Shown piece after piece: positions 1 to 64,000 of a stretch of 64,000 nucleotides of DNA. The stretch is from Thermosipho sp. (in: thermotogales) (GTDB lineage Bacteria > Thermotogota > Thermotogae > Thermotogales > Fervidobacteriaceae). The position numbers and the translations under genes were made by a program. The stretch covers positions 1-64,000 of the forward strand of contig JACDOA010000008.1 in assembly GCA_017656335.1 (NCBI GenBank), written 5' to 3'. The first letter of the stretch is position 1. Every line of letters starts with the position of its first letter. A model generated the notes under the pieces. It did no database searches and was not told the DNA's origin. It saw only the letters and a program-made list of their open reading frames with translations.

Positions 1-313
1 GCTTTGCATTTAAATATGCAATTTTATAATCAGTATCATCAATTTTTAAAATTGGATCACCCTTTTTAACGTATTGACCATTTTCTACAAAAGTTTGAGT
101 TATTTTACCACTAACTTCTGGATAAACAGTCATATAATTTTTAGGTATTATCCTTCCAGTAGCACTAACAACCTCAATTAAATCTGAGCGTTTAACTGTA
201 TATTCTATCTGCTTCGCATTGGCAACATTTGTCTTATCTATTTTTGTATTACAACTAGTAATCAAAATAACAAATATTAAAGATATAAAAACAATCAAAA
301 TTGTTTTTTTCAC
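1..313 (-). CDS. Membrane-fusion (periplasmic adaptor) lipoprotein of an efflux system, partial
   Basis: Only the first 104 codons lie in the window; the gene runs off the left edge. It starts with GTG at 313, which overlaps the TAG stop of the upstream TolC-like gene by one base (TAGTG), and has a GGAGGT ribosome site, so the two are translationally coupled. The N-terminus is a lipoprotein signal with lipobox ITSC (Cys about residue 21). Around residues 70-93 comes a biotinyl/lipoyl-like stretch (GKITQTFVENGQYVKKGDPI), typical of HlyD/RND/MacA adaptors that bridge an inner-membrane pump and an outer-membrane channel. An ABC or RND pump gene would be expected just beyond the edge. Substrate unknown. 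Confidence 0.85.
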   Translation of the reverse strand, partial: MKKTILIVFISLIFVILITSCNTKIDKTNVANAKQIEYTVKRSDLIEVVSATGRIIPKNYMTVYPEVSGKITQTFVENGQYVKKGDPILKIDDTDYKIAYLNAK

Positions 314-1644
314 TATAGCACCTCCTCAAGCAATGACAAAAGATCATAGCCTAAAAAACTATAAATATTTAGTTTCTGAATTAGAATGGAAAACTCTACA
401 TTTTCTAAGTTATATTCTTCAACTAATAGTTCATACATAGCGCTTTCATACTCATTTTTGGTTATTAAACCATCTTCTAATTTTTGTTTTAAATTTAAAT
501 AGTTAATTTCTTTAATTCTTTTATTAATTTTTGAAATCTCATAATCGTAATTTAAACTTTCAAGTTCAGTTAATAAACTTTCATATTGATCTTCCAAATC
601 TTCAATTTTTGTTTCCAAATTTTTGATTGAAATTTCATAATTTAATCTTCTATTCTCTTCTTCAAGAGCTTTTTGGTTAGATAAATCAAATGTAAAATTT
701 AAAAATAATTTCGGTTTTAATTCTTTTTCAGAGCTTAAAGGTTTGTAGTTATAATCTACTTCAAAACCAAAAGTCATATTTGGAATATACAACTGATATA
801 TCCTATCCATTCTTAATTTATTAAGTTCTACTTCCAATTGCAAAGCTTTTAAATCATCTCTTTTATTAAACGACTTTTCTGGAATTTCCACATCAAATTT
901 CTGAAAATTATATTTCGTGTATTTTTCATATTCTCTTTTTTTATTTCTATAAGTTAAATAATTTTTTTGAACAGCTATGTAAGATTTTTTCGAATTAAGG
1001 TATTCAATTTCCGAGATAATACCTTTTTCAAATTTTTCCTCGCTTTCTTTCAATTCTTCTTCTTTTAGCACCAAAAGTTTCGAATATACATCATACATTT
1101 TTGAATAAAAATTACTATAAAACACATTATTCAAAAATTCAATAACTTTTTGGTTTTTTACATTCAATAAATTTCGCTTAGCATTCAGTTTATTTATTTC
1201 TTTTTCTAAATCACTCTCATCGCTATTATCAAACAAATTCTTACTAATAGAAAAAGAATAAGAGTCTCTAAAATCATCATTAACAAAGGAAAAATTACCT
1301 TCTAAATTAAGATCGAAGTTAAATAAACTAAAATTTACACCTAATGGTAAAGTTACACTTGAACCATTAATATTAGGTGCAAGATACAATTCAAAATCAT
1401 CTGAATAATTAAATGAAATTGGAACATTTAACATAATTTTTTCAAAATCATAATTTAAAGAAGATTTATTTATATTCGTTCCAAAATTCAATCTGAATTC
1501 ATCTTCAAACTCTACATTCATATAATTTTTTAAAGCCTCTAAATATTCCGGACTATTTTCTACATAATTTTTTAAATCATCATAAAAATTCGAAAACATT
1601 AAACTTGTTAATATTAAGAGAAAAATTAATACTATTTTTTTCAA
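313..1644 (-). CDS. TolC-family outer-membrane efflux protein
   Basis: About 443 residues, the usual size for TolC/OEP channels. A hydrophobic signal peptide (LKKIVLIFLLILTSLMF) is followed by long charged helical stretches, roughly 150-245 and 330-400, as expected for the periplasmic coiled-coil barrel. I prefer TTG at 1644: a GGGGTG ribosome site lies six bases upstream, whereas the alternative GTG at 1653 sits inside that site. It lies directly after another TolC-like gene and just before the adaptor lipoprotein, so it is probably the exit duct of this pump. Family assignment rests on pattern and context; sequence identity within the family is usually low. Confidence 0.75.
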   Translation of the reverse strand: MKKIVLIFLLILTSLMFSNFYDDLKNYVENSPEYLEALKNYMNVEFEDEFRLNFGTNINKSSLNYDFEKIMLNVPISFNYSDDFELYLAPNINGSSVTLPLGVNFSLFNFDLNLEGNFSFVNDDFRDSYSFSISKNLFDNSDESDLEKEINKLNAKRNLLNVKNQKVIEFLNNVFYSNFYSKMYDVYSKLLVLKEEELKESEEKFEKGIISEIEYLNSKKSYIAVQKNYLTYRNKKREYEKYTKYNFQKFDVEIPEKSFNKRDDLKALQLEVELNKLRMDRIYQLYIPNMTFGFEVDYNYKPLSSEKELKPKLFLNFTFDLSNQKALEEENRRLNYEISIKNLETKIEDLEDQYESLLTELESLNYDYEISKINKRIKEINYLNLKQKLEDGLITKNEYESAMYELLVEEYNLENVEFSILIQKLNIYSFLGYDLLSLLEEVL

Positions 1645-1645
1645 T

Positions 1646-2650
1646 TTATTCACCCCATTTTACAACAATAGCTTCTTTTAAAATATCTTCAAAACTCCTT
1701 TCAGAATATTTTGCAAGTTCAAGCAGTTCATTTATATAATTCATTTTTTTCGTCTCTATTTGCATTAATGTAGAAAGGTATGAAATATATGCTTGATTGT
1801 ATTGTTCTTTTTCAATCAATCCTTTCTCATATCTGTTTTTAAAATCATTTAAATTTTCTTTCTGATATTCTTTGTTTAAATCCAAAACTTTAAGTTCTAA
1901 TTTTAAAAATTCTAAATCTTCTTTTATAGACAAAATAGTATCTTCAATATTTTCCTTTAAATTGTCCAAGTTTATTTTTGAAAGTGTTAAATCTATTTCT
2001 TTTTTTCTTTTATCAGCTTCAGATAAGTAATCTTTAACAGCCTCAAATTCATTTGATAAAATGAGATAATTCAATTTTTGAACCATATAATCAGGCAAAG
2101 TGTCTATATTAGTTGCTTCTAGAGAAATATAATTAATATCTACCACATAATTTTCTTCAAAATTGAAATATTTTTTAAATTCTCTTATACTATCGTCTAA
2201 ATCACTCTGAGCAACTTTTAAATTATACTGAGCATTTTCCATGTCATATTCAGCTTTTATAAGGTCAACATTAGAAATTAAATTTTTCTCACATTGTTCT
2301 TTCGAATTTTCATAATTTTTTTGAGCATTTTCAAAAGTTAACTTTTTAATTTCAAGGTTTAACTTATTAATATTTACAGAAAATAAAGTTGATATTACAC
2401 CCTTATAAAAATTCAGTTTTCCATTTTGATACTGAGAAAGTGCTGAGTAATACATAATTTGAGCATTCAATTTGGAAATTGTACTGTCTGCAGTAATATT
2501 AGTATTTTCATATTCGATCATGTTTTTTTCAAAAGTTAATTCATTGGAAATGTAACTATCATTTTGTTTTAAAAACGATATAACATCATCTGTTAGTGCA
2601 AATGAAATAGAAGCAAAAATAATAGAAATAAAAATCAAAAATTTTTTCAT
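1646..2650 (-). CDS. Short TolC-like outer-membrane protein
   Basis: 334 residues with a signal peptide (MKKFLIFISIIFASISFA) and extended coiled-coil segments, such as NAQKNYENSKEQ near 110 and the region around 240-290. It is first of three tightly packed efflux genes and is about 100 residues shorter than its neighbour. It may be a second channel subunit, a diverged duplicate, or a helical partner of the channel. The ATG has a clean GGAGGG site six bases upstream. Assignment to the TolC family is by resemblance and context rather than by a diagnostic motif. Confidence 0.6.
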   Translation of the reverse strand: MKKFLIFISIIFASISFALTDDVISFLKQNDSYISNELTFEKNMIEYENTNITADSTISKLNAQIMYYSALSQYQNGKLNFYKGVISTLFSVNINKLNLEIKKLTFENAQKNYENSKEQCEKNLISNVDLIKAEYDMENAQYNLKVAQSDLDDSIREFKKYFNFEENYVVDINYISLEATNIDTLPDYMVQKLNYLILSNEFEAVKDYLSEADKRKKEIDLTLSKINLDNLKENIEDTILSIKEDLEFLKLELKVLDLNKEYQKENLNDFKNRYEKGLIEKEQYNQAYISYLSTLMQIETKKMNYINELLELAKYSERSFEDILKEAIVVKWGE

Positions 2651-2682
2651 AATTTTCCCTCCCTATTTTTTGGTTTGATTTA

Positions 2683-2688
2683 ATTATA
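2683..2688 (-). promoter_or_regulatory. Putative -10 box for the efflux operon
   Basis: TATAAT on the minus strand, 33 bases before the ATG of the first TolC-like gene. No good -35 box is seen at 17 bases (AGCTTT), and the upstream sequence is a T-rich run. Confidence 0.4.
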
Positions 2689-2955
2689 CAAAAAAAACCT
2701 TAAAAAAAGCTTAGAATTTAAATTTAAAAATGGTATAACACAAAATACTTAAATTGAAAACAATAAGGCTATAAACATTAAAGCATTTGCCTTAAAAAAC
2801 AAAGGTTCTTTTCAAGTCAACCTTATTTTAAAGCCTACCTTTTCATTACATTTGTTATTATTCTTTTATTGTTTAGCTCTTTGAATTTATTCAAAAAAAT
2901 CTCAAATATTTTTTGCATTATAATTTTAATATTTAAAAAAACATTAATAATTAAA

Positions 2956-2983
2956 AATGGAGCCTGATCATCCAGGCTCCATT
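2956..2983 (-). terminator. Rho-independent terminator after the BMP gene
   Basis: Perfect 11-bp inverted repeat (AATGGAGCCTG / CAGGCTCCATT) with a 6-base loop, followed on the minus strand by a U-rich run (TTTTAATTAT). It lies 85 bases past the BMP stop codon and closes the long minus-strand array. Confidence 0.85.
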
Positions 2984-3067
2984 TGACTAAACCTCAAATA
3001 ATCTCAAAAATTCTTATTAAACAGTATCAATTAAAATTTTTTATAACTCTTTTCATACTTTTCTTCC

Positions 3068-4141
3068 TCAAAATGGAAATTCAATTTTTCCTATTCTAAA
3101 TGCTTCTAATTCTTCATTTGTTGAAGGAATAATCAATTTTTCTTCTTTAACTAATTTTATTAAATATTCAATTTCAGCAAGAAGTTTATTTGGTACAAGT
3201 CCTTTAGTATAAGGCATCCTACTAATACCTTCACCTTCCTCTTTAATCCCAAGTTCAACATTACCTGATGTCCAATCACCGTTAAAAGCTTTAACTACTC
3301 CTAAATAACTTGCGACATCTACTCTTTTTATTGCACTAGCTAAAATATGACCTGGGGCTTGCCATTCTTGTTCGACATCTCCACCGAGCATATAAAAACC
3401 ACCATTCTCATATAAAAAGTCAATAAGCTCATGCAAATCTTTTGCATTGGATATTCTATTATTTTCTTCCTTTACTGCTTCAATTATACCTAAAGCAGTT
3501 CCACCACAAGCTTGTTGAATTATATCAACACCTTCTCCAATAAGAGAGTGAGTTAGTTCCTTACCCTTCTTAGGATCTACAAAACTATTTGCATATACTA
3601 ATTTGCCTTCCACATTTGTACCATGAAGCTTATTATATGCTTTTACACCAGCAAGAAATCCTATTGCATATCTTTGAACAGGTGGAATAGGAATACCACC
3701 AATTATAGCCACCTTTCCAGTCTTTGTCATTCCAGCTGCAAGATATCCAGTTAAAAAACTCCCTTCTTGTTCTTTAAATGTAAATGTCATAACATTTGGT
3801 AAATTTTGTCCGTTATTGAAATCAATACCTACAAAATAAGTTCCAGGATATTGCTCGGCAACTTTATAAAAAGCATCTGACATCAAAAAACCGACAGCAA
3901 AAACTACATCAGCTAATTCTGCAGCTTTGCTTAAATTTGGAATATAGTCACTTTGCTCTTTTGATTGAATTACATCATATTCAATTCCCAATTCTCGACA
4001 AGCCTTAACTATTCCAGACCATGTTCCGTCCATGAACGAACCATCGCCTAATCCACCAATATCTGTTACCATAATAACTTTGAAGCCAAAAACACTTGCA
4101 AATAATATAGACAAAAGAAAAAAGAAAACAACCTTTTTCAT
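3068..4141 (-). CDS. BMP-family ABC transporter substrate-binding protein
   Basis: 357 residues with a signal peptide (KKVVFFFLLSILFASVFG) and then the typical BMP/PnrA opening, IMVTDIGGLGDGSFMDGTW. Later family features include the NLPNVMTFTF stretch and IGGIPIPPVQRYAIGF. The family binds purine nucleosides or related ligands for ABC import. No lipobox cysteine follows the signal, so it may be soluble in the periplasm or held by an uncleaved signal. No ATPase or permease partner is nearby; the gene is the last of the minus array, after der. Ligand inferred only from family. Confidence 0.85.
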   Translation of the reverse strand: MKKVVFFFLLSILFASVFGFKVIMVTDIGGLGDGSFMDGTWSGIVKACRELGIEYDVIQSKEQSDYIPNLSKAAELADVVFAVGFLMSDAFYKVAEQYPGTYFVGIDFNNGQNLPNVMTFTFKEQEGSFLTGYLAAGMTKTGKVAIIGGIPIPPVQRYAIGFLAGVKAYNKLHGTNVEGKLVYANSFVDPKKGKELTHSLIGEGVDIIQQACGGTALGIIEAVKEENNRISNAKDLHELIDFLYENGGFYMLGGDVEQEWQAPGHILASAIKRVDVASYLGVVKAFNGDWTSGNVELGIKEEGEGISRMPYTKGLVPNKLLAEIEYLIKLVKEEKLIIPSTNEELEAFRIGKIEFPF

Positions 4142-4154
4142 AAAATCCCCCTTT

Positions 4155-5468
4155 CTAATGTCGTGATTTAAATTTTAAAAACAATGGTGTTCCTATAAAA
4201 GGATAAATATTTTCTCTAATTGTTCTTCTAATCAAATTCTGATATGATTCAGGAACTTTCCTGCCATTTGTAAAAAATAAAAATGTTGGAGGCTTTATAT
4301 CAACTTGAGTTCCATACAAAATCTTTAAACCTCTTGGTGGAGGTGTGAACATCATCATTCTCTGAATTGCTGCATTAACTGCACTTGTGGGAACTCTATG
4401 ATGTAGTGATTCATAAACCGTTTTTATTGATTTTATCAATTGTTCTATTCCGGTTTTTGATACAGCACTTGTAAAAATTACGGGACTGTAATTTATAAAA
4501 TAAAGTTTTTCTTCAAACTTTTCTAAAAATTCTCTTTTTCTTTCCTTAAAATTTTTTATAAGATCGATTTTATTAAATACAACAATAGTAGCCTTACCTC
4601 TATTTTCAGCTAAACCAACTATTCTTTGATCTTGATGGGTAATGCCCTCTATAGAATCAACAACAAGAATTACAACATTTGCAAGCTCAATACTTCTTAT
4701 AGTTCTTACATTACTATACATATCAATACTTTTGTAATTTATTTTACTCTTTCTTCTTAGTCCAGCTGTATCAATAAATAAATATTTTTCGCCATTCAAT
4801 TCTACAAGCTCATCTATTGAATCTCTTGTAGTACCTGGTATAGGTGTCACCAAAGCTCTCTCAGAATCCAAAATAGCATTAAATAAAGATGATTTTCCTG
4901 CATTTGGTCTTCCAACTAGAGCTACTCTTATGATTTCTTTTCGTTCATTTTTAACTTTTAAATCATATCCTTTATTTTCTAAAATTGAAATTATTTTTTC
5001 TAATAAAACATCGATGTTTTTACCTTGTTCAGAAGAAATTTTCAGAGGTTCGCCAAATCCTAAAGTATAAATATCAGGTTCAATATTCATATATTTTTTT
5101 TCGTTTTCAACCTTATTAGCAACTATAATTACATCAACAGAGCTTTTTCTCAACAAATCTGCAAGATAATAATCTTCAGAAGAAATACCATTTTTACCAT
5201 CTACAACAAAAATAACTAAGTCAGCTTCTTTTAACATTTTTAATGTATTTTCCTTGGTTTTTTTTGTAAACAAATCATTGGGATTCTCAAAAATTCCACA
5301 GGTATCAACTAATTCGAATTCTTTGTCATAATAGACAACGCGGTCAGAGACCGCGTCCCTTGTTACACCTTCCAAATTATCAACTATAGATTTTTTTCTA
5401 CCAATTAATCTATTAAATAACGTTGATTTTCCAACATTACTTTTCCCCACTATCAATACTGTCGGCAT
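4155..5468 (-). CDS. der: Ribosome-assembly GTPase Der (EngA)
   Basis: 437 residues with two tandem GTPase domains, the hallmark of Der, and a C-terminal KH-like domain. The first G1 is GKSNVGKS near residues 8-15 with DTCG as switch II; the second is GRPNAGKS near 185 with DTAGLRR and NKID. The first G4 motif reads NKVE rather than NKxD, a variation occurring in this family. Der binds the 50S subunit during late assembly. The start lies 32 bases inside the end of rpsA, giving translational coupling with a ribosomal-protein gene. It is not HydF: there are two G domains and no cysteine cluster. Confidence 0.95.
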
Positions 5469-7068
5469 TTTTTACCTTCCTTTCAAGCGAAACAACTCTC
5501 TCCGACTCAGCTTCCTCTTTGAGTTTTTTTAATTGCTCAATTTCTTCTTTTCGATTTTCGCTAAGCGTAATTTTATAAATCTCATTATCTGCCATGATTC
5601 TTAAAATTGTACCTGTAATCTCTGCCCCAATTGTCTTTGGTTCAATAACATGTGAATTAGGAAGAAATGCTTCAATTTCTTCAATTTCAACAATATAACC
5701 ACCTTTGACTTCTTTGACTATTTTTCCTGAAACTAAATCCCCTTCTTTATGGGTTTCAGCAAATAATTTCCAAGGATTCGGAGTGGCTTTTTTAATACTT
5801 AATCTCAGTTTTCTTTCTTTTTTGTTCAAATTCATAATTAATACTTTGACTTTCTGACCAATTTTTACAACATCTTCAGGTTTCTCTACATATTTCCAAG
5901 ATAATTCAGAAATTGGACAGAAACCACTAATTTCTTCTTCTAAATCAATTATTACACCTGAGTTTAAAATTGCACCCACTATACCAGTAGCTATGTTCCC
6001 TTCCGGATATTTTTCTTCAATATTCTCCCAGGGATCTCCTTTGGCTTCTTTATAACTAAGCGATATTTTTCTATTCTCTTTATCAATTTCTTTTACAACT
6101 ACTTTTACTACATCTCCTTCAGAAACAATATCTCTTAATTTGCCAGGTCTTCCCCAAAATACTTCATTTATGTGAACTAGCCCTTCAATGCCAGGCTCTA
6201 AATTTACAAAAAATCCAAATGGCATTATCTTTTTTACAGTTCCGCTTACAATAGCCCCAACAGGATATTTCTTTTCGATATTTTCCCAAGGATCTGGCAT
6301 AAGAGCTTTCAAACTTAATACAATTCTTTTTCTTTCTTTATCAATATCTTTAATTAACAACTTGACTGATTGTCCAACTCTAAAAACATCCTCAGCTGTT
6401 AAAGAAGAGTCATAAGAAACTTCAGAATTTGGAACAAGACCTGAAATTCCCTCAGCAAGTCTCACAAAAGCACCGAATTTTTCTATTTTTTCAATTATAC
6501 CTTCCACGACATCTCCTTGTTTTCTCTCTGAATAGAACTTCTCTTTCATTTCATTTATTATAGCCCTTCTTGATAAAACAATATTTAATCTTTTTCTTGA
6601 AGATTCAAATTTTATAATCTTAAATTCTAAATACTCAACAGGTGTTTCTTCACCTTTACGGATCAAAGATTCTCTTCCAGGCAAAAAGGCTTCAATAACA
6701 TTGTCAATGAGGACTTTGTAGCCACCTTTGGTAGATTCCTTAATCTTACCTAAAACTTTTTCACCTTTTTCAAACTTTTCTTTTAATAGCTCTCTTGCTT
6801 TCCTTAAATATACTTTCTTTTCAGATAAAACGGCTGTTCCTTCCTCTTCATTTATTTTTAATACCATTAAATTAAGCTTTTCACCAGGTTTATAATTAAC
6901 GGGTTCTTTGATCAATTCATCGGCCGGAACAATCCCCTCACCTTTCCATCCAAAATCCACAAAAACATCAGATTCGGTAGTTTTAACTACCACTCCTTCT
7001 ACAAGTGATCTTCCCTTGACTTCTTCAAATAAATAATTTTCCAACATTTTTTCGAAGTTGTTTTCCAT
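5437..7068 (-). CDS. rpsA: 30S ribosomal protein S1
   Basis: 543 residues with six S1 RNA-binding repeats, starting near 19, 103, 184, 271, 358 and 445. The middle repeats are the most canonical (for example [20 protein letters not shown]). The protein helps load mRNA on the 30S subunit. The ATG is one base after the stop of ispH; in some Clostridia, and as I recall in T. maritima, IspH and S1 are a single fused protein. The order cmk-ispH-rpsA-der is a conserved block. A GGAGGG ribosome site lies inside the end of ispH. Confidence 0.93.
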
Positions 7069-7069
7069 A

Positions 7070-7879
7070 CTACTGAATCCCTCCTAATTTTTTTATTCTT
7101 GATACAACTTTATTGACAACTTCAACTGGGGTTGAAGTTCCACTCACCACACCAATTTTTTCTACATTTTTTGGTATTCTATCAATTTCCTCTTCAGATT
7201 CAATATGCATTACATCGGTAAATTCTGAAGCAATCCTTGCGAGTTTTTTTGTATTTGAACTGTGCTTACCACCTACTACATATAGTATATCAACTTGTTT
7301 AGCTATTTCTTTAGCTTCTTTTTCACGTAAAATTGTAATATTACAAATAGTATCTTCAATTAAATATTCCTTATATTTTGAATTCTCTAAAATTTTCTCA
7401 GCAAAATTTCTAAATTCATCTTCAGACATGGTAGTTTGACTTAAAATAGCTATTTTGTCAGCTTCAATTGAAAAAGGTTCCAAAGTTATTATTGAATTTT
7501 TTGCATAACTTCTAAGTGCAATCATTTCAGGATGTTCTGGTTTTCCAAAAACTATTATTTTGTAACCTTTATTTTCCAGTTCTTCTGCTTTTTTAAAGAG
7601 GTTATAAACAATCTTACATGTTAAATCCTCAATTTTAAAATTTTCAGATATCTGCTTGATTTTTTCTTTTGGAAGGCCATGGGCACGAACTAGAAATATT
7701 TCACCAGTCCGGTCAAGTAATAAACCTAATCTTTTTAATTTATCCATTACAATTTTATTATGAACAATATCGTCATCAGTAAATATTTTATAACCTTTTT
7801 TTAACAATCTTTCTGTTTTCTTTACTGCTTCTTCTACTCCAAAACAAAATCCAATATTTTTGGCGACTATAATCTGCAT
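7070..7879 (-). CDS. ispH: 4-hydroxy-3-methylbut-2-enyl diphosphate reductase
   Basis: 269 residues. Catalyses the last step of the MEP isoprenoid pathway, reducing HMBPP to IPP and DMAPP with a [4Fe-4S] cluster. The three cluster cysteines are visible at about 12 (GFCFGVEEAV), 88 (DLTCKI) and 179 (DTICNIT), with substrate-binding histidines at 40, 67 (RAHG) and 116 (PEHPEM). It overlaps the end of cmk by 13 bases and ends one base before rpsA. Confidence 0.95.
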   Translation of the reverse strand: MQIIVAKNIGFCFGVEEAVKKTERLLKKGYKIFTDDDIVHNKIVMDKLKRLGLLLDRTGEIFLVRAHGLPKEKIKQISENFKIEDLTCKIVYNLFKKAEELENKGYKIIVFGKPEHPEMIALRSYAKNSIITLEPFSIEADKIAILSQTTMSEDEFRNFAEKILENSKYKEYLIEDTICNITILREKEAKEIAKQVDILYVVGGKHSSNTKKLARIASEFTDVMHIESEEEIDRIPKNVEKIGVVSGTSTPVEVVNKVVSRIKKLGGIQ

Positions 7880-8526
7880 TTTTCTTTAACCACCCCATAA
7901 ATTTGATTAACAATTTTCTCTAAAGATAAATTAGTAGAATCAATTAAAATAGCATCTTCTGCTTTTGTAAGTGGTGCAATGTCTCTTTCACTATCCTGTT
8001 TGTCTCTTAGTATTATTTCATTTAAAATATCTTGGTATCCAACTTGAACCCCCTTATTTTTTAATTCATTATATCTCCTCTTTGCTCTTTCTTCTTGACT
8101 GGCAGTTAAAAAGATTTTAACCTCTGCGTCAGGAATTACAACAGTTCCAATATCTCTTCCTTCTACAACTATATTTTCATTTAATGAAATTTCTCTTTGA
8201 ATCTTAGTAAGAAATTCTCTAACTACTGGAATACTAGCAAATTTTGAAGCATAAATTCCAACCTCAGGTGTTCGAATTTCGTCAGAAACTTTCTTCCCAT
8301 TCACATAAAATTGACCTTTTTTAAATTCAATTTTCAAATTCTTAAGCTCTTCACTAATTTCTTTAATTGAATTTTCGTTGATGTTTTTGTTTTTTAGATA
8401 AAGACCAACAATTCTGTACATAGCACCAGTATCTAAATAATAAAATCCTAATTTTTTAGCAAGAAGCTTTGCAACAGTAGTTTTACCTGATCCCGCTGGA
8501 CCATCAATAGCAATTCTACAAGGCAT
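7867..8526 (-). CDS. cmk: Cytidylate kinase
   Basis: 219 residues, the normal length. The P-loop GPAGSGKTTVAK is near residues 9-20, followed by DTGAMYR, VVEGRDIGTVV and a LID-like region with RAKRRYNEL. Phosphorylates CMP and dCMP to the diphosphates. The ribosome site AGGTGA is well placed before the ATG. It lies between aspS and ispH; cmk-ispH-rpsA is a familiar block in Firmicutes and Thermotogales. Confidence 0.95.
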   Translation of the reverse strand: MPCRIAIDGPAGSGKTTVAKLLAKKLGFYYLDTGAMYRIVGLYLKNKNINENSIKEISEELKNLKIEFKKGQFYVNGKKVSDEIRTPEVGIYASKFASIPVVREFLTKIQREISLNENIVVEGRDIGTVVIPDAEVKIFLTASQEERAKRRYNELKNKGVQVGYQDILNEIILRDKQDSERDIAPLTKAEDAILIDSTNLSLEKIVNQIYGVVKEKCRL

Positions 8527-8534
8527 AATATCAC

Positions 8535-10277
8535 CTAATCTTTCTGATTTTTCCTATTACTATTATTAATAATTATTCCAAGTTCTTCAAGTTGCATTTT
8601 AGAAACATCAGACGGAGCTCCTGTTAATTGGCAAACCCCACTTGCTGTTTTTGGAAAGGCAATTACATCTCTAATATTATCACTACCAGAAGCTATAGCA
8701 ACCATTCGATCAAATCCAAAGGCAATTCCACCATGAGGAGGAGCTCCCAATTGAAGCGCATCAAGTAAAAATCCAAATTTTTCTCTGGCTTCAGTTTTTG
8801 ATAATCCAATTAATTCGAATACTTTTTCTTGAATCTTTTCATTATAAATCCTTAAACTTCCTCCACCTAGTTCATTCCCATTTAAAATCATATCATAAGC
8901 ATACGCTTTTATGTTTTCTGGACTATCATCTAAATTTTTTGGCAAAGTAAACGGATGATGCCTGGCAACGTATCTTTGTTCCTCTTCATTCCATTCTAAA
9001 AATGGAAAATCAATTACCCAAAGTGCATCAAAAGATTTCATTTTCTCAGAAAAATGTTCTTTTCCAATTTTTAATCTTAATGTTCCAAGAGCTTCGTTTA
9101 AAACATTTCTATTGGTATATGCTGCTAATAATACAACATCCCCTTCTTTTAATTTAAATTTTTCCTTAAGTTTTAGGTAATTATTTGATAAAAATTTCGC
9201 GGTAGGTGAAATTACCTTATCATTTTCAATTTTAAACCATAGAAGACCACCTAAACCAAATTTTTTCACAATTTCTTCATATTCAGACGCTATTTTCCTA
9301 CTAATTGGAATGTCAGTAATAAACCCCTTCACTGAACCATTAATTTCAAGAATATTTTTAACTACCCTAAATTCTGTATCAATAAACTCTTCAGTAAAAT
9401 CCAGAAGTTCCATTCCAAATCTTCTATCTGGTTTGTCGCTTCCATATTTTTCCATAGCTTCTTCGTAAGTTAAACGATCAAACTTTTCAGGTAAATTAAT
9501 TCCAACACTATTATATACAAAACGAATAAATTCTTCCATTATCTTTAAAATATCTTCTTCGTCAATAAATGACATTTCTATATCAATTTGCGTGAATTCA
9601 GGTTGCCTATCAGCTCTTAAATCTTCATCCCTAAAACATCTAGCAAACTGATAATATTTATCGAATCCAGAAATCATTAAAAGCTGCTTAAAAAGTTGTG
9701 GGGATTGGGGCAAGGCATAAAATTTACCCTTTTGAAGTCTGGATGGAACAAGAAAATCTCGAGCACCTTCGGGCGTACTTTTTGTCAAAAATGGAGTCTC
9801 TATTTCCAAAAAACCATGTTTGTTTAAAAACTCCCTAGCCGCCTGAGCCATCTTATGTCTTAAAATTATGTTATCTTTCATCATCTTCGACCTTAAATCT
9901 ATGTATCTATATCTCAATCTTAACTCTTCTGAAACCTTCTCTCCTGGAAAAAAAGGTGGTACTTCTGCTGTTGATAAAATATTTATTTTTGAGGCGTAAA
10001 CCTCAATTTCACCCGTAAGAGTATTTGTTTTTGTTTCTTCTGGCCTTTCTCTCACTTCACCTTCAACTTGGATTACAAATTCTCTTCCTATTTCTTGAGC
10101 TGTTGAATAAGCATCAGAATCAGGGTTCACAACAACCTGTGTTTCACCGTAACGATCTCTTAAGATAATAAATTTTATTCCACCTAAATCTCTAATTCTT
10201 GAAACCCAGCCAGAAAGAATCACATTCATTCCAGCATGTTTCTTGTTTAACTCTCCACATGTATGTGTCCTAAGCAA
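8535..10277 (-). CDS. aspS: Aspartyl-tRNA synthetase
   Basis: About 580 residues, the bacterial-type length with an inserted GAD domain (roughly 285-415). The N-terminal OB fold opens LRTHTCGEL; class II motifs include [16 protein letters not shown] (motif 2) and GIAFGFDRM (motif 3). I place the start at TTG 10277: a GAGGTG site is six bases upstream, and it gives the family's usual [10 protein letters not shown] opening. The GTG at 10286 would overlap the ribosome site. It follows tal closely. Confidence 0.95.
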
Positions 10278-10287
10278 AATCCTCACC

Positions 10288-10938
10288 TCACCTGCCTGAT
10301 TTATACTTTTCCCAATCTTCTAAAAATCTTTTTATTCCTACATCCGTTAGGCTATGTTTAAACATCTTTTCGAGAACACTAAAAGGCACAGTTGCAATAT
10401 CAACACCTATCATAGCAGCTTCTAAAACATGCATTGGATGCCTTATGCTTGCTGCAATTATTTCAGTTTCAATCCCATAATTTTCATATATTGTCATTAT
10501 TTCTTCTAATAATTTGATTCCATCATTTGCAATATCATCTAATCTTCCAACAAAAGGACTAACATACGTTGCTCCAGCCTTAGCAGCTAGTAATGCTTGA
10601 TTGGCACTGAAAACAAGTGTTACATTTGTTTTGATACCTTCTGATGAAAGTATTTTAACAGCTTTGATTCCATCAGGGGTCATGGGAATTTTTATAACAA
10701 CATGCTCATCAATTTTTGATAATTTCCTCGCTTCTTTCACCATACCTTCCCAATCTAAAGATATCACTTCAGCAGAAACAGGTCCCTGGACAATTTGACA
10801 AATCTCTTTAATTGTTTCTTCGAAAGGTTTTCCTTCCTTTGAAATTAATGTAGGATTTGTTGTTACACCATCTACTATTCCCCATTCAACACCTTTTTTT
10901 ATTTGCTCAATATTGGCCGTATCTAAAAATATCTTCAT
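10288..10938 (-). CDS. tal: Transaldolase, short TalC/MipB type
   Basis: 216 residues, the length of the compact transaldolase/fructose-6-phosphate aldolase subfamily. It opens [16 protein letters not shown] and [11 protein letters not shown], with the Schiff-base lysine in HVVIKIPMT near residue 84 and [11 protein letters not shown] later. It transfers dihydroxyacetone units in the non-oxidative pentose phosphate pathway. A GGAGGT ribosome site precedes the ATG. It sits between the sugar permeases and aspS. Confidence 0.9.
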
Positions 10939-10956
10939 AACTGATACCTCCTTTTT

Positions 10957-13113
10957 TTATTTCAAACCAGTTCTTGCAATACCCCTTATAAAATATTTTT
11001 GAGTAAACAAGAACAATATGATAACTGGTAAAATGGAAAAGGTTGCAGCAGCCATTAATTGATTAAACATTGTTCCAACATCCGAACTGAAATTTTGAAG
11101 ACCAACAGGTAATGTTCTATATTTATCACTATTAGTTACTATTAAAACCCACAAGAAAGCATTCCAGCTACCAACAAATTTCAATAAAGCACCAGTTATT
11201 ATTACAGGTTTACTCAATGGCACAACAATTTGCCACAGAAATCTCCAATGAGAACATCCATCTATCTTTGCCGCATCAAATAATTCTCTTGGGATTGTCA
11301 TAAAGTGTTGACGCATCAAAAAAATCGCAAAAACACTAACAATCCATGGAACAATTAATGCATAATAAGTATCAATCCAGCCAAATTTTGAAATTGTAAT
11401 AAAATTAGGAACAAGAAGAACTTCGCCTGGAACCATCATTGTTGCTAAAAATAATCCAAAAATAAAATTCCTTCCAGGAAAAAGCATCCATGAAAATGCG
11501 TAAGCAGCCATAGATGCAATTATTACTTCAAATATAGTAGTCAAAGATGCTACTAAAACAGTATTGATATAATATCTTCCAAAAGGAGCAGAATTCCAGG
11601 CATCAACATAATTTTGGAATAAATTTGCTAGTGTTTCAGTAAAAGAAAAATTCAAATCAACTTTTTTCAGTTCATTATCGCTTAAATATATTGGACTTAC
11701 TTCATCTAATTCAACTTCAATAACTTCGCCGTTCTTAACTCTAACTGCTTTTACAAATGATGGAGCTTCTTCAATTTTCCAAGCATTTAAAGAATTATTG
11801 TATACTTTTCTTATTTGGTCCAAATAATCACTGTATACCATTAAATCAATTATAAGATTATTTATATCTTTAATATCATCAGAATAAGAACTTAATTTAG
11901 CCTTGAAAATTTTATAAGTATTACTTTCAAAAAGAATATTATCTGTATAAGCAAATAAATCATTTAAATTTCCATCTGATAAATATTTTTTATAATCAAT
12001 CTTGTTATCAATTAAAACGTTTTTTAAAGTCACAACTAAACTTTTTAAGTCAACTAATTGGGAGCTTGATATATTGTATCTTTCTTTAATATAGGTATCT
12101 ATAGATTTCGAAAAATTCTCAGGAAGATTTTCATATCCAAAATTGCCAATTACTTCATTTAGCAATTGAATATTTCGATACTTTTCCAACGAAGTTTTTA
12201 ACAACTCAAATCTTTCTTTTTTACTGATAGATCTTGCGATAATTGGAGAATCAATTGTTTTGACTTGAATTTCCTTAAAATATTTTAATGTTTCCAAATA
12301 AAAATCAATTTTAAGAACTTCGTCTTCTATAACTTTAACAACTTTACTATTGTAAACATTCAATAAAGGATTATCTCCGTCATATTTTAAATCATATTTC
12401 TTTAATAAGGTAAAAATTTCTTCAATTTCTTTATCTGTTAATAGTAAAAACTTACCTGCTTTAAATTTTGCCAATGATTCTTTAAGTTCATTAAGTTCCT
12501 TTTCTTTTGCATCTAGAAATCTACTGAATTTTTCCTTTTCAATTTCATCAGTAATTCTTCGATCTATGAAATTACGAATCAATTGGATACTTTTTAATGC
12601 ATTATCTATTTTTGAATTTAAAGAACTATTATAATTTAACCTTTGAAAATAAGGATTGGAACCACTTTTAAAATACATAAAAACACTTTCAAAAAATTTT
12701 TCTGGAGTATCTGTTGGGAAATCATTGAAATTAACCTTTTCTTGAATCCATTTATTAAATGAAATTTTATCAGCATAATCAATGAAATCAAAACCTTTTG
12801 TATTAATTACCAATGTTCCTCTATAAAATGGATCATCATCAACAACAATATTTAAAATGTTATTTTCTTCATTAGTAGAAGAAGTAAAACTCAAGGCCTC
12901 ACTTAAACTAATTCCTTTTACAGTTTTTACTGCTCCCAACTTTACATTTACCTTCACTACCCTATGTGTAAAGAAATTTTTTGAATACCATTTCGGAGGC
13001 CATTCTTGAACCTCACTAGGAAGTTTAAAAGAAGTAACTAACATCCATGCAAATGGTAGAATCATTGCAACAAACCCAAAGGAAAGCAATAAGTATATAA
13101 TAAGCTTCTTCAT
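10957..13113 (-). CDS. MalG-like sugar ABC permease with a very large extracytoplasmic insertion
   Basis: 718 residues against about 280 for typical MalG-type permeases. TM1 is near residues 4-26 (IIYLLLSFGFVAMILPFAW). The normal permease resumes at about residue 500 (NYVDAWNSAPFGRYYINTVL) and keeps the EAA loop ELFDAAKIDGCSHWRF. In between, about 450 mostly hydrophilic residues, coiled-coil-like in places, would lie outside the membrane. I chose ATG 13113: GAGGTG is six bases upstream, whereas GTG 13122 overlaps that site. It is paired with the next permease; no ATPase or binding protein is nearby. I recall that maltose permeases of Thermotoga are also enlarged. Confidence 0.88.
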   Translation of the reverse strand: MKKLIIYLLLSFGFVAMILPFAWMLVTSFKLPSEVQEWPPKWYSKNFFTHRVVKVNVKLGAVKTVKGISLSEALSFTSSTNEENNILNIVVDDDPFYRGTLVINTKGFDFIDYADKISFNKWIQEKVNFNDFPTDTPEKFFESVFMYFKSGSNPYFQRLNYNSSLNSKIDNALKSIQLIRNFIDRRITDEIEKEKFSRFLDAKEKELNELKESLAKFKAGKFLLLTDKEIEEIFTLLKKYDLKYDGDNPLLNVYNSKVVKVIEDEVLKIDFYLETLKYFKEIQVKTIDSPIIARSISKKERFELLKTSLEKYRNIQLLNEVIGNFGYENLPENFSKSIDTYIKERYNISSSQLVDLKSLVVTLKNVLIDNKIDYKKYLSDGNLNDLFAYTDNILFESNTYKIFKAKLSSYSDDIKDINNLIIDLMVYSDYLDQIRKVYNNSLNAWKIEEAPSFVKAVRVKNGEVIEVELDEVSPIYLSDNELKKVDLNFSFTETLANLFQNYVDAWNSAPFGRYYINTVLVASLTTIFEVIIASMAAYAFSWMLFPGRNFIFGLFLATMMVPGEVLLVPNFITISKFGWIDTYYALIVPWIVSVFAIFLMRQHFMTIPRELFDAAKIDGCSHWRFLWQIVVPLSKPVIITGALLKFVGSWNAFLWVLIVTNSDKYRTLPVGLQNFSSDVGTMFNQLMAAATFSILPVIILFLFTQKYFIRGIARTGLK

Positions 13114-13123
13114 TATTCTCACC

Positions 13124-14410
13124 TCACGAAGCGTATTCTACAACTTTATTTCCAACTTTAAATTGTACTAATGTAAAAACTAAAATGACAGCAAACAACA
13201 AATATGCAGCTGCACTTGCCAAACCCATTCTTTGTTGTCTGTAAAATAGATCGAAAACATAATAAACCATTGTTAAACCACTATTGTTATATGGCCCTGG
13301 AAGACCATCATATAAAACATATATCTGTGCAAAAACCTTAAAAGCACCAATTATTGAAACGATAAGAAGGAAGAAAGTAGTTGGAGACAAAAGAGGCCAG
13401 GTGATTTTTACAAATTTTTGCCAAGAATTTGCACCATCTACTTCAGCAGCTTCATAATAAAACTTATCAATATTTTGCAAGCCAGCTAAAAATATTATGG
13501 CATCATATCCTAGTTGCTTCCAAATTGAAACAATAGCAATTGTTGGAATGGTCCATTTTTCATCTTTTAACCATCTTATTTGCGAAACGTTAAACCAAGA
13601 AAGAATATAATTTAACAAACCATATTCATCATTAAAAATCCATTTCCAAACAAGTGAAACTGCAACAACTGATGTTACAAAGGGAATAAAATATGCGGTT
13701 CTGAAAAATATTTTGAACCTAATATTTGAGTTCAGTAAAACAGCTATTCCTAGGGACAGAATTAAAGTAATAGGAACAGTAAGAAAAACATAATAAAAAG
13801 TATTTGAAAGAGCTTTAAAAAACAAATTTTTATCTTTGGCGTCAACAAAAAAAGCAAAGAAGCTTTTATCTCCAGCCATACCTGTTTCAATTAATACATA
13901 AATTACTAAGATCATTGCCAAATTAATCCAGATATGGGATTTAAAGTATTTCATTTGATCTCTTAAAAAGAAATTATATATTAAAATTCCCCATATAATG
14001 GCTGTTGCTAAAAAAGAAGTAAAGTTATTTAAAAAGTTAAAAAAGAGAAAATATAAAACAATAACTGCTAAATTAATAAAAATGATCTTATTTTTGCTTT
14101 TGATAAAACTTATAAACGAGTATATTGTTATAACAATTAAAATTGTTATAGCAATATATCCCAAAGAATATATCAAGCTACTTAAAAATGTATATTTTGG
14201 AGGATAATTGAATTCAAAAATCTGTTTATAGTTATCCAATCCATTGAAATATGGTGTTTTCATGTTCCTAAAATCCCATTTAAAAAAACTTAAAACAAAA
14301 GAAAAACCAACAGGCCAGAAAACAAAAATACCTAATACTATAAATGAAGGTAATAAAAACAAATAAGCTAAAAGGGATTCTTTAAATCGCTTTCTTTTAG
14401 ATGCAATCAT
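13124..14410 (-). CDS. MalF-like sugar ABC permease with extra membrane segments
   Basis: 428 residues against about 295 for the usual MalF/UgpA type. TM1 (LLAYLFLLPSFIVLGIFVFW) is followed by an inserted region around residues 75-188 with four or five additional hydrophobic segments. The standard permease continues at ALSNTFYYVFLTVPITLILS and has the EAA loop YYEAAEVDGANSWQKF. It ends just before the MalG-like gene, and both insertions fall after TM1. Likely imports a sugar or oligosaccharide, with ATPase and binding protein encoded elsewhere. Confidence 0.88.
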   Translation of the reverse strand: MIASKRKRFKESLLAYLFLLPSFIVLGIFVFWPVGFSFVLSFFKWDFRNMKTPYFNGLDNYKQIFEFNYPPKYTFLSSLIYSLGYIAITILIVITIYSFISFIKSKNKIIFINLAVIVLYFLFFNFLNNFTSFLATAIIWGILIYNFFLRDQMKYFKSHIWINLAMILVIYVLIETGMAGDKSFFAFFVDAKDKNLFFKALSNTFYYVFLTVPITLILSLGIAVLLNSNIRFKIFFRTAYFIPFVTSVVAVSLVWKWIFNDEYGLLNYILSWFNVSQIRWLKDEKWTIPTIAIVSIWKQLGYDAIIFLAGLQNIDKFYYEAAEVDGANSWQKFVKITWPLLSPTTFFLLIVSIIGAFKVFAQIYVLYDGLPGPYNNSGLTMVYYVFDLFYRQQRMGLASAAAYLLFAVILVFTLVQFKVGNKVVEYAS

Positions 14411-14425
14411 ACTTACACCCCTTTA

Positions 14426-15805
14426 TCAAAGAATGTATGAACTAAGATCTTCATCTTCGATGATTCCTTTAAGTCTATCTCTAACAAATTCAGAATTTAC
14501 AACTATTTTATTTTTAACTTCTGGTGCCTTAAACATAACATCCTCAAGAACTTTTTCAAGAACTGTGTACAAACGCCTAGCACCTATATTTTCCAGCTTT
14601 TGATTAAGATTATGAGCAATTAGAGCAATCTCTTCTATGCCATCTTCTGTAAATTCAAGTTCAACACCTTCAGTGTACAATAAAGCTTGATATTGTTTAG
14701 TTAAAGCATTTTCAGGTTCTTTTAATATTCTTACAAAATCATTTTTAGTCAAAGGCTCAAGTTCCACTCTAATTGGAAATCTTCCCTGAAGCTCAGGAAT
14801 TAAATCAGTTGGCTTAGCAACATGAAATGCACCTGCAGCTATAAAAAGAATAAAATCTGTTTTAACAGGACCATATTTTGTTGTGATAGTTGTTCCTTCT
14901 ACTATAGGAAGCAAATCTCTTTGAACACCTTGTCTTGAAACATCTGGACCACTTCCTGAAGACTTTCCTGTGATTTTATCCATTTCATCAATAAAAATTA
15001 TTCCTCTATTTTGTGCTAGAGACAATGCCTCTTGAACAACTTCATCCATATCTACTAGCTTTTCTTCTTCAATAGGAAGCAAAATCTTCTTTGCTTCTGA
15101 AATTTTCATCCTTCTTCTCTTTTTTTGTTTTGGCAATAAATTTCCTAACATATTTGATAAATCCATTCCCATATCTTCCATTTCTGGTAAACCAACAAAT
15201 CCAATAGGGGAACCAGAAGATTCTATTTCTATTTCAATTTCTTCATTATCAAGCTCTCCAGATCTTAATTTCTGCCTTAATTGTTCTCTTTTTTCTGTTA
15301 ATTGCCTGTTTTCTTCATGTTCTTGAGGTTTCTCCTGTATCCCAAAAATATTTGCAAAGGGAATTTGCTGTTGTCTCCTCTTTGAGGGAATTATGGCTTC
15401 CAAAATTCTATTTTCAACATTTAATTTTGCCTTTTCTTCAACTTCTCTCATTTTTCGTTGCTTAACCATATTTACAGCAATTTCAACCAACTCTCTAATC
15501 ATTGAATCTACATTTTTTCCAACATATCCTACCTCTGTAAAACGAGTAGCTTCAACTTTTAAAAATGGTGAAGCCGAAAGTTGAGCCAATCTTCTTGCGA
15601 TTTCTGTTTTTCCAACACCTGTAGGCCCTATCATTAATATATTTTTAGGTGTTATTTCCCTTCTCCAATTTTCGGGAAGTTTTTGTCTTCTGATTCGGTT
15701 TCTAACTGCCACTGCTACTGCCTTTTTTGCTTCCATTTGACCTACAATATATTTATTAAGCTCTTCAACAATCTCACGAGGTGTTAATTTATCAAAATTA
15801 TTCAT
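14426..15805 (-). CDS. hslU: HslU (ClpY) AAA+ unfoldase
   Basis: About 459 residues from ATG 15805, which has a GGGAGGT site upstream; the ORF extends six codons further to 15823, but those codons contain the ribosome site. The domains are N-terminal [17 protein letters not shown], Walker A GPTGVGKT, an intermediate I-domain (about 110-240), Walker [12 protein letters not shown], and a C-terminal tail ending DLSSYIL. It unfolds proteins for the HslV protease. No hslV is present next to it or anywhere in this window. Confidence 0.95.
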
Positions 15806-15832
15806 TTTTATACCTCCCATCACCTTATTATT

Positions 15833-17059
15833 TTACCAGTTTTTAGGTATCCACTCATCAGTAGAAGGTGATACATAGAAAAGAGACCATTTTCCACTGA
15901 TTAAATTTTCATAAACTTTTTGCACTTCTTCTTTACTAACATTTTTAATTCTTTGAATTAATTCCAATGGCATCATTGGTTTAATATCATTTGTAAGATA
16001 ATCAATAATCATATTTGTTAATGTTGCAGTGCTCTCAGTTGATAATTCAAGTTTTCCTATTAATCTTTTAATACCATAATCATACAAATCGTCAGTTAAT
16101 TTAAAATCTGATAGAACTTCAAACAATTTTGAATGAAAAACCTCTACTTTTTCTTCAGATGTAGCCGCATACAAAGTAAACAATCCCCAATCCTTATGAA
16201 ACATATTCATTGTATAAATATCATAAACCAAACCTAATTTTTCACGAATCTCATTAAACAGATACGAACTCATGCCACTACTCAACAGTGTATTCAATAC
16301 CATAGCTGAAAATCTTTCTTCACTTTGTAATGAAAAACCTGGTTTTACATATAATAAATGAGTCTGTTGATTATTTTTTAAAACTTTACCTTTTATTACT
16401 CCCGTTTTTACTTTTGATTTATGCTTTGTTGTTTTAAATCCTCCGAAAAACCTCAATTCATTTCTAATTAAATTTAAATTCTTCTCATCTAAATAACCAA
16501 CAATAATTACTTTGATATTCAAAGGTGTATAAAATTCATCGTGAAATTTTTGAATTTGTTCTAGTGATATACTTTTTATCGTTTCTTCTCTGCCTATAAC
16601 AGGTTTTGAATGCGGACCATCTAACGAATTAGTGTACATAAGATCAAATACATTACTAACAGGATCTTCAAGATGAGATAAATACTCATGAAAAATTATT
16701 TCTCTTTCTAACTCTAAATCTTCCTTTCTAAATAGCGGTTCAAAAACTATGCTTTTTAAAACATCAAATGTTTGAAAAGCATGGAAGGACGGCACTTTAG
16801 CATAATAAACAGTGTTCTCTTTATCAGTCCATGCGTTTAAAAGTCCTCCCACAGATTCGATCTTCAACTTAAGTTCTTTCATAGCGTATTTTTGAGTTCC
16901 TCTAAAAGAAAGATGTTCAATAAAATGGGATATACCAGATATTTTCTCTGATTCATATACCGAGCCAACACCTACATTGAAAGCAATTGTTACTGATCTG
17001 ATACTTTCAATAGGGTAAAAATACAATTCTATTCCTTCATCAAATTTATAACATTTCAT
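15833..17059 (-). CDS. M16-family zinc peptidase (processing-peptidase-like)
   Basis: 408 residues. The inverted zinc motif HxxEH is seen in SHFIEHLSFRGT near residues 44-55, and the third ligand region is LEREIIFHEYLSH near 120. The later half contains the inactive partner domain typical of single-chain M16B enzymes. It follows pnp by 20 bases, an arrangement also seen for the YmxG-type peptidase of Bacillus. Substrate unknown. Confidence 0.88.
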   Translation of the reverse strand: MKCYKFDEGIELYFYPIESIRSVTIAFNVGVGSVYESEKISGISHFIEHLSFRGTQKYAMKELKLKIESVGGLLNAWTDKENTVYYAKVPSFHAFQTFDVLKSIVFEPLFRKEDLELEREIIFHEYLSHLEDPVSNVFDLMYTNSLDGPHSKPVIGREETIKSISLEQIQKFHDEFYTPLNIKVIIVGYLDEKNLNLIRNELRFFGGFKTTKHKSKVKTGVIKGKVLKNNQQTHLLYVKPGFSLQSEERFSAMVLNTLLSSGMSSYLFNEIREKLGLVYDIYTMNMFHKDWGLFTLYAATSEEKVEVFHSKLFEVLSDFKLTDDLYDYGIKRLIGKLELSTESTATLTNMIIDYLTNDIKPMMPLELIQRIKNVSKEEVQKVYENLISGKWSLFYVSPSTDEWIPKNW

Positions 17060-17079
17060 AAAAATTTCTCTCCTTAATA

Positions 17080-19185
17080 TTATTCTTCATCAGATTTTTT
17101 CAATTGAATTCTTCCATTATTATCAATATTTATTACAACCACCTTAATATTATCACCTATTTTATACTTTTTAGTAAATAATTTCGAGTCACTACCTAAC
17201 TTACTTACATGGGCAAGACCAACTTTTCCTGGTAAAATCTCTACAAACAAACCATAAGGTTCAATCCGAATGATTTTACCATCATATGATTCTCCCACCT
17301 CAATATCTTTAGTAATATTTTTTATGTGTTCAACTGCTTTATTAACTTTATCTTGATCTTTTCCGTATACTGAAACTATACCTGTTGTATCGTCAATTGA
17401 AATTTCAACATCATAATCTTTTATAATTGACTTAATTACTTTACCACCTGGACCAATTAATTCACCAACTTTTAAAGGATCTATTTGAACATTTACAATC
17501 AATGGAGCATATGGGGATACATTTTCTCTTGGTTTTTCAATTGTTTCAAACATAATATCAAGAATTTTCATCCTTGCAACTCTTGCTTGCTCTAATGCTT
17601 TCTTTAAAAGTTCCTCACCTACGCCAGCAACTTTACAATCCATTTGAAAAGCAGTTATACCTTTTCTAGTACCAGCTACTTTGAAATCCATATCTCCCCA
17701 ATGATCTTCCAAACCTTGAATATCTGTAAGAATTACTGCTTTATCATTTTCAATTATAAGTCCCATAGCAACACCTGCCACATGAGTTTTTATGGGAACT
17801 CCTGCATCCATTAAAGCCAGAGAACCTGAACAAACTGTAGCCATGGATGAAGAACCATTTGATTCTAATATCTCGGATACAACCCTTACAACATATGGAA
17901 ATTCATCCTCAGATGGTGCAACAGCTTTTAAAGCCCTTTCTGCTAAATGACCATGCCCTATTTCTCTTCTTCCTGGTCCCCTTAAAGGTTTTACTTCTCC
18001 AACTGAAAATGGTGGAAAATTGTAGTGTAAAATAAACTTTTTGGTACCTTCTTCGGTTAATGTATCTACAATTTGTTCTTCCATTGGCGCACCTAAAGTT
18101 ACAATACCCAAACTCTGGGTCTCTCCTCTTGTAAACAAAGCAGAACCATGGGTTCTTGGCAATAAACCTATTTCACAACTAATTGGTCTTATTTCATCTG
18201 GCCTTCTACCATCTGCTCTAATTCCTTCGTTTATTATAATGTTTCTCATAAGGTCTTTAGATTTTTCATCGAAATATTCTTTTAAAAGATTTTCTTGAAT
18301 TTTTAATTCTTCATCGTCAATTTCAAAATCTGCATTTTCAAATATTTTCTCCAAGATTTCATCTCTATATTCCTTCAATTTTGCGGATCTTTCAAGTTTT
18401 TCTTTTATTAACAATCTATTTCGAAGTTCTTCTTCATTTATTAGTTCTACAAACCTTTTAAGTAAAATTTCATTTGGTATAGGTTCTTCAATTTTCATTT
18501 TTTCAATTTTAAACTCCTTTAATATTTCTTCTTCAAAACTAATAATTTCCTTTATTGCTTCATGTGCAACCATTAATGCATTAACCATTTCTTCTTCACT
18601 GATTTCTTTTGCTTCTCCTTCAACCATCGTTATTGCATCTTTACTCCCTGCTACAACAATGTCTAACTTACTTTTTTCAAGTTGTTCTTCTGTTGGAAAA
18701 ACAACAAATTCGCCATCTACATATCCCAGCCTTACTCCAGCCACAATACCTTCAAAAGGAATTTTAGAAATATTAAGAGCTAAAGAAGCAGCCGTAATTC
18801 CAGCAACATCTGCTGGGGAATCATTATCTACAGATAAAACAGTTACTATTAATTGGACGTCATTTCTCAAATATTTTGGAAATAATGGTCTTATAGGTCG
18901 GTCAATTAATCTTGAAGAAAGAATTCCAGATTCTGTGGGCCTTCCTTCCCTTTTAATAAATCCACCTGGTATCTTACCAGCAGCATAAAATTTTTCCTGA
19001 TACTCAACAGTTAATGGAACAAAATCAATTCCTTCAACAACTCTGTCAGATATATTTGCTGTTGCAAGAACCACACTATCCCCAAATTTCAACCATATAG
19101 ATCCTGCTGATTGTTTCGCAACTTTTCCATATTGAACTGCCCATTCTCTACCAAAAATTTCTTTTTTCCATTCTTTAACATTCAT
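17080..19185 (-). CDS. pnp: Polyribonucleotide nucleotidyltransferase (PNPase)
   Basis: 701 residues, the expected length. Two RNase PH domains (about 10-210 and 325-540) flank an all-helical linker; the second holds [13 protein letters not shown] and [14 protein letters not shown] domain (about 555-615, [18 protein letters not shown]) and an S1 domain (about 620-695) follow. It degrades RNA 3' to 5' with phosphate and contributes to mRNA turnover. A GGAGGTG ribosome site precedes the ATG. Confidence 0.96.
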
Positions 19186-19206
19186 ATTGACACCTCCAAA
19201 ATTCTT

Positions 19207-21321
19207 CTATATTTTCATTTTTATTTCTTTTATATGATGCTTTGTATAAATTTTAAAATTCCACAATTTTTTGGTATGTAAATAGTTTTCTCTAATTTTC
19301 TTTACCTCTATTTTATTTTTTTCATAAACAATTTTGTATAAATTATACATTCCCTTTTTATAATTATTACTTATACCATCATCTTCGTAATAATAACCAA
19401 TTGCCTTATCATTATAAGCGCTAACAATTGCAGTAATATCACTTTCTTTTTCATCTACATAACTCATAACTTTCTGAGTAGGCATTATACTTCCATCTAC
19501 TAAAAAATGAGGTATTTCTTCTAAAGGAGCTTCAACTTCATGCCAACCTTTGCTTAAAAAAACTTTTTTGTTTAAATCTAAAGCTCTTTTTGGTAAATAA
19601 ACCACCCGTTTGTTTAGGCCTGGTTTATACACTGGACAAACAATAATATTTCTTCCTAACATAAATTGATCATCAACTAAAAAAGTTCGTTCATCAGATT
19701 CAAAATTAAAAAACAATGGAGATAATAGTGGAAAGTCTTTCATTACGCCTATCATGTACTCGGTATATATATAAGGTATCAATCTATATCTATATTCAAT
19801 TATTTTACGCATCAACTCTTCGTATTTTTTCCCAAAAGACCATGGTTCCTGATTTTTTGTTCCTAATGCTGAATGATTTCTGAACATTGGAATAAAACTT
19901 CCAAATTGCATAAATCTAACTAATAACTCAGCTGTAGCATTCCCATTAAATCCACCAACATCACAACCATTGTAAAAAACTCCAACCAAACTCAAAGACA
20001 TTAATCTATTCATTTCTAAGCTTATATGTTCCCACCAACTGTGATTATCACCTGTCCAAACTCCTCCATATCTTTGAACACCGGAATATGCTGATCGTGT
20101 GATCAACATCCTTCTTTCATTTTTTTCAAATCCATCGTACGCCGATCTTATCATATTAAAACCATAAGTATTCTTAACTTTGTAATGAATCGTGCCGTCT
20201 AAATGAACTATATCATTTCCTCTATCGCGTTTTCCAATTTCCCCTATTGTTCCAGATTTAATAGCTAAATCAATACCATCTTCTAACTTGATATTATTAA
20301 CTAAATCTTTTATTTCTTTTATATCTTTTTCAGTTGCAAAAATTGATATTTCATTCATATCATTCCAAAAGCCATCAATCCCTTCTGAATGCAAATCTTT
20401 TATCTTTTTACTCCACCATTTTCTAACCTTTCTAGCTCTAAAATCTGGAAATCTAACCCTACCGGGCCAAACAGCACCTTCAAAATCTTCTCCGTTAGGT
20501 TCTTTTAAAAAATATCTATTTTTGCCTTCTTCAAAGACTTTGTAATTTTTTTCAACTTTTATCCCTGGATCAATGATAGCAGAAATCTTAAAACCTTTAT
20601 CATGCAATTTTTGTATCATTTTTTTATGATTTTTAAAATTCTTCTTATCCCAAGTAAAAACTTTATAGCTATCCATATAATCAATATCTAAATATATTAC
20701 ATCACATGGTATCTTTTTCTTTCTAAAACTATTGGCTACTTCCAAAACTTGTTTTTCAGTAAAATAACTCCACCTACTTTGTTGATAACCAAATGCCCAC
20801 TTAGGAAAAGCGGTATTTTTACCAGTTAAATAAAGATACTGTTTCAATATATCTTTTATTGTTTTTCCTATAATTATATATTGTATAAAACCTGTTCCTT
20901 TAATTTTAAATACTACTTCTTGTTTTCCTTCACTATCTAAATCTATTTCAAGAAAACCTGGGTAATCTGTAAAAACACCATATTTAAAATTTTTAGCAAT
21001 AAAAATATAAAAAGGAAAACTTTTATACAAAGGATCTGCATCTGGATGGTGAGTGTAATTATCGGTATTCCAGAAAACGTACTTTTTACCCCATCTATTA
21101 AAACTACCTACTTTATCACCAAACCCAAATGCCATTCCTTTTTCTAAAACTTTTCTTTTTACAACTAGTTCCTCGGAATTGTTTGTTATTTCTACATCTT
21201 CAAAAATTCCATCTATTTTGTAAAATTCATCATTAAAAGGTTTCAAAACTGCAACTTTTCTTTTATTTATCACTGATTCACTATCTACATCAGGTGTTCC
21301 ATATACAAGTTGATAAATCAA
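19207..21321 (-). CDS. Glycoside hydrolase family 31 alpha-glucosidase
   Basis: 704 residues. The catalytic nucleophile is Asp 321 in WNDMNE and the acid/base is Asp 425 in VWTGDNHSWWEH, both GH31 hallmarks. LDIDYMDSYKVFTWD and IDPGIK are also typical. No signal peptide, so it probably acts in the cytoplasm on imported maltooligosaccharides or alpha-xylosides. TTG start with GGAGGG six bases upstream. It sits between pnp and panC, not beside the sugar permeases 6 kb further along the array. Confidence 0.9.
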   Translation of the reverse strand: MIYQLVYGTPDVDSESVINKRKVAVLKPFNDEFYKIDGIFEDVEITNNSEELVVKRKVLEKGMAFGFGDKVGSFNRWGKKYVFWNTDNYTHHPDADPLYKSFPFYIFIAKNFKYGVFTDYPGFLEIDLDSEGKQEVVFKIKGTGFIQYIIIGKTIKDILKQYLYLTGKNTAFPKWAFGYQQSRWSYFTEKQVLEVANSFRKKKIPCDVIYLDIDYMDSYKVFTWDKKNFKNHKKMIQKLHDKGFKISAIIDPGIKVEKNYKVFEEGKNRYFLKEPNGEDFEGAVWPGRVRFPDFRARKVRKWWSKKIKDLHSEGIDGFWNDMNEISIFATEKDIKEIKDLVNNIKLEDGIDLAIKSGTIGEIGKRDRGNDIVHLDGTIHYKVKNTYGFNMIRSAYDGFEKNERRMLITRSAYSGVQRYGGVWTGDNHSWWEHISLEMNRLMSLSLVGVFYNGCDVGGFNGNATAELLVRFMQFGSFIPMFRNHSALGTKNQEPWSFGKKYEELMRKIIEYRYRLIPYIYTEYMIGVMKDFPLLSPLFFNFESDERTFLVDDQFMLGRNIIVCPVYKPGLNKRVVYLPKRALDLNKKVFLSKGWHEVEAPLEEIPHFLVDGSIMPTQKVMSYVDEKESDITAIVSAYNDKAIGYYYEDDGISNNYKKGMYNLYKIVYEKNKIEVKKIRENYLHTKKLWNFKIYTKHHIKEIKMKI

Positions 21322-21334
21322 TTATATCCCTCCG

Positions 21335-22171
21335 TTATAGAATTATATTGTCAATAAGCCTTGCTTTTCCAACATAGACTGCTAATGCTACTATTACCTT
21401 ATTTTCAACCTTATTAACAGGTTCCAAAGTTTTCTCATCTACTATTTCAATGTAATCTATTTTAAGCAATGGTTGATCAAGTATTTTTTTCATCTCAGAT
21501 TTAATTATTTGAGTATCTTTAATTCCAGATTCTACCAGTTCTTTAGCTTTCAATAATGATTTATATAATCTTGTGGCTTCTTTTCTTTCTTCTGGGGTTA
21601 AATAAGTATTGCGCGATGATAAAGCAAGTCCATCTTTTTCCCTAGCAATTGGTAGTTCTATCATTTCAACATCCATATTTAAATCCCTTACCATTCTCCG
21701 TAATACTCTAAATTGCTGGGCATCTTTCTGACCAAAGTAAGCTCTTGTTGGTCTTACGATATTAAATAATTTTGTTACCACGGTACAAACGCCTCGAAAA
21801 TGTCCGGGTCTTGATCTTCCACATAAAAACTTTGAAAGTTGTGTCTCCTCAACAAAGGTTGAAAAATCTTCTGGATACATATCACTAACCTCGGGTGTAA
21901 AAACATAGTCAACATTTAAATTTTTTAATAATTCTAAATCTCTATCCAAATCTCTAGGATACGAATTATAATCTTCATTTGGTCCAAATTGAGTTGGGTT
22001 AACAAAAATACTTACCACAACAATATCATTATTTTCTCTTGCCTTTCTCACTAGTGATAAATGGCCTTCATGCAAATATCCCATAGTTGGGACAAACCCA
22101 ATTGTTTTTTTATTTTCTATTAAATTGTTAGAAATTTTTTTCATTTCTTGTATATTTTTTACTACTTCCAT
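21335..22171 (-). CDS. panC: Pantothenate synthetase
   Basis: 278 residues. It joins pantoate and beta-alanine using ATP. The HIGH-type motif is in [17 protein letters not shown] near residues 27-43, followed by [28 protein letters not shown] and the KMSKS-like ALSSRNTYL. No panB or panD is seen in the window. It follows dprA by about 20 bases. Confidence 0.95.
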
Positions 22172-22191
22172 GATTTTAAACCCCTTTCAAG

Positions 22192-22971
22192 TTAAAAATA
22201 ATAATAAATAATATCATCTGGAGTTGTAACTGGAATTGCACCATTTTTAATAAGAAAATTAGGCCCTTCGGAATTTTCATTAAAAATTCCTCCAGGCACT
22301 GCAAAAACATCTTTACCAAATTCTACTGAATACTTAGCTGTAATCATAGTACCACTTTTAATTTTCCCTTCGACTATTAAAACACCTTCCGATAATCCTG
22401 CGATAATTCTATTTCTCATTGGAAAATACTCTTTTTTAGGGCTTTCCCATGGAAAATACTCACTGATAATACATCCGGTATCTAAAATTTTCTTATATAA
22501 AACTCTATTACTTTTAGGATAACAAAAATCTACACCAGATCCTAAAACGGCAATCGTACTACCTAATGAATTCCAATGAGCAACAGAATCCACGCCCAAT
22601 GCCATCCCGCTTATAATAACAAAATGCTTTTTTAAAGTTGAAACAAAATATTCTGTTGCTCTTTTCCCATATTCTGTAATTTTTCTGGAACCCACAACGG
22701 CTAAAGATTTATTTTGTAACAAAGAAAAATTCCCTTTATAAAAAAGGAAGAGAGGAGGATTCCAAATATTTTTCAAATAAATGGGGTAATCTTTATCCCA
22801 ATAAGTCAAGACTTTGTATTTCTTTTTTTCTAAACCTTCATTAATTCTTTTTAAATTACTCTTATTTATAGAATCGTTAAAAATTTCTTTAACTTCTCCT
22901 GCAGATATATTTTCAATTTGTTTTATATTAAAACCATTTCGAGCCAAAACTACTATTTCAGCTTTTGTCAT
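22192..22971 (-). CDS. dprA: DNA-processing protein DprA/Smf
   Basis: 259 residues, the core DprA length without a C-terminal winged helix. The Rossmann-like part includes LAVVGSRKITEYGKRATEYF, ISGMALGVDSVAH and MRNRIIAGLSEGVLIVE. DprA binds single-stranded DNA and loads RecA during natural transformation. The ATG overlaps the TGA of the short rnfB by four bases (ATGA). Residue use matches its neighbours. Confidence 0.92.
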   Translation of the reverse strand: MTKAEIVVLARNGFNIKQIENISAGEVKEIFNDSINKSNLKRINEGLEKKKYKVLTYWDKDYPIYLKNIWNPPLFLFYKGNFSLLQNKSLAVVGSRKITEYGKRATEYFVSTLKKHFVIISGMALGVDSVAHWNSLGSTIAVLGSGVDFCYPKSNRVLYKKILDTGCIISEYFPWESPKKEYFPMRNRIIAGLSEGVLIVEGKIKSGTMITAKYSVEFGKDVFAVPGGIFNENSEGPNFLIKNGAIPVTTPDDIIYYYF

Positions 22972-23255
22972 TGTTTTTTATAATTTTCCAAAATCTCTTT
23001 TATTTTATCCTTTACACCTGATTTCTTACCAGGTAAGCATTTATCAATATCATCACCCTTCTTAACAATAGCGTTAGCATACCCCTCACAACCAGGATAA
23101 CCACAAGCACCACAGTTTATACCTGGGAGTACTTCCAAAATCATTTCTACTCTAGGATCAGCCTCAACTTTAAATTTTTCATTGCTAAAAGCCAAAAAAA
23201 TCCCAAAACCAAACCCTAAAATTCCCATAACTAGTGCTGAATATAAAACTATCAC
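22968..23255 (-). CDS. rnfB: Short RnfB-like Fe-S protein (membrane anchor plus 4Fe-4S domain only)
   Basis: About 95 residues from GTG 23255, which has GAGGTG six bases upstream; an ATG at 23270 lies before that site. One N-terminal membrane helix (VLYSALVMGILGFGFGIFLA) is followed by FKVEADPR and the four-cysteine motif CGACGYPGCEGYANAIV...C. This is the first half of RnfB. The tandem ferredoxin domains of the full-length protein are missing, and the stop overlaps the dprA start, leaving no room for a lost tail. The other rnf genes are at 49331-53465. It may be the complex's RnfB or an independent electron carrier. Confidence 0.8.
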   Translation of the reverse strand: MIVLYSALVMGILGFGFGIFLAFSNEKFKVEADPRVEMILEVLPGINCGACGYPGCEGYANAIVKKGDDIDKCLPGKKSGVKDKIKEILENYKKQ

Positions 23256-23288
23256 CCTCAACACCTCCATAAAAAATTATCTGATTTT

Positions 23289-23297
23289 ATTTTACCA
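23289..23297 (-). promoter_or_regulatory. Extended -10 promoter for the rnfB-dprA array
   Basis: TGGTAAAAT on the minus strand, about 34 bases before the GTG start. No recognisable -35 box. It is back to back with the murJ promoter. Confidence 0.4.
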
Positions 23298-23325
23298 TAT
23301 TTAATCTGGAATTGTTAGTATTTAA

Positions 23326-23334
23326 TGGTATAAT
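23326..23334 (+). promoter_or_regulatory. Extended -10 promoter for murJ
   Basis: TGGTATAAT, 30 bases before the murJ ATG, with no clear -35 box at 17 bases. It matches the extended -10 pattern seen at several other sites in the window. Confidence 0.55.
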
Positions 23335-23364
23335 TATTTCGACAAAATAATTAAAGGTGATTGA

Positions 23365-24792
23365 ATGAATATTCTATTTAATAGTATATTTTTCTCACTG
23401 GCTACTTTTTTTTCAAGAATATTAGGTTTATTCAGAGATGTCTTATTCGCTAAATTCTTTGGAGCATCTTTCACATTAGATGCTTATTTTATTGCTATAA
23501 TGTTCCCATTCTTCCTAAGAAAAGTCTTTGCCGAAGGAGCCATGTCTTCAGCTTTTGTTCCATTATACTCAGAAATAAACGAAGTTGAAAAGCGAGATAA
23601 ATTTCTATCTTCCATAATAAATGGTTTTTCATTGATTATTTTTGCAATTTTATTAATTGTTTACATTTATCCAAATATAGTTATTGTATTATTTGGTTCA
23701 GGAGCACCAATTGAAACAAAAAATTTAACACACAAACTTGTAAAAATTACCGCTCCATCTATTTATTTCATATTTTTATGGGCTATTTCTTATTCAATTT
23801 ATAATTCAAAACAAAAGTTTTTCTGGCCAGCTCTAACACCTGCAATTTCAAATATTTCTATAATTTTTGGAATTTACCTTTCAAAAAAATATGGGATATT
23901 CGGCCCAGCTTTTGGTTTTTTAATCGGAAGTATTTTTATGTTTTTATCTCTCTCAAAAAAAATATTTAAACATAAATATTATTTTACTCTTTCATATTTC
24001 CCAAGTTTTCTAAAATTATTTGCTCCAGCGTTTGCTGCAATGACCATCTCACAATTTAATACTATTGTCGATATGAATGTTGTTTCATACTTTGGTCAAG
24101 GCGGAATTTCATATCTACAATATGCATCAAGATTTTACCTATTGCCTTACGGACTTTTTGCTGTATCTGTTTCAACTGTTATTTTGTCAAAAATTTCAAA
24201 CGATAGAAACAAATTTTCTAAACATTTAAAAGATGCATTAACTTCTACAATGTTATTAACAATTCCATCTTCACTTGGTCTAATTTTTCTTTCTCAACCT
24301 ATTATTAAGTTTTTTTATGAACATGGTGAATTCACGTCAAATGATACAAAAATTACTACAATCGTCTTAATCGGTTATTCTATTGGACTTCCTTTTTATG
24401 CAATGTATTCAACCATTTCTAGAAGTTTTCATGCAATGAAAAATATGAAGATACCTTTTTATGCTACACTTATTGTTTCTACCTCAAATATTGTTTTGGA
24501 TATAATTTTAGGTTTGAAATACGGTCCAATCGGTGTAGCTTTAGCCACCAGCATTTCAGGAATAATAGGCTTTGCATACTTATTATCAAAAATTAAGATT
24601 TTCCCATTATTAGATTTTTTCAAAATAGTTTTTTCTTCTTTCATTATGTTATTATCAATAATTCTCACAAATTTTTCCCAAAGTGAATTTTGGTTTCTTT
24701 TTCAAATTTTAATTGCAATTTCGGTCTATTTTTTAGTAATTTTCCTGTTTTACAAAAAAAGTATCTGGAGGTTTTTAATTGATAGGCGATAA
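23365..24792 (+). CDS. murJ: Lipid II flippase MurJ (MviN)
   Basis: 475 residues, strongly hydrophobic, with about 13-14 membrane segments. The family opening SRILGLFRDVLFAKFFGASFTLDAYFIA and KVFAEGAMSSAFVPLY is present (the diagnostic arginines at R-D-V and the EGA stretch). It moves lipid II across the inner membrane for peptidoglycan synthesis. First gene of the plus array; AAAGGTGA is the ribosome site. The end overlaps the birA start by 14 bases. Confidence 0.93.
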   Translation: MNILFNSIFFSLATFFSRILGLFRDVLFAKFFGASFTLDAYFIAIMFPFFLRKVFAEGAMSSAFVPLYSEINEVEKRDKFLSSIINGFSLIIFAILLIVYIYPNIVIVLFGSGAPIETKNLTHKLVKITAPSIYFIFLWAISYSIYNSKQKFFWPALTPAISNISIIFGIYLSKKYGIFGPAFGFLIGSIFMFLSLSKKIFKHKYYFTLSYFPSFLKLFAPAFAAMTISQFNTIVDMNVVSYFGQGGISYLQYASRFYLLPYGLFAVSVSTVILSKISNDRNKFSKHLKDALTSTMLLTIPSSLGLIFLSQPIIKFFYEHGEFTSNDTKITTIVLIGYSIGLPFYAMYSTISRSFHAMKNMKIPFYATLIVSTSNIVLDIILGLKYGPIGVALATSISGIIGFAYLLSKIKIFPLLDFFKIVFSSFIMLLSIILTNFSQSEFWFLFQILIAISVYFLVIFLFYKKSIWRFLIDRR

Positions 24793-25498
24793 AGTTCTGA
24801 TTTTTGAAAAAATAGACAGTACCAATGAATATATAAAGAAAAACTATCAACAACTAAATAATGGAACTGTAGTAGTTGCAATTGAACAAACTGCTGGTAA
24901 AGGAAGAAAAGGAAGATCATGGATTTCTCCAAAAGGAGGGTTATGGTTTTCAATTTTTATAAAACCTAAAAATCTGAAATCTGCTTTTTTTTTCACTAAA
25001 CTGTCTTCTGTTACTTTAATAAAAGTTTTAAAAAAATATAAAATAAATGCTCAAATTAAATGGCCAAATGATATTTTTGTTAACGGAAAAAAACTAGCCG
25101 GAATTCTAACTGAAGGAATATACGAAAATTCCAAGCCTATAGCTCTGGTTATAGGCATTGGAATAAATATAAATAACGAAATACCAGATGAATTAAAAAA
25201 TAAAGCAATATCACTCAGTAAAATTTTGCAAAAAAATTTACATATTTCAGGTTTCCTTAAACTTTTTCTAAAACGTTTTAATTCATATTATTTAAAATAT
25301 AGAAAAGCTCCACATACCCTAACAAAAGTATGGAAAAAGAATCTTATTATTAAAGAAGGTGAGCTTATACGTTATAAAAACGAAAATTATATAATTGAAA
25401 AAATTGAAAATGATTATATAATTATTTCTAATGAAGTTGAAAAGAAAAAAATATTCAGTATTCATGAGCTAGAATGGGAGGAAAACAGTGGAAATTGA
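24779..25498 (+). CDS. birA: Biotin-protein ligase, without repressor domain
   Basis: 239 residues. The catalytic motif GKGRKGRSW is near residues 40-48, followed by KWPNDIFVNGKKLAGIL, and there is a small C-terminal SH3-like domain. The N-terminal helix-turn-helix of bifunctional BirA is missing, so it biotinylates carrier proteins but probably does not repress transcription. TTG start at 24779 with GGAGGT seven bases upstream, inside the end of murJ. The biotin transporter BioY is elsewhere in the window (37761). Confidence 0.92.
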   Translation: MIGDKVLIFEKIDSTNEYIKKNYQQLNNGTVVVAIEQTAGKGRKGRSWISPKGGLWFSIFIKPKNLKSAFFFTKLSSVTLIKVLKKYKINAQIKWPNDIFVNGKKLAGILTEGIYENSKPIALVIGIGININNEIPDELKNKAISLSKILQKNLHISGFLKLFLKRFNSYYLKYRKAPHTLTKVWKKNLIIKEGELIRYKNENYIIEKIENDYIIISNEVEKKKIFSIHELEWEENSGN

Positions 25499-26522
25499 GA
25501 AAATAATTAATAATTTAACTAGTGAAATTCGAAAAACTGTTAATAACTTTGGTAATAATTCAGTAGTTATTGCCTTTTCTGGTGGATTAGATAGCACTGT
25601 TGCAAGTTTACTTACAAAGGACGCCTTAGGATCTAAGAACATAGAACTTGTTAACATACTATATGGACCATTTACGTATAACAGAAGTATTGAAATAGTT
25701 AAAAATGCTGCTAAAAAAATGGGGCTTAAACTTACTTTTGTTGAAAGTTTAAAACAAAAGGAAATTTGGAAATATGGTCCCTCTTGCAATATGTGTACAA
25801 AAACAGTTAAAATGGACTCTGTAAAACAATACGCAAAAGATCGCCTAGTAATTACTGGTTCTAATTCCAGTGACAGTTGGGGGAAAACTGGTTTAAAATT
25901 ATTCAACGGAATGTACGCTCCTCTTGGAGACTTAGATAAACAAACAATTAGAAAAATTTTAGAATATTATTCCTTTCAATTGGAAAGAATTGGAGAACAT
26001 TCTGAAAGAGAAGGTTGTAAATTAAAACATTTACTCAAAATCATGACCAATCTTGACTTTCATGGAAAAGCTGTTTCGCTTTCAAATGAAATTTTACTTA
26101 AATATTTGCCAAAGAATATGGAAATTGCAAATGTAAAAATTATTGGTCCCTTATCTAAAAATATTGCAATAATAAATGTTAAACCGCTGATTGAAAATAT
26201 TGAAGAAATAGCTCAGAAAATCAGTAAAATTGATGTAATTGATGAAGTTATCATTGCGAACAAACCACTTATACTTCACGTAATTGCCAATCCATCCATT
26301 TATAGAGTAGAACAATCAAAATTTTGGATACATTATGGAAAATTACAACCTGAATTTGCCGTTCCCATAAAAATAAAATGGAAAGAATCAAAAAATAACA
26401 AATTACGTACTATACATGTTGTTGGGGTGGAAGAATGGAAAGATTTTCAGGAAGAATCAAAAATCTTGAAAAAATCATTGGATATGAATTTAATTCAAAA
26501 AAACTTTTGCTCACTGCTTTAA
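25488..26522 (+). CDS. PP-loop ATPase of unknown specificity (LarE/QueC-like superfamily)
   Basis: 344 residues with the PP-loop SGGLDSTVASLL near residues 31-42, then a cysteine pair SCNMCTKTVK and VITGSNSSDSW, resembling enzymes that adenylate a substrate and transfer sulfur or nitrogen. A further cysteine is in EREGCKLKHLL. A C-terminal domain of about 120 residues resembles no motif I recognise. GTG start. Its last 88 bases overlap the start of rnc in another frame. It could be a tRNA-thiolation or cofactor-sulfur enzyme; the sequence does not decide. Confidence 0.7.
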   Translation: MEIEKIINNLTSEIRKTVNNFGNNSVVIAFSGGLDSTVASLLTKDALGSKNIELVNILYGPFTYNRSIEIVKNAAKKMGLKLTFVESLKQKEIWKYGPSCNMCTKTVKMDSVKQYAKDRLVITGSNSSDSWGKTGLKLFNGMYAPLGDLDKQTIRKILEYYSFQLERIGEHSEREGCKLKHLLKIMTNLDFHGKAVSLSNEILLKYLPKNMEIANVKIIGPLSKNIAIINVKPLIENIEEIAQKISKIDVIDEVIIANKPLILHVIANPSIYRVEQSKFWIHYGKLQPEFAVPIKIKWKESKNNKLRTIHVVGVEEWKDFQEESKILKKSLDMNLIQKNFCSLL

Positions 26523-27163
26523 GTCATACTTCATATGTAAATGAACAAAAAAGAAAGAATAATAAAGTACAATCGTATGAAAGATTAGAATTTTTAGGTG
26601 ATGCCGTAGTAGAACTCCTTGTATGTACGAGATTATATGAAAATTACAATAATTTATCCGAAGGTACTATGGCTCAGATAAAAGCTGCTGTAGCTAGCGA
26701 AGATATACTTTCAGAAATTGCAAAAAAACTTGATTTGGGAAGTTTTATCTTATTTGGAAAAGGAGAAGAAGCAAGCGGTGGCAGAAATAAAAAATCTATT
26801 TTAGCCGATGTTTTTGAAGCTTTAGTTGCAGCTGTATTTATTGATTCGAAAAAGAATTTAAAACTTGTCTCTCAGATTTTTGATCCATTACTTGAAAATT
26901 ATATTACCTTATATCTTAAAGGAAATAAAATATTCGATTATAAAACTAAGCTTCAAGAACTAACACAAGAAGTTTATAAGTCACTGCCTAACTATCAAAT
27001 ATCAACTGAAGGGGAAAATTTTAAAGCCAAAGTAATTGTTAATAATAAAGTTTACGGAGAAGGTGAAGGCTGTTCAAAAAAAGAAGCCGAAAAAAAAGCC
27101 GCCGCAGAAGCATATAAAAAATTATTAAAGGAGGTCTCAAATAATGGAGGAAAAGAAATTTAA
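26435..27163 (+). CDS. rnc: Ribonuclease III
   Basis: 242 residues. The signature ERLEFLGDAVVEL lies near residues 47-59, followed by KGEEASGGRNKKSILADVFEALVAA with the metal-binding acidic residues, and a C-terminal double-stranded RNA-binding domain from about 165. It processes rRNA precursors and structured mRNAs. The start at ATG 26435 gives an N-terminal length close to other RNase III proteins, so the long overlap with the upstream gene appears real. A GGGGTGG site precedes it. Confidence 0.95.
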   Translation: MERFSGRIKNLEKIIGYEFNSKKLLLTALSHTSYVNEQKRKNNKVQSYERLEFLGDAVVELLVCTRLYENYNNLSEGTMAQIKAAVASEDILSEIAKKLDLGSFILFGKGEEASGGRNKKSILADVFEALVAAVFIDSKKNLKLVSQIFDPLLENYITLYLKGNKIFDYKTKLQELTQEVYKSLPNYQISTEGENFKAKVIVNNKVYGEGEGCSKKEAEKKAAAEAYKKLLKEVSNNGGKEI

Positions 27164-27395
27164 AAAATATGAACTTAATTGGGAAAGATACGAAAAAGCT
27201 ATTTCAAATGTTCTGAAAAATTTCGTAGAACGTGGATTTGAAAAAATAACAATTGAAGAAATTTGGTTTGAAACCTCGCTTCCAAAAGATCTAATCTTAG
27301 AAATTTTTCAAAGAGGAAACTTAGAAATACCCAAAGAAATTAAAGAAATCAAAGATAAAAATTTAACCATATGGAGCTCTGAAAATAATGATTGA
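27144..27395 (+). CDS. Small hypothetical protein
   Basis: 83 residues, not recognised. It is acidic and lysine-rich, predicted largely helical, with no cysteines, signal or membrane segment. The first 55 residues (NWERYEKAISNVLKNFVERG then ITIEEIWFETSLP) could form a small helical DNA-binding-like domain, but this is weak. It has a strong AAAGGAGGT ribosome site, overlaps rnc by 20 bases and the following transporter by 8. Coupling suggests a real gene. Confidence 0.7.
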   Translation: MEEKKFKKYELNWERYEKAISNVLKNFVERGFEKITIEEIWFETSLPKDLILEIFQRGNLEIPKEIKEIKDKNLTIWSSENND

Positions 27396-28269
27396 AAGTT
27401 TTACAAATATTCTTCCACCATTTTTATTAATATTAATTGGTTATATATTTGGAAGAATCTTTCCATTTGATATTAAAATAGTTTCAAAAATTTCTTTGTG
27501 GTTATTGGCCACAACTGTTGCTTTTACTTTTATCAATGATTATCCACCATCACTTATTAACCTAAAAGATTATGGAATTGGCGTGTTGTTAGTTTTCTTA
27601 ATTTCATTTTTATTCTCAAGGTTTTCGAAAACTAATAGAGATGTAATACTTACATCTGGGACATACGTTAATTCTGGATACTTGGGCTATCCAATTCTTT
27701 TTTCTCTCTGGGGAGAAAAAGCAATGTCATATGGTGTAATATATGCCGCATTAAACACGATAGTTGCTTCTATATTTTTACCAATATTCATTGGAGAAAA
27801 AGTTAATGTAAAAAACGTTTTAAAATTACCTTATATTTATACAATTTTAGCTGCTTACATTCTTGGTATAAATGGGATTAGTTATAAAATGCTACCCAAA
27901 CCATTATTTGAAACAGTTTTAATGATTAAAAATTCAGCAATTCCTTTTTTACTTTTATTTGTTGGGCTATCTTTATCTCGCATTAAATTTGAAAAATCCT
28001 CACTAAAAGATGCTTTATACAGTACTGTACTAAGGTTAGTAATCGTTCCAGTATTTTCACTTGTTTTTATTTTCATTTACAATATGGATTCAGAATTATC
28101 GAAAGTTTTTGTTTTGGAAAGCTCTATGCCAACTGCAGTAAATAGTGTTCTTTTAATTGATGCTTTGAATGGAAACACATCTTTAATAAGCTTTACAGTT
28201 TTTACTACTACTTTACTTTCAGTAATAACGATTCCAATTTGGGCATTTTTATTAGAAAATATTTTTTAA
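27388..28269 (+). CDS. AEC-family (auxin-efflux-carrier-like) transporter
   Basis: 293 residues with about 10 membrane segments, the normal size and topology of the family. It starts IESFTNILPPFLLILIGYIFG and has the repeat-typical VNSGYLGYPILFSLWG and MPTAVNSVLLIDAL. Bacterial members export or import organic acids and other anions; the substrate cannot be told. Last gene of the murJ-to-transporter array; no clear terminator seen before hydA. Confidence 0.8.
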   Translation: MIESFTNILPPFLLILIGYIFGRIFPFDIKIVSKISLWLLATTVAFTFINDYPPSLINLKDYGIGVLLVFLISFLFSRFSKTNRDVILTSGTYVNSGYLGYPILFSLWGEKAMSYGVIYAALNTIVASIFLPIFIGEKVNVKNVLKLPYIYTILAAYILGINGISYKMLPKPLFETVLMIKNSAIPFLLLFVGLSLSRIKFEKSSLKDALYSTVLRLVIVPVFSLVFIFIYNMDSELSKVFVLESSMPTAVNSVLLIDALNGNTSLISFTVFTTTLLSVITIPIWAFLLENIF

Positions 28270-28363
28270 TTTTTCTTTTATTCTCTAATATTTTATTTTA
28301 TCTATAATTAATTGAATTTTATTTTTAAATTCACTTCAAGTGCTATTTTATTTTTTATCAACT

Positions 28364-28381
28364 TTGTGATATAATTTACAT
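28364..28381. promoter_or_regulatory. Candidate Rex operator over the hydA -10 box
   Basis: TTGTGA-TATAAT-TTACAT, an 18-base site matching the known Rex consensus (TTGTGA, six A/T bases, TCACAA) perfectly in the left half and at four of six positions in the right. It covers the -10 box, a natural place for repression by the NADH/NAD-sensing Rex protein. No rex gene is in the window. Confidence 0.4.
28367..28375 (+). promoter_or_regulatory. hydA: Extended -10 promoter of hydA
   Basis: TGATATAAT, about 100 bases before the hydA ATG. No good -35 box. The transcribed leader contains two small hairpins: GTTTT/AAAAC (28394-28410) followed by a T-run, and a perfect 7-bp AATTGAA/TTCAATT (28419-28435). 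Confidence 0.55.
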
Positions 28382-28476
28382 GAAAATGGGCGAGTTTTGC
28401 TTAATAAAACATTTTTTTAATTGAATTTTTCAATTATAATGTGAAAAAAATATTTTGATTATAGAGGAGGGATACG

Positions 28477-30228
28477 ATGGTAAAAATCCTTATAAATGGC
28501 AAAGAATATGAAGTCCCAGAAAATATCACTGTATTAGAAGCAGCAGAAAAAGTCGGATTCAAAATTCCAACTCTTTGTCATCATCCTGAACTTGAACCAA
28601 TTGGAGCATGTAGAATATGTGTTGTTGAAATTGAAGGTGCAAAAACTCTTCAACCTGCTTGTACAACAAAGGTTTCAGATGGAATGAAAATTAAAACGAA
28701 TTCTGAAAGAGTAACTAATGCTATAAAGTTTAATCTATCACTTATAATGGCAAATCATCCAAATGATTGTATGTATTGTGAAGCAGATCAAAGATGTGAA
28801 CTTAAAAATCTTGTTCATATATATGATGTTAAACCATTGCTTCCACCCTCTGATCTAATTGAAGTTTTTGATGATAGTAGCCCTTCTATTCAAAGGGATC
28901 TTTCTAGATGTATAAAATGCCAACGATGTGTTAGAGTATGTAATGAAATTCAAGGAATGAGTATCTATTCAATGATTGAAAGAGGTTTCAAAACTATTCC
29001 TCAAACAGCATTTGATAAACCCGTCTATGAAACAGATTGTATTTCATGCGGACAATGTTCATACCTTTGCCCAGTCGGCGCAATTTATGAAACTCCAGAT
29101 TGGAAAAAAGTCTTAAGAATCTTAGATAAAAAAGAAAAAATTCTTGTTGCACAAACTGCTCCTTCTGTTAGAGTTGCTATCGGAGAAGAATTTGGAATGG
29201 AATCAGGCTCAATAAGCACTGGAAAAATGGTAGCTGCAATAAGAAAGTTAGGTTTTGATTATGTTTTTGATACTAATTTTGCAGCTGACCTTACTATAAT
29301 GGAGGAAGGAACTGAACTTATTAATAGATTAAAAGAAGGCGGCCCATTCCCAATGTTTACCAGTTGTTGCCCTGGTTGGATTAATTTACTTGAAAAACAG
29401 TACCCAGAATTTATTAAAAATGCTTCATCTGCAAAATCACCTCAACAGATGATGAGCTCTCTTGTAAAAACATATTTTGCAAAGAAAATTGGAGTTGATC
29501 CAGAAGATATTATAATGGTTTCAATTATGCCTTGTACAGCCAAGAAAGATGAAATTACAAGACCTCAGCAAAAGATCAAACTTGAAGATGGAAGAGAAAT
29601 AAAGGTAACAGATTATGTAATTACAACTAGAGAATTAGCTAAATTAATTAAATTCAAAGAAATTAATTTTGCAGGGTTGCCTGACGAAGAGTTTGACAGT
29701 CCACTTGGTGTTTCAACGGGTGCAGGAGCTATATTTGGTGTGACAGGTGGTGTTATGGAAGCGGCACTTAGAACCGCTTATGAAATCTTAACCGAAGAAA
29801 AATTACCGAAACTTGAATTTAATGCAGTTAGAGGACTTGAAGGGATAAGAGAAGCTGAAATTGAAATTAAAGGAAAAAAATTTAAAGTAGCTATTGCACA
29901 CGGTACTGGAAATGTCAAAAAATTACTTGATGATATTAGAGATGGTCGAAGGTATTATGATTTCATAGAAATTATGGCTTGTTTAGGGGGATGTATAGGT
30001 GGCGGAGGTCAACCCAAGAGTCTTGATCCTGATATTCTCCAAAAAAGAGCCAACGCTATTTACACTATAGACGAAAGAAGCACCTTAAGAAGATCACATG
30101 AAAATCCAGATGTTCAAAAGCTTTATGCTGAATTTCTTGAACATCCTTATAGCCATATTGCTCACGAATTACTCCATACTTACTACACTGACAGATCAAA
30201 AAACAAAAGCAAAGTGTTATCAAACTAA
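28477..30228 (+). CDS. hydA: [FeFe] hydrogenase, monomeric type
   Basis: 583 residues. The N-terminal 2Fe-2S domain has Cys 34, 45, 48 and 62; a His-Cys cluster site follows (His 94, Cys 98, 101, 107); then two 4Fe-4S motifs, CIKCQRCVRVC and CISCGQCSYLC. The H-cluster motifs are TSCCPGW (295-301), MPCTAKKDE (351-359) and MACLGGCIGGGGQP near 505. The layout and length match Clostridium-type single-subunit hydrogenases. The flavin- and NADH-binding partners of the trimeric Thermotoga enzyme are not adjacent, so it probably takes electrons from ferredoxin. GAGGAGG ribosome site. Confidence 0.95.
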   Translation: MVKILINGKEYEVPENITVLEAAEKVGFKIPTLCHHPELEPIGACRICVVEIEGAKTLQPACTTKVSDGMKIKTNSERVTNAIKFNLSLIMANHPNDCMYCEADQRCELKNLVHIYDVKPLLPPSDLIEVFDDSSPSIQRDLSRCIKCQRCVRVCNEIQGMSIYSMIERGFKTIPQTAFDKPVYETDCISCGQCSYLCPVGAIYETPDWKKVLRILDKKEKILVAQTAPSVRVAIGEEFGMESGSISTGKMVAAIRKLGFDYVFDTNFAADLTIMEEGTELINRLKEGGPFPMFTSCCPGWINLLEKQYPEFIKNASSAKSPQQMMSSLVKTYFAKKIGVDPEDIIMVSIMPCTAKKDEITRPQQKIKLEDGREIKVTDYVITTRELAKLIKFKEINFAGLPDEEFDSPLGVSTGAGAIFGVTGGVMEAALRTAYEILTEEKLPKLEFNAVRGLEGIREAEIEIKGKKFKVAIAHGTGNVKKLLDDIRDGRRYYDFIEIMACLGGCIGGGGQPKSLDPDILQKRANAIYTIDERSTLRRSHENPDVQKLYAEFLEHPYSHIAHELLHTYYTDRSKNKSKVLSN

Positions 30229-30246
30229 TATTTTATAAAGCATAAT
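30217..30246 (+). promoter_or_regulatory. Possible promoter for the hydrogenase-maturation operon
   Basis: TTATCA (30217-30222), an 18-base spacer and CATAAT (30241-30246), spanning the end of hydA. Transcription would start near 30253 and give a leader of about 120 bases. Moderate match only; read-through from hydA is also possible. Confidence 0.35.
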
Positions 30247-30252
30247 CACTTT

Positions 30253-30373
30253 TAAAATTAGATAGGACTTTCTGAGGTGAAGGGATTAAATCCTGACACC
30301 AAGGAAAGGGGAAAAGTTAACGGAACAAATTTATTCCCCCTTCCTTGGTGTTAAAGAGGAAGGGGGAATTTTT
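30253..30373 (+). promoter_or_regulatory. Candidate riboswitch/attenuator leader of the hydrogenase-maturation operon
   Basis: Three competing structures are visible. (1) A compact stem, 30268-30308: CTTTC with GAAAG, GGTG with CACC, and GGGA with TCCT around a TTAAA loop, separated by small purine internal loops. (2) A 17-bp helix with one A-C mismatch, 30297-30313 with 30334-30350. (3) A perfect 11-bp helix, 30334-30344 with 30358-30368, followed by TTTTT and the ATG. Structure 3 looks like a terminator and buries the ribosome site; structure 2 blocks it; structure 1 blocks structure 2. I did not match it to a known riboswitch class. Ligand unknown. Confidence 0.65.
30334..30373 (+). terminator. 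Conditional terminator overlapping the ribosome site of the TM1266-like gene
   Basis: TTCCCCCTTCC pairs perfectly with GGAAGGGGGAA across a 13-base loop; five T residues follow and the start codon comes immediately after. The downstream arm contains the purine-rich ribosome binding site. Confidence 0.6.
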
Positions 30374-30616
30374 ATGGAAAGATATTATTCAGTTGATATT
30401 ATTGTAAGAGATAGAAACTCTGCATACGACAAGGTTAACGAATTACTTCATATGTATGCAAAATACATCAAATTAAGAGTAGGATATCCTTTAGACTCTG
30501 AAAATATGGCAATAATATTTGTTATTTTTAAAGCAAATAATGATATTTTAGGAAGTTTTACTGGTAAGCTTGGACAAATTAAAAACGTAAAAGTAAAAAG
30601 TATACCACTAAATTAA
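30374..30616 (+). CDS. TM1266-family putative regulator of the [FeFe]-hydrogenase system
   Basis: 80 residues. The sequence pattern RYYSVDIIVRDRNSAYDKVN, then RVGYPLDSENMAIIFVI and LGQIKNVKVKS, fits the small ACT-like/NikR-C-like family named after T. maritima TM1266, found beside hydrogenase maturase genes. Its molecular function is not established. First gene of the maturase operon; its ribosome site is inside the leader hairpin. It is followed 12 bases later by hydG. Confidence 0.85.
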   Translation: MERYYSVDIIVRDRNSAYDKVNELLHMYAKYIKLRVGYPLDSENMAIIFVIFKANNDILGSFTGKLGQIKNVKVKSIPLN

Positions 30617-30628
30617 AGAGGTGAAAAT

Positions 30629-32044
30629 ATGTATATTTTTATAAAAGAAAAAGAGGATGAAAAAACTTTTATAGACGAAGAAAATATTTTCAAACTATTG
30701 GAAAAAAACAAGAATCCAGATAAGAATAAAGTTAGAGATATCCTTCAAAAATCTATAGCAAAGCAAAGGCTTGAACCCAACGAAGTAGCAACTCTTTTAA
30801 ATGTTAACAGTAAAGAACAATGGGATGAAATTTTTGAAGCTGCAAGATTATTAAAAGAAAAAGTATATGGTAATAGAATAGTTCTTTTTGCACCACTTTA
30901 TATTGGTAACGAATGCATTAATGATTGTGAATATTGTGGTTTTAGAATTTCAAATAAGTATGTTATAAGGAAAACTCTAAATTCTGAGGAATTAAAAAAC
31001 GAAGTAAAAGCATTAGTTTCTAAAGGTCACAAAAGATTAATCGTAGTATTTGGAGAACATCCAAAATATTCACCTGAATTTATTGCTAAAACAATTGATT
31101 TAATTTACAATACAAAACTCGGTAATGGGGAAATACGCAGAGTCAACGTAAATGCTGCTCCCCAAACTGTAGAAGGATACAAAATAATTAAAAGCGTTGG
31201 AATTGGTACTTTTCAAATTTTCCAAGAAACTTATCACCTGCCTACATACCGAAAAATGCATCCAAAAGGCCCAAAATCAAATTTTGCTTGGAGACTATAT
31301 GGCTTAGACAGAGCTATGATTGCTGGAATTGATGATGTAGGTATAGGAGCATTATTTGGTTTATACAATTGGAAATTTGAAGTAATGGGTTTAATCTATC
31401 ATACCATTCATCTTGAAGAAAGATTTGGAGTTGGTCCCCATACTATCTCTTTTCCAAGAATTGAACCTGCTGTTGGAACTCCTATTACTCAAATACCGCC
31501 TTACCAAGTTAATGATGAAGATTTTAAAAAACTTGTTGCAGTGTTAAGACTTTCTGTACCATATACTGGTTTGATACTAACTGCAAGAGAACCAGTAAAT
31601 TTAAGAAGAGAAGTACTTAAACTCGGAGTTTCACAAATAGATGCAGGGTCAAGTATAGGAGTTGGTTCATATTCTGAAACTGATCCAGAAATAATTAAAA
31701 AAAGCCAATTCATATTGGGTGATACTAGAACTTTAGACGAAGTAATTTATGAACTTCTTAAAGAAAACTATATTCCTTCGTTCTGTACTGCTTGTTATCG
31801 TGCTGGAAGAACTGGAGAACATTTTATGGAATTTGCGATCCCAGGTTTTGTAAAAAGATTCTGTACACCCAATGCTTTATTTACATTGAATGAATATTTG
31901 AATGATTACGCAACATCAAAAACTAAAAATTTAGGTAAAGTCATAATTGAAAAAGAATTGGAAAAAATTCCTGAACCACAAAAATCAGCTATTTTTGAAG
32001 GTATAAAAAAAATTGATATAGGTGAAAGAGATGTCAGATTTTAA
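30629..32044 (+). CDS. hydG: [FeFe]-hydrogenase maturase HydG (tyrosine lyase)
   Basis: 471 residues. The radical SAM motif CINDCEYCGF (CX3CX2C) is near residues 96-105. The C-terminal auxiliary-cluster motif CTACYRAGRTGEHFM and a further cysteine in KRFCTP make CX2CX22C, specific to HydG rather than ThiH. It cleaves tyrosine to supply CO and cyanide for the H-cluster. GAGGTG ribosome site five bases before the ATG. It overlaps the next small gene by 14 bases. Confidence 0.96.
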   Translation: MYIFIKEKEDEKTFIDEENIFKLLEKNKNPDKNKVRDILQKSIAKQRLEPNEVATLLNVNSKEQWDEIFEAARLLKEKVYGNRIVLFAPLYIGNECINDCEYCGFRISNKYVIRKTLNSEELKNEVKALVSKGHKRLIVVFGEHPKYSPEFIAKTIDLIYNTKLGNGEIRRVNVNAAPQTVEGYKIIKSVGIGTFQIFQETYHLPTYRKMHPKGPKSNFAWRLYGLDRAMIAGIDDVGIGALFGLYNWKFEVMGLIYHTIHLEERFGVGPHTISFPRIEPAVGTPITQIPPYQVNDEDFKKLVAVLRLSVPYTGLILTAREPVNLRREVLKLGVSQIDAGSSIGVGSYSETDPEIIKKSQFILGDTRTLDEVIYELLKENYIPSFCTACYRAGRTGEHFMEFAIPGFVKRFCTPNALFTLNEYLNDYATSKTKNLGKVIIEKELEKIPEPQKSAIFEGIKKIDIGERDVRF

Positions 32045-32291
32045 AACTCTGAAAAACCTCTTAGAGCAAATAGCTGAAAAGTACAATTGCAAAATTTGGA
32101 TAGCTCAAAAAATTGGAAAAAGAATTTCTTTTATCAAAAACTTAAAGGCCGGAAAGGAATTTTTTACATCTCCTAAAATTCTTTGGGAAAATGAAAACTT
32201 TATCATTTTTGCCGAAAATGTGAATTCAATTGATAATAACTTTCAAGAAACACTAAATGAGGTGATTAAAATTGTCGAAACTTTTAAATAA
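32031..32291 (+). CDS. Small unknown protein between hydG and hydE
   Basis: 86 residues from ATG 32031, with GGTG six bases upstream; a GTG at 32022 is less well placed. Not recognised. It has one cysteine, is lysine-rich, and alternates helix-like (LKNLLEQIAEKYNC) and strand-like (KIWIAQKIGKRISFI, FIIFAENVN) segments, perhaps a small GAF- or profilin-like fold. It overlaps hydG by 14 bases and hydE by 20, so is clearly co-translated with the maturases. Function may be in H-cluster assembly or regulation, by context only. Confidence 0.75.
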   Translation: MSDFKTLKNLLEQIAEKYNCKIWIAQKIGKRISFIKNLKAGKEFFTSPKILWENENFIIFAENVNSIDNNFQETLNEVIKIVETFK

Positions 32292-33318
32292 GTTAAAATA
32301 CAAAAGAGATTCTGTTACTTTAGAAGAACTAATTTTTCTTTTATCAACCAATAAATTCGATAAAAAAATTTTCGAAATAGCTGATGAAGTTAGAGAAAAA
32401 TATGTTGGAAATGAAGTTCATATTAGGGCAATCATCGAATTTTCAAATTTTTGTAAAATGGATTGTCTGTATTGTGGATTAAGAAGACAAAACAAAAATA
32501 TAAAAAGATATCGAATGAATCCTGAAGAAATATTAAAACGTGTAAGATTGATAGCGGAAAAAAATATTAAAACAGTGGTGTTACAATCCGGTGAAGACCC
32601 GTATTATAATACTGAAATTATTGAAAACTTAATAATCGAAATTAAAAAAATGAATTTGGCAGTTACCTTAAGTATTGGAGAAAGAAATTTTGAGGAATAC
32701 AAAATATGGAAAAATGCAGGCGCAGATAGATACTTAATGAGGCACGAAACAGCAGATCCAAATTTATACAAAAAACTTCATCCAAGTGACACTTTTGAAA
32801 ACAGAAAAAGTCATCTACTTAAACTTAAAGAGCTAGGATATGAAATTGGTGGGGGTTGTATGGTAGGACTTCCTGGACAAGGACCTTATGAACTTGCCAA
32901 AGATCTAATTTTTCTAAGAGAAATTGACTCTGACATGATTGGTATTGGACCTTTTATTCCTAATCCAGAAACACCATTAAGGAAAGAAAAAGGAGGAAAT
33001 TTAAACACTACACTAAAAATGATAGCTCTATCCAGAATTTTAATTCCTACTGCAAATATTCCAGCAACAACTGCCATGGGTAGTATTCATCCTTTTGGAA
33101 GACAAATAGCTTTAAAATGTGGTGCAAACGTCATAATGCCTAACCTGACACCAAATCCTTATAGACCTAATTACACATTATATCCAAATAAAATCTGTTT
33201 GTTTGAAAGAGATACAGCTTGTATAAACTGTGTAAAGGGGATGATAACAAATCTTGGTAGAGAAATAGGAAAATCATTCGGTTTTAGAATAAAAAATCTT
33301 CAAACCAATGAAGTATAA
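32272..33318 (+). CDS. hydE: [FeFe]-hydrogenase maturase HydE (radical SAM)
   Basis: 348 residues. The radical SAM motif CKMDCLYCGL is near residues 61-70. A second, C-terminal cluster motif CLFERDTACINC (CX7CX2C) matches the T. maritima-type HydE. It helps build the dithiolate ligand of the H-cluster. TTG start with GAGGTGA upstream. The third maturase, the GTPase HydF, is not in the window. The end overlaps the convergent amidohydrolase by 19 bases. Confidence 0.95.
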   Translation: MSKLLNKLKYKRDSVTLEELIFLLSTNKFDKKIFEIADEVREKYVGNEVHIRAIIEFSNFCKMDCLYCGLRRQNKNIKRYRMNPEEILKRVRLIAEKNIKTVVLQSGEDPYYNTEIIENLIIEIKKMNLAVTLSIGERNFEEYKIWKNAGADRYLMRHETADPNLYKKLHPSDTFENRKSHLLKLKELGYEIGGGCMVGLPGQGPYELAKDLIFLREIDSDMIGIGPFIPNPETPLRKEKGGNLNTTLKMIALSRILIPTANIPATTAMGSIHPFGRQIALKCGANVIMPNLTPNPYRPNYTLYPNKICLFERDTACINCVKGMITNLGREIGKSFGFRIKNLQTNEV

Positions 33319-34589
33319 ACTTTTTCACCATTTACAAAAACCGAATGAATTGATGTAAGATTTTTGTTATTGTATACAACAAAATCTGCCTTGTATCCTG
33401 GTTCTAATTTTCCAATTTTTTCATTTATTATTTCTCCAGAGGCTTCTGTATATAATTTAATTGAATCTTGAAAAGAAAAACCAATTTGTAAAGCATTTTT
33501 TATGACATAATGCGGATTATGTGGCGATACTGGTGCATCACTTGAAAAAGAAATTTTAATTCCCTCATCATGCATTTTCTTAAAAGGATAAAACAATACA
33601 TTTTTCAAAAAAACATTTTTAATAATTTCTTTGTCTTCTATAGCAAAATGGGGTTGAATAGAAAATACAAAATTTTTAAGTCTAGGAAAATCAGACTTTT
33701 TAACTAATTGTGCGTGTATTATTCTATGACCAAAATTTCTTTCAAATAAATCTAACACCCTTGTTAAAGCTTCATCCCCTATTGTATGCACACAAACTTG
33801 CAAGTTATTTTTATTGGCAAAATTAACAATTTCTGAAAAGTTTTTTGGAAGGACAAATTTACCATACGTATTGGTACTCTTATATGGCCTTGACAAATAA
33901 GCAGTTCCCCCGCCCAAAGAACCATCTGCAAATAATTTAATTCCAAAAATTTTACTTATTCCGTAATTTCCAAAGTTATAAATCCAAGGTTCTGCAGTAT
34001 TTAGCTTTTCAAATATTCTCAATTTACTTTCTCTAAGAAGATTCTGCAGAACTTCAAAATTAATTCCATGAAAATCGTCAGAATGAACACTCGTAATTCC
34101 ATACTTAAGAAATTCTTCTTCACCTTTTTTAAATGCTTTTATGTAAAAATCATTAGGAAGTAAAGTCCAAATCCTTTCAATTTCTTGTTCATAAATCAGA
34201 TGATCCTTAAATTTTAAGTATTTTTGAGCTGTTTCGTTGAGCCATGCTACATGCCCACATTTTCTAATTAAAATTATAGGTTTTTGTATTTCATCTAAAA
34301 TGTGTATATTTTCTGGAATTTCTTCCCAACCTCTTCCCAAAACTATTTCATCCTTAGCATTAAACAAAGGTTCAAAAGAGAACTGCTCTAAATTTATAGA
34401 CATACACTTTATACCTACTCCTAATACATGAGCATGAGAATCAGAGAAACCTGGAAGTATGTATTTTTCTTCCAGGTTTATTGTTTTTGAATTTATTGGA
34501 GGCTCATTTACAAATTCGCCTTTTTCAACATATAAATCTTTTTTGATAAATTTGCTATTTGTCCAAATATATGCGTTTTTTATAATCAT
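33300..34589 (-). CDS. YtcJ-like metal-dependent amidohydrolase
   Basis: 429 residues. The metal motif HxH is in [12 protein letters not shown] near residues 49-60, followed by [30 protein letters not shown] and a late [13 protein letters not shown]. This fits the amidohydrolase-3/YtcJ group, somewhat shorter than the usual 500 or more residues. Substrate unknown, perhaps a cyclic amide or an aryl amide. The ATG overlaps the pfkA stop by four bases. Confidence 0.85.
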
Positions 34590-35545
34590 GATAGAAGTGA
34601 AGTTAATTCAACTAACTCCATATTTAAAGACTTTTTTTGCTTTAAAACTTCATCAAGTTTTGCTGGGACAATCTTTCCTCCTTGAAGAGATGTCATTACA
34701 TAACTAGTTCCTCTTTTCAAAAATTCAACAGCAGCAACCCCCATACGAGAAGCTAAAAGTCTATCAAATGCTGTAGGAGAACCTCCTCTTTGTATATGAC
34801 CTAAAATAGTTATTCTTGTCTCATATCCGATTCTATGTTCAAGATGTCTTGCAACAGTATACGCACTTGCTGCACCCTCAGCTACAACCACAATACAATT
34901 TATTTTTCCTCTTTCTCTTTCTCTTAAAATTTTATTCCCCAGAGCCTCATAATTAACTGGAATTTCAGGTATTACAATTGCTTCAGCACCAGTAACTAAA
35001 CCGGAAACGGTAGCAATGTACCCAGAAGAACGTCCCATAACTTCAACAATAAATGCCCTTTCATGAGATGAAGCTGTATCTTTAAGTTTTTGAATTGCAT
35101 CAACTACTGTATTCAAACATGTGTCTACTCCAATGCTCATGTCAGTTAAGGCAATATCATTATCAATGGTCCCAGGAATTCCAACCACGGGAACTTTTTG
35201 TTCTTCCTCTAAAAACATTGCACCATGTAAACTCCCTTCACCTCCGATGACTACCAGTCCTTCAACACCATGTTTTACTAAAATTTTTGCTGCTTCTGCA
35301 CGAGTCTCTTTTCTAACAAATTCAGGGCATCTACTACTTCTTAAAATAGTACCTCCCTTTTCCATGATTCCTCCAACTGACGCAAAATCCATTTCAATAA
35401 AATCTTCATCTAAAAGACCTGCATAACCTCTTCTAATACCTAAAACTTTCATATCATTATTTACTGCATATCTAACAACTGCCCTTATTGCAGCGTTCAT
35501 TCCAGGAGCATCTCCTCCACTAGTCATAACGGCAATTTTTTTCAT
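34586..35545 (-). CDS. pfkA: ATP-dependent 6-phosphofructokinase
   Basis: 319 residues, standard bacterial PfkA length. [12 protein letters not shown] (about 11-22), GGEGSLHGA (ATP site; the family more often has GGDGS), [12 protein letters not shown] with the catalytic Asp, and [14 protein letters not shown] are all present. It commits fructose-6-phosphate to glycolysis. Asp 104 of the canonical ATP-type GGDGS is Glu here, as in some Thermotogales and Firmicutes, I believe. Own promoter upstream. Confidence 0.95.
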
Positions 35546-35586
35546 TTAAACTCCTCCTTATATATAAATCTTTTGATTAATTTCGT

Positions 35587-35615
35587 AATTTAATTTGTAA
35601 AGTTAGAAATGACAA
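35587..35615 (-). promoter_or_regulatory. pfkA: Putative pfkA promoter
   Basis: On the minus strand TTGTCA (35615-35610), a 17-base spacer and TAAATT (35592-35587). The region also reads as a loose inverted repeat, TTGTAA...TGACAA (35595-35615). The -10 is a modest match. Confidence 0.35.
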
Positions 35616-35693
35616 CTTTTATACTTATATAATAGCATATATACGAAAAATCTTAATAACAAAAAATATCTAGCAGTTTTTCTGTTATTCCCA

Positions 35694-36269
35694 TTATTTT
35701 TTAATAAGTTCTTCATAAACACATCTTATTAAGTCTTTTGATTCAATATTAAATCTTTTTGCTAATTTTTCATTTGTATACATGCTAAAATCTACAACTT
35801 CAAAATTTCTCAAACCATATTCTTTTTCAATTTTTTCAAAAATTTTTTCAGTTTCTACTTCTACCAGAAAATTTACATCAAAATTTACATTACAAGTATT
35901 TAGAAATTCATCTAAGACTATTTCAGGATCAGAATGAGGTTTTGTTAAAAAATATCTTATTTTCGCAGTTAATTTGAAATTTTTTAATTTTGAAATTTTG
36001 ACCTTTGATTTTTCTATCCCAAACTCGATTTCTTCTCTTTTAAAATCTCCTAAATCTCTTTTAATGGCTATAACCCAGTTTTCGTTGAATTTATTATCAA
36101 TAACTAAACGTAATCTATATTTTTTATATCTCTTTAATCTGTCATCATCTATAAATTTTTGATCATCTATATACCATTGGATTACTCCAATTTTCAATAA
36201 ACTAACTTTTTTTAATTTTTCAGCAAAACTATCAGGAATTACATATTTTTTTTCCCTTTCTATCTTCAT
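35694..36269 (-). CDS. CYTH-domain protein (triphosphate tunnel enzyme-like)
   Basis: 191 residues. It opens KIEREKKYVIP, the degenerate form of the CYTH EIERKF signature, and has alternating charged strands with YRLRLV, WVIAIKRDLGDFKREEIEF, IVLDEF and FLVEVETE, the pattern of acidic and basic residues lining the tunnel. Members hydrolyse tripolyphosphate or thiamine triphosphate or make cAMP; the substrate is unknown. The ATG overlaps the upstream membrane-protein stop by four bases. Confidence 0.7.
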   Translation of the reverse strand: MKIEREKKYVIPDSFAEKLKKVSLLKIGVIQWYIDDQKFIDDDRLKRYKKYRLRLVIDNKFNENWVIAIKRDLGDFKREEIEFGIEKSKVKISKLKNFKLTAKIRYFLTKPHSDPEIVLDEFLNTCNVNFDVNFLVEVETEKIFEKIEKEYGLRNFEVVDFSMYTNEKLAKRFNIESKDLIRCVYEELIKK

Positions 36270-36721
36270 TTTCCACCTTTTTTACTAACATAATAATTTT
36301 TAAATTCTTGAGTTAGAGAATAAAAAAAGTATAACGAATATATACCTAAGGTTAATAATGAAAACAAAAGCATTTTTAAAATTGACTTTTTTGAACCAAT
36401 AATTATTATTAATAATCTTAAATAAAACAAAGTTAAAACAAAAGAAAAAATTTGTGCTAAAGCCCAGGTTAAATAAGAATTTGTCAAGTAAAGTGGAAGC
36501 AAAGAAAACAAATTTATTATCAAAATTGCAAAGAAAATTGAATATAAATTAGCAATTTTCAATTTTTTCAGATAAAATGAATACAAAAAAATTAGTAAGT
36601 TAAATAAAATCACAGATAAACTTATAAAAATATCTGAAATTGTGATGTTGATAAAATAAAATATATTTCCAATTACAGAAGAAAAAATAAAACTAATTAC
36701 TGTAATATCCAATAATTTTAT
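36266..36721 (-). CDS. Small hypothetical membrane protein
   Basis: About 150 residues with four to five hydrophobic segments and a basic tail (NYYVSKKGGK); not recognised. The ribosome site AGAGGTGG is five bases before an ATA codon at 36721 and 14 bases before the first usual start, TTG at 36712. I therefore suggest the ATA start; with TTG the protein is 148 residues. Coupled to the CYTH gene, so possibly its membrane partner. Confidence 0.6.
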   Translation of the reverse strand: MKLLDITVISFIFSSVIGNIFYFINITISDIFISLSVILFNLLIFLYSFYLKKLKIANLYSIFFAILIINLFSLLPLYLTNSYLTWALAQIFSFVLTLFYLRLLIIIIGSKKSILKMLLFSLLTLGIYSLYFFYSLTQEFKNYYVSKKGGK

Positions 36722-36759
36722 AATACCACCTCTTACATTAAAATTTCTTTTTCAATTAA

Positions 36760-36788
36760 CTTTTACCATAATTTGGAAATTTAATCAA
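36760..36788 (-). promoter_or_regulatory. Putative promoter for the membrane protein-CYTH pair
   Basis: Minus strand TTGATT (36788-36783), 17 bases, then TGG-extended TAAAAG (36765-36760). Confidence 0.4.
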
Positions 36789-36824
36789 TAGAAATAAGGA
36801 AAATTAAGAACAAACTTATCTAAA

Positions 36825-36853
36825 AATTAAAAAACCACCCTTAGAAGGGTGGT
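36825..36853 (-). terminator. Terminator of the fab cluster
   Basis: Perfect 8-bp repeat ACCACCCT/AGGGTGGT with a TAGA loop (36834-36853), followed on the minus strand by TTTTAATTTTTAG. It lies 24 bases past the fabD stop. Confidence 0.85.
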
Positions 36854-36876
36854 GAATTTGAGAATATAAATTAAAT

Positions 36877-37764
36877 TTAAATTACCTTTTCTACTTGAAA
36901 ACGTGTAAAATGTTGTATATTTAAGCCTTCTCTTTTTAACATATTTGAAAGCACATTTTTAGGACCAACTTCAACAAAACTCGTTACACCTAAATCAACC
37001 ATTCTTTTGATTGACTGATACCAATAAACTGGCCCAGAAATTTGTTCAAGTAAATAATGTTTTAATTCCATAGGATCTTTAGTTTCTTTTCCTGTACTAT
37101 TCAATACTATTGGAATTCTAGGCACTTTAAATTTTATATGCTCAACTTCAGCATACATTTTTTCCTTAGCACTTTCCAAATATGGTGTGTGAAAAGGTCC
37201 GGAAACAACTAATTCAGTTGCTCTAATACCTTTCCTTTTACATTCATCAATAAACCTTAAAATTGAAGATTTTAAACCACTTATTACTGTTTGTGTTGAG
37301 GAATTATAATTTGCTACATATAAACCTTCGTATTTAGATACCATTTTTTCCACCTCTTCAGGTTTCATTTTTAACACAGCTGCCATACTACCTTTACCAG
37401 GTTCAATTGCTTCAGAAATATATTCACCTCTTTTTCTGACTAAATATATTCCCGTATCAAAATCATATACACCCGCTGCAGCAAAAGCAGTATACTCACC
37501 CAAACTATGTCCTGCAATTATATCTGGAGTGATTCCATTACTTTCTAAATATTTAAAAGCTACATAACTAGCTAAAAATATAGCCGGTTGAGCATTTTCA
37601 GTTAATTTTAAAATTTCTTCATTACCATTCATAATATTTATCAAATCTAAATTTAAGATTTTTTGTGCTTTTTCACTATATTTTTCCCAATCTGGATATA
37701 TTGAAAAATCATTAGCCATTCCAGAATATTGAGAACCTTGACCCGGAAAGAGAAACGCTCTCAT
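36877..37764 (-). CDS. fabD: Malonyl-CoA:ACP transacylase
   Basis: 295 residues. It begins AFLFPGQGSQYSGMA, with the catalytic serine in AGHSLGEYTA near residue 90 and the histidine in VVSGPFHTPYL near 195. It loads malonyl groups on acyl carrier protein. Last gene of fabF-fabZ-fabK-bioY-fabD; the ATG overlaps the bioY stop by four bases. No acpP, fabH or fabG is present here. Confidence 0.95.
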   Translation of the reverse strand: MRAFLFPGQGSQYSGMANDFSIYPDWEKYSEKAQKILNLDLINIMNGNEEILKLTENAQPAIFLASYVAFKYLESNGITPDIIAGHSLGEYTAFAAAGVYDFDTGIYLVRKRGEYISEAIEPGKGSMAAVLKMKPEEVEKMVSKYEGLYVANYNSSTQTVISGLKSSILRFIDECKRKGIRATELVVSGPFHTPYLESAKEKMYAEVEHIKFKVPRIPIVLNSTGKETKDPMELKHYLLEQISGPVYWYQSIKRMVDLGVTSFVEVGPKNVLSNMLKREGLNIQHFTRFQVEKVI

Positions 37765-38264
37765 ACTTCCACCACCTTTAAAACTCTTTTTGCAATTATT
37801 ATAGCTAAAAACATCTTCACAAAATCAATTCCAATAAAGGGTACTAAGCCAATCATAATTGCTTTTGTAAAATCCTTTAAGTGATATGTCAAAACTAAGA
37901 CACCAAAAAAATAAATAATACAAATCCCAAGAATTCCATAAATGAACATTGAAAAATAATCTTTTTTTGAAAAAGAAACTACTAATGCCGCAATTGGAAA
38001 AGAAATTAGATACCCACCCGTAGGTCCTAAAATACTAGCAAAACCTCCAGAAAATCCTGAAAATACTGGTAAACCTAGGATTCCTAAAAGCAAATAAATT
38101 GCTTGAGCTAGAAATGCATGATACGGTCTCAAAAAATAACCTGTTAAAAATATCATCAAAACTTGCAAAGTAATTGGAACTGTTGCAATTGGTATAGAAA
38201 TCTGTGCTCCAACAATTGTTAAAGTAACAAACAATGCAATCATTGCTAAATCTTTATGTTTCAC
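37761..38264 (-). CDS. bioY: Biotin transporter BioY
   Basis: 167 residues with five or six membrane segments, the normal size of the S component. Family features include VPITLQVLMIFLTGYFLRP and LGLPVFSGFSGGFASILGPTGGYL. It takes up biotin, alone or with an energy-coupling factor. GTG start. It is embedded in the fatty-acid cluster, which fits the biotin need of acetyl-CoA carboxylase. Confidence 0.92.
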   Translation of the reverse strand: MKHKDLAMIALFVTLTIVGAQISIPIATVPITLQVLMIFLTGYFLRPYHAFLAQAIYLLLGILGLPVFSGFSGGFASILGPTGGYLISFPIAALVVSFSKKDYFSMFIYGILGICIIYFFGVLVLTYHLKDFTKAIMIGLVPFIGIDFVKMFLAIIIAKRVLKVVEV

Positions 38265-39193
38265 AAATGTCTCTCCCTTAAATTTTTTATAACATCATTA
38301 AATTCATTTAATATATCTTTTATTATTTCTTTTACTGATTTTATCTCATTTATTAAACCAGTGGTTTGACCAGCCATAAAGGAACCTTCATCTAAATTAC
38401 CATCTAAAACTGCTTTTCTCAAACTTCCAACTAAAATATTTTCAGCTTCTTCAGGGCTAGAAACTTCTAAATTCTTTACTTTCTTTGCAAATTTTGTTTT
38501 TATTACTCTAGCTGAATGACCCAAAGAAGCACCAGTAACAACTGTATCACGTATTCCAGATTTAATTATTAATTGCTTAAAATTCTCGTGAATATCAGCT
38601 TCTTTACTTGCTATAAATCTTGTGCCCATTTGAACACCTTCAGCTCCCAAAGCAAAGGCGGCTGCCATTCCTCTACCATCTACAATTCCACCTGCTGCAA
38701 TTACAGGAATTTTTACTTTTCTTGAAACCGCATTAACTAAAACAAAAGTTGTTACTTCACCTATATGACCACCTGATTCCATTCCTTCAGCTACAATTGC
38801 ATCAGCACCGCTTCTTTCAACCATTCTGGCTAAGCTATCTGAAGCCACAACTGGTACAACCTTAATTCCGTTATTTTTTAAACTTTTAATATATTTTGTT
38901 GGATTTCCCGCTCCAAAAGTAACTATTGGCACATTATTTTCTAACACAGTTTCAACTAATTCATCAGCATATGGAGAAACAAGTATAATATTTACACCAA
39001 ATGGTTTATCTGTTAAATTCCTAATTTCATCAATTGCTTTTTGAAGATCGTTTTTTCTCATTGGACCTGCCCCAATTATCCCCAAACCACCTGCTTCAGA
39101 AACAGCTGCAGCTAGTTTTGGAGTACCAGCCCAAGACATCCCTCCCATAATTATTGGATATTTAATCCCAAATAATTCACAGATCCTATTCAT
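38261..39193 (-). CDS. fabK: Enoyl-ACP reductase II (FabK-type)
   Basis: 310 residues. A flavin TIM barrel of the nitronate monooxygenase/FabK superfamily: YPIIMGGMSWAGTPKLAAAV, GGLGIIGAG, VVAEGMESGGHIGE with the catalytic histidine, and VIAAGGIVDGRG. The fab context favours FabK over a nitronate monooxygenase. It reduces enoyl-ACP with NAD(P)H and FMN. It lies between fabZ and bioY. Confidence 0.88.
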   Translation of the reverse strand: MNRICELFGIKYPIIMGGMSWAGTPKLAAAVSEAGGLGIIGAGPMRKNDLQKAIDEIRNLTDKPFGVNIILVSPYADELVETVLENNVPIVTFGAGNPTKYIKSLKNNGIKVVPVVASDSLARMVERSGADAIVAEGMESGGHIGEVTTFVLVNAVSRKVKIPVIAAGGIVDGRGMAAAFALGAEGVQMGTRFIASKEADIHENFKQLIIKSGIRDTVVTGASLGHSARVIKTKFAKKVKNLEVSSPEEAENILVGSLRKAVLDGNLDEGSFMAGQTTGLINEIKSVKEIIKDILNEFNDVIKNLRERHL

Positions 39194-39197
39194 TCCT

Positions 39198-39605
39198 TCA
39201 CCCCTTTACACCAAGCATTAATTGAGCTTTTGCAACTAATTTTTTATCAACATAAGCCTTGGCATCTACGAATACTATATTTTGCTTCTTTTCTTTTAAT
39301 TTAATTTCATATCTTAAAACACAATTTGGTTTTACTTCTGCCTTAAATCGTGCATAGTCAATTCCCAAAAATAACGGTATTTCTTCACCTTTTAACAGCA
39401 TAAGACCTGCAGCTTGAGCCATTCCTTCAATTATATAAACTCCAGGATAAATAGGATAGTTTGGAAAATGTCCTTTAAATATTGGATTATCTGAAGTAAT
39501 CTCTTTTTCGGCAATAATATAATCATTGCCCTTTTCTATTACTCTATCAACCAAAAGGATTGGATCACGATGCGGCAATATTTTCTTTATTTCTTCTTTA
39601 TTCAT
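39198..39605 (-). CDS. fabZ: 3-hydroxyacyl-ACP dehydratase
   Basis: About 135 residues. LPHRDPILLVDRV and the catalytic GHFPNYPIYPGVYIIEGMAQ (His, then Glu in the helix) are diagnostic. I prefer ATG 39605, since the GGAGGT site abuts the other ATG at 39614. It dehydrates 3-hydroxyacyl-ACP. Confidence 0.94.
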   Translation of the reverse strand: MNKEEIKKILPHRDPILLVDRVIEKGNDYIIAEKEITSDNPIFKGHFPNYPIYPGVYIIEGMAQAAGLMLLKGEEIPLFLGIDYARFKAEVKPNCVLRYEIKLKEKKQNIVFVDAKAYVDKKLVAKAQLMLGVKG

Positions 39606-39606
39606 G

Positions 39607-40833
39607 TTATTCATACCTCCCGATTACTAAACTTGCATTATGCCCCCCAAATCCAAATGAATTTTTCACAAAATTATCAATTTTTACTTCTCTAGTTTCT
39701 TTAACTAAATTTAATTTTGAAGCAAATTCATCTGGTTTATTCAAATTAGGCATTCCATGTACAAAGTTTTTATTCATTTCAATTATAGCCGCTATTGTTT
39801 CAACAGCTCCAGCTGCACCTAATAAGTGCCCAGTTAAAGACTTTGTAGAGTTAACTAATACATTTTTCCCTCTAAAAACATTTAAAATAGCCTTTGCTTC
39901 AAGTTCGTCTCCTACTGGTGTACTTGTAGCATGACAACTTATCAAATCAATATCATCAGGTGTTAACTTCGAATCATCCAACGCCATTTTCATAACATCG
40001 ATAGAACCTTTCGCTTCTGGATCTGGAGCACTAAAATGATACGCATCATCATTCATTCCAAAACCTTTAACCTCAGCATAGATGTTTGCATTCCTATTCT
40101 TAGCAATTTCGTCCAATTCTAACACTAACGCGCCCGCTCCTTCTGCCATTACAAATCCATCTCTATCAACGTCAAAAGGACGAGATGCTTCTTTTGGAGT
40201 GTCATTTCTTGTTGAAAGTGCTCTCATGGATGCAAATCCAGCAATAGGGAGCGGTGCAATTGTAGCTTCACTGCCACCAACAATTGCAACATCAGCATAT
40301 CCATGTCTTATCAACATGGTTCCAATTGCAATGGCATGAACAGAACTAGCACAAGCACTTACTGGAGTAAAATTAGGACCTTTTAAACCATAAATTATAG
40401 AAATCACACCACTAGCCATATTTGCTAAAAGCATAGGAATCATAAACGGACTTACTCGTGATGGACCTTTTTCTCTTAAAACTTCATCTTGTTCCTTAAT
40501 CGTTAAATATCCTCCCATTCCTGAGGCAAATATCACTGCTACTCTTTTTTCTAAACCCTCAAAATTTATTCCTGAATTTTCAATAGCTTCTTTAGCTGCT
40601 ACTAAAGCAAATTGCGTATATCTATCAATTCTTTTAGAAAGTTTCCTATCAATATATTCTTCAGGCTTAAAATCTCTTACTTCTCCAGCTATTTGTACTG
40701 GTAACTTTTCAGGATTAAAATTTGAAATTCTATCAATTCCAATCTTCATGTTCTTTAATGATTCTTCAAATTCTATTATATTTTTCGCAATCGGATTTAT
40801 AGTACCCATGCCAGTAATAACAACTCTTCTCAT
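39607..40833 (-). CDS. fabF: 3-oxoacyl-ACP synthase II
   Basis: 408 residues. The active-site cysteine is in SACASSVHAIA near residue 160, with histidines in SCHATSTPVGD and KSLTGHLLGAAGA. It elongates acyl-ACP with malonyl-ACP. First gene of the cluster, with a strong promoter and a GGAGGTGA ribosome site. Confidence 0.95.
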   Translation of the reverse strand: MRRVVITGMGTINPIAKNIIEFEESLKNMKIGIDRISNFNPEKLPVQIAGEVRDFKPEEYIDRKLSKRIDRYTQFALVAAKEAIENSGINFEGLEKRVAVIFASGMGGYLTIKEQDEVLREKGPSRVSPFMIPMLLANMASGVISIIYGLKGPNFTPVSACASSVHAIAIGTMLIRHGYADVAIVGGSEATIAPLPIAGFASMRALSTRNDTPKEASRPFDVDRDGFVMAEGAGALVLELDEIAKNRNANIYAEVKGFGMNDDAYHFSAPDPEAKGSIDVMKMALDDSKLTPDDIDLISCHATSTPVGDELEAKAILNVFRGKNVLVNSTKSLTGHLLGAAGAVETIAAIIEMNKNFVHGMPNLNKPDEFASKLNLVKETREVKIDNFVKNSFGFGGHNASLVIGRYE

Positions 40834-40862
40834 TTAATCACCTCCATGATGTTTTCTTAAAA

Positions 40863-40891
40863 ATTATATCAATTTAACTTTTTTAAGTCAA
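40863..40891 (-). promoter_or_regulatory. Promoter of the fab cluster
   Basis: Minus strand TTGACT (40891-40886), exactly 17 bases, then TATAAT (40868-40863), which also has the TG extension (TGATATAAT). The best full -35/-10 promoter in the window along with the tRNA promoter. Transcription would start about 25 bases before the fabF ATG. Confidence 0.75.
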
Positions 40892-40927
40892 GTAAACTTT
40901 TTATATCTACAAAACATCATGTTTTAA

Positions 40928-40936
40928 TGATATAAT
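40928..40936 (+). promoter_or_regulatory. Extended -10 promoter of the GH1 gene
   Basis: TGATATAAT, 31 bases before the GH1 ATG, without a clear -35 box; divergent from the fab promoter. Confidence 0.55.
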
Positions 40937-40967
40937 ATTTTCCAGGTAAAACAAAGGAGGGATTTTT

Positions 40968-42287
40968 ATGGCAATAAAACGCAGTGACTTTCCTGAAGAT
41001 TTCATATTTGGTACTGCAACAGCAGCTTACCAAATTGAAGGTGCTGTCAATGAAGATGGTCGTGAACCTTCGATTTGGGATGTTTTTTCTCATACACCTG
41101 GCAAAGTTAAAAACATGGAAAACGGTGATATAGCTTGTGATCATTATCATAGATATATAGAAGATATTGAAATAATGAAAGAAATTGGTCTTGATGCATA
41201 TCGATTCTCAATTTCATGGTCTAGAGTATTATCAAAAGGAAAAATCAAAAACGAAAAAGGCTTAGATTTTTATAACCGATTGGTAGATGAATTATTGAAA
41301 AACAACATTACACCTTTTATTACTCTTTATCACTGGGATCTTCCTTATTACCTTTATGAAAAAGGAGGATGGTTAAATCCAGATATTGCATTATATTTTC
41401 AGGATTATGCAGCGCTAATTTTTGAAACCCTAGGTGACAGAGTTAAAAATTGGATTACATTAAATGAGCCTTGGTGTTCATCCTTTTTAGGCTATTTCAT
41501 GGGGACTCATGCTCCGGGACATAAAAATATTAATGAAGCTTTTATTGCTGCCCATAATCTCTTAAAGGCTCATGGTCATGCAGTAAAAGTCTTTAGAGAA
41601 ATTGTCAAAGATGGAAAAATTGGAATTACTAACGTTGTTTCAAAAATAGAACCTGCTCAAGAAAATGAAGAAGATTTCCAAGTGGCTATTTTAGTAGATG
41701 AATTTGTTAATGGCTGGTTTCATGATCCTGTTGTATTTGGTAAATATCCTGAAAATGCAAAGGGGTTATTAAAACAACTTGGTTTAAAAATACCTGAAGA
41801 TGATATGGATATTATTTCCCAACCTATTGACTTTTTTGGTGTCAATTATTATTCTAGACAATTGATTAAATATGATCCATATAATCCCTTGATGTATAAA
41901 CACGTTGAAGGAGAACTCCCAAAAACTGAAATGGGATGGGAAATTTACCCCAAAGGATTATATGATATGCTTAAAAAATTACATCAAAGATATGGTTTAC
42001 CACTTTATATAACCGAAAATGGAATGGCTGGGCCAGATAAATTGATTAACAACATTGTAAATGATCATTACAGAATAGATTATTTAGAAAAACATTTCCA
42101 GCAGGCTTTATTGGCAATTAAAAATGGGGTAAATTTAAAAGGATATTTCATATGGACACTGATGGATAATTTTGAATGGGCTGAAGGTTATTCTAAAAGA
42201 TTTGGAATAGTATACGTAGATTATAAAACTCAAAAAAGATATCTTAAAAAAAGTGCTTTATGGCTAAAAGAATTCCTTAGTAAATAA
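40968..42287 (+). CDS. bglA: Glycoside hydrolase family 1 beta-glucosidase
   Basis: 439 residues, the usual GH1 length. The acid/base is Glu 167 in TLNEPW and the nucleophile Glu 350 in YITENG. FIFGTATAAYQIEGA, RFSISWSRV and the late GYFIWTLMDNFEWAEGY are family hallmarks. No signal peptide, so a cytoplasmic beta-glucosidase or beta-galactosidase acting on imported disaccharides. It resembles BglA of T. maritima. AAAGGAGGG ribosome site. Confidence 0.95.
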   Translation: MAIKRSDFPEDFIFGTATAAYQIEGAVNEDGREPSIWDVFSHTPGKVKNMENGDIACDHYHRYIEDIEIMKEIGLDAYRFSISWSRVLSKGKIKNEKGLDFYNRLVDELLKNNITPFITLYHWDLPYYLYEKGGWLNPDIALYFQDYAALIFETLGDRVKNWITLNEPWCSSFLGYFMGTHAPGHKNINEAFIAAHNLLKAHGHAVKVFREIVKDGKIGITNVVSKIEPAQENEEDFQVAILVDEFVNGWFHDPVVFGKYPENAKGLLKQLGLKIPEDDMDIISQPIDFFGVNYYSRQLIKYDPYNPLMYKHVEGELPKTEMGWEIYPKGLYDMLKKLHQRYGLPLYITENGMAGPDKLINNIVNDHYRIDYLEKHFQQALLAIKNGVNLKGYFIWTLMDNFEWAEGYSKRFGIVYVDYKTQKRYLKKSALWLKEFLSK

Positions 42288-42330
42288 AACTTTTTAAAAG
42301 GTTAAAATATACTTTACTGGAGGGATTTAT

Positions 42331-43203
42331 ATAGTAAAAGTAATCATCTCAGGTATTTTGATGTCTTTAATTTTTGGACTATCTTTTCTCTTTACAAAAA
42401 ACGCTTTAGATTATACTTGTCCAATGAACTTCATAGCTTTAAGATTCACAATTGCCAGTATATTTATGATAATCCTTTATTTTCTTAAAGTTTTCACTCT
42501 TGAAAGAAAAAATTATCTAAAACTATTCATAGTTGCTTTTTTCCAACCTATTTTATATTTTATTTTTGAAACCTCAGGATTAGTATTCGTCCCTTCTTCA
42601 GAAGCTGGAATCTTAATTGCAACAATACCAATTTTTATAACTTTTTTATCACCATTAATTTTAAAAGAAAAAACACCAAAAATCAATTTACTGTTTGTTT
42701 TCCTTAGCTTCTTAGGAGTTTTATTGATTTTAGGTTTTAACAGTCTTAAGGGAAATATTAAAGGAGATTTATTAATATTGGGAGCAGTTATGTCGGCTGT
42801 TTTCTATAATTTTTCTTCTAGAAAGTCCTCTTCGGAATTTAAACCAGAAGAAATCACGTTTTTTATGATGATAGTTGGAGCGATTTTTTTTAATCTACTT
42901 GCTCTTGTTAGAAATGAACTTAATTATAAGGCTTTATTGAACCTCCATGTTTTCACCTCTGCAATTTACCTTGGAATCTTATCATCTTCTGTTGCCTTTT
43001 TCCTAGTAAATTACATGTTGTCTAAAGTATCACCTGTTCAATCAGCTATATTTGCAAATCTCACAACAGTTGTTTCAGTAGTTGCAGGTGCATTATTTAG
43101 GAAAGAAACAATCTCTTTAAATCATGTTATAGGAATGTTATTCATTATATTTGGTGTATGGGGAGTAAATTACTTTAATTATCGCTTTTCTAGAGAAAAA
43201 TAA
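42331..43203 (+). CDS. EamA (DMT-superfamily) transporter, apparent ATA start
   Basis: About 290 residues with ten membrane segments and two EamA repeats. The coding frame with the normal N-terminal helix (VIISGILMSLIFGLSFLFTK) extends upstream to an ATA codon at 42331, six bases after a GGAGGG site. No ATG, GTG or TTG occurs before TTG 42358, which is over 30 bases from that site and would cut into the first helix. So the start is a non-standard ATA or a mutated ATG. Exports amino acids or metabolites, substrate unknown. The end overlaps the convergent methyltransferase by 25 bases. Confidence 0.8.
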   Translation: MVKVIISGILMSLIFGLSFLFTKNALDYTCPMNFIALRFTIASIFMIILYFLKVFTLERKNYLKLFIVAFFQPILYFIFETSGLVFVPSSEAGILIATIPIFITFLSPLILKEKTPKINLLFVFLSFLGVLLILGFNSLKGNIKGDLLILGAVMSAVFYNFSSRKSSSEFKPEEITFFMMIVGAIFFNLLALVRNELNYKALLNLHVFTSAIYLGILSSSVAFFLVNYMLSKVSPVQSAIFANLTTVVSVVAGALFRKETISLNHVIGMLFIIFGVWGVNYFNYRFSREK

Positions 43204-43883
43204 ATATGTTCAGCTTCTTTTACTTTGATTTTTGAATTTTCTATTTCTTCGTCAAAGTTTTCAGAAATTCCACAACCTCTAATTTCTAAAACTTTAAAAC
43301 CAAATTCTTCTAATCTTTTAATATCTTCAATCGAAAAACATCTGGATTCAAATTGACCGTATTGAGATCCAACTGTTGTAACATGGTTTTTGTCAAATTT
43401 TTCAAGTTCAAAATATGTCCCATATTTTTTTACTAATTTTCTCATAAAGTAAAAACTATCAACAGTTGCAAAAATAACTCCCTTTTCAACTAATAACCTA
43501 TTTAATTTTTTTACAACATTTTCAAGTTCTTGAACGTAACTCAAAACATCACCCTGAATATTTATAACATCAAACTTTTTAAATTCTGGAAATTCTTCAA
43601 TTTCCATATTAAAAAATTCTACTTCTTCTTTAAACTTTCTTTTAGCAATATCAATCATATTTTTTGAAGGTTCAACAGCTGCAATTTCATAGCCTTTTTT
43701 TAGAAAAAAATTAATCCAATAACCCGTTCCAGTACCTACGTCCAAAACTGTTTTAAAGTTTTTGTTTTTCAAAGTTTCTTCAATATAAAATTCTACTGCC
43801 TTCCTAAGTGTTTTCCAAAGCAAGTCTTCATACATTTGATCATACAAATGCGCAATTTTATCGTAATACTGATACGACTTCAC
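43179..43883 (-). CDS. Class I SAM-dependent methyltransferase
   Basis: 234 residues. Motif I is VLDVGTGTGYW near residues 46-56; an acidic AAVEPSKNM follows, then FDVINIQGDVLSYV. Small-molecule type; the substrate cannot be told. GTG start with AGGTG five bases upstream. It is the last gene after guaB and the GH13 gene. Confidence 0.82.
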   Translation of the reverse strand: MKSYQYYDKIAHLYDQMYEDLLWKTLRKAVEFYIEETLKNKNFKTVLDVGTGTGYWINFFLKKGYEIAAVEPSKNMIDIAKRKFKEEVEFFNMEIEEFPEFKKFDVINIQGDVLSYVQELENVVKKLNRLLVEKGVIFATVDSFYFMRKLVKKYGTYFELEKFDKNHVTTVGSQYGQFESRCFSIEDIKRLEEFGFKVLEIRGCGISENFDEEIENSKIKVKEAEHIYFSLEKR

Positions 43884-43891
43884 ACTTTCAC

Positions 43892-45322
43892 CTAACTTAT
43901 CCTTTTATACTGGTCGTATTCTCTTACAATTTTTTTTCTAACTTTTAAAATCCCAAAAGATCGAGCTGGCAATTTTAATTTTAAAGTCCCACCCATGACA
44001 AAAAATTCATTTTCTGATAATAAATCAACAAAAGAAGTACCATTAAGCAATCTATTATCAGGCAAAGAAACCGATATTTCAGTTTCTTCATGTTTGTTTA
44101 AATAAACAATAATTTGATCAAGGACAAAAGGTGATTTCCTCATAAAAATCAGCGGATCATTTGATAATAACTCAAAACTTCCATATCTTAAAGCCGGTTC
44201 ATTTTTTCGCAAATAAATTAATTTTTTGTAATAATTAAATAATTCAGTATCCCATTTACTCGAATCCCATTCCATTGTCTTTCTGCATTCAGGATCATCT
44301 CCTCCAGTAAGTCCTATTTCGGTTCCATAGTAAATCACAGGAACTCCTGGATATGTAAATTGTAATAGAATCGCAGCCTTTCGAAGAAACTTATCATTCA
44401 AAACATTTGCAAGTCTTTTTGTATCGTGACTATCAAGCATATTCCAGCAACCAAAGATATTTGAAGTTTCATCATAAGTTTTTTGTAAAACATACCCAGC
44501 ATTTGGATTTTTATCTAAGAGAAAATCAATAACAGTTTCTCGGAAATGATAATTCATAATGCCATCTACCATATCCCAACCAGCAGGATAAGTCCAAATC
44601 TCACTTACTAAATATTTTTCAGTTGAATATTCTTTTACTTTAGCATTTATAAATCTATTTATTTCTGGGCCAAGATCCTGCCCACAATCCAATCTCCAAC
44701 CGTCAATACCTAAATCCAAATATCTTCTTAAAACTGAAGTTATGTATTCTTTTACTTTTACTTCTTCTAAATGAAGTTCTGGAAGAGAGGAAGTTCCCCA
44801 CCATCCTCTGTAATAATTTTCATAAAAAATAAACATGTTCTTGTATTTTTTATCACCCTTTAAAGCCTTTTTGAAAAGAATATGATCCTTTCCGACATGG
44901 TTAAACACCCCATCAAGAATAATTTTTATCTGGTTTCTATGAACAACTTTTATAAGATTTTTTAATGCTGGAAGACCTCCAAATTGTGGATCTACTTTAA
45001 AATAATCAATCGTATCATATTTGTGATTTGAACTTGCCAAAAATATTGGGGTTAAATAAATAGCATTTATCCCTAAATTTTTCAAATAATCAATTTTTTC
45101 AGCAATACCCCATAAATCTCCTCCATAAAAAACGTTAACATGATCATGATTATTTAATCTTTTGGGCACTACATTCCATTTTTCAATTTTACCATTACGT
45201 TTTTCATATAAATCTCTTTTTTCATTCACTGTTTTACCTTTACCAACAAAAAATCTATCAGGAAAAATCTCATATATAACAGTGTCATAAACCCAACTTG
45301 GAAGTGGGAAATTATTTATCAT
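43892..45322 (-). CDS. GH13 alpha-amylase-family enzyme (neopullulanase/cyclomaltodextrinase-like)
   Basis: 476 residues. The catalytic triad is Asp 212 (GWRLDCG), Glu 241 (VSEIW) and Asp 300 (LDSHD); YEIFPDRF and DGVFNHVG are further GH13 signatures. No signal peptide, so a cytoplasmic maltodextrin-degrading enzyme. The N-terminal domain of classic neopullulanases is missing, as in compact intracellular forms. It follows guaB by about 20 bases. Confidence 0.88.
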
Positions 45323-45341
45323 ATCATACTTTCCCCCTTAT

Positions 45342-46835
<1,494 letters not shown>

Positions 46836-46915
46836 TTAACCAATTATTCCTTACTAAAAAACTGAATAATTCAACACACTTCCTTTTCTTTAGCATTTAG
46901 TTATTCCTAAAATAC

Positions 46916-47863
46916 CTATCTTCGTATCATGGCAAAACTAATGTATACTGCATATATGACAAGAAATAAAATACCATCGATCCTCGTCAATTTCTTCTTA
47001 AATATTGAGATTAATAACAGCATAAATGCTACAAGATTTACAGTTAACAAATCAATCATATAGCTCGAAACATCAACCGTAAGATTTCCCAACAGCGAGC
47101 TAATTCCTAAAATTAATAAAATATTAAAAATGTTACTCCCTACAATATTCCCCACCAAAATTTCTCCTTCACCTTTTATAGCAAAAGTAACACTTACAAC
47201 TAACTCTGGAAGCGAGGTTCCAATTGCAACAATTGTTAAACCAACTAATGTTTCACTTAAGTTGAAAATTTTAGCCAGTTCAACAACATTTCTTATTGTT
47301 AATTCTCCACCCAACGAAACTGCAAAGATTCCAATAATAACCAAAAAAACTGATACAGAAGTTTTGTGCTTTCCCTTTATTTCACTCTCAAACTCTTCTT
47401 CAAGAATATCTTTTGCATTGGAAACTAAATAGTAAATGAATATTATCATCAGTGATAAAAAGACTATTCCATCGTTCCATTTTAATGTATAAAAATTATC
47501 CCTTAATAGTAAAGCTGTGAAAACTACTGTGGAAAGTATCATAAAAGGCATTTCAACTTTTATTGTTTGTTCTTTAACATTAATACTTAAAAACAATGAA
47601 GCTAACGCTAAACATAATGCAATATTAGCAATATTACTTCCTACAACATTTGAAATTGAAACACTAGAATGTCCATTTAATACGGAAACCAAAGAAGCCA
47701 CTAACTCGGGTACAGAAGTCCCAAAAGCCACTACTGAAAGACCTACTATCAATTTAGAAACACCTAAATTTAGTGCTATTGATACAGAACCATCAACCAG
47801 CCAATCAGCACCCTTTAATAAAAGAAATAAACCTACAACAATACCAACAATAATCAAAATCAT
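46916..47863 (-). CDS. CaCA-family sodium/calcium antiporter
   Basis: 315 residues, ten or eleven membrane segments. The two alpha repeats are clear: VAFGTSVPELVASLVS near residue 45 and IVAIGTSLPELVVSVT near 210, each with a neighbouring GSNI(A/F)N. This is YrbG-like. It exchanges Ca2+ for Na+ or H+. It follows the ion-transporter gene by 33 bases, so probably shares its mRNA. Confidence 0.9.
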   Translation of the reverse strand: MILIIVGIVVGLFLLLKGADWLVDGSVSIALNLGVSKLIVGLSVVAFGTSVPELVASLVSVLNGHSSVSISNVVGSNIANIALCLALASLFLSINVKEQTIKVEMPFMILSTVVFTALLLRDNFYTLKWNDGIVFLSLMIIFIYYLVSNAKDILEEEFESEIKGKHKTSVSVFLVIIGIFAVSLGGELTIRNVVELAKIFNLSETLVGLTIVAIGTSLPELVVSVTFAIKGEGEILVGNIVGSNIFNILLILGISSLLGNLTVDVSSYMIDLLTVNLVAFMLLLISIFKKKLTRIDGILFLVIYAVYISFAMIRR

Positions 47864-47896
47864 ATAATCACCCCAGAAAAGCAGACAATTAATAGA

Positions 47897-49165
47897 TTAA
47901 AAATATCTTATTTCAACGTATAGAATTGCTATTACAAGAGAAATAATAGATGGGACAAAAGAAAATTTCATATAATCAACAAAAGATACTTTTTTATTTG
48001 AATATTTTAAAAGCATGGTTATTGCAACAATATTTGCTGATGCTCCAATAGGAGTTAAATTACCTCCAAAACATACACCTAGAGAAAGAGACCACCAAAA
48101 AGGAGTTAAGTTTACTAAAGAAGGATTAATAGTTGGAAGCATTTTTATAACAGGTATCATGGTAGCAGTAAATGGAATGTTATCAAAAAAGCCACTAACA
48201 AAAAACGACATTATTATCAACACCATACCAAACACTCTAGGAGAACTACCAAATTCTTTACTGAAAAAAACCGCAACCTGTTTTAAAATTCCAGTATCTT
48301 CTAAAGCACCAGTTATAATAAAAAGCCCTATAAAAAAGAAAATTGTTCCCCACTCTACCTCTGTAAAATGTTTTTCAATGTTTCTAGGATCAATTATCAA
48401 AATAGAAATAAATCCCATTCCAAAAGCAATTACTGAACTATGTATTCCTAACCTCTCTTGAAAAACAAATAAAAGTAACACAGAAATCAATATAAAAAGA
48501 GATTTAATAAGATTATTTTTTGAAATAGAAATTTCCTCAAATGAAAATTCTAATTTTTTAAAAAATAACTTCCTTTTAGTAATTATCAAGTATCCTAAAA
48601 TTAGAAAAATCGTCAAAATAGAAGGTAAGGATGTGTTTAAAATAAAATCATTAAAACTAAGCCTTGCAGCATTACCTATTAAAATATTAGGAGGATCACC
48701 AATTAAAGTAGCTGTACCACCAATATTTGAACTTAATACCTCTGAAAAAACAAGCGGAATCGGAGAAATTTCTGCAGCGTCGGCAATTGCAAGAGTAATT
48801 GGGATAAAAATCATAATGGTAGTAACATTATCAATAAAAGCAGAAAATAAACCTACAAAAATATTCAACAAAATAAATATTTTTAATAAAGAATTTTTAG
48901 AAAATTTAATAATTCTAAAAGCCACATAATGAAAAAAACCTATATCTTTAATAGTTGAAACTAATAACATCATTCCAATTAAAAGAAATATCGTGTCAAA
49001 ATCTACATAATTTTTAAACAAATAATCTGGATCTTCAAAAACTCCAAAAAATGTTAAAACAAATGCTCCTACAACAACAGCAATTGATCTATGAATTTTT
49101 TCAGAAATTATTAAATAATATACAATTACAAAAACAATTAAAGCTATTATGGCATCTATTGACAA
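47897..49165 (-). CDS. ArsB/NhaD-superfamily ion transporter
   Basis: 422 residues with 11-12 membrane segments. FVGLFSAFIDNVTTIMIFIPI and the later FDNIPFTATMIPVI, with the GDPPNILIG stretch, are typical of the ion-transporter superfamily (ArsB, NhaD, P-protein-like). The ion may be arsenite, sodium or a carboxylate. TTG start after an A-rich spacer. It begins right behind the tRNA terminator. Confidence 0.82.
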   Translation of the reverse strand: MSIDAIIALIVFVIVYYLIISEKIHRSIAVVVGAFVLTFFGVFEDPDYLFKNYVDFDTIFLLIGMMLLVSTIKDIGFFHYVAFRIIKFSKNSLLKIFILLNIFVGLFSAFIDNVTTIMIFIPITLAIADAAEISPIPLVFSEVLSSNIGGTATLIGDPPNILIGNAARLSFNDFILNTSLPSILTIFLILGYLIITKRKLFFKKLEFSFEEISISKNNLIKSLFILISVLLLFVFQERLGIHSSVIAFGMGFISILIIDPRNIEKHFTEVEWGTIFFFIGLFIITGALEDTGILKQVAVFFSKEFGSSPRVFGMVLIIMSFFVSGFFDNIPFTATMIPVIKMLPTINPSLVNLTPFWWSLSLGVCFGGNLTPIGASANIVAITMLLKYSNKKVSFVDYMKFSFVPSIISLVIAILYVEIRYF

Positions 49166-49180
49166 AAAAATACCCCCTAT

Positions 49181-49204
49181 TAAAAAAAACGGGCTTTTTA
49201 GCCC
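49181..49204 (-). terminator. Terminator after tRNA-Gly
   Basis: GGGCT/AGCCC hairpin with a TTTT loop on the plus-strand listing (49191-49204), followed on the minus strand by eight T residues. It lies six bases after the tRNA CCA end. Confidence 0.85.
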
Positions 49205-49209
49205 TCAAC

Positions 49210-49285
49210 TGGAGCGGGCGACGGGACTCGAACCCGCGGCCCTCAGCTTGGGAAGCTGATGCTCTACCAACTGAGCTACGCCCGC
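49210..49285 (-). tRNA. tRNA-Gly (anticodon CCC)
   Basis: 76 bases with an encoded CCA. The acceptor GCGGGCG pairs with CGCCCGC; D-arm GCTCAGTTGGTAGAGC; anticodon stem TCAGC/GCTGA around the loop TTCCCAA, giving anticodon CCC; T-loop TTCGAGT; discriminator U, as expected for glycine. It reads GGG codons, which should be rare in this AT-rich genome. Confidence 0.95.
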
Positions 49286-49299
49286 CAAAAATCACTATT

Positions 49300-49328
49300 A
49301 TTATATCAGATGCCTTAAATCAATTCAA
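49300..49328 (-). promoter_or_regulatory. tRNA-Gly promoter
   Basis: Minus strand TTGAAT (49328-49323), 17 bases, TATAAT (49305-49300) with a TG extension. It begins just past the rnfA stop and ends 15 bases before the tRNA. Confidence 0.75.
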
Positions 49329-49330
49329 GA

Positions 49331-49906
49331 TTATAATTTAATCATTCCTTGGAATCCCATAAATGCTAACGACAATAATGATGCAACAATCAGAGCAATT
49401 GGTAATCCCTCAAAAGGTTTGGGTAAATCATACAATTCTAATTTTTCACGAATAGCACTGAATATAATCAAGGCTAACAAAAAGCCCAAGCCGGCACCTA
49501 AAGCATTAAAAATAGCTTCCAAAAGATTGTAATTACTCATACTATTAATAATTGCGACACCTAAAATAATACAATTTGTAGTAATTAATGGCAAGAAAAT
49601 TCCCAATGATTCATACAAATTTGGATTATTCTTTTTCAAAAACAATTCTACAAATTGTACAAAAGAAGCAATAACAAGTATAAAAGCAATTGTTCTTAAA
49701 AATTCTAAACCTATAGAAATCAACAATCGGTCTATTAACCATGAAATTGTTGAAGACATAACAAGCACAAATGTTACTGCTAAACCCATTCCAACAGCCG
49801 TATCAGTCTTTTTGGACACACCCAAAAAGGGGCAGATTCCCAAAAATCTATTAAATACATAATTATTGACCAACATTGCTGACAATAATATTAGAAATAT
49901 TTTCAT
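49331..49906 (-). CDS. rnfA: Rnf complex subunit A
   Basis: 191 residues with six membrane segments. It has NNYVFNRFLGICPFLGVSKK at the start, with a cysteine thought to bind an Fe-S cluster between RnfA and RnfE. Rnf is an ion-pumping ferredoxin:NAD oxidoreductase. The gene overlaps rnfE by four bases. The next gene expected here, rnfB, is replaced by a tRNA. Confidence 0.94.
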   Translation of the reverse strand: MKIFLILLSAMLVNNYVFNRFLGICPFLGVSKKTDTAVGMGLAVTFVLVMSSTISWLIDRLLISIGLEFLRTIAFILVIASFVQFVELFLKKNNPNLYESLGIFLPLITTNCIILGVAIINSMSNYNLLEAIFNALGAGLGFLLALIIFSAIREKLELYDLPKPFEGLPIALIVASLLSLAFMGFQGMIKL

Positions 49907-50517
49907 TTATTATTCCCCCTCTCTTTCCTCTTCATTCCAATAAAAGCAAAAAGTGCTGCAAGTAATCCAAGAGTAAGATAAGCACCAGGAGGAAGTATCA
50001 TAATAAAAACATTAAAAGCTTTACCCCAAATTGTTATATCGAATAAAGTACCATTTCCTAAAAGCTCTCTAATAGAACCTAATAATGTCAAACTGGCCGT
50101 AAACCCTAAACCCATTCCTAATCCATCTAAAAAAGAGTGCCATACGTTATTTTTTGAAGCGAATGCTTCTGCTCGCCCCATTATTATACAATTAACAACT
50201 ATTAAAGGAATAAACAAACCAAGGGTTTTCCATAAATCATATACATACGCATGCATGAGAAGATCTACAATAGTAACGAATGAAGCAATTATAGTGATAA
50301 AAATAGGAATTCTTATTTTTTCGGGAACTGTTTTTCTTATTAATGAAATAACAACATTAGACATAACAAGAACAGCTGTAGCAGCAAGCCCCATTCCAAA
50401 ACCATTTTTTGCATTTGTAGTAGTTGCTAAAGTAGGACACATTCCTAGGGCTTGAACGAATGTTGGATTTTCAAGAACAAAACCTTTTGAAAATTCCTTC
50501 CAAGATCTACTGGACAT
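49903..50517 (-). CDS. rnfE: Rnf complex subunit E
   Basis: 204 residues, homologous in layout to RnfA, with six membrane segments. FVLENPTFVQALGMCPTLAT carries the conserved cysteine and VNCIIMGRAEAFA is typical. It overlaps rnfG by 11 bases and rnfA by four. Confidence 0.94.
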   Translation of the reverse strand: MSSRSWKEFSKGFVLENPTFVQALGMCPTLATTTNAKNGFGMGLAATAVLVMSNVVISLIRKTVPEKIRIPIFITIIASFVTIVDLLMHAYVYDLWKTLGLFIPLIVVNCIIMGRAEAFASKNNVWHSFLDGLGMGLGFTASLTLLGSIRELLGNGTLFDITIWGKAFNVFIMILPPGAYLTLGLLAALFAFIGMKRKERGNNK

Positions 50518-51187
50518 CTTTTACCACCTCCGTTCTTAAATATTTGAACATTGCTTGAATAGAATTTGCAACAGCTCTTGGAGTAATAGTTGCTCCTGTC
50601 ATCACATCGCTTATTTTTACAACACCTATCTTTTTAGCTTCTTCAGGTTCTAAGTTTGATTTACCAGCATCTTTATCGACTTTAACCCCATTCTTCAACC
50701 CTTCATATGGAATTGGATAAAATCTTTGCTGGGATTTTTCTTCTGCAATTTTTGCACCTAATCCTGGTGTTTCTTGCGAATATTCTATTACTTTAATTGC
50801 GTGAAGATCTATTCTACCATTCTGAATTATAAATGAGGCAACAGTTACTACCTTGCCACCATAACCTATTCCATATGCTTTTAATACGTAAATTGTTTTT
50901 CCATCTAATTTAAACTCCAAAACAGGACTAAGAACTGCAGCTTTATCTGTTTTAAAAATCTCTTTTTCTGTATCATTAATGGTTTCATTTATTTTTTCAT
51001 TTATTAAACTCTTTTCCACCATTAGTTTACCATTATCTGTAAGAACAAACTCGATTGCATTTAAAATATTTTGAAGTTCAGCATTTTTAATAGGTTGTTC
51101 AGTAACTTTAAAAATTAAACCTAATGCTAATCCAGCTACTAAAGTAAAAATCATTAATGTCATACCAGTTTTTAAAATTTCTTTCAT
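50507..51187 (-). CDS. rnfG: Rnf complex subunit G (FMN-binding)
   Basis: 226 residues with one N-terminal membrane helix (MTLMIFTLVAGLALGLIF). The FMN-binding domain ends in VMTGATITPRAV, where the threonine in GAT carries covalently bound FMN. GYGGKVVTVA and EYSQETPGLGAKI are further signatures. Overlaps rnfD by four bases. Confidence 0.94.
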   Translation of the reverse strand: MKEILKTGMTLMIFTLVAGLALGLIFKVTEQPIKNAELQNILNAIEFVLTDNGKLMVEKSLINEKINETINDTEKEIFKTDKAAVLSPVLEFKLDGKTIYVLKAYGIGYGGKVVTVASFIIQNGRIDLHAIKVIEYSQETPGLGAKIAEEKSQQRFYPIPYEGLKNGVKVDKDAGKSNLEPEEAKKIGVVKISDVMTGATITPRAVANSIQAMFKYLRTEVVKDVQ

Positions 51188-52149
51188 GATTTCACCTCAC
51201 CAAAAATACGAGGTTGAGTAAATCTATCAATTAATGGAACAAATCCATTCATCAATAAAATAGATAAAGATACCCCTTCTGGATAACCAGCAAAATACCT
51301 TATAAGTAGAGTCATTACCCCACATCCAACTCCAAAAATAGCTTGACCTCTTGGTGTCATAGGGCTTGTTACCATATCCGTAGCCATGAAAAGAGCTCCA
51401 AGCATTAATCCACCACTCAAAATGTGGAAAAGAGGAGTACCAAATCTCTCAGGATTTGCAAAATAAAAAATACTAGACATCAAAAATACAGTTCCAACAT
51501 ATGTTAAAGGAATCATTAATTTAATTCTTCCTTTTACCACTAGATAAATAAAACCAATTAACAATAATAGAACACTGGTTTCACCTATTGAACCAGCTCT
51601 GTTACCAAAAAATAAGTCTCCATAACTAACGTTAATATGAGAAAAACCTTTCTCCTTAAGTATAGCAAGTGGTGTTGCCGTTGTTTGAATATCAACCCAC
51701 TTTGAAAAACTTAAAGCTGGTTTATACCAAGTAGTCATATGAACTGGAAAAGAAACAAGCAAAAACGCTCTTCCGGCAAGTGCTGGATTAAAAATGTTCA
51801 TGCCTAACCCACCGAAAGCATGTTTGGCTATACCAAGAGCGAAAATTAAACCTATGATCATAATCCACCATGGTGTTGCTGGACTTACATTCATAGCAAG
51901 TAAAATACCAGTTACGGCTGCGCTCCCATTGGGAACAAAATTTTTATCTTTTCTTAAGTATCTCATTATAAAAAGTTCAAACAGTTCTCCAACTAAAGCA
52001 CCCAAAATAGCTAAGAAAAATGCATAAAAACCAAAAAAGTACCAGGCACCTATGAGGGCCGGAATTAAAGCAATAATTACATCAGTCATTATTTTTGAAG
52101 TTGTATCCTTACTTCTCAAATGTGGTGCATTACCTGTTATAAGCTTCAT
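51184..52149 (-). CDS. rnfD: Rnf complex subunit D
   Basis: 321 residues with about nine or ten membrane segments. NAPHLRSKDTTSKIM opens the protein; the covalent FMN threonine is probably in TTATPLAILK near residue 160. GNRAGSIGETSVLL and ATDMVTSPMTPRGQ are typical. It shares a base with the rnfC stop (TAATG). Confidence 0.94.
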   Translation of the reverse strand: MKLITGNAPHLRSKDTTSKIMTDVIIALIPALIGAWYFFGFYAFFLAILGALVGELFELFIMRYLRKDKNFVPNGSAAVTGILLAMNVSPATPWWIMIIGLIFALGIAKHAFGGLGMNIFNPALAGRAFLLVSFPVHMTTWYKPALSFSKWVDIQTTATPLAILKEKGFSHINVSYGDLFFGNRAGSIGETSVLLLLIGFIYLVVKGRIKLMIPLTYVGTVFLMSSIFYFANPERFGTPLFHILSGGLMLGALFMATDMVTSPMTPRGQAIFGVGCGVMTLLIRYFAGYPEGVSLSILLMNGFVPLIDRFTQPRIFGEVKS

Positions 52150-53465
52150 TATTTTTCCCCCCCTCTCAGGGCTCTATAAACTTTTTTAGCTAATTTTATA
52201 GTTTTTACATGTTCTACTTTTGCAGGACATATATATGTACAAGAACCGCATTCAATACAATCCAATAAACCAATTTGAGCTGCCTCATCATATCTTTTTT
52301 TCTTTCCAAGTAAATCTAAAAGATAAGGTTGCAATCCCATAGGACAAACGTATACACAATAGGAACATCTTATACAGAAGGTCCCTCTTAGTTCTTCTGG
52401 AATCAAAGTAGTAATTCCATTATTACCCTTCACTATTGGAGTATCGATATTATTGATTGGAATTCCCATCATTGGTCCACCCATAAGAATTTTCACATTT
52501 TCAATTCCATTCTTAAATCCCTGCCCGAGATTTTCAATAATCCAAGAAATAGGTGTTCCAATTCTAACCCACCAATTACCTGGTTTATTAATCGCCTCAC
52601 CTGTAATTGTTAGCCCACGTTCAATTAAAGGTTTCCCATCAATAATTGCTTCTTTTATTGCGTACATTGTACTCACATTTTGAACAACCACTCCTACGTC
52701 CATAGGTAAGCCACCTTGTGGGACTTTTCTCTGAGTTACTGCATAAATTAATTGTTTCTCAGCACCTTGAGGATATTTTGTTTTTAACGGCACTACTATT
52801 ACTTGACCTTTCCATTTTTCCTTAAGAAATTCTATTGCATCTTTTTTATTTTCTTCTATACCAATATACACATTTTGAACACCTAAAATCTTCTTTACAA
52901 TTTTAATTCCTACAAGAATTTCTTCGTTTTTTTCAAGCATCATTCTATGATCAATTGTTAAATAAGGTTCACATTCTGCACCATTAATTATTAAAGTATC
53001 TATTTTTTTATCTTGTGGTGGATTTAATTTAACATGTGTTGGGAACATAGCCCCACCAAGGCCTACAATTCCAGCTTTTTTAATGTTTTCTAATAATTCA
53101 TCTTTACTGAACTTTTCAAAATCTCCATGCGGTAAAAGCTCCCAATCATCTTCACCTTCTCTTTGAATGACAACAGCATCAACCGCTCTACCAAAAATTA
53201 TATTAGATAATTTCTTTATTTCAACAACTGTTCCAGTTACTGGAGAATGTACATAAGCAGAAATAAATCCACCAGGTTCGCCAATTATCTGACCTGTTTT
53301 AACTTTTTGGCCAGCCTCAACAATAGGTTTTGCTGGAGCTCCCGCGTGCTGCTGCATAAAAACTACAACTTTTTCAGGAATAGGAGCCCTTTGTATTGGA
53401 GAATCTTTAGTTAGTTCTTTTCTTTCTGGAGGATGAACTCCTCCTTTAAATGTAGCCAATTTCAA
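52149..53465 (-). CDS. rnfC: Rnf complex subunit C (NADH-binding, Fe-S)
   Basis: 438 residues. FKGGVHPPERKEL opens it, an NADH/FMN-binding domain follows (GAECEPYLTIDHRMM), and two 4Fe-4S motifs lie near the C-terminus: CIRCSYCVYVCPMG and CIECGSCTYICPAK. TTG start with AGGAGGTG six bases upstream. First gene of rnfCDGEA. Confidence 0.95.
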   Translation of the reverse strand: MKLATFKGGVHPPERKELTKDSPIQRAPIPEKVVVFMQQHAGAPAKPIVEAGQKVKTGQIIGEPGGFISAYVHSPVTGTVVEIKKLSNIIFGRAVDAVVIQREGEDDWELLPHGDFEKFSKDELLENIKKAGIVGLGGAMFPTHVKLNPPQDKKIDTLIINGAECEPYLTIDHRMMLEKNEEILVGIKIVKKILGVQNVYIGIEENKKDAIEFLKEKWKGQVIVVPLKTKYPQGAEKQLIYAVTQRKVPQGGLPMDVGVVVQNVSTMYAIKEAIIDGKPLIERGLTITGEAINKPGNWWVRIGTPISWIIENLGQGFKNGIENVKILMGGPMMGIPINNIDTPIVKGNNGITTLIPEELRGTFCIRCSYCVYVCPMGLQPYLLDLLGKKKRYDEAAQIGLLDCIECGSCTYICPAKVEHVKTIKLAKKVYRALRGGEK

Positions 53466-53520
53466 TTATTACACCTCCTATCAAATCAAAAATAATAATT
53501 GAAAACAAATACCAAAAAAA

Positions 53521-53529
53521 ATTATAACA
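53521..53529 (-). promoter_or_regulatory. Extended -10 promoter of rnfCDGEA
   Basis: TGTTATAAT on the minus strand, 56 bases before the rnfC start, no clear -35 box. Confidence 0.5.
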
Positions 53530-53571
53530 CAAAAGTACAACAAAACTATACTTTTAGCGTTTTTATTTTTA

Positions 53572-53580
53572 TGATATAAT
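53572..53580 (+). promoter_or_regulatory. Extended -10 promoter of valS
   Basis: TGATATAAT, about 85 bases before the valS ATG; no clear -35 box and no T-box-like leader seen. Confidence 0.5.
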
Positions 53581-53664
53581 TTTTATAAAATCAGTCAAAT
53601 ATAAATCTTGATAAACAACTAATTTTAAAAATTTAAAAATAAATCACCAGGAGGTGCTAATTTA

Positions 53665-56265
53665 ATGAAAAATGAAATTGGTACACGCTATGACCCACAA
53701 AACATTGAAACAAAGTGGTATAAATTTTGGCTTGAAAAAGGTTATTTTACACCTAAAAAAGATGAAGATGGCCCAAAATTTTCGATTGTAATACCACCAC
53801 CAAATATTACTGGAAAAATCCATATGGGACATGCTTTGAATATTACATTACAAGACATATTAGTCAGATTTAAACGAATGAATGGTTATAATACCCTTTG
53901 GATTCCTGGTGAAGATCATGCTGGTATTGCAACACAAACTGCTGTTGAAAAATTTTTAGAAAAAAAAGGTCAAAAAAGAGAAAAATTAGGAAGAGAAAAA
54001 TTTTTAGAAATCGTTTGGGATTGGGCTAATACTTATAGAGAAACAATTAAAAAACAAATAATGGCTATTGGTGCTTCTGTTGATTGGTCTAGAGAAAGAT
54101 TTACCTTAGATGAAGGTCTCTCCAAAGCTGTGAGAAAGGTTTTTGTTAAATTATACAAAAAAGGGTTAATTTATAAAGGAAAATATATAGTAAATTGGTG
54201 TCCTCGATGTAAAACTGTTTTATCAGACGAAGAAGTAGAATATCACGAACACGACGGAAAACTTTATTATATAAAATATCCATTTGCTGATGGTACTGGC
54301 GAGATAGTAATCGCCACTACCAGACCTGAAACTATGCTAGGTGACACAGCCGTTGCTGTTCATCCATCTGATGAAAGATATAAAGATTTAATTGGTAAAG
54401 AAGTAATATTACCACTTGTTGGTAGAAAAATAAAAATCATAGGTGATGTCCATGCAGATCCAAAATTTGGAACAGGAGCTCTTAAAGTTACACCTGCTCA
54501 TGATCCAAATGATTTTCTTATTGGACAAAGGCATAATTTGGAAGTTATAAATATCTTTAACGAAGATATGACAATAAATGAAAATGGTGGAAAATACCAA
54601 GGTTTAGATAGATTTGAAGCAAGGAAGGTTATAGTCGATGATTTGGAAAAAGAAGGATATCTTTTAAAAATAGAAAACATAAAACATTCTGTAGGACATT
54701 GTTATAGATGTGACACAGTTATTGAACCCTTGTTAATGGATCAATGGTTTGTCAGTATGAAATCACTAGCCGAAAAAGCAATTAAAGCTGTGGAAGAAGG
54801 CGAAATAACATTTTATCCTAATAGATGGAAAAAAGTTTATTTAAATTGGATGTATGAAATTAGAGATTGGTGTATAAGTAGACAACTTTGGTGGGGTCAT
54901 AGAATCCCAATATGGTATTGTCAAGATTGCGGACATATCAATGTATCAGAAACAGAGATTAAAAAATGTGAAAAATGTGGAAGTACAAATCTTAAACAAG
55001 ATGAAGATGTTCTAGATACATGGTTTTCATCTGCACTTTGGCCTTTTAGCACACTTGGATGGCCAGAACAAACTGAAGATTTAAAGACTTTTTATCCTAC
55101 AGACGTTTTAGTCACAGGATTTGATATCATCTTCTTCTGGGTGGCTAGAATGATAATGATGGGCTATGAATTTATGAACGAAAAGCCCTTCGGTGATGTA
55201 TATATTCACCAATTAGTCCGTGATAAATATGGACGTAAAATGAGTAAATCACTTGGAAATGGTATCGATCCAATAGAAATTATTGATAAATACGGATCAG
55301 ACCCCATGCGATTTACTCTAGCTTTAATGGCAGCTCAAGGTAGAGATATAAACCTTGACATTAATTATATTGAAAATAATAAGAAATTTGCCAATAAAAT
55401 TTGGAATGCTACAAGGTTTGTTATTTTGAATCTCGATGATTTCAAAGAAGTTCCTCTTGAAAATCTTAAACTTTCTGATAAGTGGATTCTTTCAAGAATT
55501 CAAAAAACAACCAAAAATGTTACTGATGCTATTGAAAACTACGAATTTAATATTGCTGCAAAGGAAATCTATACCTTTTTCTGGGATGAGCTTTGTGATT
55601 GGTATATTGAAATTGCTAAACCAAGATTGAAAACAAATGAAAGACATCTTGTGCAAAGCATTCTTGTTTATATTCTTGATAGAAGTTTAAAACTTTTACA
55701 TCCTTTCATGCCATTTATTACTGAAGAACTTTGGCAAAAATTACCCGTATCTAATGAATCAATTACTATTTCTGAATGGCCAAAGGTAGAAGAAAAATTC
55801 ATTAACGAAGTTTCAGAAAAACATTTCAACCTTTTAATGAATATAATTAGAGGTATCAGAAATATTAAAGCTGAAGTAAATATTCCACAAAGTAAGAAAG
55901 TAAATATCTCAATAAACAAAAACATCACAGACGAAGAAAAATTATACATTCGAACACTTGCAAATGTCGAAAAAATCAACATTTCCGATTTTAAGCCTGA
56001 AAAAAGTGCTAGTGCGTATATAGATCGTGAAATTGAAGTCTATGTGGAACTCGGTGAACTTATAAACATCGATTCTGAAATTGAAAGACTTTCTAAAAAA
56101 ATAAAAAAGCTCGAGAGTGACGCAGATAAATTTAGAAAAAAATTGTCTAACGAAAAATTCTTAGAAGGAGCTCCTGAAGAGATTATCAATGAGACAAAAG
56201 AAAAATTAAAAAATATTGAAGAGAAAATAGACAAAATAAATGTTATTATTAATTCATTAAGATAG
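53665..56265 (+). CDS. valS: Valyl-tRNA synthetase
   Basis: 866 residues. HIGH motif in KIHMGHALNITL near residue 55, KMSKS motif in RKMSKSLGNGIDP near 530, an editing domain (about 190-340) with TTRPETMLGDTAVAV, zinc-type cysteines in WCPRCK and CEKCGS, and a C-terminal coiled-coil arm from about 800. GGAGGTG ribosome site. First gene of a plus array running to endonuclease V. Confidence 0.96.
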   Translation: MKNEIGTRYDPQNIETKWYKFWLEKGYFTPKKDEDGPKFSIVIPPPNITGKIHMGHALNITLQDILVRFKRMNGYNTLWIPGEDHAGIATQTAVEKFLEKKGQKREKLGREKFLEIVWDWANTYRETIKKQIMAIGASVDWSRERFTLDEGLSKAVRKVFVKLYKKGLIYKGKYIVNWCPRCKTVLSDEEVEYHEHDGKLYYIKYPFADGTGEIVIATTRPETMLGDTAVAVHPSDERYKDLIGKEVILPLVGRKIKIIGDVHADPKFGTGALKVTPAHDPNDFLIGQRHNLEVINIFNEDMTINENGGKYQGLDRFEARKVIVDDLEKEGYLLKIENIKHSVGHCYRCDTVIEPLLMDQWFVSMKSLAEKAIKAVEEGEITFYPNRWKKVYLNWMYEIRDWCISRQLWWGHRIPIWYCQDCGHINVSETEIKKCEKCGSTNLKQDEDVLDTWFSSALWPFSTLGWPEQTEDLKTFYPTDVLVTGFDIIFFWVARMIMMGYEFMNEKPFGDVYIHQLVRDKYGRKMSKSLGNGIDPIEIIDKYGSDPMRFTLALMAAQGRDINLDINYIENNKKFANKIWNATRFVILNLDDFKEVPLENLKLSDKWILSRIQKTTKNVTDAIENYEFNIAAKEIYTFFWDELCDWYIEIAKPRLKTNERHLVQSILVYILDRSLKLLHPFMPFITEELWQKLPVSNESITISEWPKVEEKFINEVSEKHFNLLMNIIRGIRNIKAEVNIPQSKKVNISINKNITDEEKLYIRTLANVEKINISDFKPEKSASAYIDREIEVYVELGELINIDSEIERLSKKIKKLESDADKFRKKLSNEKFLEGAPEEIINETKEKLKNIEEKIDKINVIINSLR

Positions 56266-56281
56266 TTTAAGAGGGATGAAA

Positions 56282-57586
56282 ATGGAATTTATTGAAGCTT
56301 TAAGATACTTGTATTTTAATAGACCATATGGAAAAATTAAACTTGGATTATATAGAATAGAAGAACTTTTAAAAAGGCTAAATAATCCTGAAAAAACTTT
56401 TAAAAGTGTACACATAACAGGTTCAAATGGGAAGGGTAGTGTTACAACATTTACCCACTTTTTGATGAAAGAACATAATTCTAAAACCGGTGGATATATT
56501 TCACCACATTTATCTACCATACTTGAAAGGTTTCCTATTAATGGAAAATTAGTATCTAAAGAAAGATTTTTAAATAGCTTTAAAAAAGTTAAAAAAGAAG
56601 CAGAAAATATGGATAAAAAAGGGTCAGATTTTTCACCAAGCTTCTTTGAATTTGCAACTGCTCTGGCATTTCAAATTGGCAAAGATGAAAATGTAGATTC
56701 AGCTGCTGTAGAAGTTGGATTGGGAGGAAGATTTGATGCAACAAATGTTATACAACCTGTTGTTTCCTCAATAGTAACTGTTTCATTAGAACATACAAAA
56801 ATCTTAGGAGATACTATCGAAAAAATTGCTTATGAAAAAGCTGGTATTATTAAAAAGGAAACACCTGTTGTAATTGGCAATGTACCTGAACCAGCCAAAA
56901 ATGTAATTTATGAAATAGCAATTCAAAAAAACGCTAAAATATACGAATTATACAAGGATTTTGACTTTGAAATTGTTGATTTAAAATTCAACAAAAATAT
57001 TATTAATTACTACGGAGAAAATACATATAAAAATGTGGAAATTAAACTCAATGGAATTCATCAACCAATTAATGCTGCTATTGCTTTGAAAATTTTTGAA
57101 ATTTTTAATAAAAAATTGGATGAAAACAATTTAAAAATTGCTTTTAAAAATGCTTTTATTCCTGGACGTTTTGAAATGTTTAAAGGCTTTCTTTTAGAAG
57201 GTTCTCATAATCCTCAAGCTACTGAAAAATTTGTTGAAAATCTTAATATTTACTTTAAAGATAAATCAAAAATTGGAATAATTGGCATTTTAGATGACAA
57301 AGATAAAGAATTGATTTTATCTAAAATTTGTCCTTTATTAGATAAAGTTATTATTACCGCACCACCTTCTCACAGAGCTACTAACTCCTTGGAAACATTC
57401 GAGATTGCGAAAAAATATTCGAAAAATGTAATTTTCATAAACGATCCTATTGAAGCTTTAGAAAAAATTAGAAATATTGAAGTGGATTTAAAAATAGTTG
57501 CAGGTTCTTTTTATCTTGTTGGATATGTTCGCGATTATCTTGATAAAGGAAAAGTAAGTGATGAATGGGAAATTATGCGGAGGTGA
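56282..57586 (+). CDS. folC: Folylpolyglutamate synthase/dihydrofolate synthase
   Basis: About 434 residues from ATG 56282, which has GAGGG well placed; ATG 56276 abuts that site. The P-loop is HITGSNGKGSV near residues 43-53; VEVGLGGRFDATNV and PGRFEMF follow. It adds glutamate to folates. The stop TGA overlaps the rsfS ribosome site. Confidence 0.93.
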   Translation: MEFIEALRYLYFNRPYGKIKLGLYRIEELLKRLNNPEKTFKSVHITGSNGKGSVTTFTHFLMKEHNSKTGGYISPHLSTILERFPINGKLVSKERFLNSFKKVKKEAENMDKKGSDFSPSFFEFATALAFQIGKDENVDSAAVEVGLGGRFDATNVIQPVVSSIVTVSLEHTKILGDTIEKIAYEKAGIIKKETPVVIGNVPEPAKNVIYEIAIQKNAKIYELYKDFDFEIVDLKFNKNIINYYGENTYKNVEIKLNGIHQPINAAIALKIFEIFNKKLDENNLKIAFKNAFIPGRFEMFKGFLLEGSHNPQATEKFVENLNIYFKDKSKIGIIGILDDKDKELILSKICPLLDKVIITAPPSHRATNSLETFEIAKKYSKNVIFINDPIEALEKIRNIEVDLKIVAGSFYLVGYVRDYLDKGKVSDEWEIMRR

Positions 57587-57591
57587 AAAAT

Positions 57592-57933
57592 ATAAAAATG
57601 GATATTATTGAAAGAATTTGGGAAAAATTAATAGAAAAAGAAGCAGTTGAACCCATAATTCTAGATATGTCATCCACAAATGTACCAACAGATTTTTTTG
57701 TAATTCTTACAGCCAATAGCACTCCCCATATGAAAAGTTTAAGAGAAGCTATGTTAGATTTACTACATGAATCTGGAAAAGAAATTATTTATTATGATAA
57801 AGGAGATAATTATGACTGGCTAATAATAGATGCTGGTGATATAGTTATTCACATTTTTACTGAGCAGGGAAGGGACTTTTATGACCTTGAAGGTCTCTGG
57901 ATCGATGCTAAAAGAATCAAGGGGAAAAGATAA
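57592..57933 (+). CDS. rsfS: Ribosomal silencing factor RsfS
   Basis: About 112 residues. VPTDFFVILTANSTPHMKSL, YDWLIIDAGDIVIHIF and RDFYDLEGLW are typical of RsfS/Iojap, which binds L14 and blocks subunit joining in starvation. Start uncertain: ATG 57598 is 12 bases from the GGAGGTG site, while an in-frame ATA at 57592 is six bases from it; the frame is open upstream to ATG 57565. Confidence 0.9.
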   Translation: MKMDIIERIWEKLIEKEAVEPIILDMSSTNVPTDFFVILTANSTPHMKSLREAMLDLLHESGKEIIYYDKGDNYDWLIIDAGDIVIHIFTEQGRDFYDLEGLWIDAKRIKGKR

Positions 57934-59171
57934 TGATAATTAAAGGTGCTTATATTTTAAAAAATTATTCCAGCGAACCACAAAAACTTGATATCAAAAT
58001 TTCTAAAGGTAAGATAGTAAAAATCAATGAAAATATTTCTGAAAACGATGATGAAATCTATTATTTTAATAATAAATTGATTACTCCCGGTCTTGTTAAT
58101 ACACATGCTCATGTTGCAATGTCAATATTTAGAGGTGTTGCTGAAGATTTATCTTTTAACGAATGGTTGTTTAAAAAAATAGAACCTCTCGAGTCAAGAT
58201 TAAATAAAGACATTGTATATTGGGCAACTTTATTATCCTTAATGGAAATGGCATCAAATGGTATAGTAGCTTTTTGTGACATGTATATGTTTGAAAATTC
58301 TGTGGCTAAAGCAGCTTCAGAATTTGGAATTAAGGCAGTTTTAACAAGAGGTTTAGTAGATGTAGATGGCAAAGGAAAAGAACGTCTTAAAGAAAATCTA
58401 GATTTAATTGAAAACTGGCATGGATATCAAGACAGAATTTATATAGGTCTAGGTCCACATGCTCCCTATAGTTGTTCTTCTAATTATCTAAAAGAAATTG
58501 CAAATCTTTCTAAAAATAGTGATTTAATCATTACTATGCATTTGTTTGAAAATTTCTGGGAAAAAGAAAAATATAATTTAAAAGAAATTTTAGATACAGG
58601 AATTGCGGATAATCACTTATTGGCTGTTCATTGTGTTCATTTAGATAACAACGATTTAAAACTATTATCTGAGCATAATATTTTTGTTTCTCACAATCCA
58701 AGCAGTAATTTGAAACTTGGAAATGGAATTGCACCAGTCCTAAAAATGTTAAATTACAACATTCCTGTTTCTTTTGGAACTGATGGCCCTGCAAGTAATA
58801 ATTCTCAAAATGTTTTGTTTGAAGCCAGACTATCAACCCTTTTGAATAAAAAGGATAAACCTCAAAATATGAAAATCGATGAGGTTCTTAAAATGCTTAC
58901 ATTTAATGGATACAAGGCTTTAAAATTAGACGGAGGTGAAATAAAAGAAGGTAAAAGTGCCGATTTAACAGTTTTTGACCTTAACAATCCTTCTTTTTTT
59001 CCTCAGCAAAATATGAAAAAACACTTAATTCATTCAACTCCAAAGGTTTATGCAACTATGGTAAATGGAGAGTTTATTTACCTAGACGGTAAATTTCCAA
59101 CTATAGATTCTGAGGAGGTATATAAACAATTTACGAATTCTTACAAAAAGGTTTTAGGTATAGAAAATTAA
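57933..59171 (+). CDS. mtaD: 5-methylthioadenosine/S-adenosylhomocysteine deaminase
   Basis: 412 residues. Metal ligands in NTHAHVAM near residue 56, GPHAPYSCS, HCVHL and FGTDGPASN. It matches my memory of T. maritima TM0936, a characterised MTA/SAH deaminase, including EDLSFNEWLF and SNLKLGNGIAPV. It removes the adenine amino group, recycling by-products of radical SAM and methylation chemistry. The ATG shares a base with the rsfS stop (TAATG). Confidence 0.93.
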   Translation: MIIKGAYILKNYSSEPQKLDIKISKGKIVKINENISENDDEIYYFNNKLITPGLVNTHAHVAMSIFRGVAEDLSFNEWLFKKIEPLESRLNKDIVYWATLLSLMEMASNGIVAFCDMYMFENSVAKAASEFGIKAVLTRGLVDVDGKGKERLKENLDLIENWHGYQDRIYIGLGPHAPYSCSSNYLKEIANLSKNSDLIITMHLFENFWEKEKYNLKEILDTGIADNHLLAVHCVHLDNNDLKLLSEHNIFVSHNPSSNLKLGNGIAPVLKMLNYNIPVSFGTDGPASNNSQNVLFEARLSTLLNKKDKPQNMKIDEVLKMLTFNGYKALKLDGGEIKEGKSADLTVFDLNNPSFFPQQNMKKHLIHSTPKVYATMVNGEFIYLDGKFPTIDSEEVYKQFTNSYKKVLGIEN

Positions 59172-60082
59172 GTGAAGAACTTAAAAAAAAGTATGGTACA
59201 AAAGTTTATAGATTACCAATAAATGCTGGTTTAACATGTCCAAATCGTGAAAACGGTCTTCCTGGATGCCTTTTTTGTGACGAAACTGGAAGTGGTTTTA
59301 CAACATTTAAAGATATTGATATTAAATCACAAATAAATGAAATGAAAAAAAGATATATTAAAAAGGGTGCAAAAAAATTTATTGCCTATTTTCAAAATTT
59401 TTCTAATACATACGCACCTATTGAAAAGTTAAGAAAATTATACTATCAAGCAATTGATGAAGATATTGTTCAAATATCAATTTCAACTCGACCTGATTGT
59501 ATTTCTAAAGAAATTCTTGATTTATTAGAAGAAATCAGATCTCACATAGATGTATCAATTGAGATGGGACTACAAACTGCAAATTATCATACACTAGTAA
59601 AAATGAACCGAGGACACACACTTGCTGAATACATAAAAGCTGCTATTGAAATTAAAAAAAGGAATTTTGAACTTATATCTCATGTTATACTAAATTTTCC
59701 CGAAGATAATACTTTAGATGTTATTGAAACTGCCAAAATTATTTCAATTTTGGGGATTGATGGTGTTAAAATTCATTCCTTGTATATAGTAGAAAATACC
59801 TTGTTAGGAAAAATGTACAATGAAGGAAAAATAAAAATATCCACATTAAATGATTACATTGAACGTGTTATAAGATTTCTTGAATACTTATCTCCAAATG
59901 TAGTGATCCACAGGTTAGTTGCTGATCCTCCAAGAAAAGGTACACTTTTTGGTAACTGGAACAAACCAAAAATCCAAATAATTAATATGATTGAAAAAAG
60001 ATTAAAAGAAAAAAACACTTATCAAGGAAAATACTTTTTAAATTGGTTTACACCTAAAACAAAAAAATTTGAAAAGAAGTGA
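59129..60082 (+). CDS. Radical SAM protein of the TIGR01212/YhcC type, apparent ATT start
   Basis: About 317 residues. The first ATG in frame (59342) comes after the iron-sulfur motif (TCPNRENG then GCLFC, near residues 38-52), so the real start must be upstream. The frame opens after TAA at 59123 and has no ATG, GTG or TTG; the only sensible start is ATT at 59129, nine bases past GAGGAGGT. It would begin IYEFLQKGFRYRKLSEELKK, like family members. FQNFSNTYAP and SISTRPDCIS are family features. Biochemical role not established, perhaps tRNA modification. Confidence 0.85.
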   Translation: MYEFLQKGFRYRKLSEELKKKYGTKVYRLPINAGLTCPNRENGLPGCLFCDETGSGFTTFKDIDIKSQINEMKKRYIKKGAKKFIAYFQNFSNTYAPIEKLRKLYYQAIDEDIVQISISTRPDCISKEILDLLEEIRSHIDVSIEMGLQTANYHTLVKMNRGHTLAEYIKAAIEIKKRNFELISHVILNFPEDNTLDVIETAKIISILGIDGVKIHSLYIVENTLLGKMYNEGKIKISTLNDYIERVIRFLEYLSPNVVIHRLVADPPRKGTLFGNWNKPKIQIINMIEKRLKEKNTYQGKYFLNWFTPKTKKFEKK

Positions 60083-60087
60083 TTATA

Positions 60088-60792
60088 ATGTTTTTCATAG
60101 GCACATCTGGATGGAGTTATAATCACTGGATAAAAATTTTTTATCCTGAAAACCTTGAAAAAAATAAATGGCTTAATTTTTACTCGAAACATTTTAATAC
60201 TGTTGAAGTTAATTCAACTTTCTATAAACTCCCTTATGAAAATATTGTAAAAAGTTGGTATAAAAAAACTCCTGAAAATTTCTTCTTTGCTATTAAAGGG
60301 ACAAAAGTAATAACCCATAGGATGAAATTAAATGGAGTAGACGAATATCTAAAAAAGTTTATTGAAAGAGTATCCTTGCTAAATGGAAAATTGAAAGTAA
60401 TCCTCTGGCAATTACCACCTTCTTTGAAAAAAGATATTCCTCTGCTTGAAAATTTTATAAAAATCCTTCCAATAAATTATAAACATGCCATTGAGTTTCG
60501 GAATACTACATGGTTCGATGATGAATTGTTTGATATCTTGGAACAAAACAATATAGCTTTTTGCATAAGTGATTCTTCAAGATATAAAAGCCTTTGGATA
60601 AAAACAGCTAATTTTGTATATATAAGATTTCACGGGCCTAAAAATCTTTATGCATCTGAATACGGGGAACAATTAACAAATTATGCTAACAAAATCAAGC
60701 AATTTAATTGTGAAACATACATTTATTTTAATAATGATTTCAATGGTTTTGCAATTAAGGATGCTTTAAGATTAAAGTCTTTATTAGAATAA
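60088..60792 (+). CDS. DUF72 family protein
   Basis: About 234 residues. FIGTSGWSYNHW opens the protein and NTVEVNSTFYKLP follows, with AIEFRNTTWFDDELF and YIRFHGPKNLY later, all DUF72 signatures (YecE-like TIM barrel of unknown function). ATG 60088 is preferred, with GAAGTG six bases upstream; a GTG at 60079 overlaps the previous stop region. Between the radical SAM gene and endonuclease V. Confidence 0.88.
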   Translation: MFFIGTSGWSYNHWIKIFYPENLEKNKWLNFYSKHFNTVEVNSTFYKLPYENIVKSWYKKTPENFFFAIKGTKVITHRMKLNGVDEYLKKFIERVSLLNGKLKVILWQLPPSLKKDIPLLENFIKILPINYKHAIEFRNTTWFDDELFDILEQNNIAFCISDSSRYKSLWIKTANFVYIRFHGPKNLYASEYGEQLTNYANKIKQFNCETYIYFNNDFNGFAIKDALRLKSLLE

Positions 60793-60817
60793 AATTATTT
60801 AGATCAGGGTGTGTATT

Positions 60818-61492
60818 ATGGAATACAAAAATCTGCATGAATGGTTTATAAACCCAAAAGAAGCAATTAAAATTCAAAATAAGTTGCAAAAACTTCTAAA
60901 ATTTAAACCTTTTGATAGAGAAGTACATTTTGTAGCAGGTGCTGATCTCTCCTTTATAGGAAAGCTGGGCTTAGCAGTTATAGTTATAATTGATAAACAT
61001 TTTAAAATTGTTGAAGTTGCTCATTTTTTAGAAGAAGTTAAAATGCCTTACATTCCTGGTTTACTAGCTTTTAGGGAAGGACCAATATTTCTTCAAGCGT
61101 GGAAAAAGGTCAAGACCAACGTAGATGTTGTATTTTTTGATGGTCAAGGAATTGCTCATCCTAGAAAACTTGGAATTGCTAGCCATATGGGATTGTTTAT
61201 TGAGAAACCCACTATAGGTATTGCAAAAAGTAAACTGGTTGGTCAATATAAAGAACCTTTGAGAAAAAAAGGGAGTTTTACATATCTGATATATAAAGAT
61301 GAAAAAATCGGAATTGTATATAGAAGCAGGGACAATGTAAAACCAATTTTTATATCACCTGGACATCTAATTGATTTACAAAGCAGTTTAAAGTTGACAA
61401 AAATGTTTACCAATAAATATAGAATACCCGAACCAACAAGATTAGCTCACATTTTTTCTCAAAAACTAAAAAAAGAATATTTAACCGGTTAA
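60818..61492 (+). CDS. nfi: Endonuclease V (deoxyinosine repair)
   Basis: About 224 residues, the same size as the T. maritima enzyme, which it closely resembles. The catalytic Asp is in AGADLSFIG near residue 43, Glu in PYIPGLLAFRE near 89, and Asp in FFDGQGIAHPRKLGIASHMG near 110. It nicks DNA beside deaminated adenine. ATG 60818 follows GGGTG by six bases; a GTG lies three codons earlier. The end overlaps the convergent LCP gene by 12 bases. Confidence 0.94.
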   Translation: MEYKNLHEWFINPKEAIKIQNKLQKLLKFKPFDREVHFVAGADLSFIGKLGLAVIVIIDKHFKIVEVAHFLEEVKMPYIPGLLAFREGPIFLQAWKKVKTNVDVVFFDGQGIAHPRKLGIASHMGLFIEKPTIGIAKSKLVGQYKEPLRKKGSFTYLIYKDEKIGIVYRSRDNVKPIFISPGHLIDLQSSLKLTKMFTNKYRIPEPTRLAHIFSQKLKKEYLTG

Positions 61493-62644
61493 AATTATTA
61501 TAAAATCTACAGGAAATTCAAAATATTTTCTTTCAGAAGAAAGAGTATCTACTAATAGATAGTATTTTTCCAAATCATCTTTTGCAAATCTTATTTCAAA
61601 AGTTCTTTTTGGATGCACTATTTTTAATATTTCTTGAACATTTTCAATATCAATTTTATCATTTAAAATATAAACTGTGTCTTTTTCAAAATTCATTTTA
61701 TCCAAATCAAAAATTTCAATAGGATCAAAACCCGAAGCATGCCACATATAATATAAATTTACATTATATGTTCTTGTTTGATTTTTTGTGTTATTTAAGA
61801 TATAAAATCGGAAAGTTTTGTTCACTTCCTCAAAACTTTCTACAAAACTCTTCTTATAATCTTCCAAATTTCCCGGATATATATTACCACTAGAATCGTA
61901 TTTTAAAGGAAAAGAAACACTTACTATTTGAAACGAATTTTTAAACTTTGTTGCTAGATAGATTAGTTCAGAAGTTTTCACATTTGTATTAATCATTTCA
62001 AACACATTTTTATATATATTAGCCAAATCAAAAATGTTTTTTCTCAAAGCAGCCTCTGCTAATTTTTCAATAACATATTTTTCTCTTTCAATTCTTCCTA
62101 TATCCCCCATTGAATCCTTTCTAAATCTAAGATATGCAAGAAGCTGTTCTCCATTTAAATAGTGAAGGCCGGGCTCAAAATCTATAAATAAACCTTGAGA
62201 ATAATCTGAATATTTCATAGGCTGATCAACATATATTTCAATAGGTCCCAAACTATCGCCAAGATATTTAATTACATCATAATCAACAATGGCATATTTT
62301 TCAATCTTTTGACCGGTAAACTCTTCAATCAAATCTTTAAGCTTTTCAAAACCTTCCGTTTGATAATAAGAATTAATTTTTCTATTATCAACAATTAGAT
62401 CTCTAGGTATATTACTAATTTTTATATAGCCTTCTTTTAAATTAACATTAACAAATAAAATAACATCTGTTCGTCTTGTACCCTGAATATCTTTATCAAG
62501 ACCCAAGATTAAAAAATTAGTCTCCTCGGGTAGAGGCGAAAAAACAACTGAATATAAAATTTTTATCCACGGTAAAAAAAATATTGAAACAGCAAAAAAT
62601 CCAACTAACACAGAAATTAAAAGTAAAAAAATTACTCTTTTCAT
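61481..62644 (-). CDS. LytR-CpsA-Psr (LCP) family protein
   Basis: 387 residues with an N-terminal membrane anchor (VIFLLLISVLVGFFAVSIFFL). The LCP domain (about 40-230) has LGLDKDIQGTRRTDVILF, ISNIPRD and LAYLRFRKDSMGDIGRIERE, with the conserved arginines and aspartates that bind a polyprenyl phosphate. A C-terminal LytR_C-like part follows. LCP proteins attach glycopolymers to cell walls; the substrate in this organism is unclear. It follows hpt with a four-base overlap. Confidence 0.88.
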   Translation of the reverse strand: MKRVIFLLLISVLVGFFAVSIFFLPWIKILYSVVFSPLPEETNFLILGLDKDIQGTRRTDVILFVNVNLKEGYIKISNIPRDLIVDNRKINSYYQTEGFEKLKDLIEEFTGQKIEKYAIVDYDVIKYLGDSLGPIEIYVDQPMKYSDYSQGLFIDFEPGLHYLNGEQLLAYLRFRKDSMGDIGRIEREKYVIEKLAEAALRKNIFDLANIYKNVFEMINTNVKTSELIYLATKFKNSFQIVSVSFPLKYDSSGNIYPGNLEDYKKSFVESFEEVNKTFRFYILNNTKNQTRTYNVNLYYMWHASGFDPIEIFDLDKMNFEKDTVYILNDKIDIENVQEILKIVHPKRTFEIRFAKDDLEKYYLLVDTLSSERKYFEFPVDFIIILTG

Positions 62645-63159
62645 TCTAAATACCCTATATAAGGAATATTTCTAAATTTTTCATCAAAATCAAGCCCATA
62701 ACCAATGACAAATTTATCTTCAATATCAAATCCCACAAAATCCGCAGATACCGCAGGATTTCTTCCTTGTTTTCTTAATAAGGTGGCAACTTTTAAATCT
62801 GCAGGATTATAACGCTTTAAATAGCCCAATATATATGACAAAGTCAAACCAGTATCTAAAATATCATCAATAACTAAAACATATTTTTTTTCAATTGGTT
62901 CATCTATCCAACTTTTAACTCTTATTTTTCCTGTGGATTCTGTTCCAGAATAACTTGATACATGTATGAAAGAATATTCAACATTAAGATCTATATGTTT
63001 TACCAAATCAGTAAAAAAATGAATTGCACCCTTTAATACACATACCGCATGTATTGTATCAGTTTTATCTTTGTAATATTCTTTAATTTCCTTTGCTAAA
63101 TTTTTTATCCTTTTCTGAAGCTGCTCTTCACTTATTAAAGTTTTTATATTCAATTCCAC
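62641..63159 (-). CDS. hpt: Hypoxanthine phosphoribosyltransferase
   Basis: 172 residues. The PRPP-binding motif is in VLVIDDILDTGLTL near residues 94-107; LKGAIHFFTDL and a late FVIGYGLDFDEKFRNIPYIG are diagnostic. Salvages hypoxanthine and guanine to IMP and GMP. It overlaps the end of mnmA by ten bases. Confidence 0.94.
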   Translation of the reverse strand: MELNIKTLISEEQLQKRIKNLAKEIKEYYKDKTDTIHAVCVLKGAIHFFTDLVKHIDLNVEYSFIHVSSYSGTESTGKIRVKSWIDEPIEKKYVLVIDDILDTGLTLSYILGYLKRYNPADLKVATLLRKQGRNPAVSADFVGFDIEDKFVIGYGLDFDEKFRNIPYIGYLE

Positions 63160-64000
63160 CCCTCCTTATCAATTTCGCCTGAGACCATTACAGCACCTTC
63201 TTTATCATAAACTACAGCAATTTGTCCAGGAGTAATTGCAAATATTGGTTCGAAAGATTCTACATACATCTTATCATTTTTAAAGTAAATTTTACATGGA
63301 ACCTCTTTGAATTTCTTCCTTACTTTTACATAACCATTAACTTCTTCCGGTATATCTTGAAGAAAATTCAAATTTGATACAATGAATTTTGTTGAATAAA
63401 GTACTTCTTTTTTCCCAACAATTAATAAATTTTTTTCAACATTTTTAGTTTTAACATACATTCTATTACCAGTAGCAATCCCTATTTTTCTTTGACCAAT
63501 TGTGTAATTATATAAACCTTTATGAGTTCCTATAACATTTCCCTTTGTATCAATTATTAATCCACTGTTTTTATGAATTCCATTTTCTTTTAAAAATCCA
63601 GAGATATTGCTATCTGGAATGAAACATAAATCTTGAGATTCTTTTTTAGAATGAACATGCAACCCAATCTCTTTTGCTATTTCTCTTATTTCTTTCTTTG
63701 TATAGTCACCATTAGGTAATAAAATTTTGTTTAACTTTTCTTTTTTTATTGATGCTAAAAAGTAAGATTGATCTTTTTCCACACTTTTTGCTTTATATAA
63801 CTTCCCATCTCTTATTCTTGCATAATGTCCAGATGACACATAATCCATTCCATCCCGAAGCATAATTTCAAACAATATACCAAATTTTATCCAATCGTTG
63901 CAAAAATAACAAGGATTTGGAGTTCTACCTTTTTTATATTCTTCCACAAAATACTTTATTATTGTTCTTCTAAACTCATCTTCGATATGAATCACTTTAA
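63150..64000 (-). CDS. mnmA: tRNA-specific 2-thiouridylase MnmA, partial
   Basis: The C-terminal 283 residues are visible and the frame stays open to the right edge; the N-terminal PP-loop is outside. GRTPNPCYFCNDWIKF holds the first catalytic cysteine and ESQDLCFIPD the second; SGHYARI, GLYNYTIGQRKIGI and ITPGQIAVVY are diagnostic. It thiolates U34 of Lys, Glu and Gln tRNAs. The apparent GTG at 63995 is an internal valine. Confidence 0.95.
   Translation of the reverse strand, partial: KVIHIEDEFRRTIIKYFVEEYKKGRTPNPCYFCNDWIKFGILFEIMLRDGMDYVSSGHYARIRDGKLYKAKSVEKDQSYFLASIKKEKLNKILLPNGDYTKKEIREIAKEIGLHVHSKKESQDLCFIPDSNISGFLKENGIHKNSGLIIDTKGNVIGTHKGLYNYTIGQRKIGIATGNRMYVKTKNVEKNLLIVGKKEVLYSTKFIVSNLNFLQDIPEEVNGYVKVRKKFKEVPCKIYFKNDKMYVESFEPIFAITPGQIAVVYDKEGAVMVSGEIDKEGWN

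Follow-up and report, generated by a model that had tools for sequence, protein, structure and literature searches.

Termination control of pyr operons by PyrR is among the closest described counterparts of the leader considered here. In that system (PyrR binding RNA, RF00515), an upstream stem stabilised by its binder frees a terminator, and otherwise an antiterminator forms. Metabolite riboswitches, such as those of the TPP, SAM, NiCo and preQ1 classes, offer a second comparison, with a small conserved sensor domain that overlaps the expression platform and with variants acting on termination and on translation. A further line of background comes from the TM1266-like protein family (PF21699, TIGR03959; structure 2nzc), whose annotation, 'putative iron-only hydrogenase system regulator', already presumes regulation. 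A literature search found no target or mechanism for this family, no regulation of [FeFe]-hydrogenase cofactor assembly at the level of RNA, and nothing relevant on riboswitches, RNA motifs or attenuation for these genes; paywalled papers and preprints were outside its scope, and an earlier report is possible. Neither hydG nor hydE is mentioned in the main text of a structured-RNA survey of 26 genomes, a Thermotogae genome among them.

The locus lies in a 64,000-nucleotide stretch of Thermosipho sp. DNA, referred to as the window, in the leader of a TM1266-like/hydG/hydE operon. As in the pyr systems, the proposed binder is the product of the first operon gene. The element nevertheless differs from PyrR binding RNA in sequence, symmetry and regulon, and its binder, which belongs to a family unrelated to PyrR, is a predicted one. 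From metabolite riboswitches it is set apart by a symmetric stem with two GA-type tandem mismatches, rather than a junction or pseudoknot. Leaving the role of TM1266 aside, we are highly confident that this leader is a real, conserved cis-regulatory attenuator of [FeFe]-hydrogenase maturation genes, and we assign it to a new class of such RNAs.

Architecture of the leader in the window

The genes and RNA parts of the locus are the following:

28477–30228, + strand: hydA, group A6 [FeFe]-hydrogenase (NF040763, 862 bits)
30264–30314, + strand: switch domain, the conserved RNA element as matched over its full length by the covariance model, with its stem at 30268–30308
30272–30283, + strand: half-site A, CUGA-GGUG-AAGG, with the same eight conserved letters as half-site B
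30293–30304, + strand: half-site B, CUGA-CACC-AAGG, partner of half-site A
30297–30313, + strand: antiterminator 5' arm, overlapping half-site B
30334–30350, + strand: antiterminator 3' arm, of which 30334–30344 doubles as terminator 5' arm
30358–30373, + strand: terminator 3' arm (30358–30368) and U-run (30369–30373)
30374–30616, + strand: TM1266-like gene, proposed trans-acting partner (PF21699 / TIGR03959)
30629–32044, + strand: hydG, presumed regulated gene from the position of the element (TIGR03955, 518 bits)
32272–33318, + strand: hydE, likewise presumed regulated from its position (TIGR03956, 367 bits)

The gene context is thus as originally claimed, and the profile matches agree with it; the TM1266-like protein scores 91.5 bits in one profile search and 99.3 bits against a cut-off of 60.8 in another. 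Since hydA ends about 35 nt upstream of the element, the switch could act in the window as an intra-operon attenuator that separates the enzyme from its maturases. An 89-aa open reading frame without a Pfam or NCBIfam match lies between hydG and hydE (32022–32291); its relatives occupy the same place in many genomes, and it may be an unnamed component of the maturation operon.

The original prediction placed three mutually exclusive helices in this leader, and both a pairing check and step-wise folding recovered them. The upstream stem (30268–30308) is composed of CUUUCU/GGAAAG, GGUG/CACC and GGGAU/AUCCU, and its two predicted internal loops are of GA type, so that the GGUG/CACC pairing of the half-sites lies between two GA-type tandem mismatches. 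The 17-bp antiterminator (30297–30313/30334–30350) contains 16 pairs and the one expected mismatch, while the terminator consists of 11 perfect pairs (30334–30344/30358–30368) followed by TTTTT at 30369–30373, directly before the ATG that starts at 30374. Within the terminator 3' arm, the purine-rich GGAAGGGGG is likely the ribosome site. Stem, antiterminator and terminator accordingly stand in the anti-antiterminator, antiterminator and terminator relationship of a PyrR-type attenuator.

The fold energy of the leader lies below that of all 200 dinucleotide shuffles (z = -3.96). During step-wise folding, with the same outcome at 37 C and 65 C, the stem appears first, the antiterminator is formed when the RNA ends at about 30350–30364, and the stem together with the terminator prevails from 30368 onward. 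A simple terminator scan of the leader did not detect the hairpin, whose long loop is the probable reason.

Comparison with Rfam 15 at gathering cut-offs, covering the window and 16 representative loci, returned only tRNA and one cspA leader, none of them at the element, and no known class fits at relaxed thresholds; the earlier claim of no match to known classes is upheld at cut-off. The architecture alone earns a score of 26.8 bits from the PyrR binding RNA model, obtained with permissive filters. That score and the same three-helix logic speak for a degenerate form of an established kind of leader, such as PyrR binding RNA, a T-box or a ribosomal-protein leader. We consider such an origin very improbable, as the gathering score for PyrR binding RNA is 54 bits, the regulon comprises hydrogenase maturation only, and the tRNA and cspA matches are unrelated.

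Conserved core, regulon and expression platforms in Thermotogota

Related genomes also carry the upstream element in front of TM1266. An exact-pattern scan of genome contigs with the Thermotogales consensus matched eight Thermotogota contigs only, including Thermosipho, Fervidobacterium and Pseudothermotoga; a descriptor scan also matched start-codon regions, and covariance models were hence adopted. The first of these, R1, scores the window element at 69.6 bits (E 5e-16, own genome) and detects copies in 64 of 103 Thermotogota genomes. This search for homologous leaders, which the original prediction had proposed, is the decisive comparative test.

The core is two-fold symmetric, with the form CUGA-N4-RAGG / loop / CUGA-N4'-RAGG, and the same letters predominate at the eight conserved positions of both halves in 80 distinct copies. 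This set was extracted with a scorer biased toward the consensus; R1 and a MAFFT alignment, both built without the scorer, agree with it. Pairing of the half-sites proceeds from C-G and U.G through a 2x2 loop of G.A/A.R type, a 4-bp helix and a second such loop to G.U and G-C, and the stem is closed by loops of 4–14 nt across copies. A kink-turn, which places tandem G.A pairs beside a 3-nt bulge, was considered and rejected, both GA motifs being symmetric 2x2 loops without a bulge.

The most variable positions are the pairs, not the loops. The middle helix occurs as GGUG/CACC, GAUG/CAUC, GGUU/GACC, GGCU/GGCC and GGUC/GACC, and further as GAUC/GAUC, CCGC/GCGG, UUAC/GUAA and others. Among the 26 copies of R1, 95% of the cells are paired, compensatory changes occur at 9 of 14 pairs, and 39 cells carry double changes against 11 in shuffles; in 69 copies, the changes extend to 10 of 14 pairs, with 167 double-change cells where 51 were expected. 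The compensatory changes in related genomes on which the original prediction was staked are therefore present and strong, and the element takes the form, typical of riboswitches, of a conserved, covarying structured domain in the 5' leaders of pathway genes.

Near-universally, the gene 3' of the element in the 57 copies checked is TM1266-hydG, hydG alone, hydF, hydE or hydA; hydF is preceded by a copy in all sampled g7 genomes and in some relatives. As copies precede TM1266-hydG-hydE, hydF, hydE and hydA, the element defines a regulon. In many Thermotogota (loci L069, L070, L072, L108, L115 and others), hydF behind the element is followed by a gene that we take to be aspartate ammonia-lyase-like, which the same switch would then cover. 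Two copies have no adjoining hyd gene. One (L075 1879–1920, G058 contig C38) is followed by unrelated sequence where the sister genomes G061–G063 have hydF, and looks like an insertion that has parted the switch from its gene. The other (L112 696–740, G067 contig C78) is an orphan directly after hydA with no hyd gene behind it, and its genome carries another copy before TM1266.

Two expression platforms are associated with the domain, their classes partly assigned by a simple rule that may be wrong for a few copies. The antiterminator/terminator platform, in which the 5' arm of a downstream terminator also serves an antiterminator that uses the 3' half of the element, accounts for 69 of 93 copies, the window included. 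In 13 of the 93, mostly from family f5, the 3' half of the element itself contains the Shine-Dalgarno sequence, directly ahead of the start codon. Judged by sequence, the domain would control 69 terminators and 13 Shine-Dalgarno sites, as in a riboswitch. When folded, the element should be the off state in both platforms, a direction in vivo that we infer.

These data also bear on whether the window hairpin might be an ordinary terminator of the upstream hydA, with alternative pairings arising by chance. The short distance to the end of hydA and the quality of the hairpin as a terminator fit such an origin. Yet the upstream stem is conserved, with compensatory changes, even in leaders that do not follow a hydA gene, the element precedes hydF, hydE or hydA elsewhere, and one family without the terminator covers the Shine-Dalgarno sequence instead. 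The comparative data refute a hydA terminator as a sufficient explanation, and we regard it as the least probable reading of all. Of the original prediction of an uncharacterised riboswitch or attenuator that is off when folded, the attenuator is supported by the covariation, by the distribution over a whole regulon, by both platforms and by the absence of an Rfam match; the riboswitch part is neither shown nor favoured.

Co-occurrence with TM1266 and the proposed binder

Seventy Thermotogota genomes carry hydG: 64 have both the element and TM1266, five have neither, one has TM1266 only, and none has the element only. In G048, TM1266 occurs without the element, and the start of the operon possibly lies beyond the contig edge. 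The five genomes lacking both (G094–G098) belong to one genus, whose member G099 has both, and probably reflect one loss event.

Outside the phylum, R1 finds the element (at least 20 bits) at 5 of 15 hydG loci with TM1266 and at 0 of 26 without it (Fisher p 0.004), the maximum among the latter being 11.4 bits. A broader model, R2, recovers 12 of the 15 (at least 16 bits) and again none of the 26 (at most 13.6 bits); R1, trained on Thermotogales alone, is the fair test here, because seven of the loci counted for R2 had served to train it. When 40 whole genomes were searched with R2, those without TM1266 yielded no credible copy. One match of 24 bits in such a genome (G110), in AT-rich sequence and with no hyd gene, was taken as chance. 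On a HydG tree of 53 sequences, eight independent pairs differ in TM1266, and the element tracks the protein in 7.2 of the eight on average and never runs opposite to it (sign test p 0.016 with R2, p 0.06 with the held-out R1). TM1266 occurs without the element in G184 and G226, as in G048, and G205 scores only 15 bits. The element thus appears to be confined to genomes that have TM1266.

Beyond the phylum, TM1266-hydG or hydG is preceded by the motif in G134, G207, G143, G228, G249, G115, G159, G214 and G229. HydG on plasmid records provided a route into Firmicutes loci: a Peptoclostridium plasmid (L127) carries the element, at 34.9 bits with R2, whose training set includes L127, and the Cetobacterium and Bacteroides plasmid-record loci showed neither TM1266 nor the element near hydG. 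On a Monoglobus plasmid record (L130, about 6460–6630), a TM1266-hydG leader combines a terminator with a diverged, incomplete motif. Tandem TM1266-like genes lie upstream of hydG at L216 / L177 (G214), where the element covers the Shine-Dalgarno sequence of the second. In another phylum, a scan of 295 genomes with strict filters gave a single match, which lies about 100 nt upstream of hydG; the genome concerned has TM1266 on another contig. In that phylum the element is rare or too diverged.

The AlphaFold model of the TM1266-like protein in the window (pLDDT 96) has 2nzc as its closest PDB entry, followed by NikR C-terminal and ACT domains, with a TM-score of 0.84 to NikR. The model thus suggests the fold of these small sensor domains; the TM1266-like proteins, unlike NikR, have no DNA-binding domain, and their alignment holds no invariant His or Cys for a NikR-type metal site. 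Most are basic (median pI 8.4; 9.4 in the window). They are encoded beside the RNA or in trans, and the RNA target is a new proposal here. TM1266 is unlinked, with the element still at hydG, in f11, f8, part of f5, G229 and G458, as the gene of a trans factor may be. As expected of the binder in a PyrR-type attenuator, TM1266 has its gene among those under control and shares its distribution with the RNA, although the gene is unlinked in several lineages. Separately, a second, weak PF21699 match (G000:C9:14132–14350) has counterparts in most relatives; these matches (about 22–33 bits, one per genome) represent a distant TM1266 paralogue, mostly away from hyd genes.

A symmetric RNA fits a symmetric oligomer, and this, together with the likeness of TM1266 to the NikR C-terminal sensor domain, counts for TM1266 as the binder. 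A true riboswitch is a less probable but serious alternative. The symmetric stem would then bind a small molecule or metal directly, for instance a product or substrate of H-cluster assembly, and be stabilised in the off state, TM1266 being a separate protein of the same pathway kept alongside. Compact, highly conserved internal loops, two platforms and a strict tie to one cofactor pathway are typical of riboswitches, and the element has no known protein binder; against this, the conserved core is a simple stem that has two GA-type tandem mismatches but lacks a multi-branch pocket, the identity of its half-sites suits a symmetric protein, and its presence tracks TM1266 rather than hydG, since among hydG loci without TM1266 it occurs in 0 of 26 from other phyla and in 0 of 5 from Thermotogota. 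A ligand sensed by both RNA and protein, or inheritance of the two as one module, would also produce the co-occurrence. The direct ligands suggested originally, namely tyrosine, SAM, iron or a redox cofactor, are not favoured; the symmetry of the core and the co-occurrence speak rather for a protein partner, which may itself sense the ligand.

Proteins commonly bind symmetric stem-loops that contain tandem G.A pairs, and another conserved protein, such as a general RNA-binding protein, or factors related to the ribosome or RNA polymerase might act on the element instead. We think this unlikely, since a general factor would not predict that the element keeps to the hyd regulon and follows TM1266 in its distribution.

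Proposed feedback control of hydrogenase maturation

With TM1266 as the partner, the 40-nt symmetric stem, once formed and held, would occupy the bases of the antiterminator, so that the terminator directly before the ATG would form and hydG and hydE would be off; release of the stem would let the antiterminator form and turn the genes on. In one Thermotogota family, where the 3' half of the stem is the Shine-Dalgarno sequence itself, the folded state would block translation. The stem would most likely be held by the TM1266-like protein, whose gene opens the operon or lies at another site in the genome. This protein would act on the leader by feedback, in the manner of PyrR, and a small molecule that it senses would probably tune its action. 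We lean slightly toward this whole account, with TM1266 as predicted binder in a PyrR-like feedback attenuation. We are evenly divided on the broader proposal that a stand-alone protein of ACT/NikR-C type, without a nucleic-acid-binding domain, reads a symmetric double tandem-G.A stem and thereby sets maturase supply across several bacterial phyla, mostly by termination and in some by Shine-Dalgarno masking.

In RNA-seq of T. neapolitana under CO2, TM1266 rose 5.98-fold, hydG 6.39-fold and hydE 7.52-fold, while hydF rose only 1.28-fold (PMC7039931). As hydF carries its own copy of the element in all sampled g7 genomes, apparently the genus Thermotoga, the copies may respond differently, or the CO2 response lies elsewhere. 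The expression data agree with strong operon control; a single signal acting on every copy does not fit them cleanly.

The analysis yields a defined regulon (hydA, hydE, hydF, hydG and TM1266) and a 40-nt element with clear covariation. By naming a candidate partner whose structure is solved (2nzc), it makes the role of the 'putative regulator' TM1266 directly testable, and it may help in engineering hydrogenase expression, where balanced maturases are needed.
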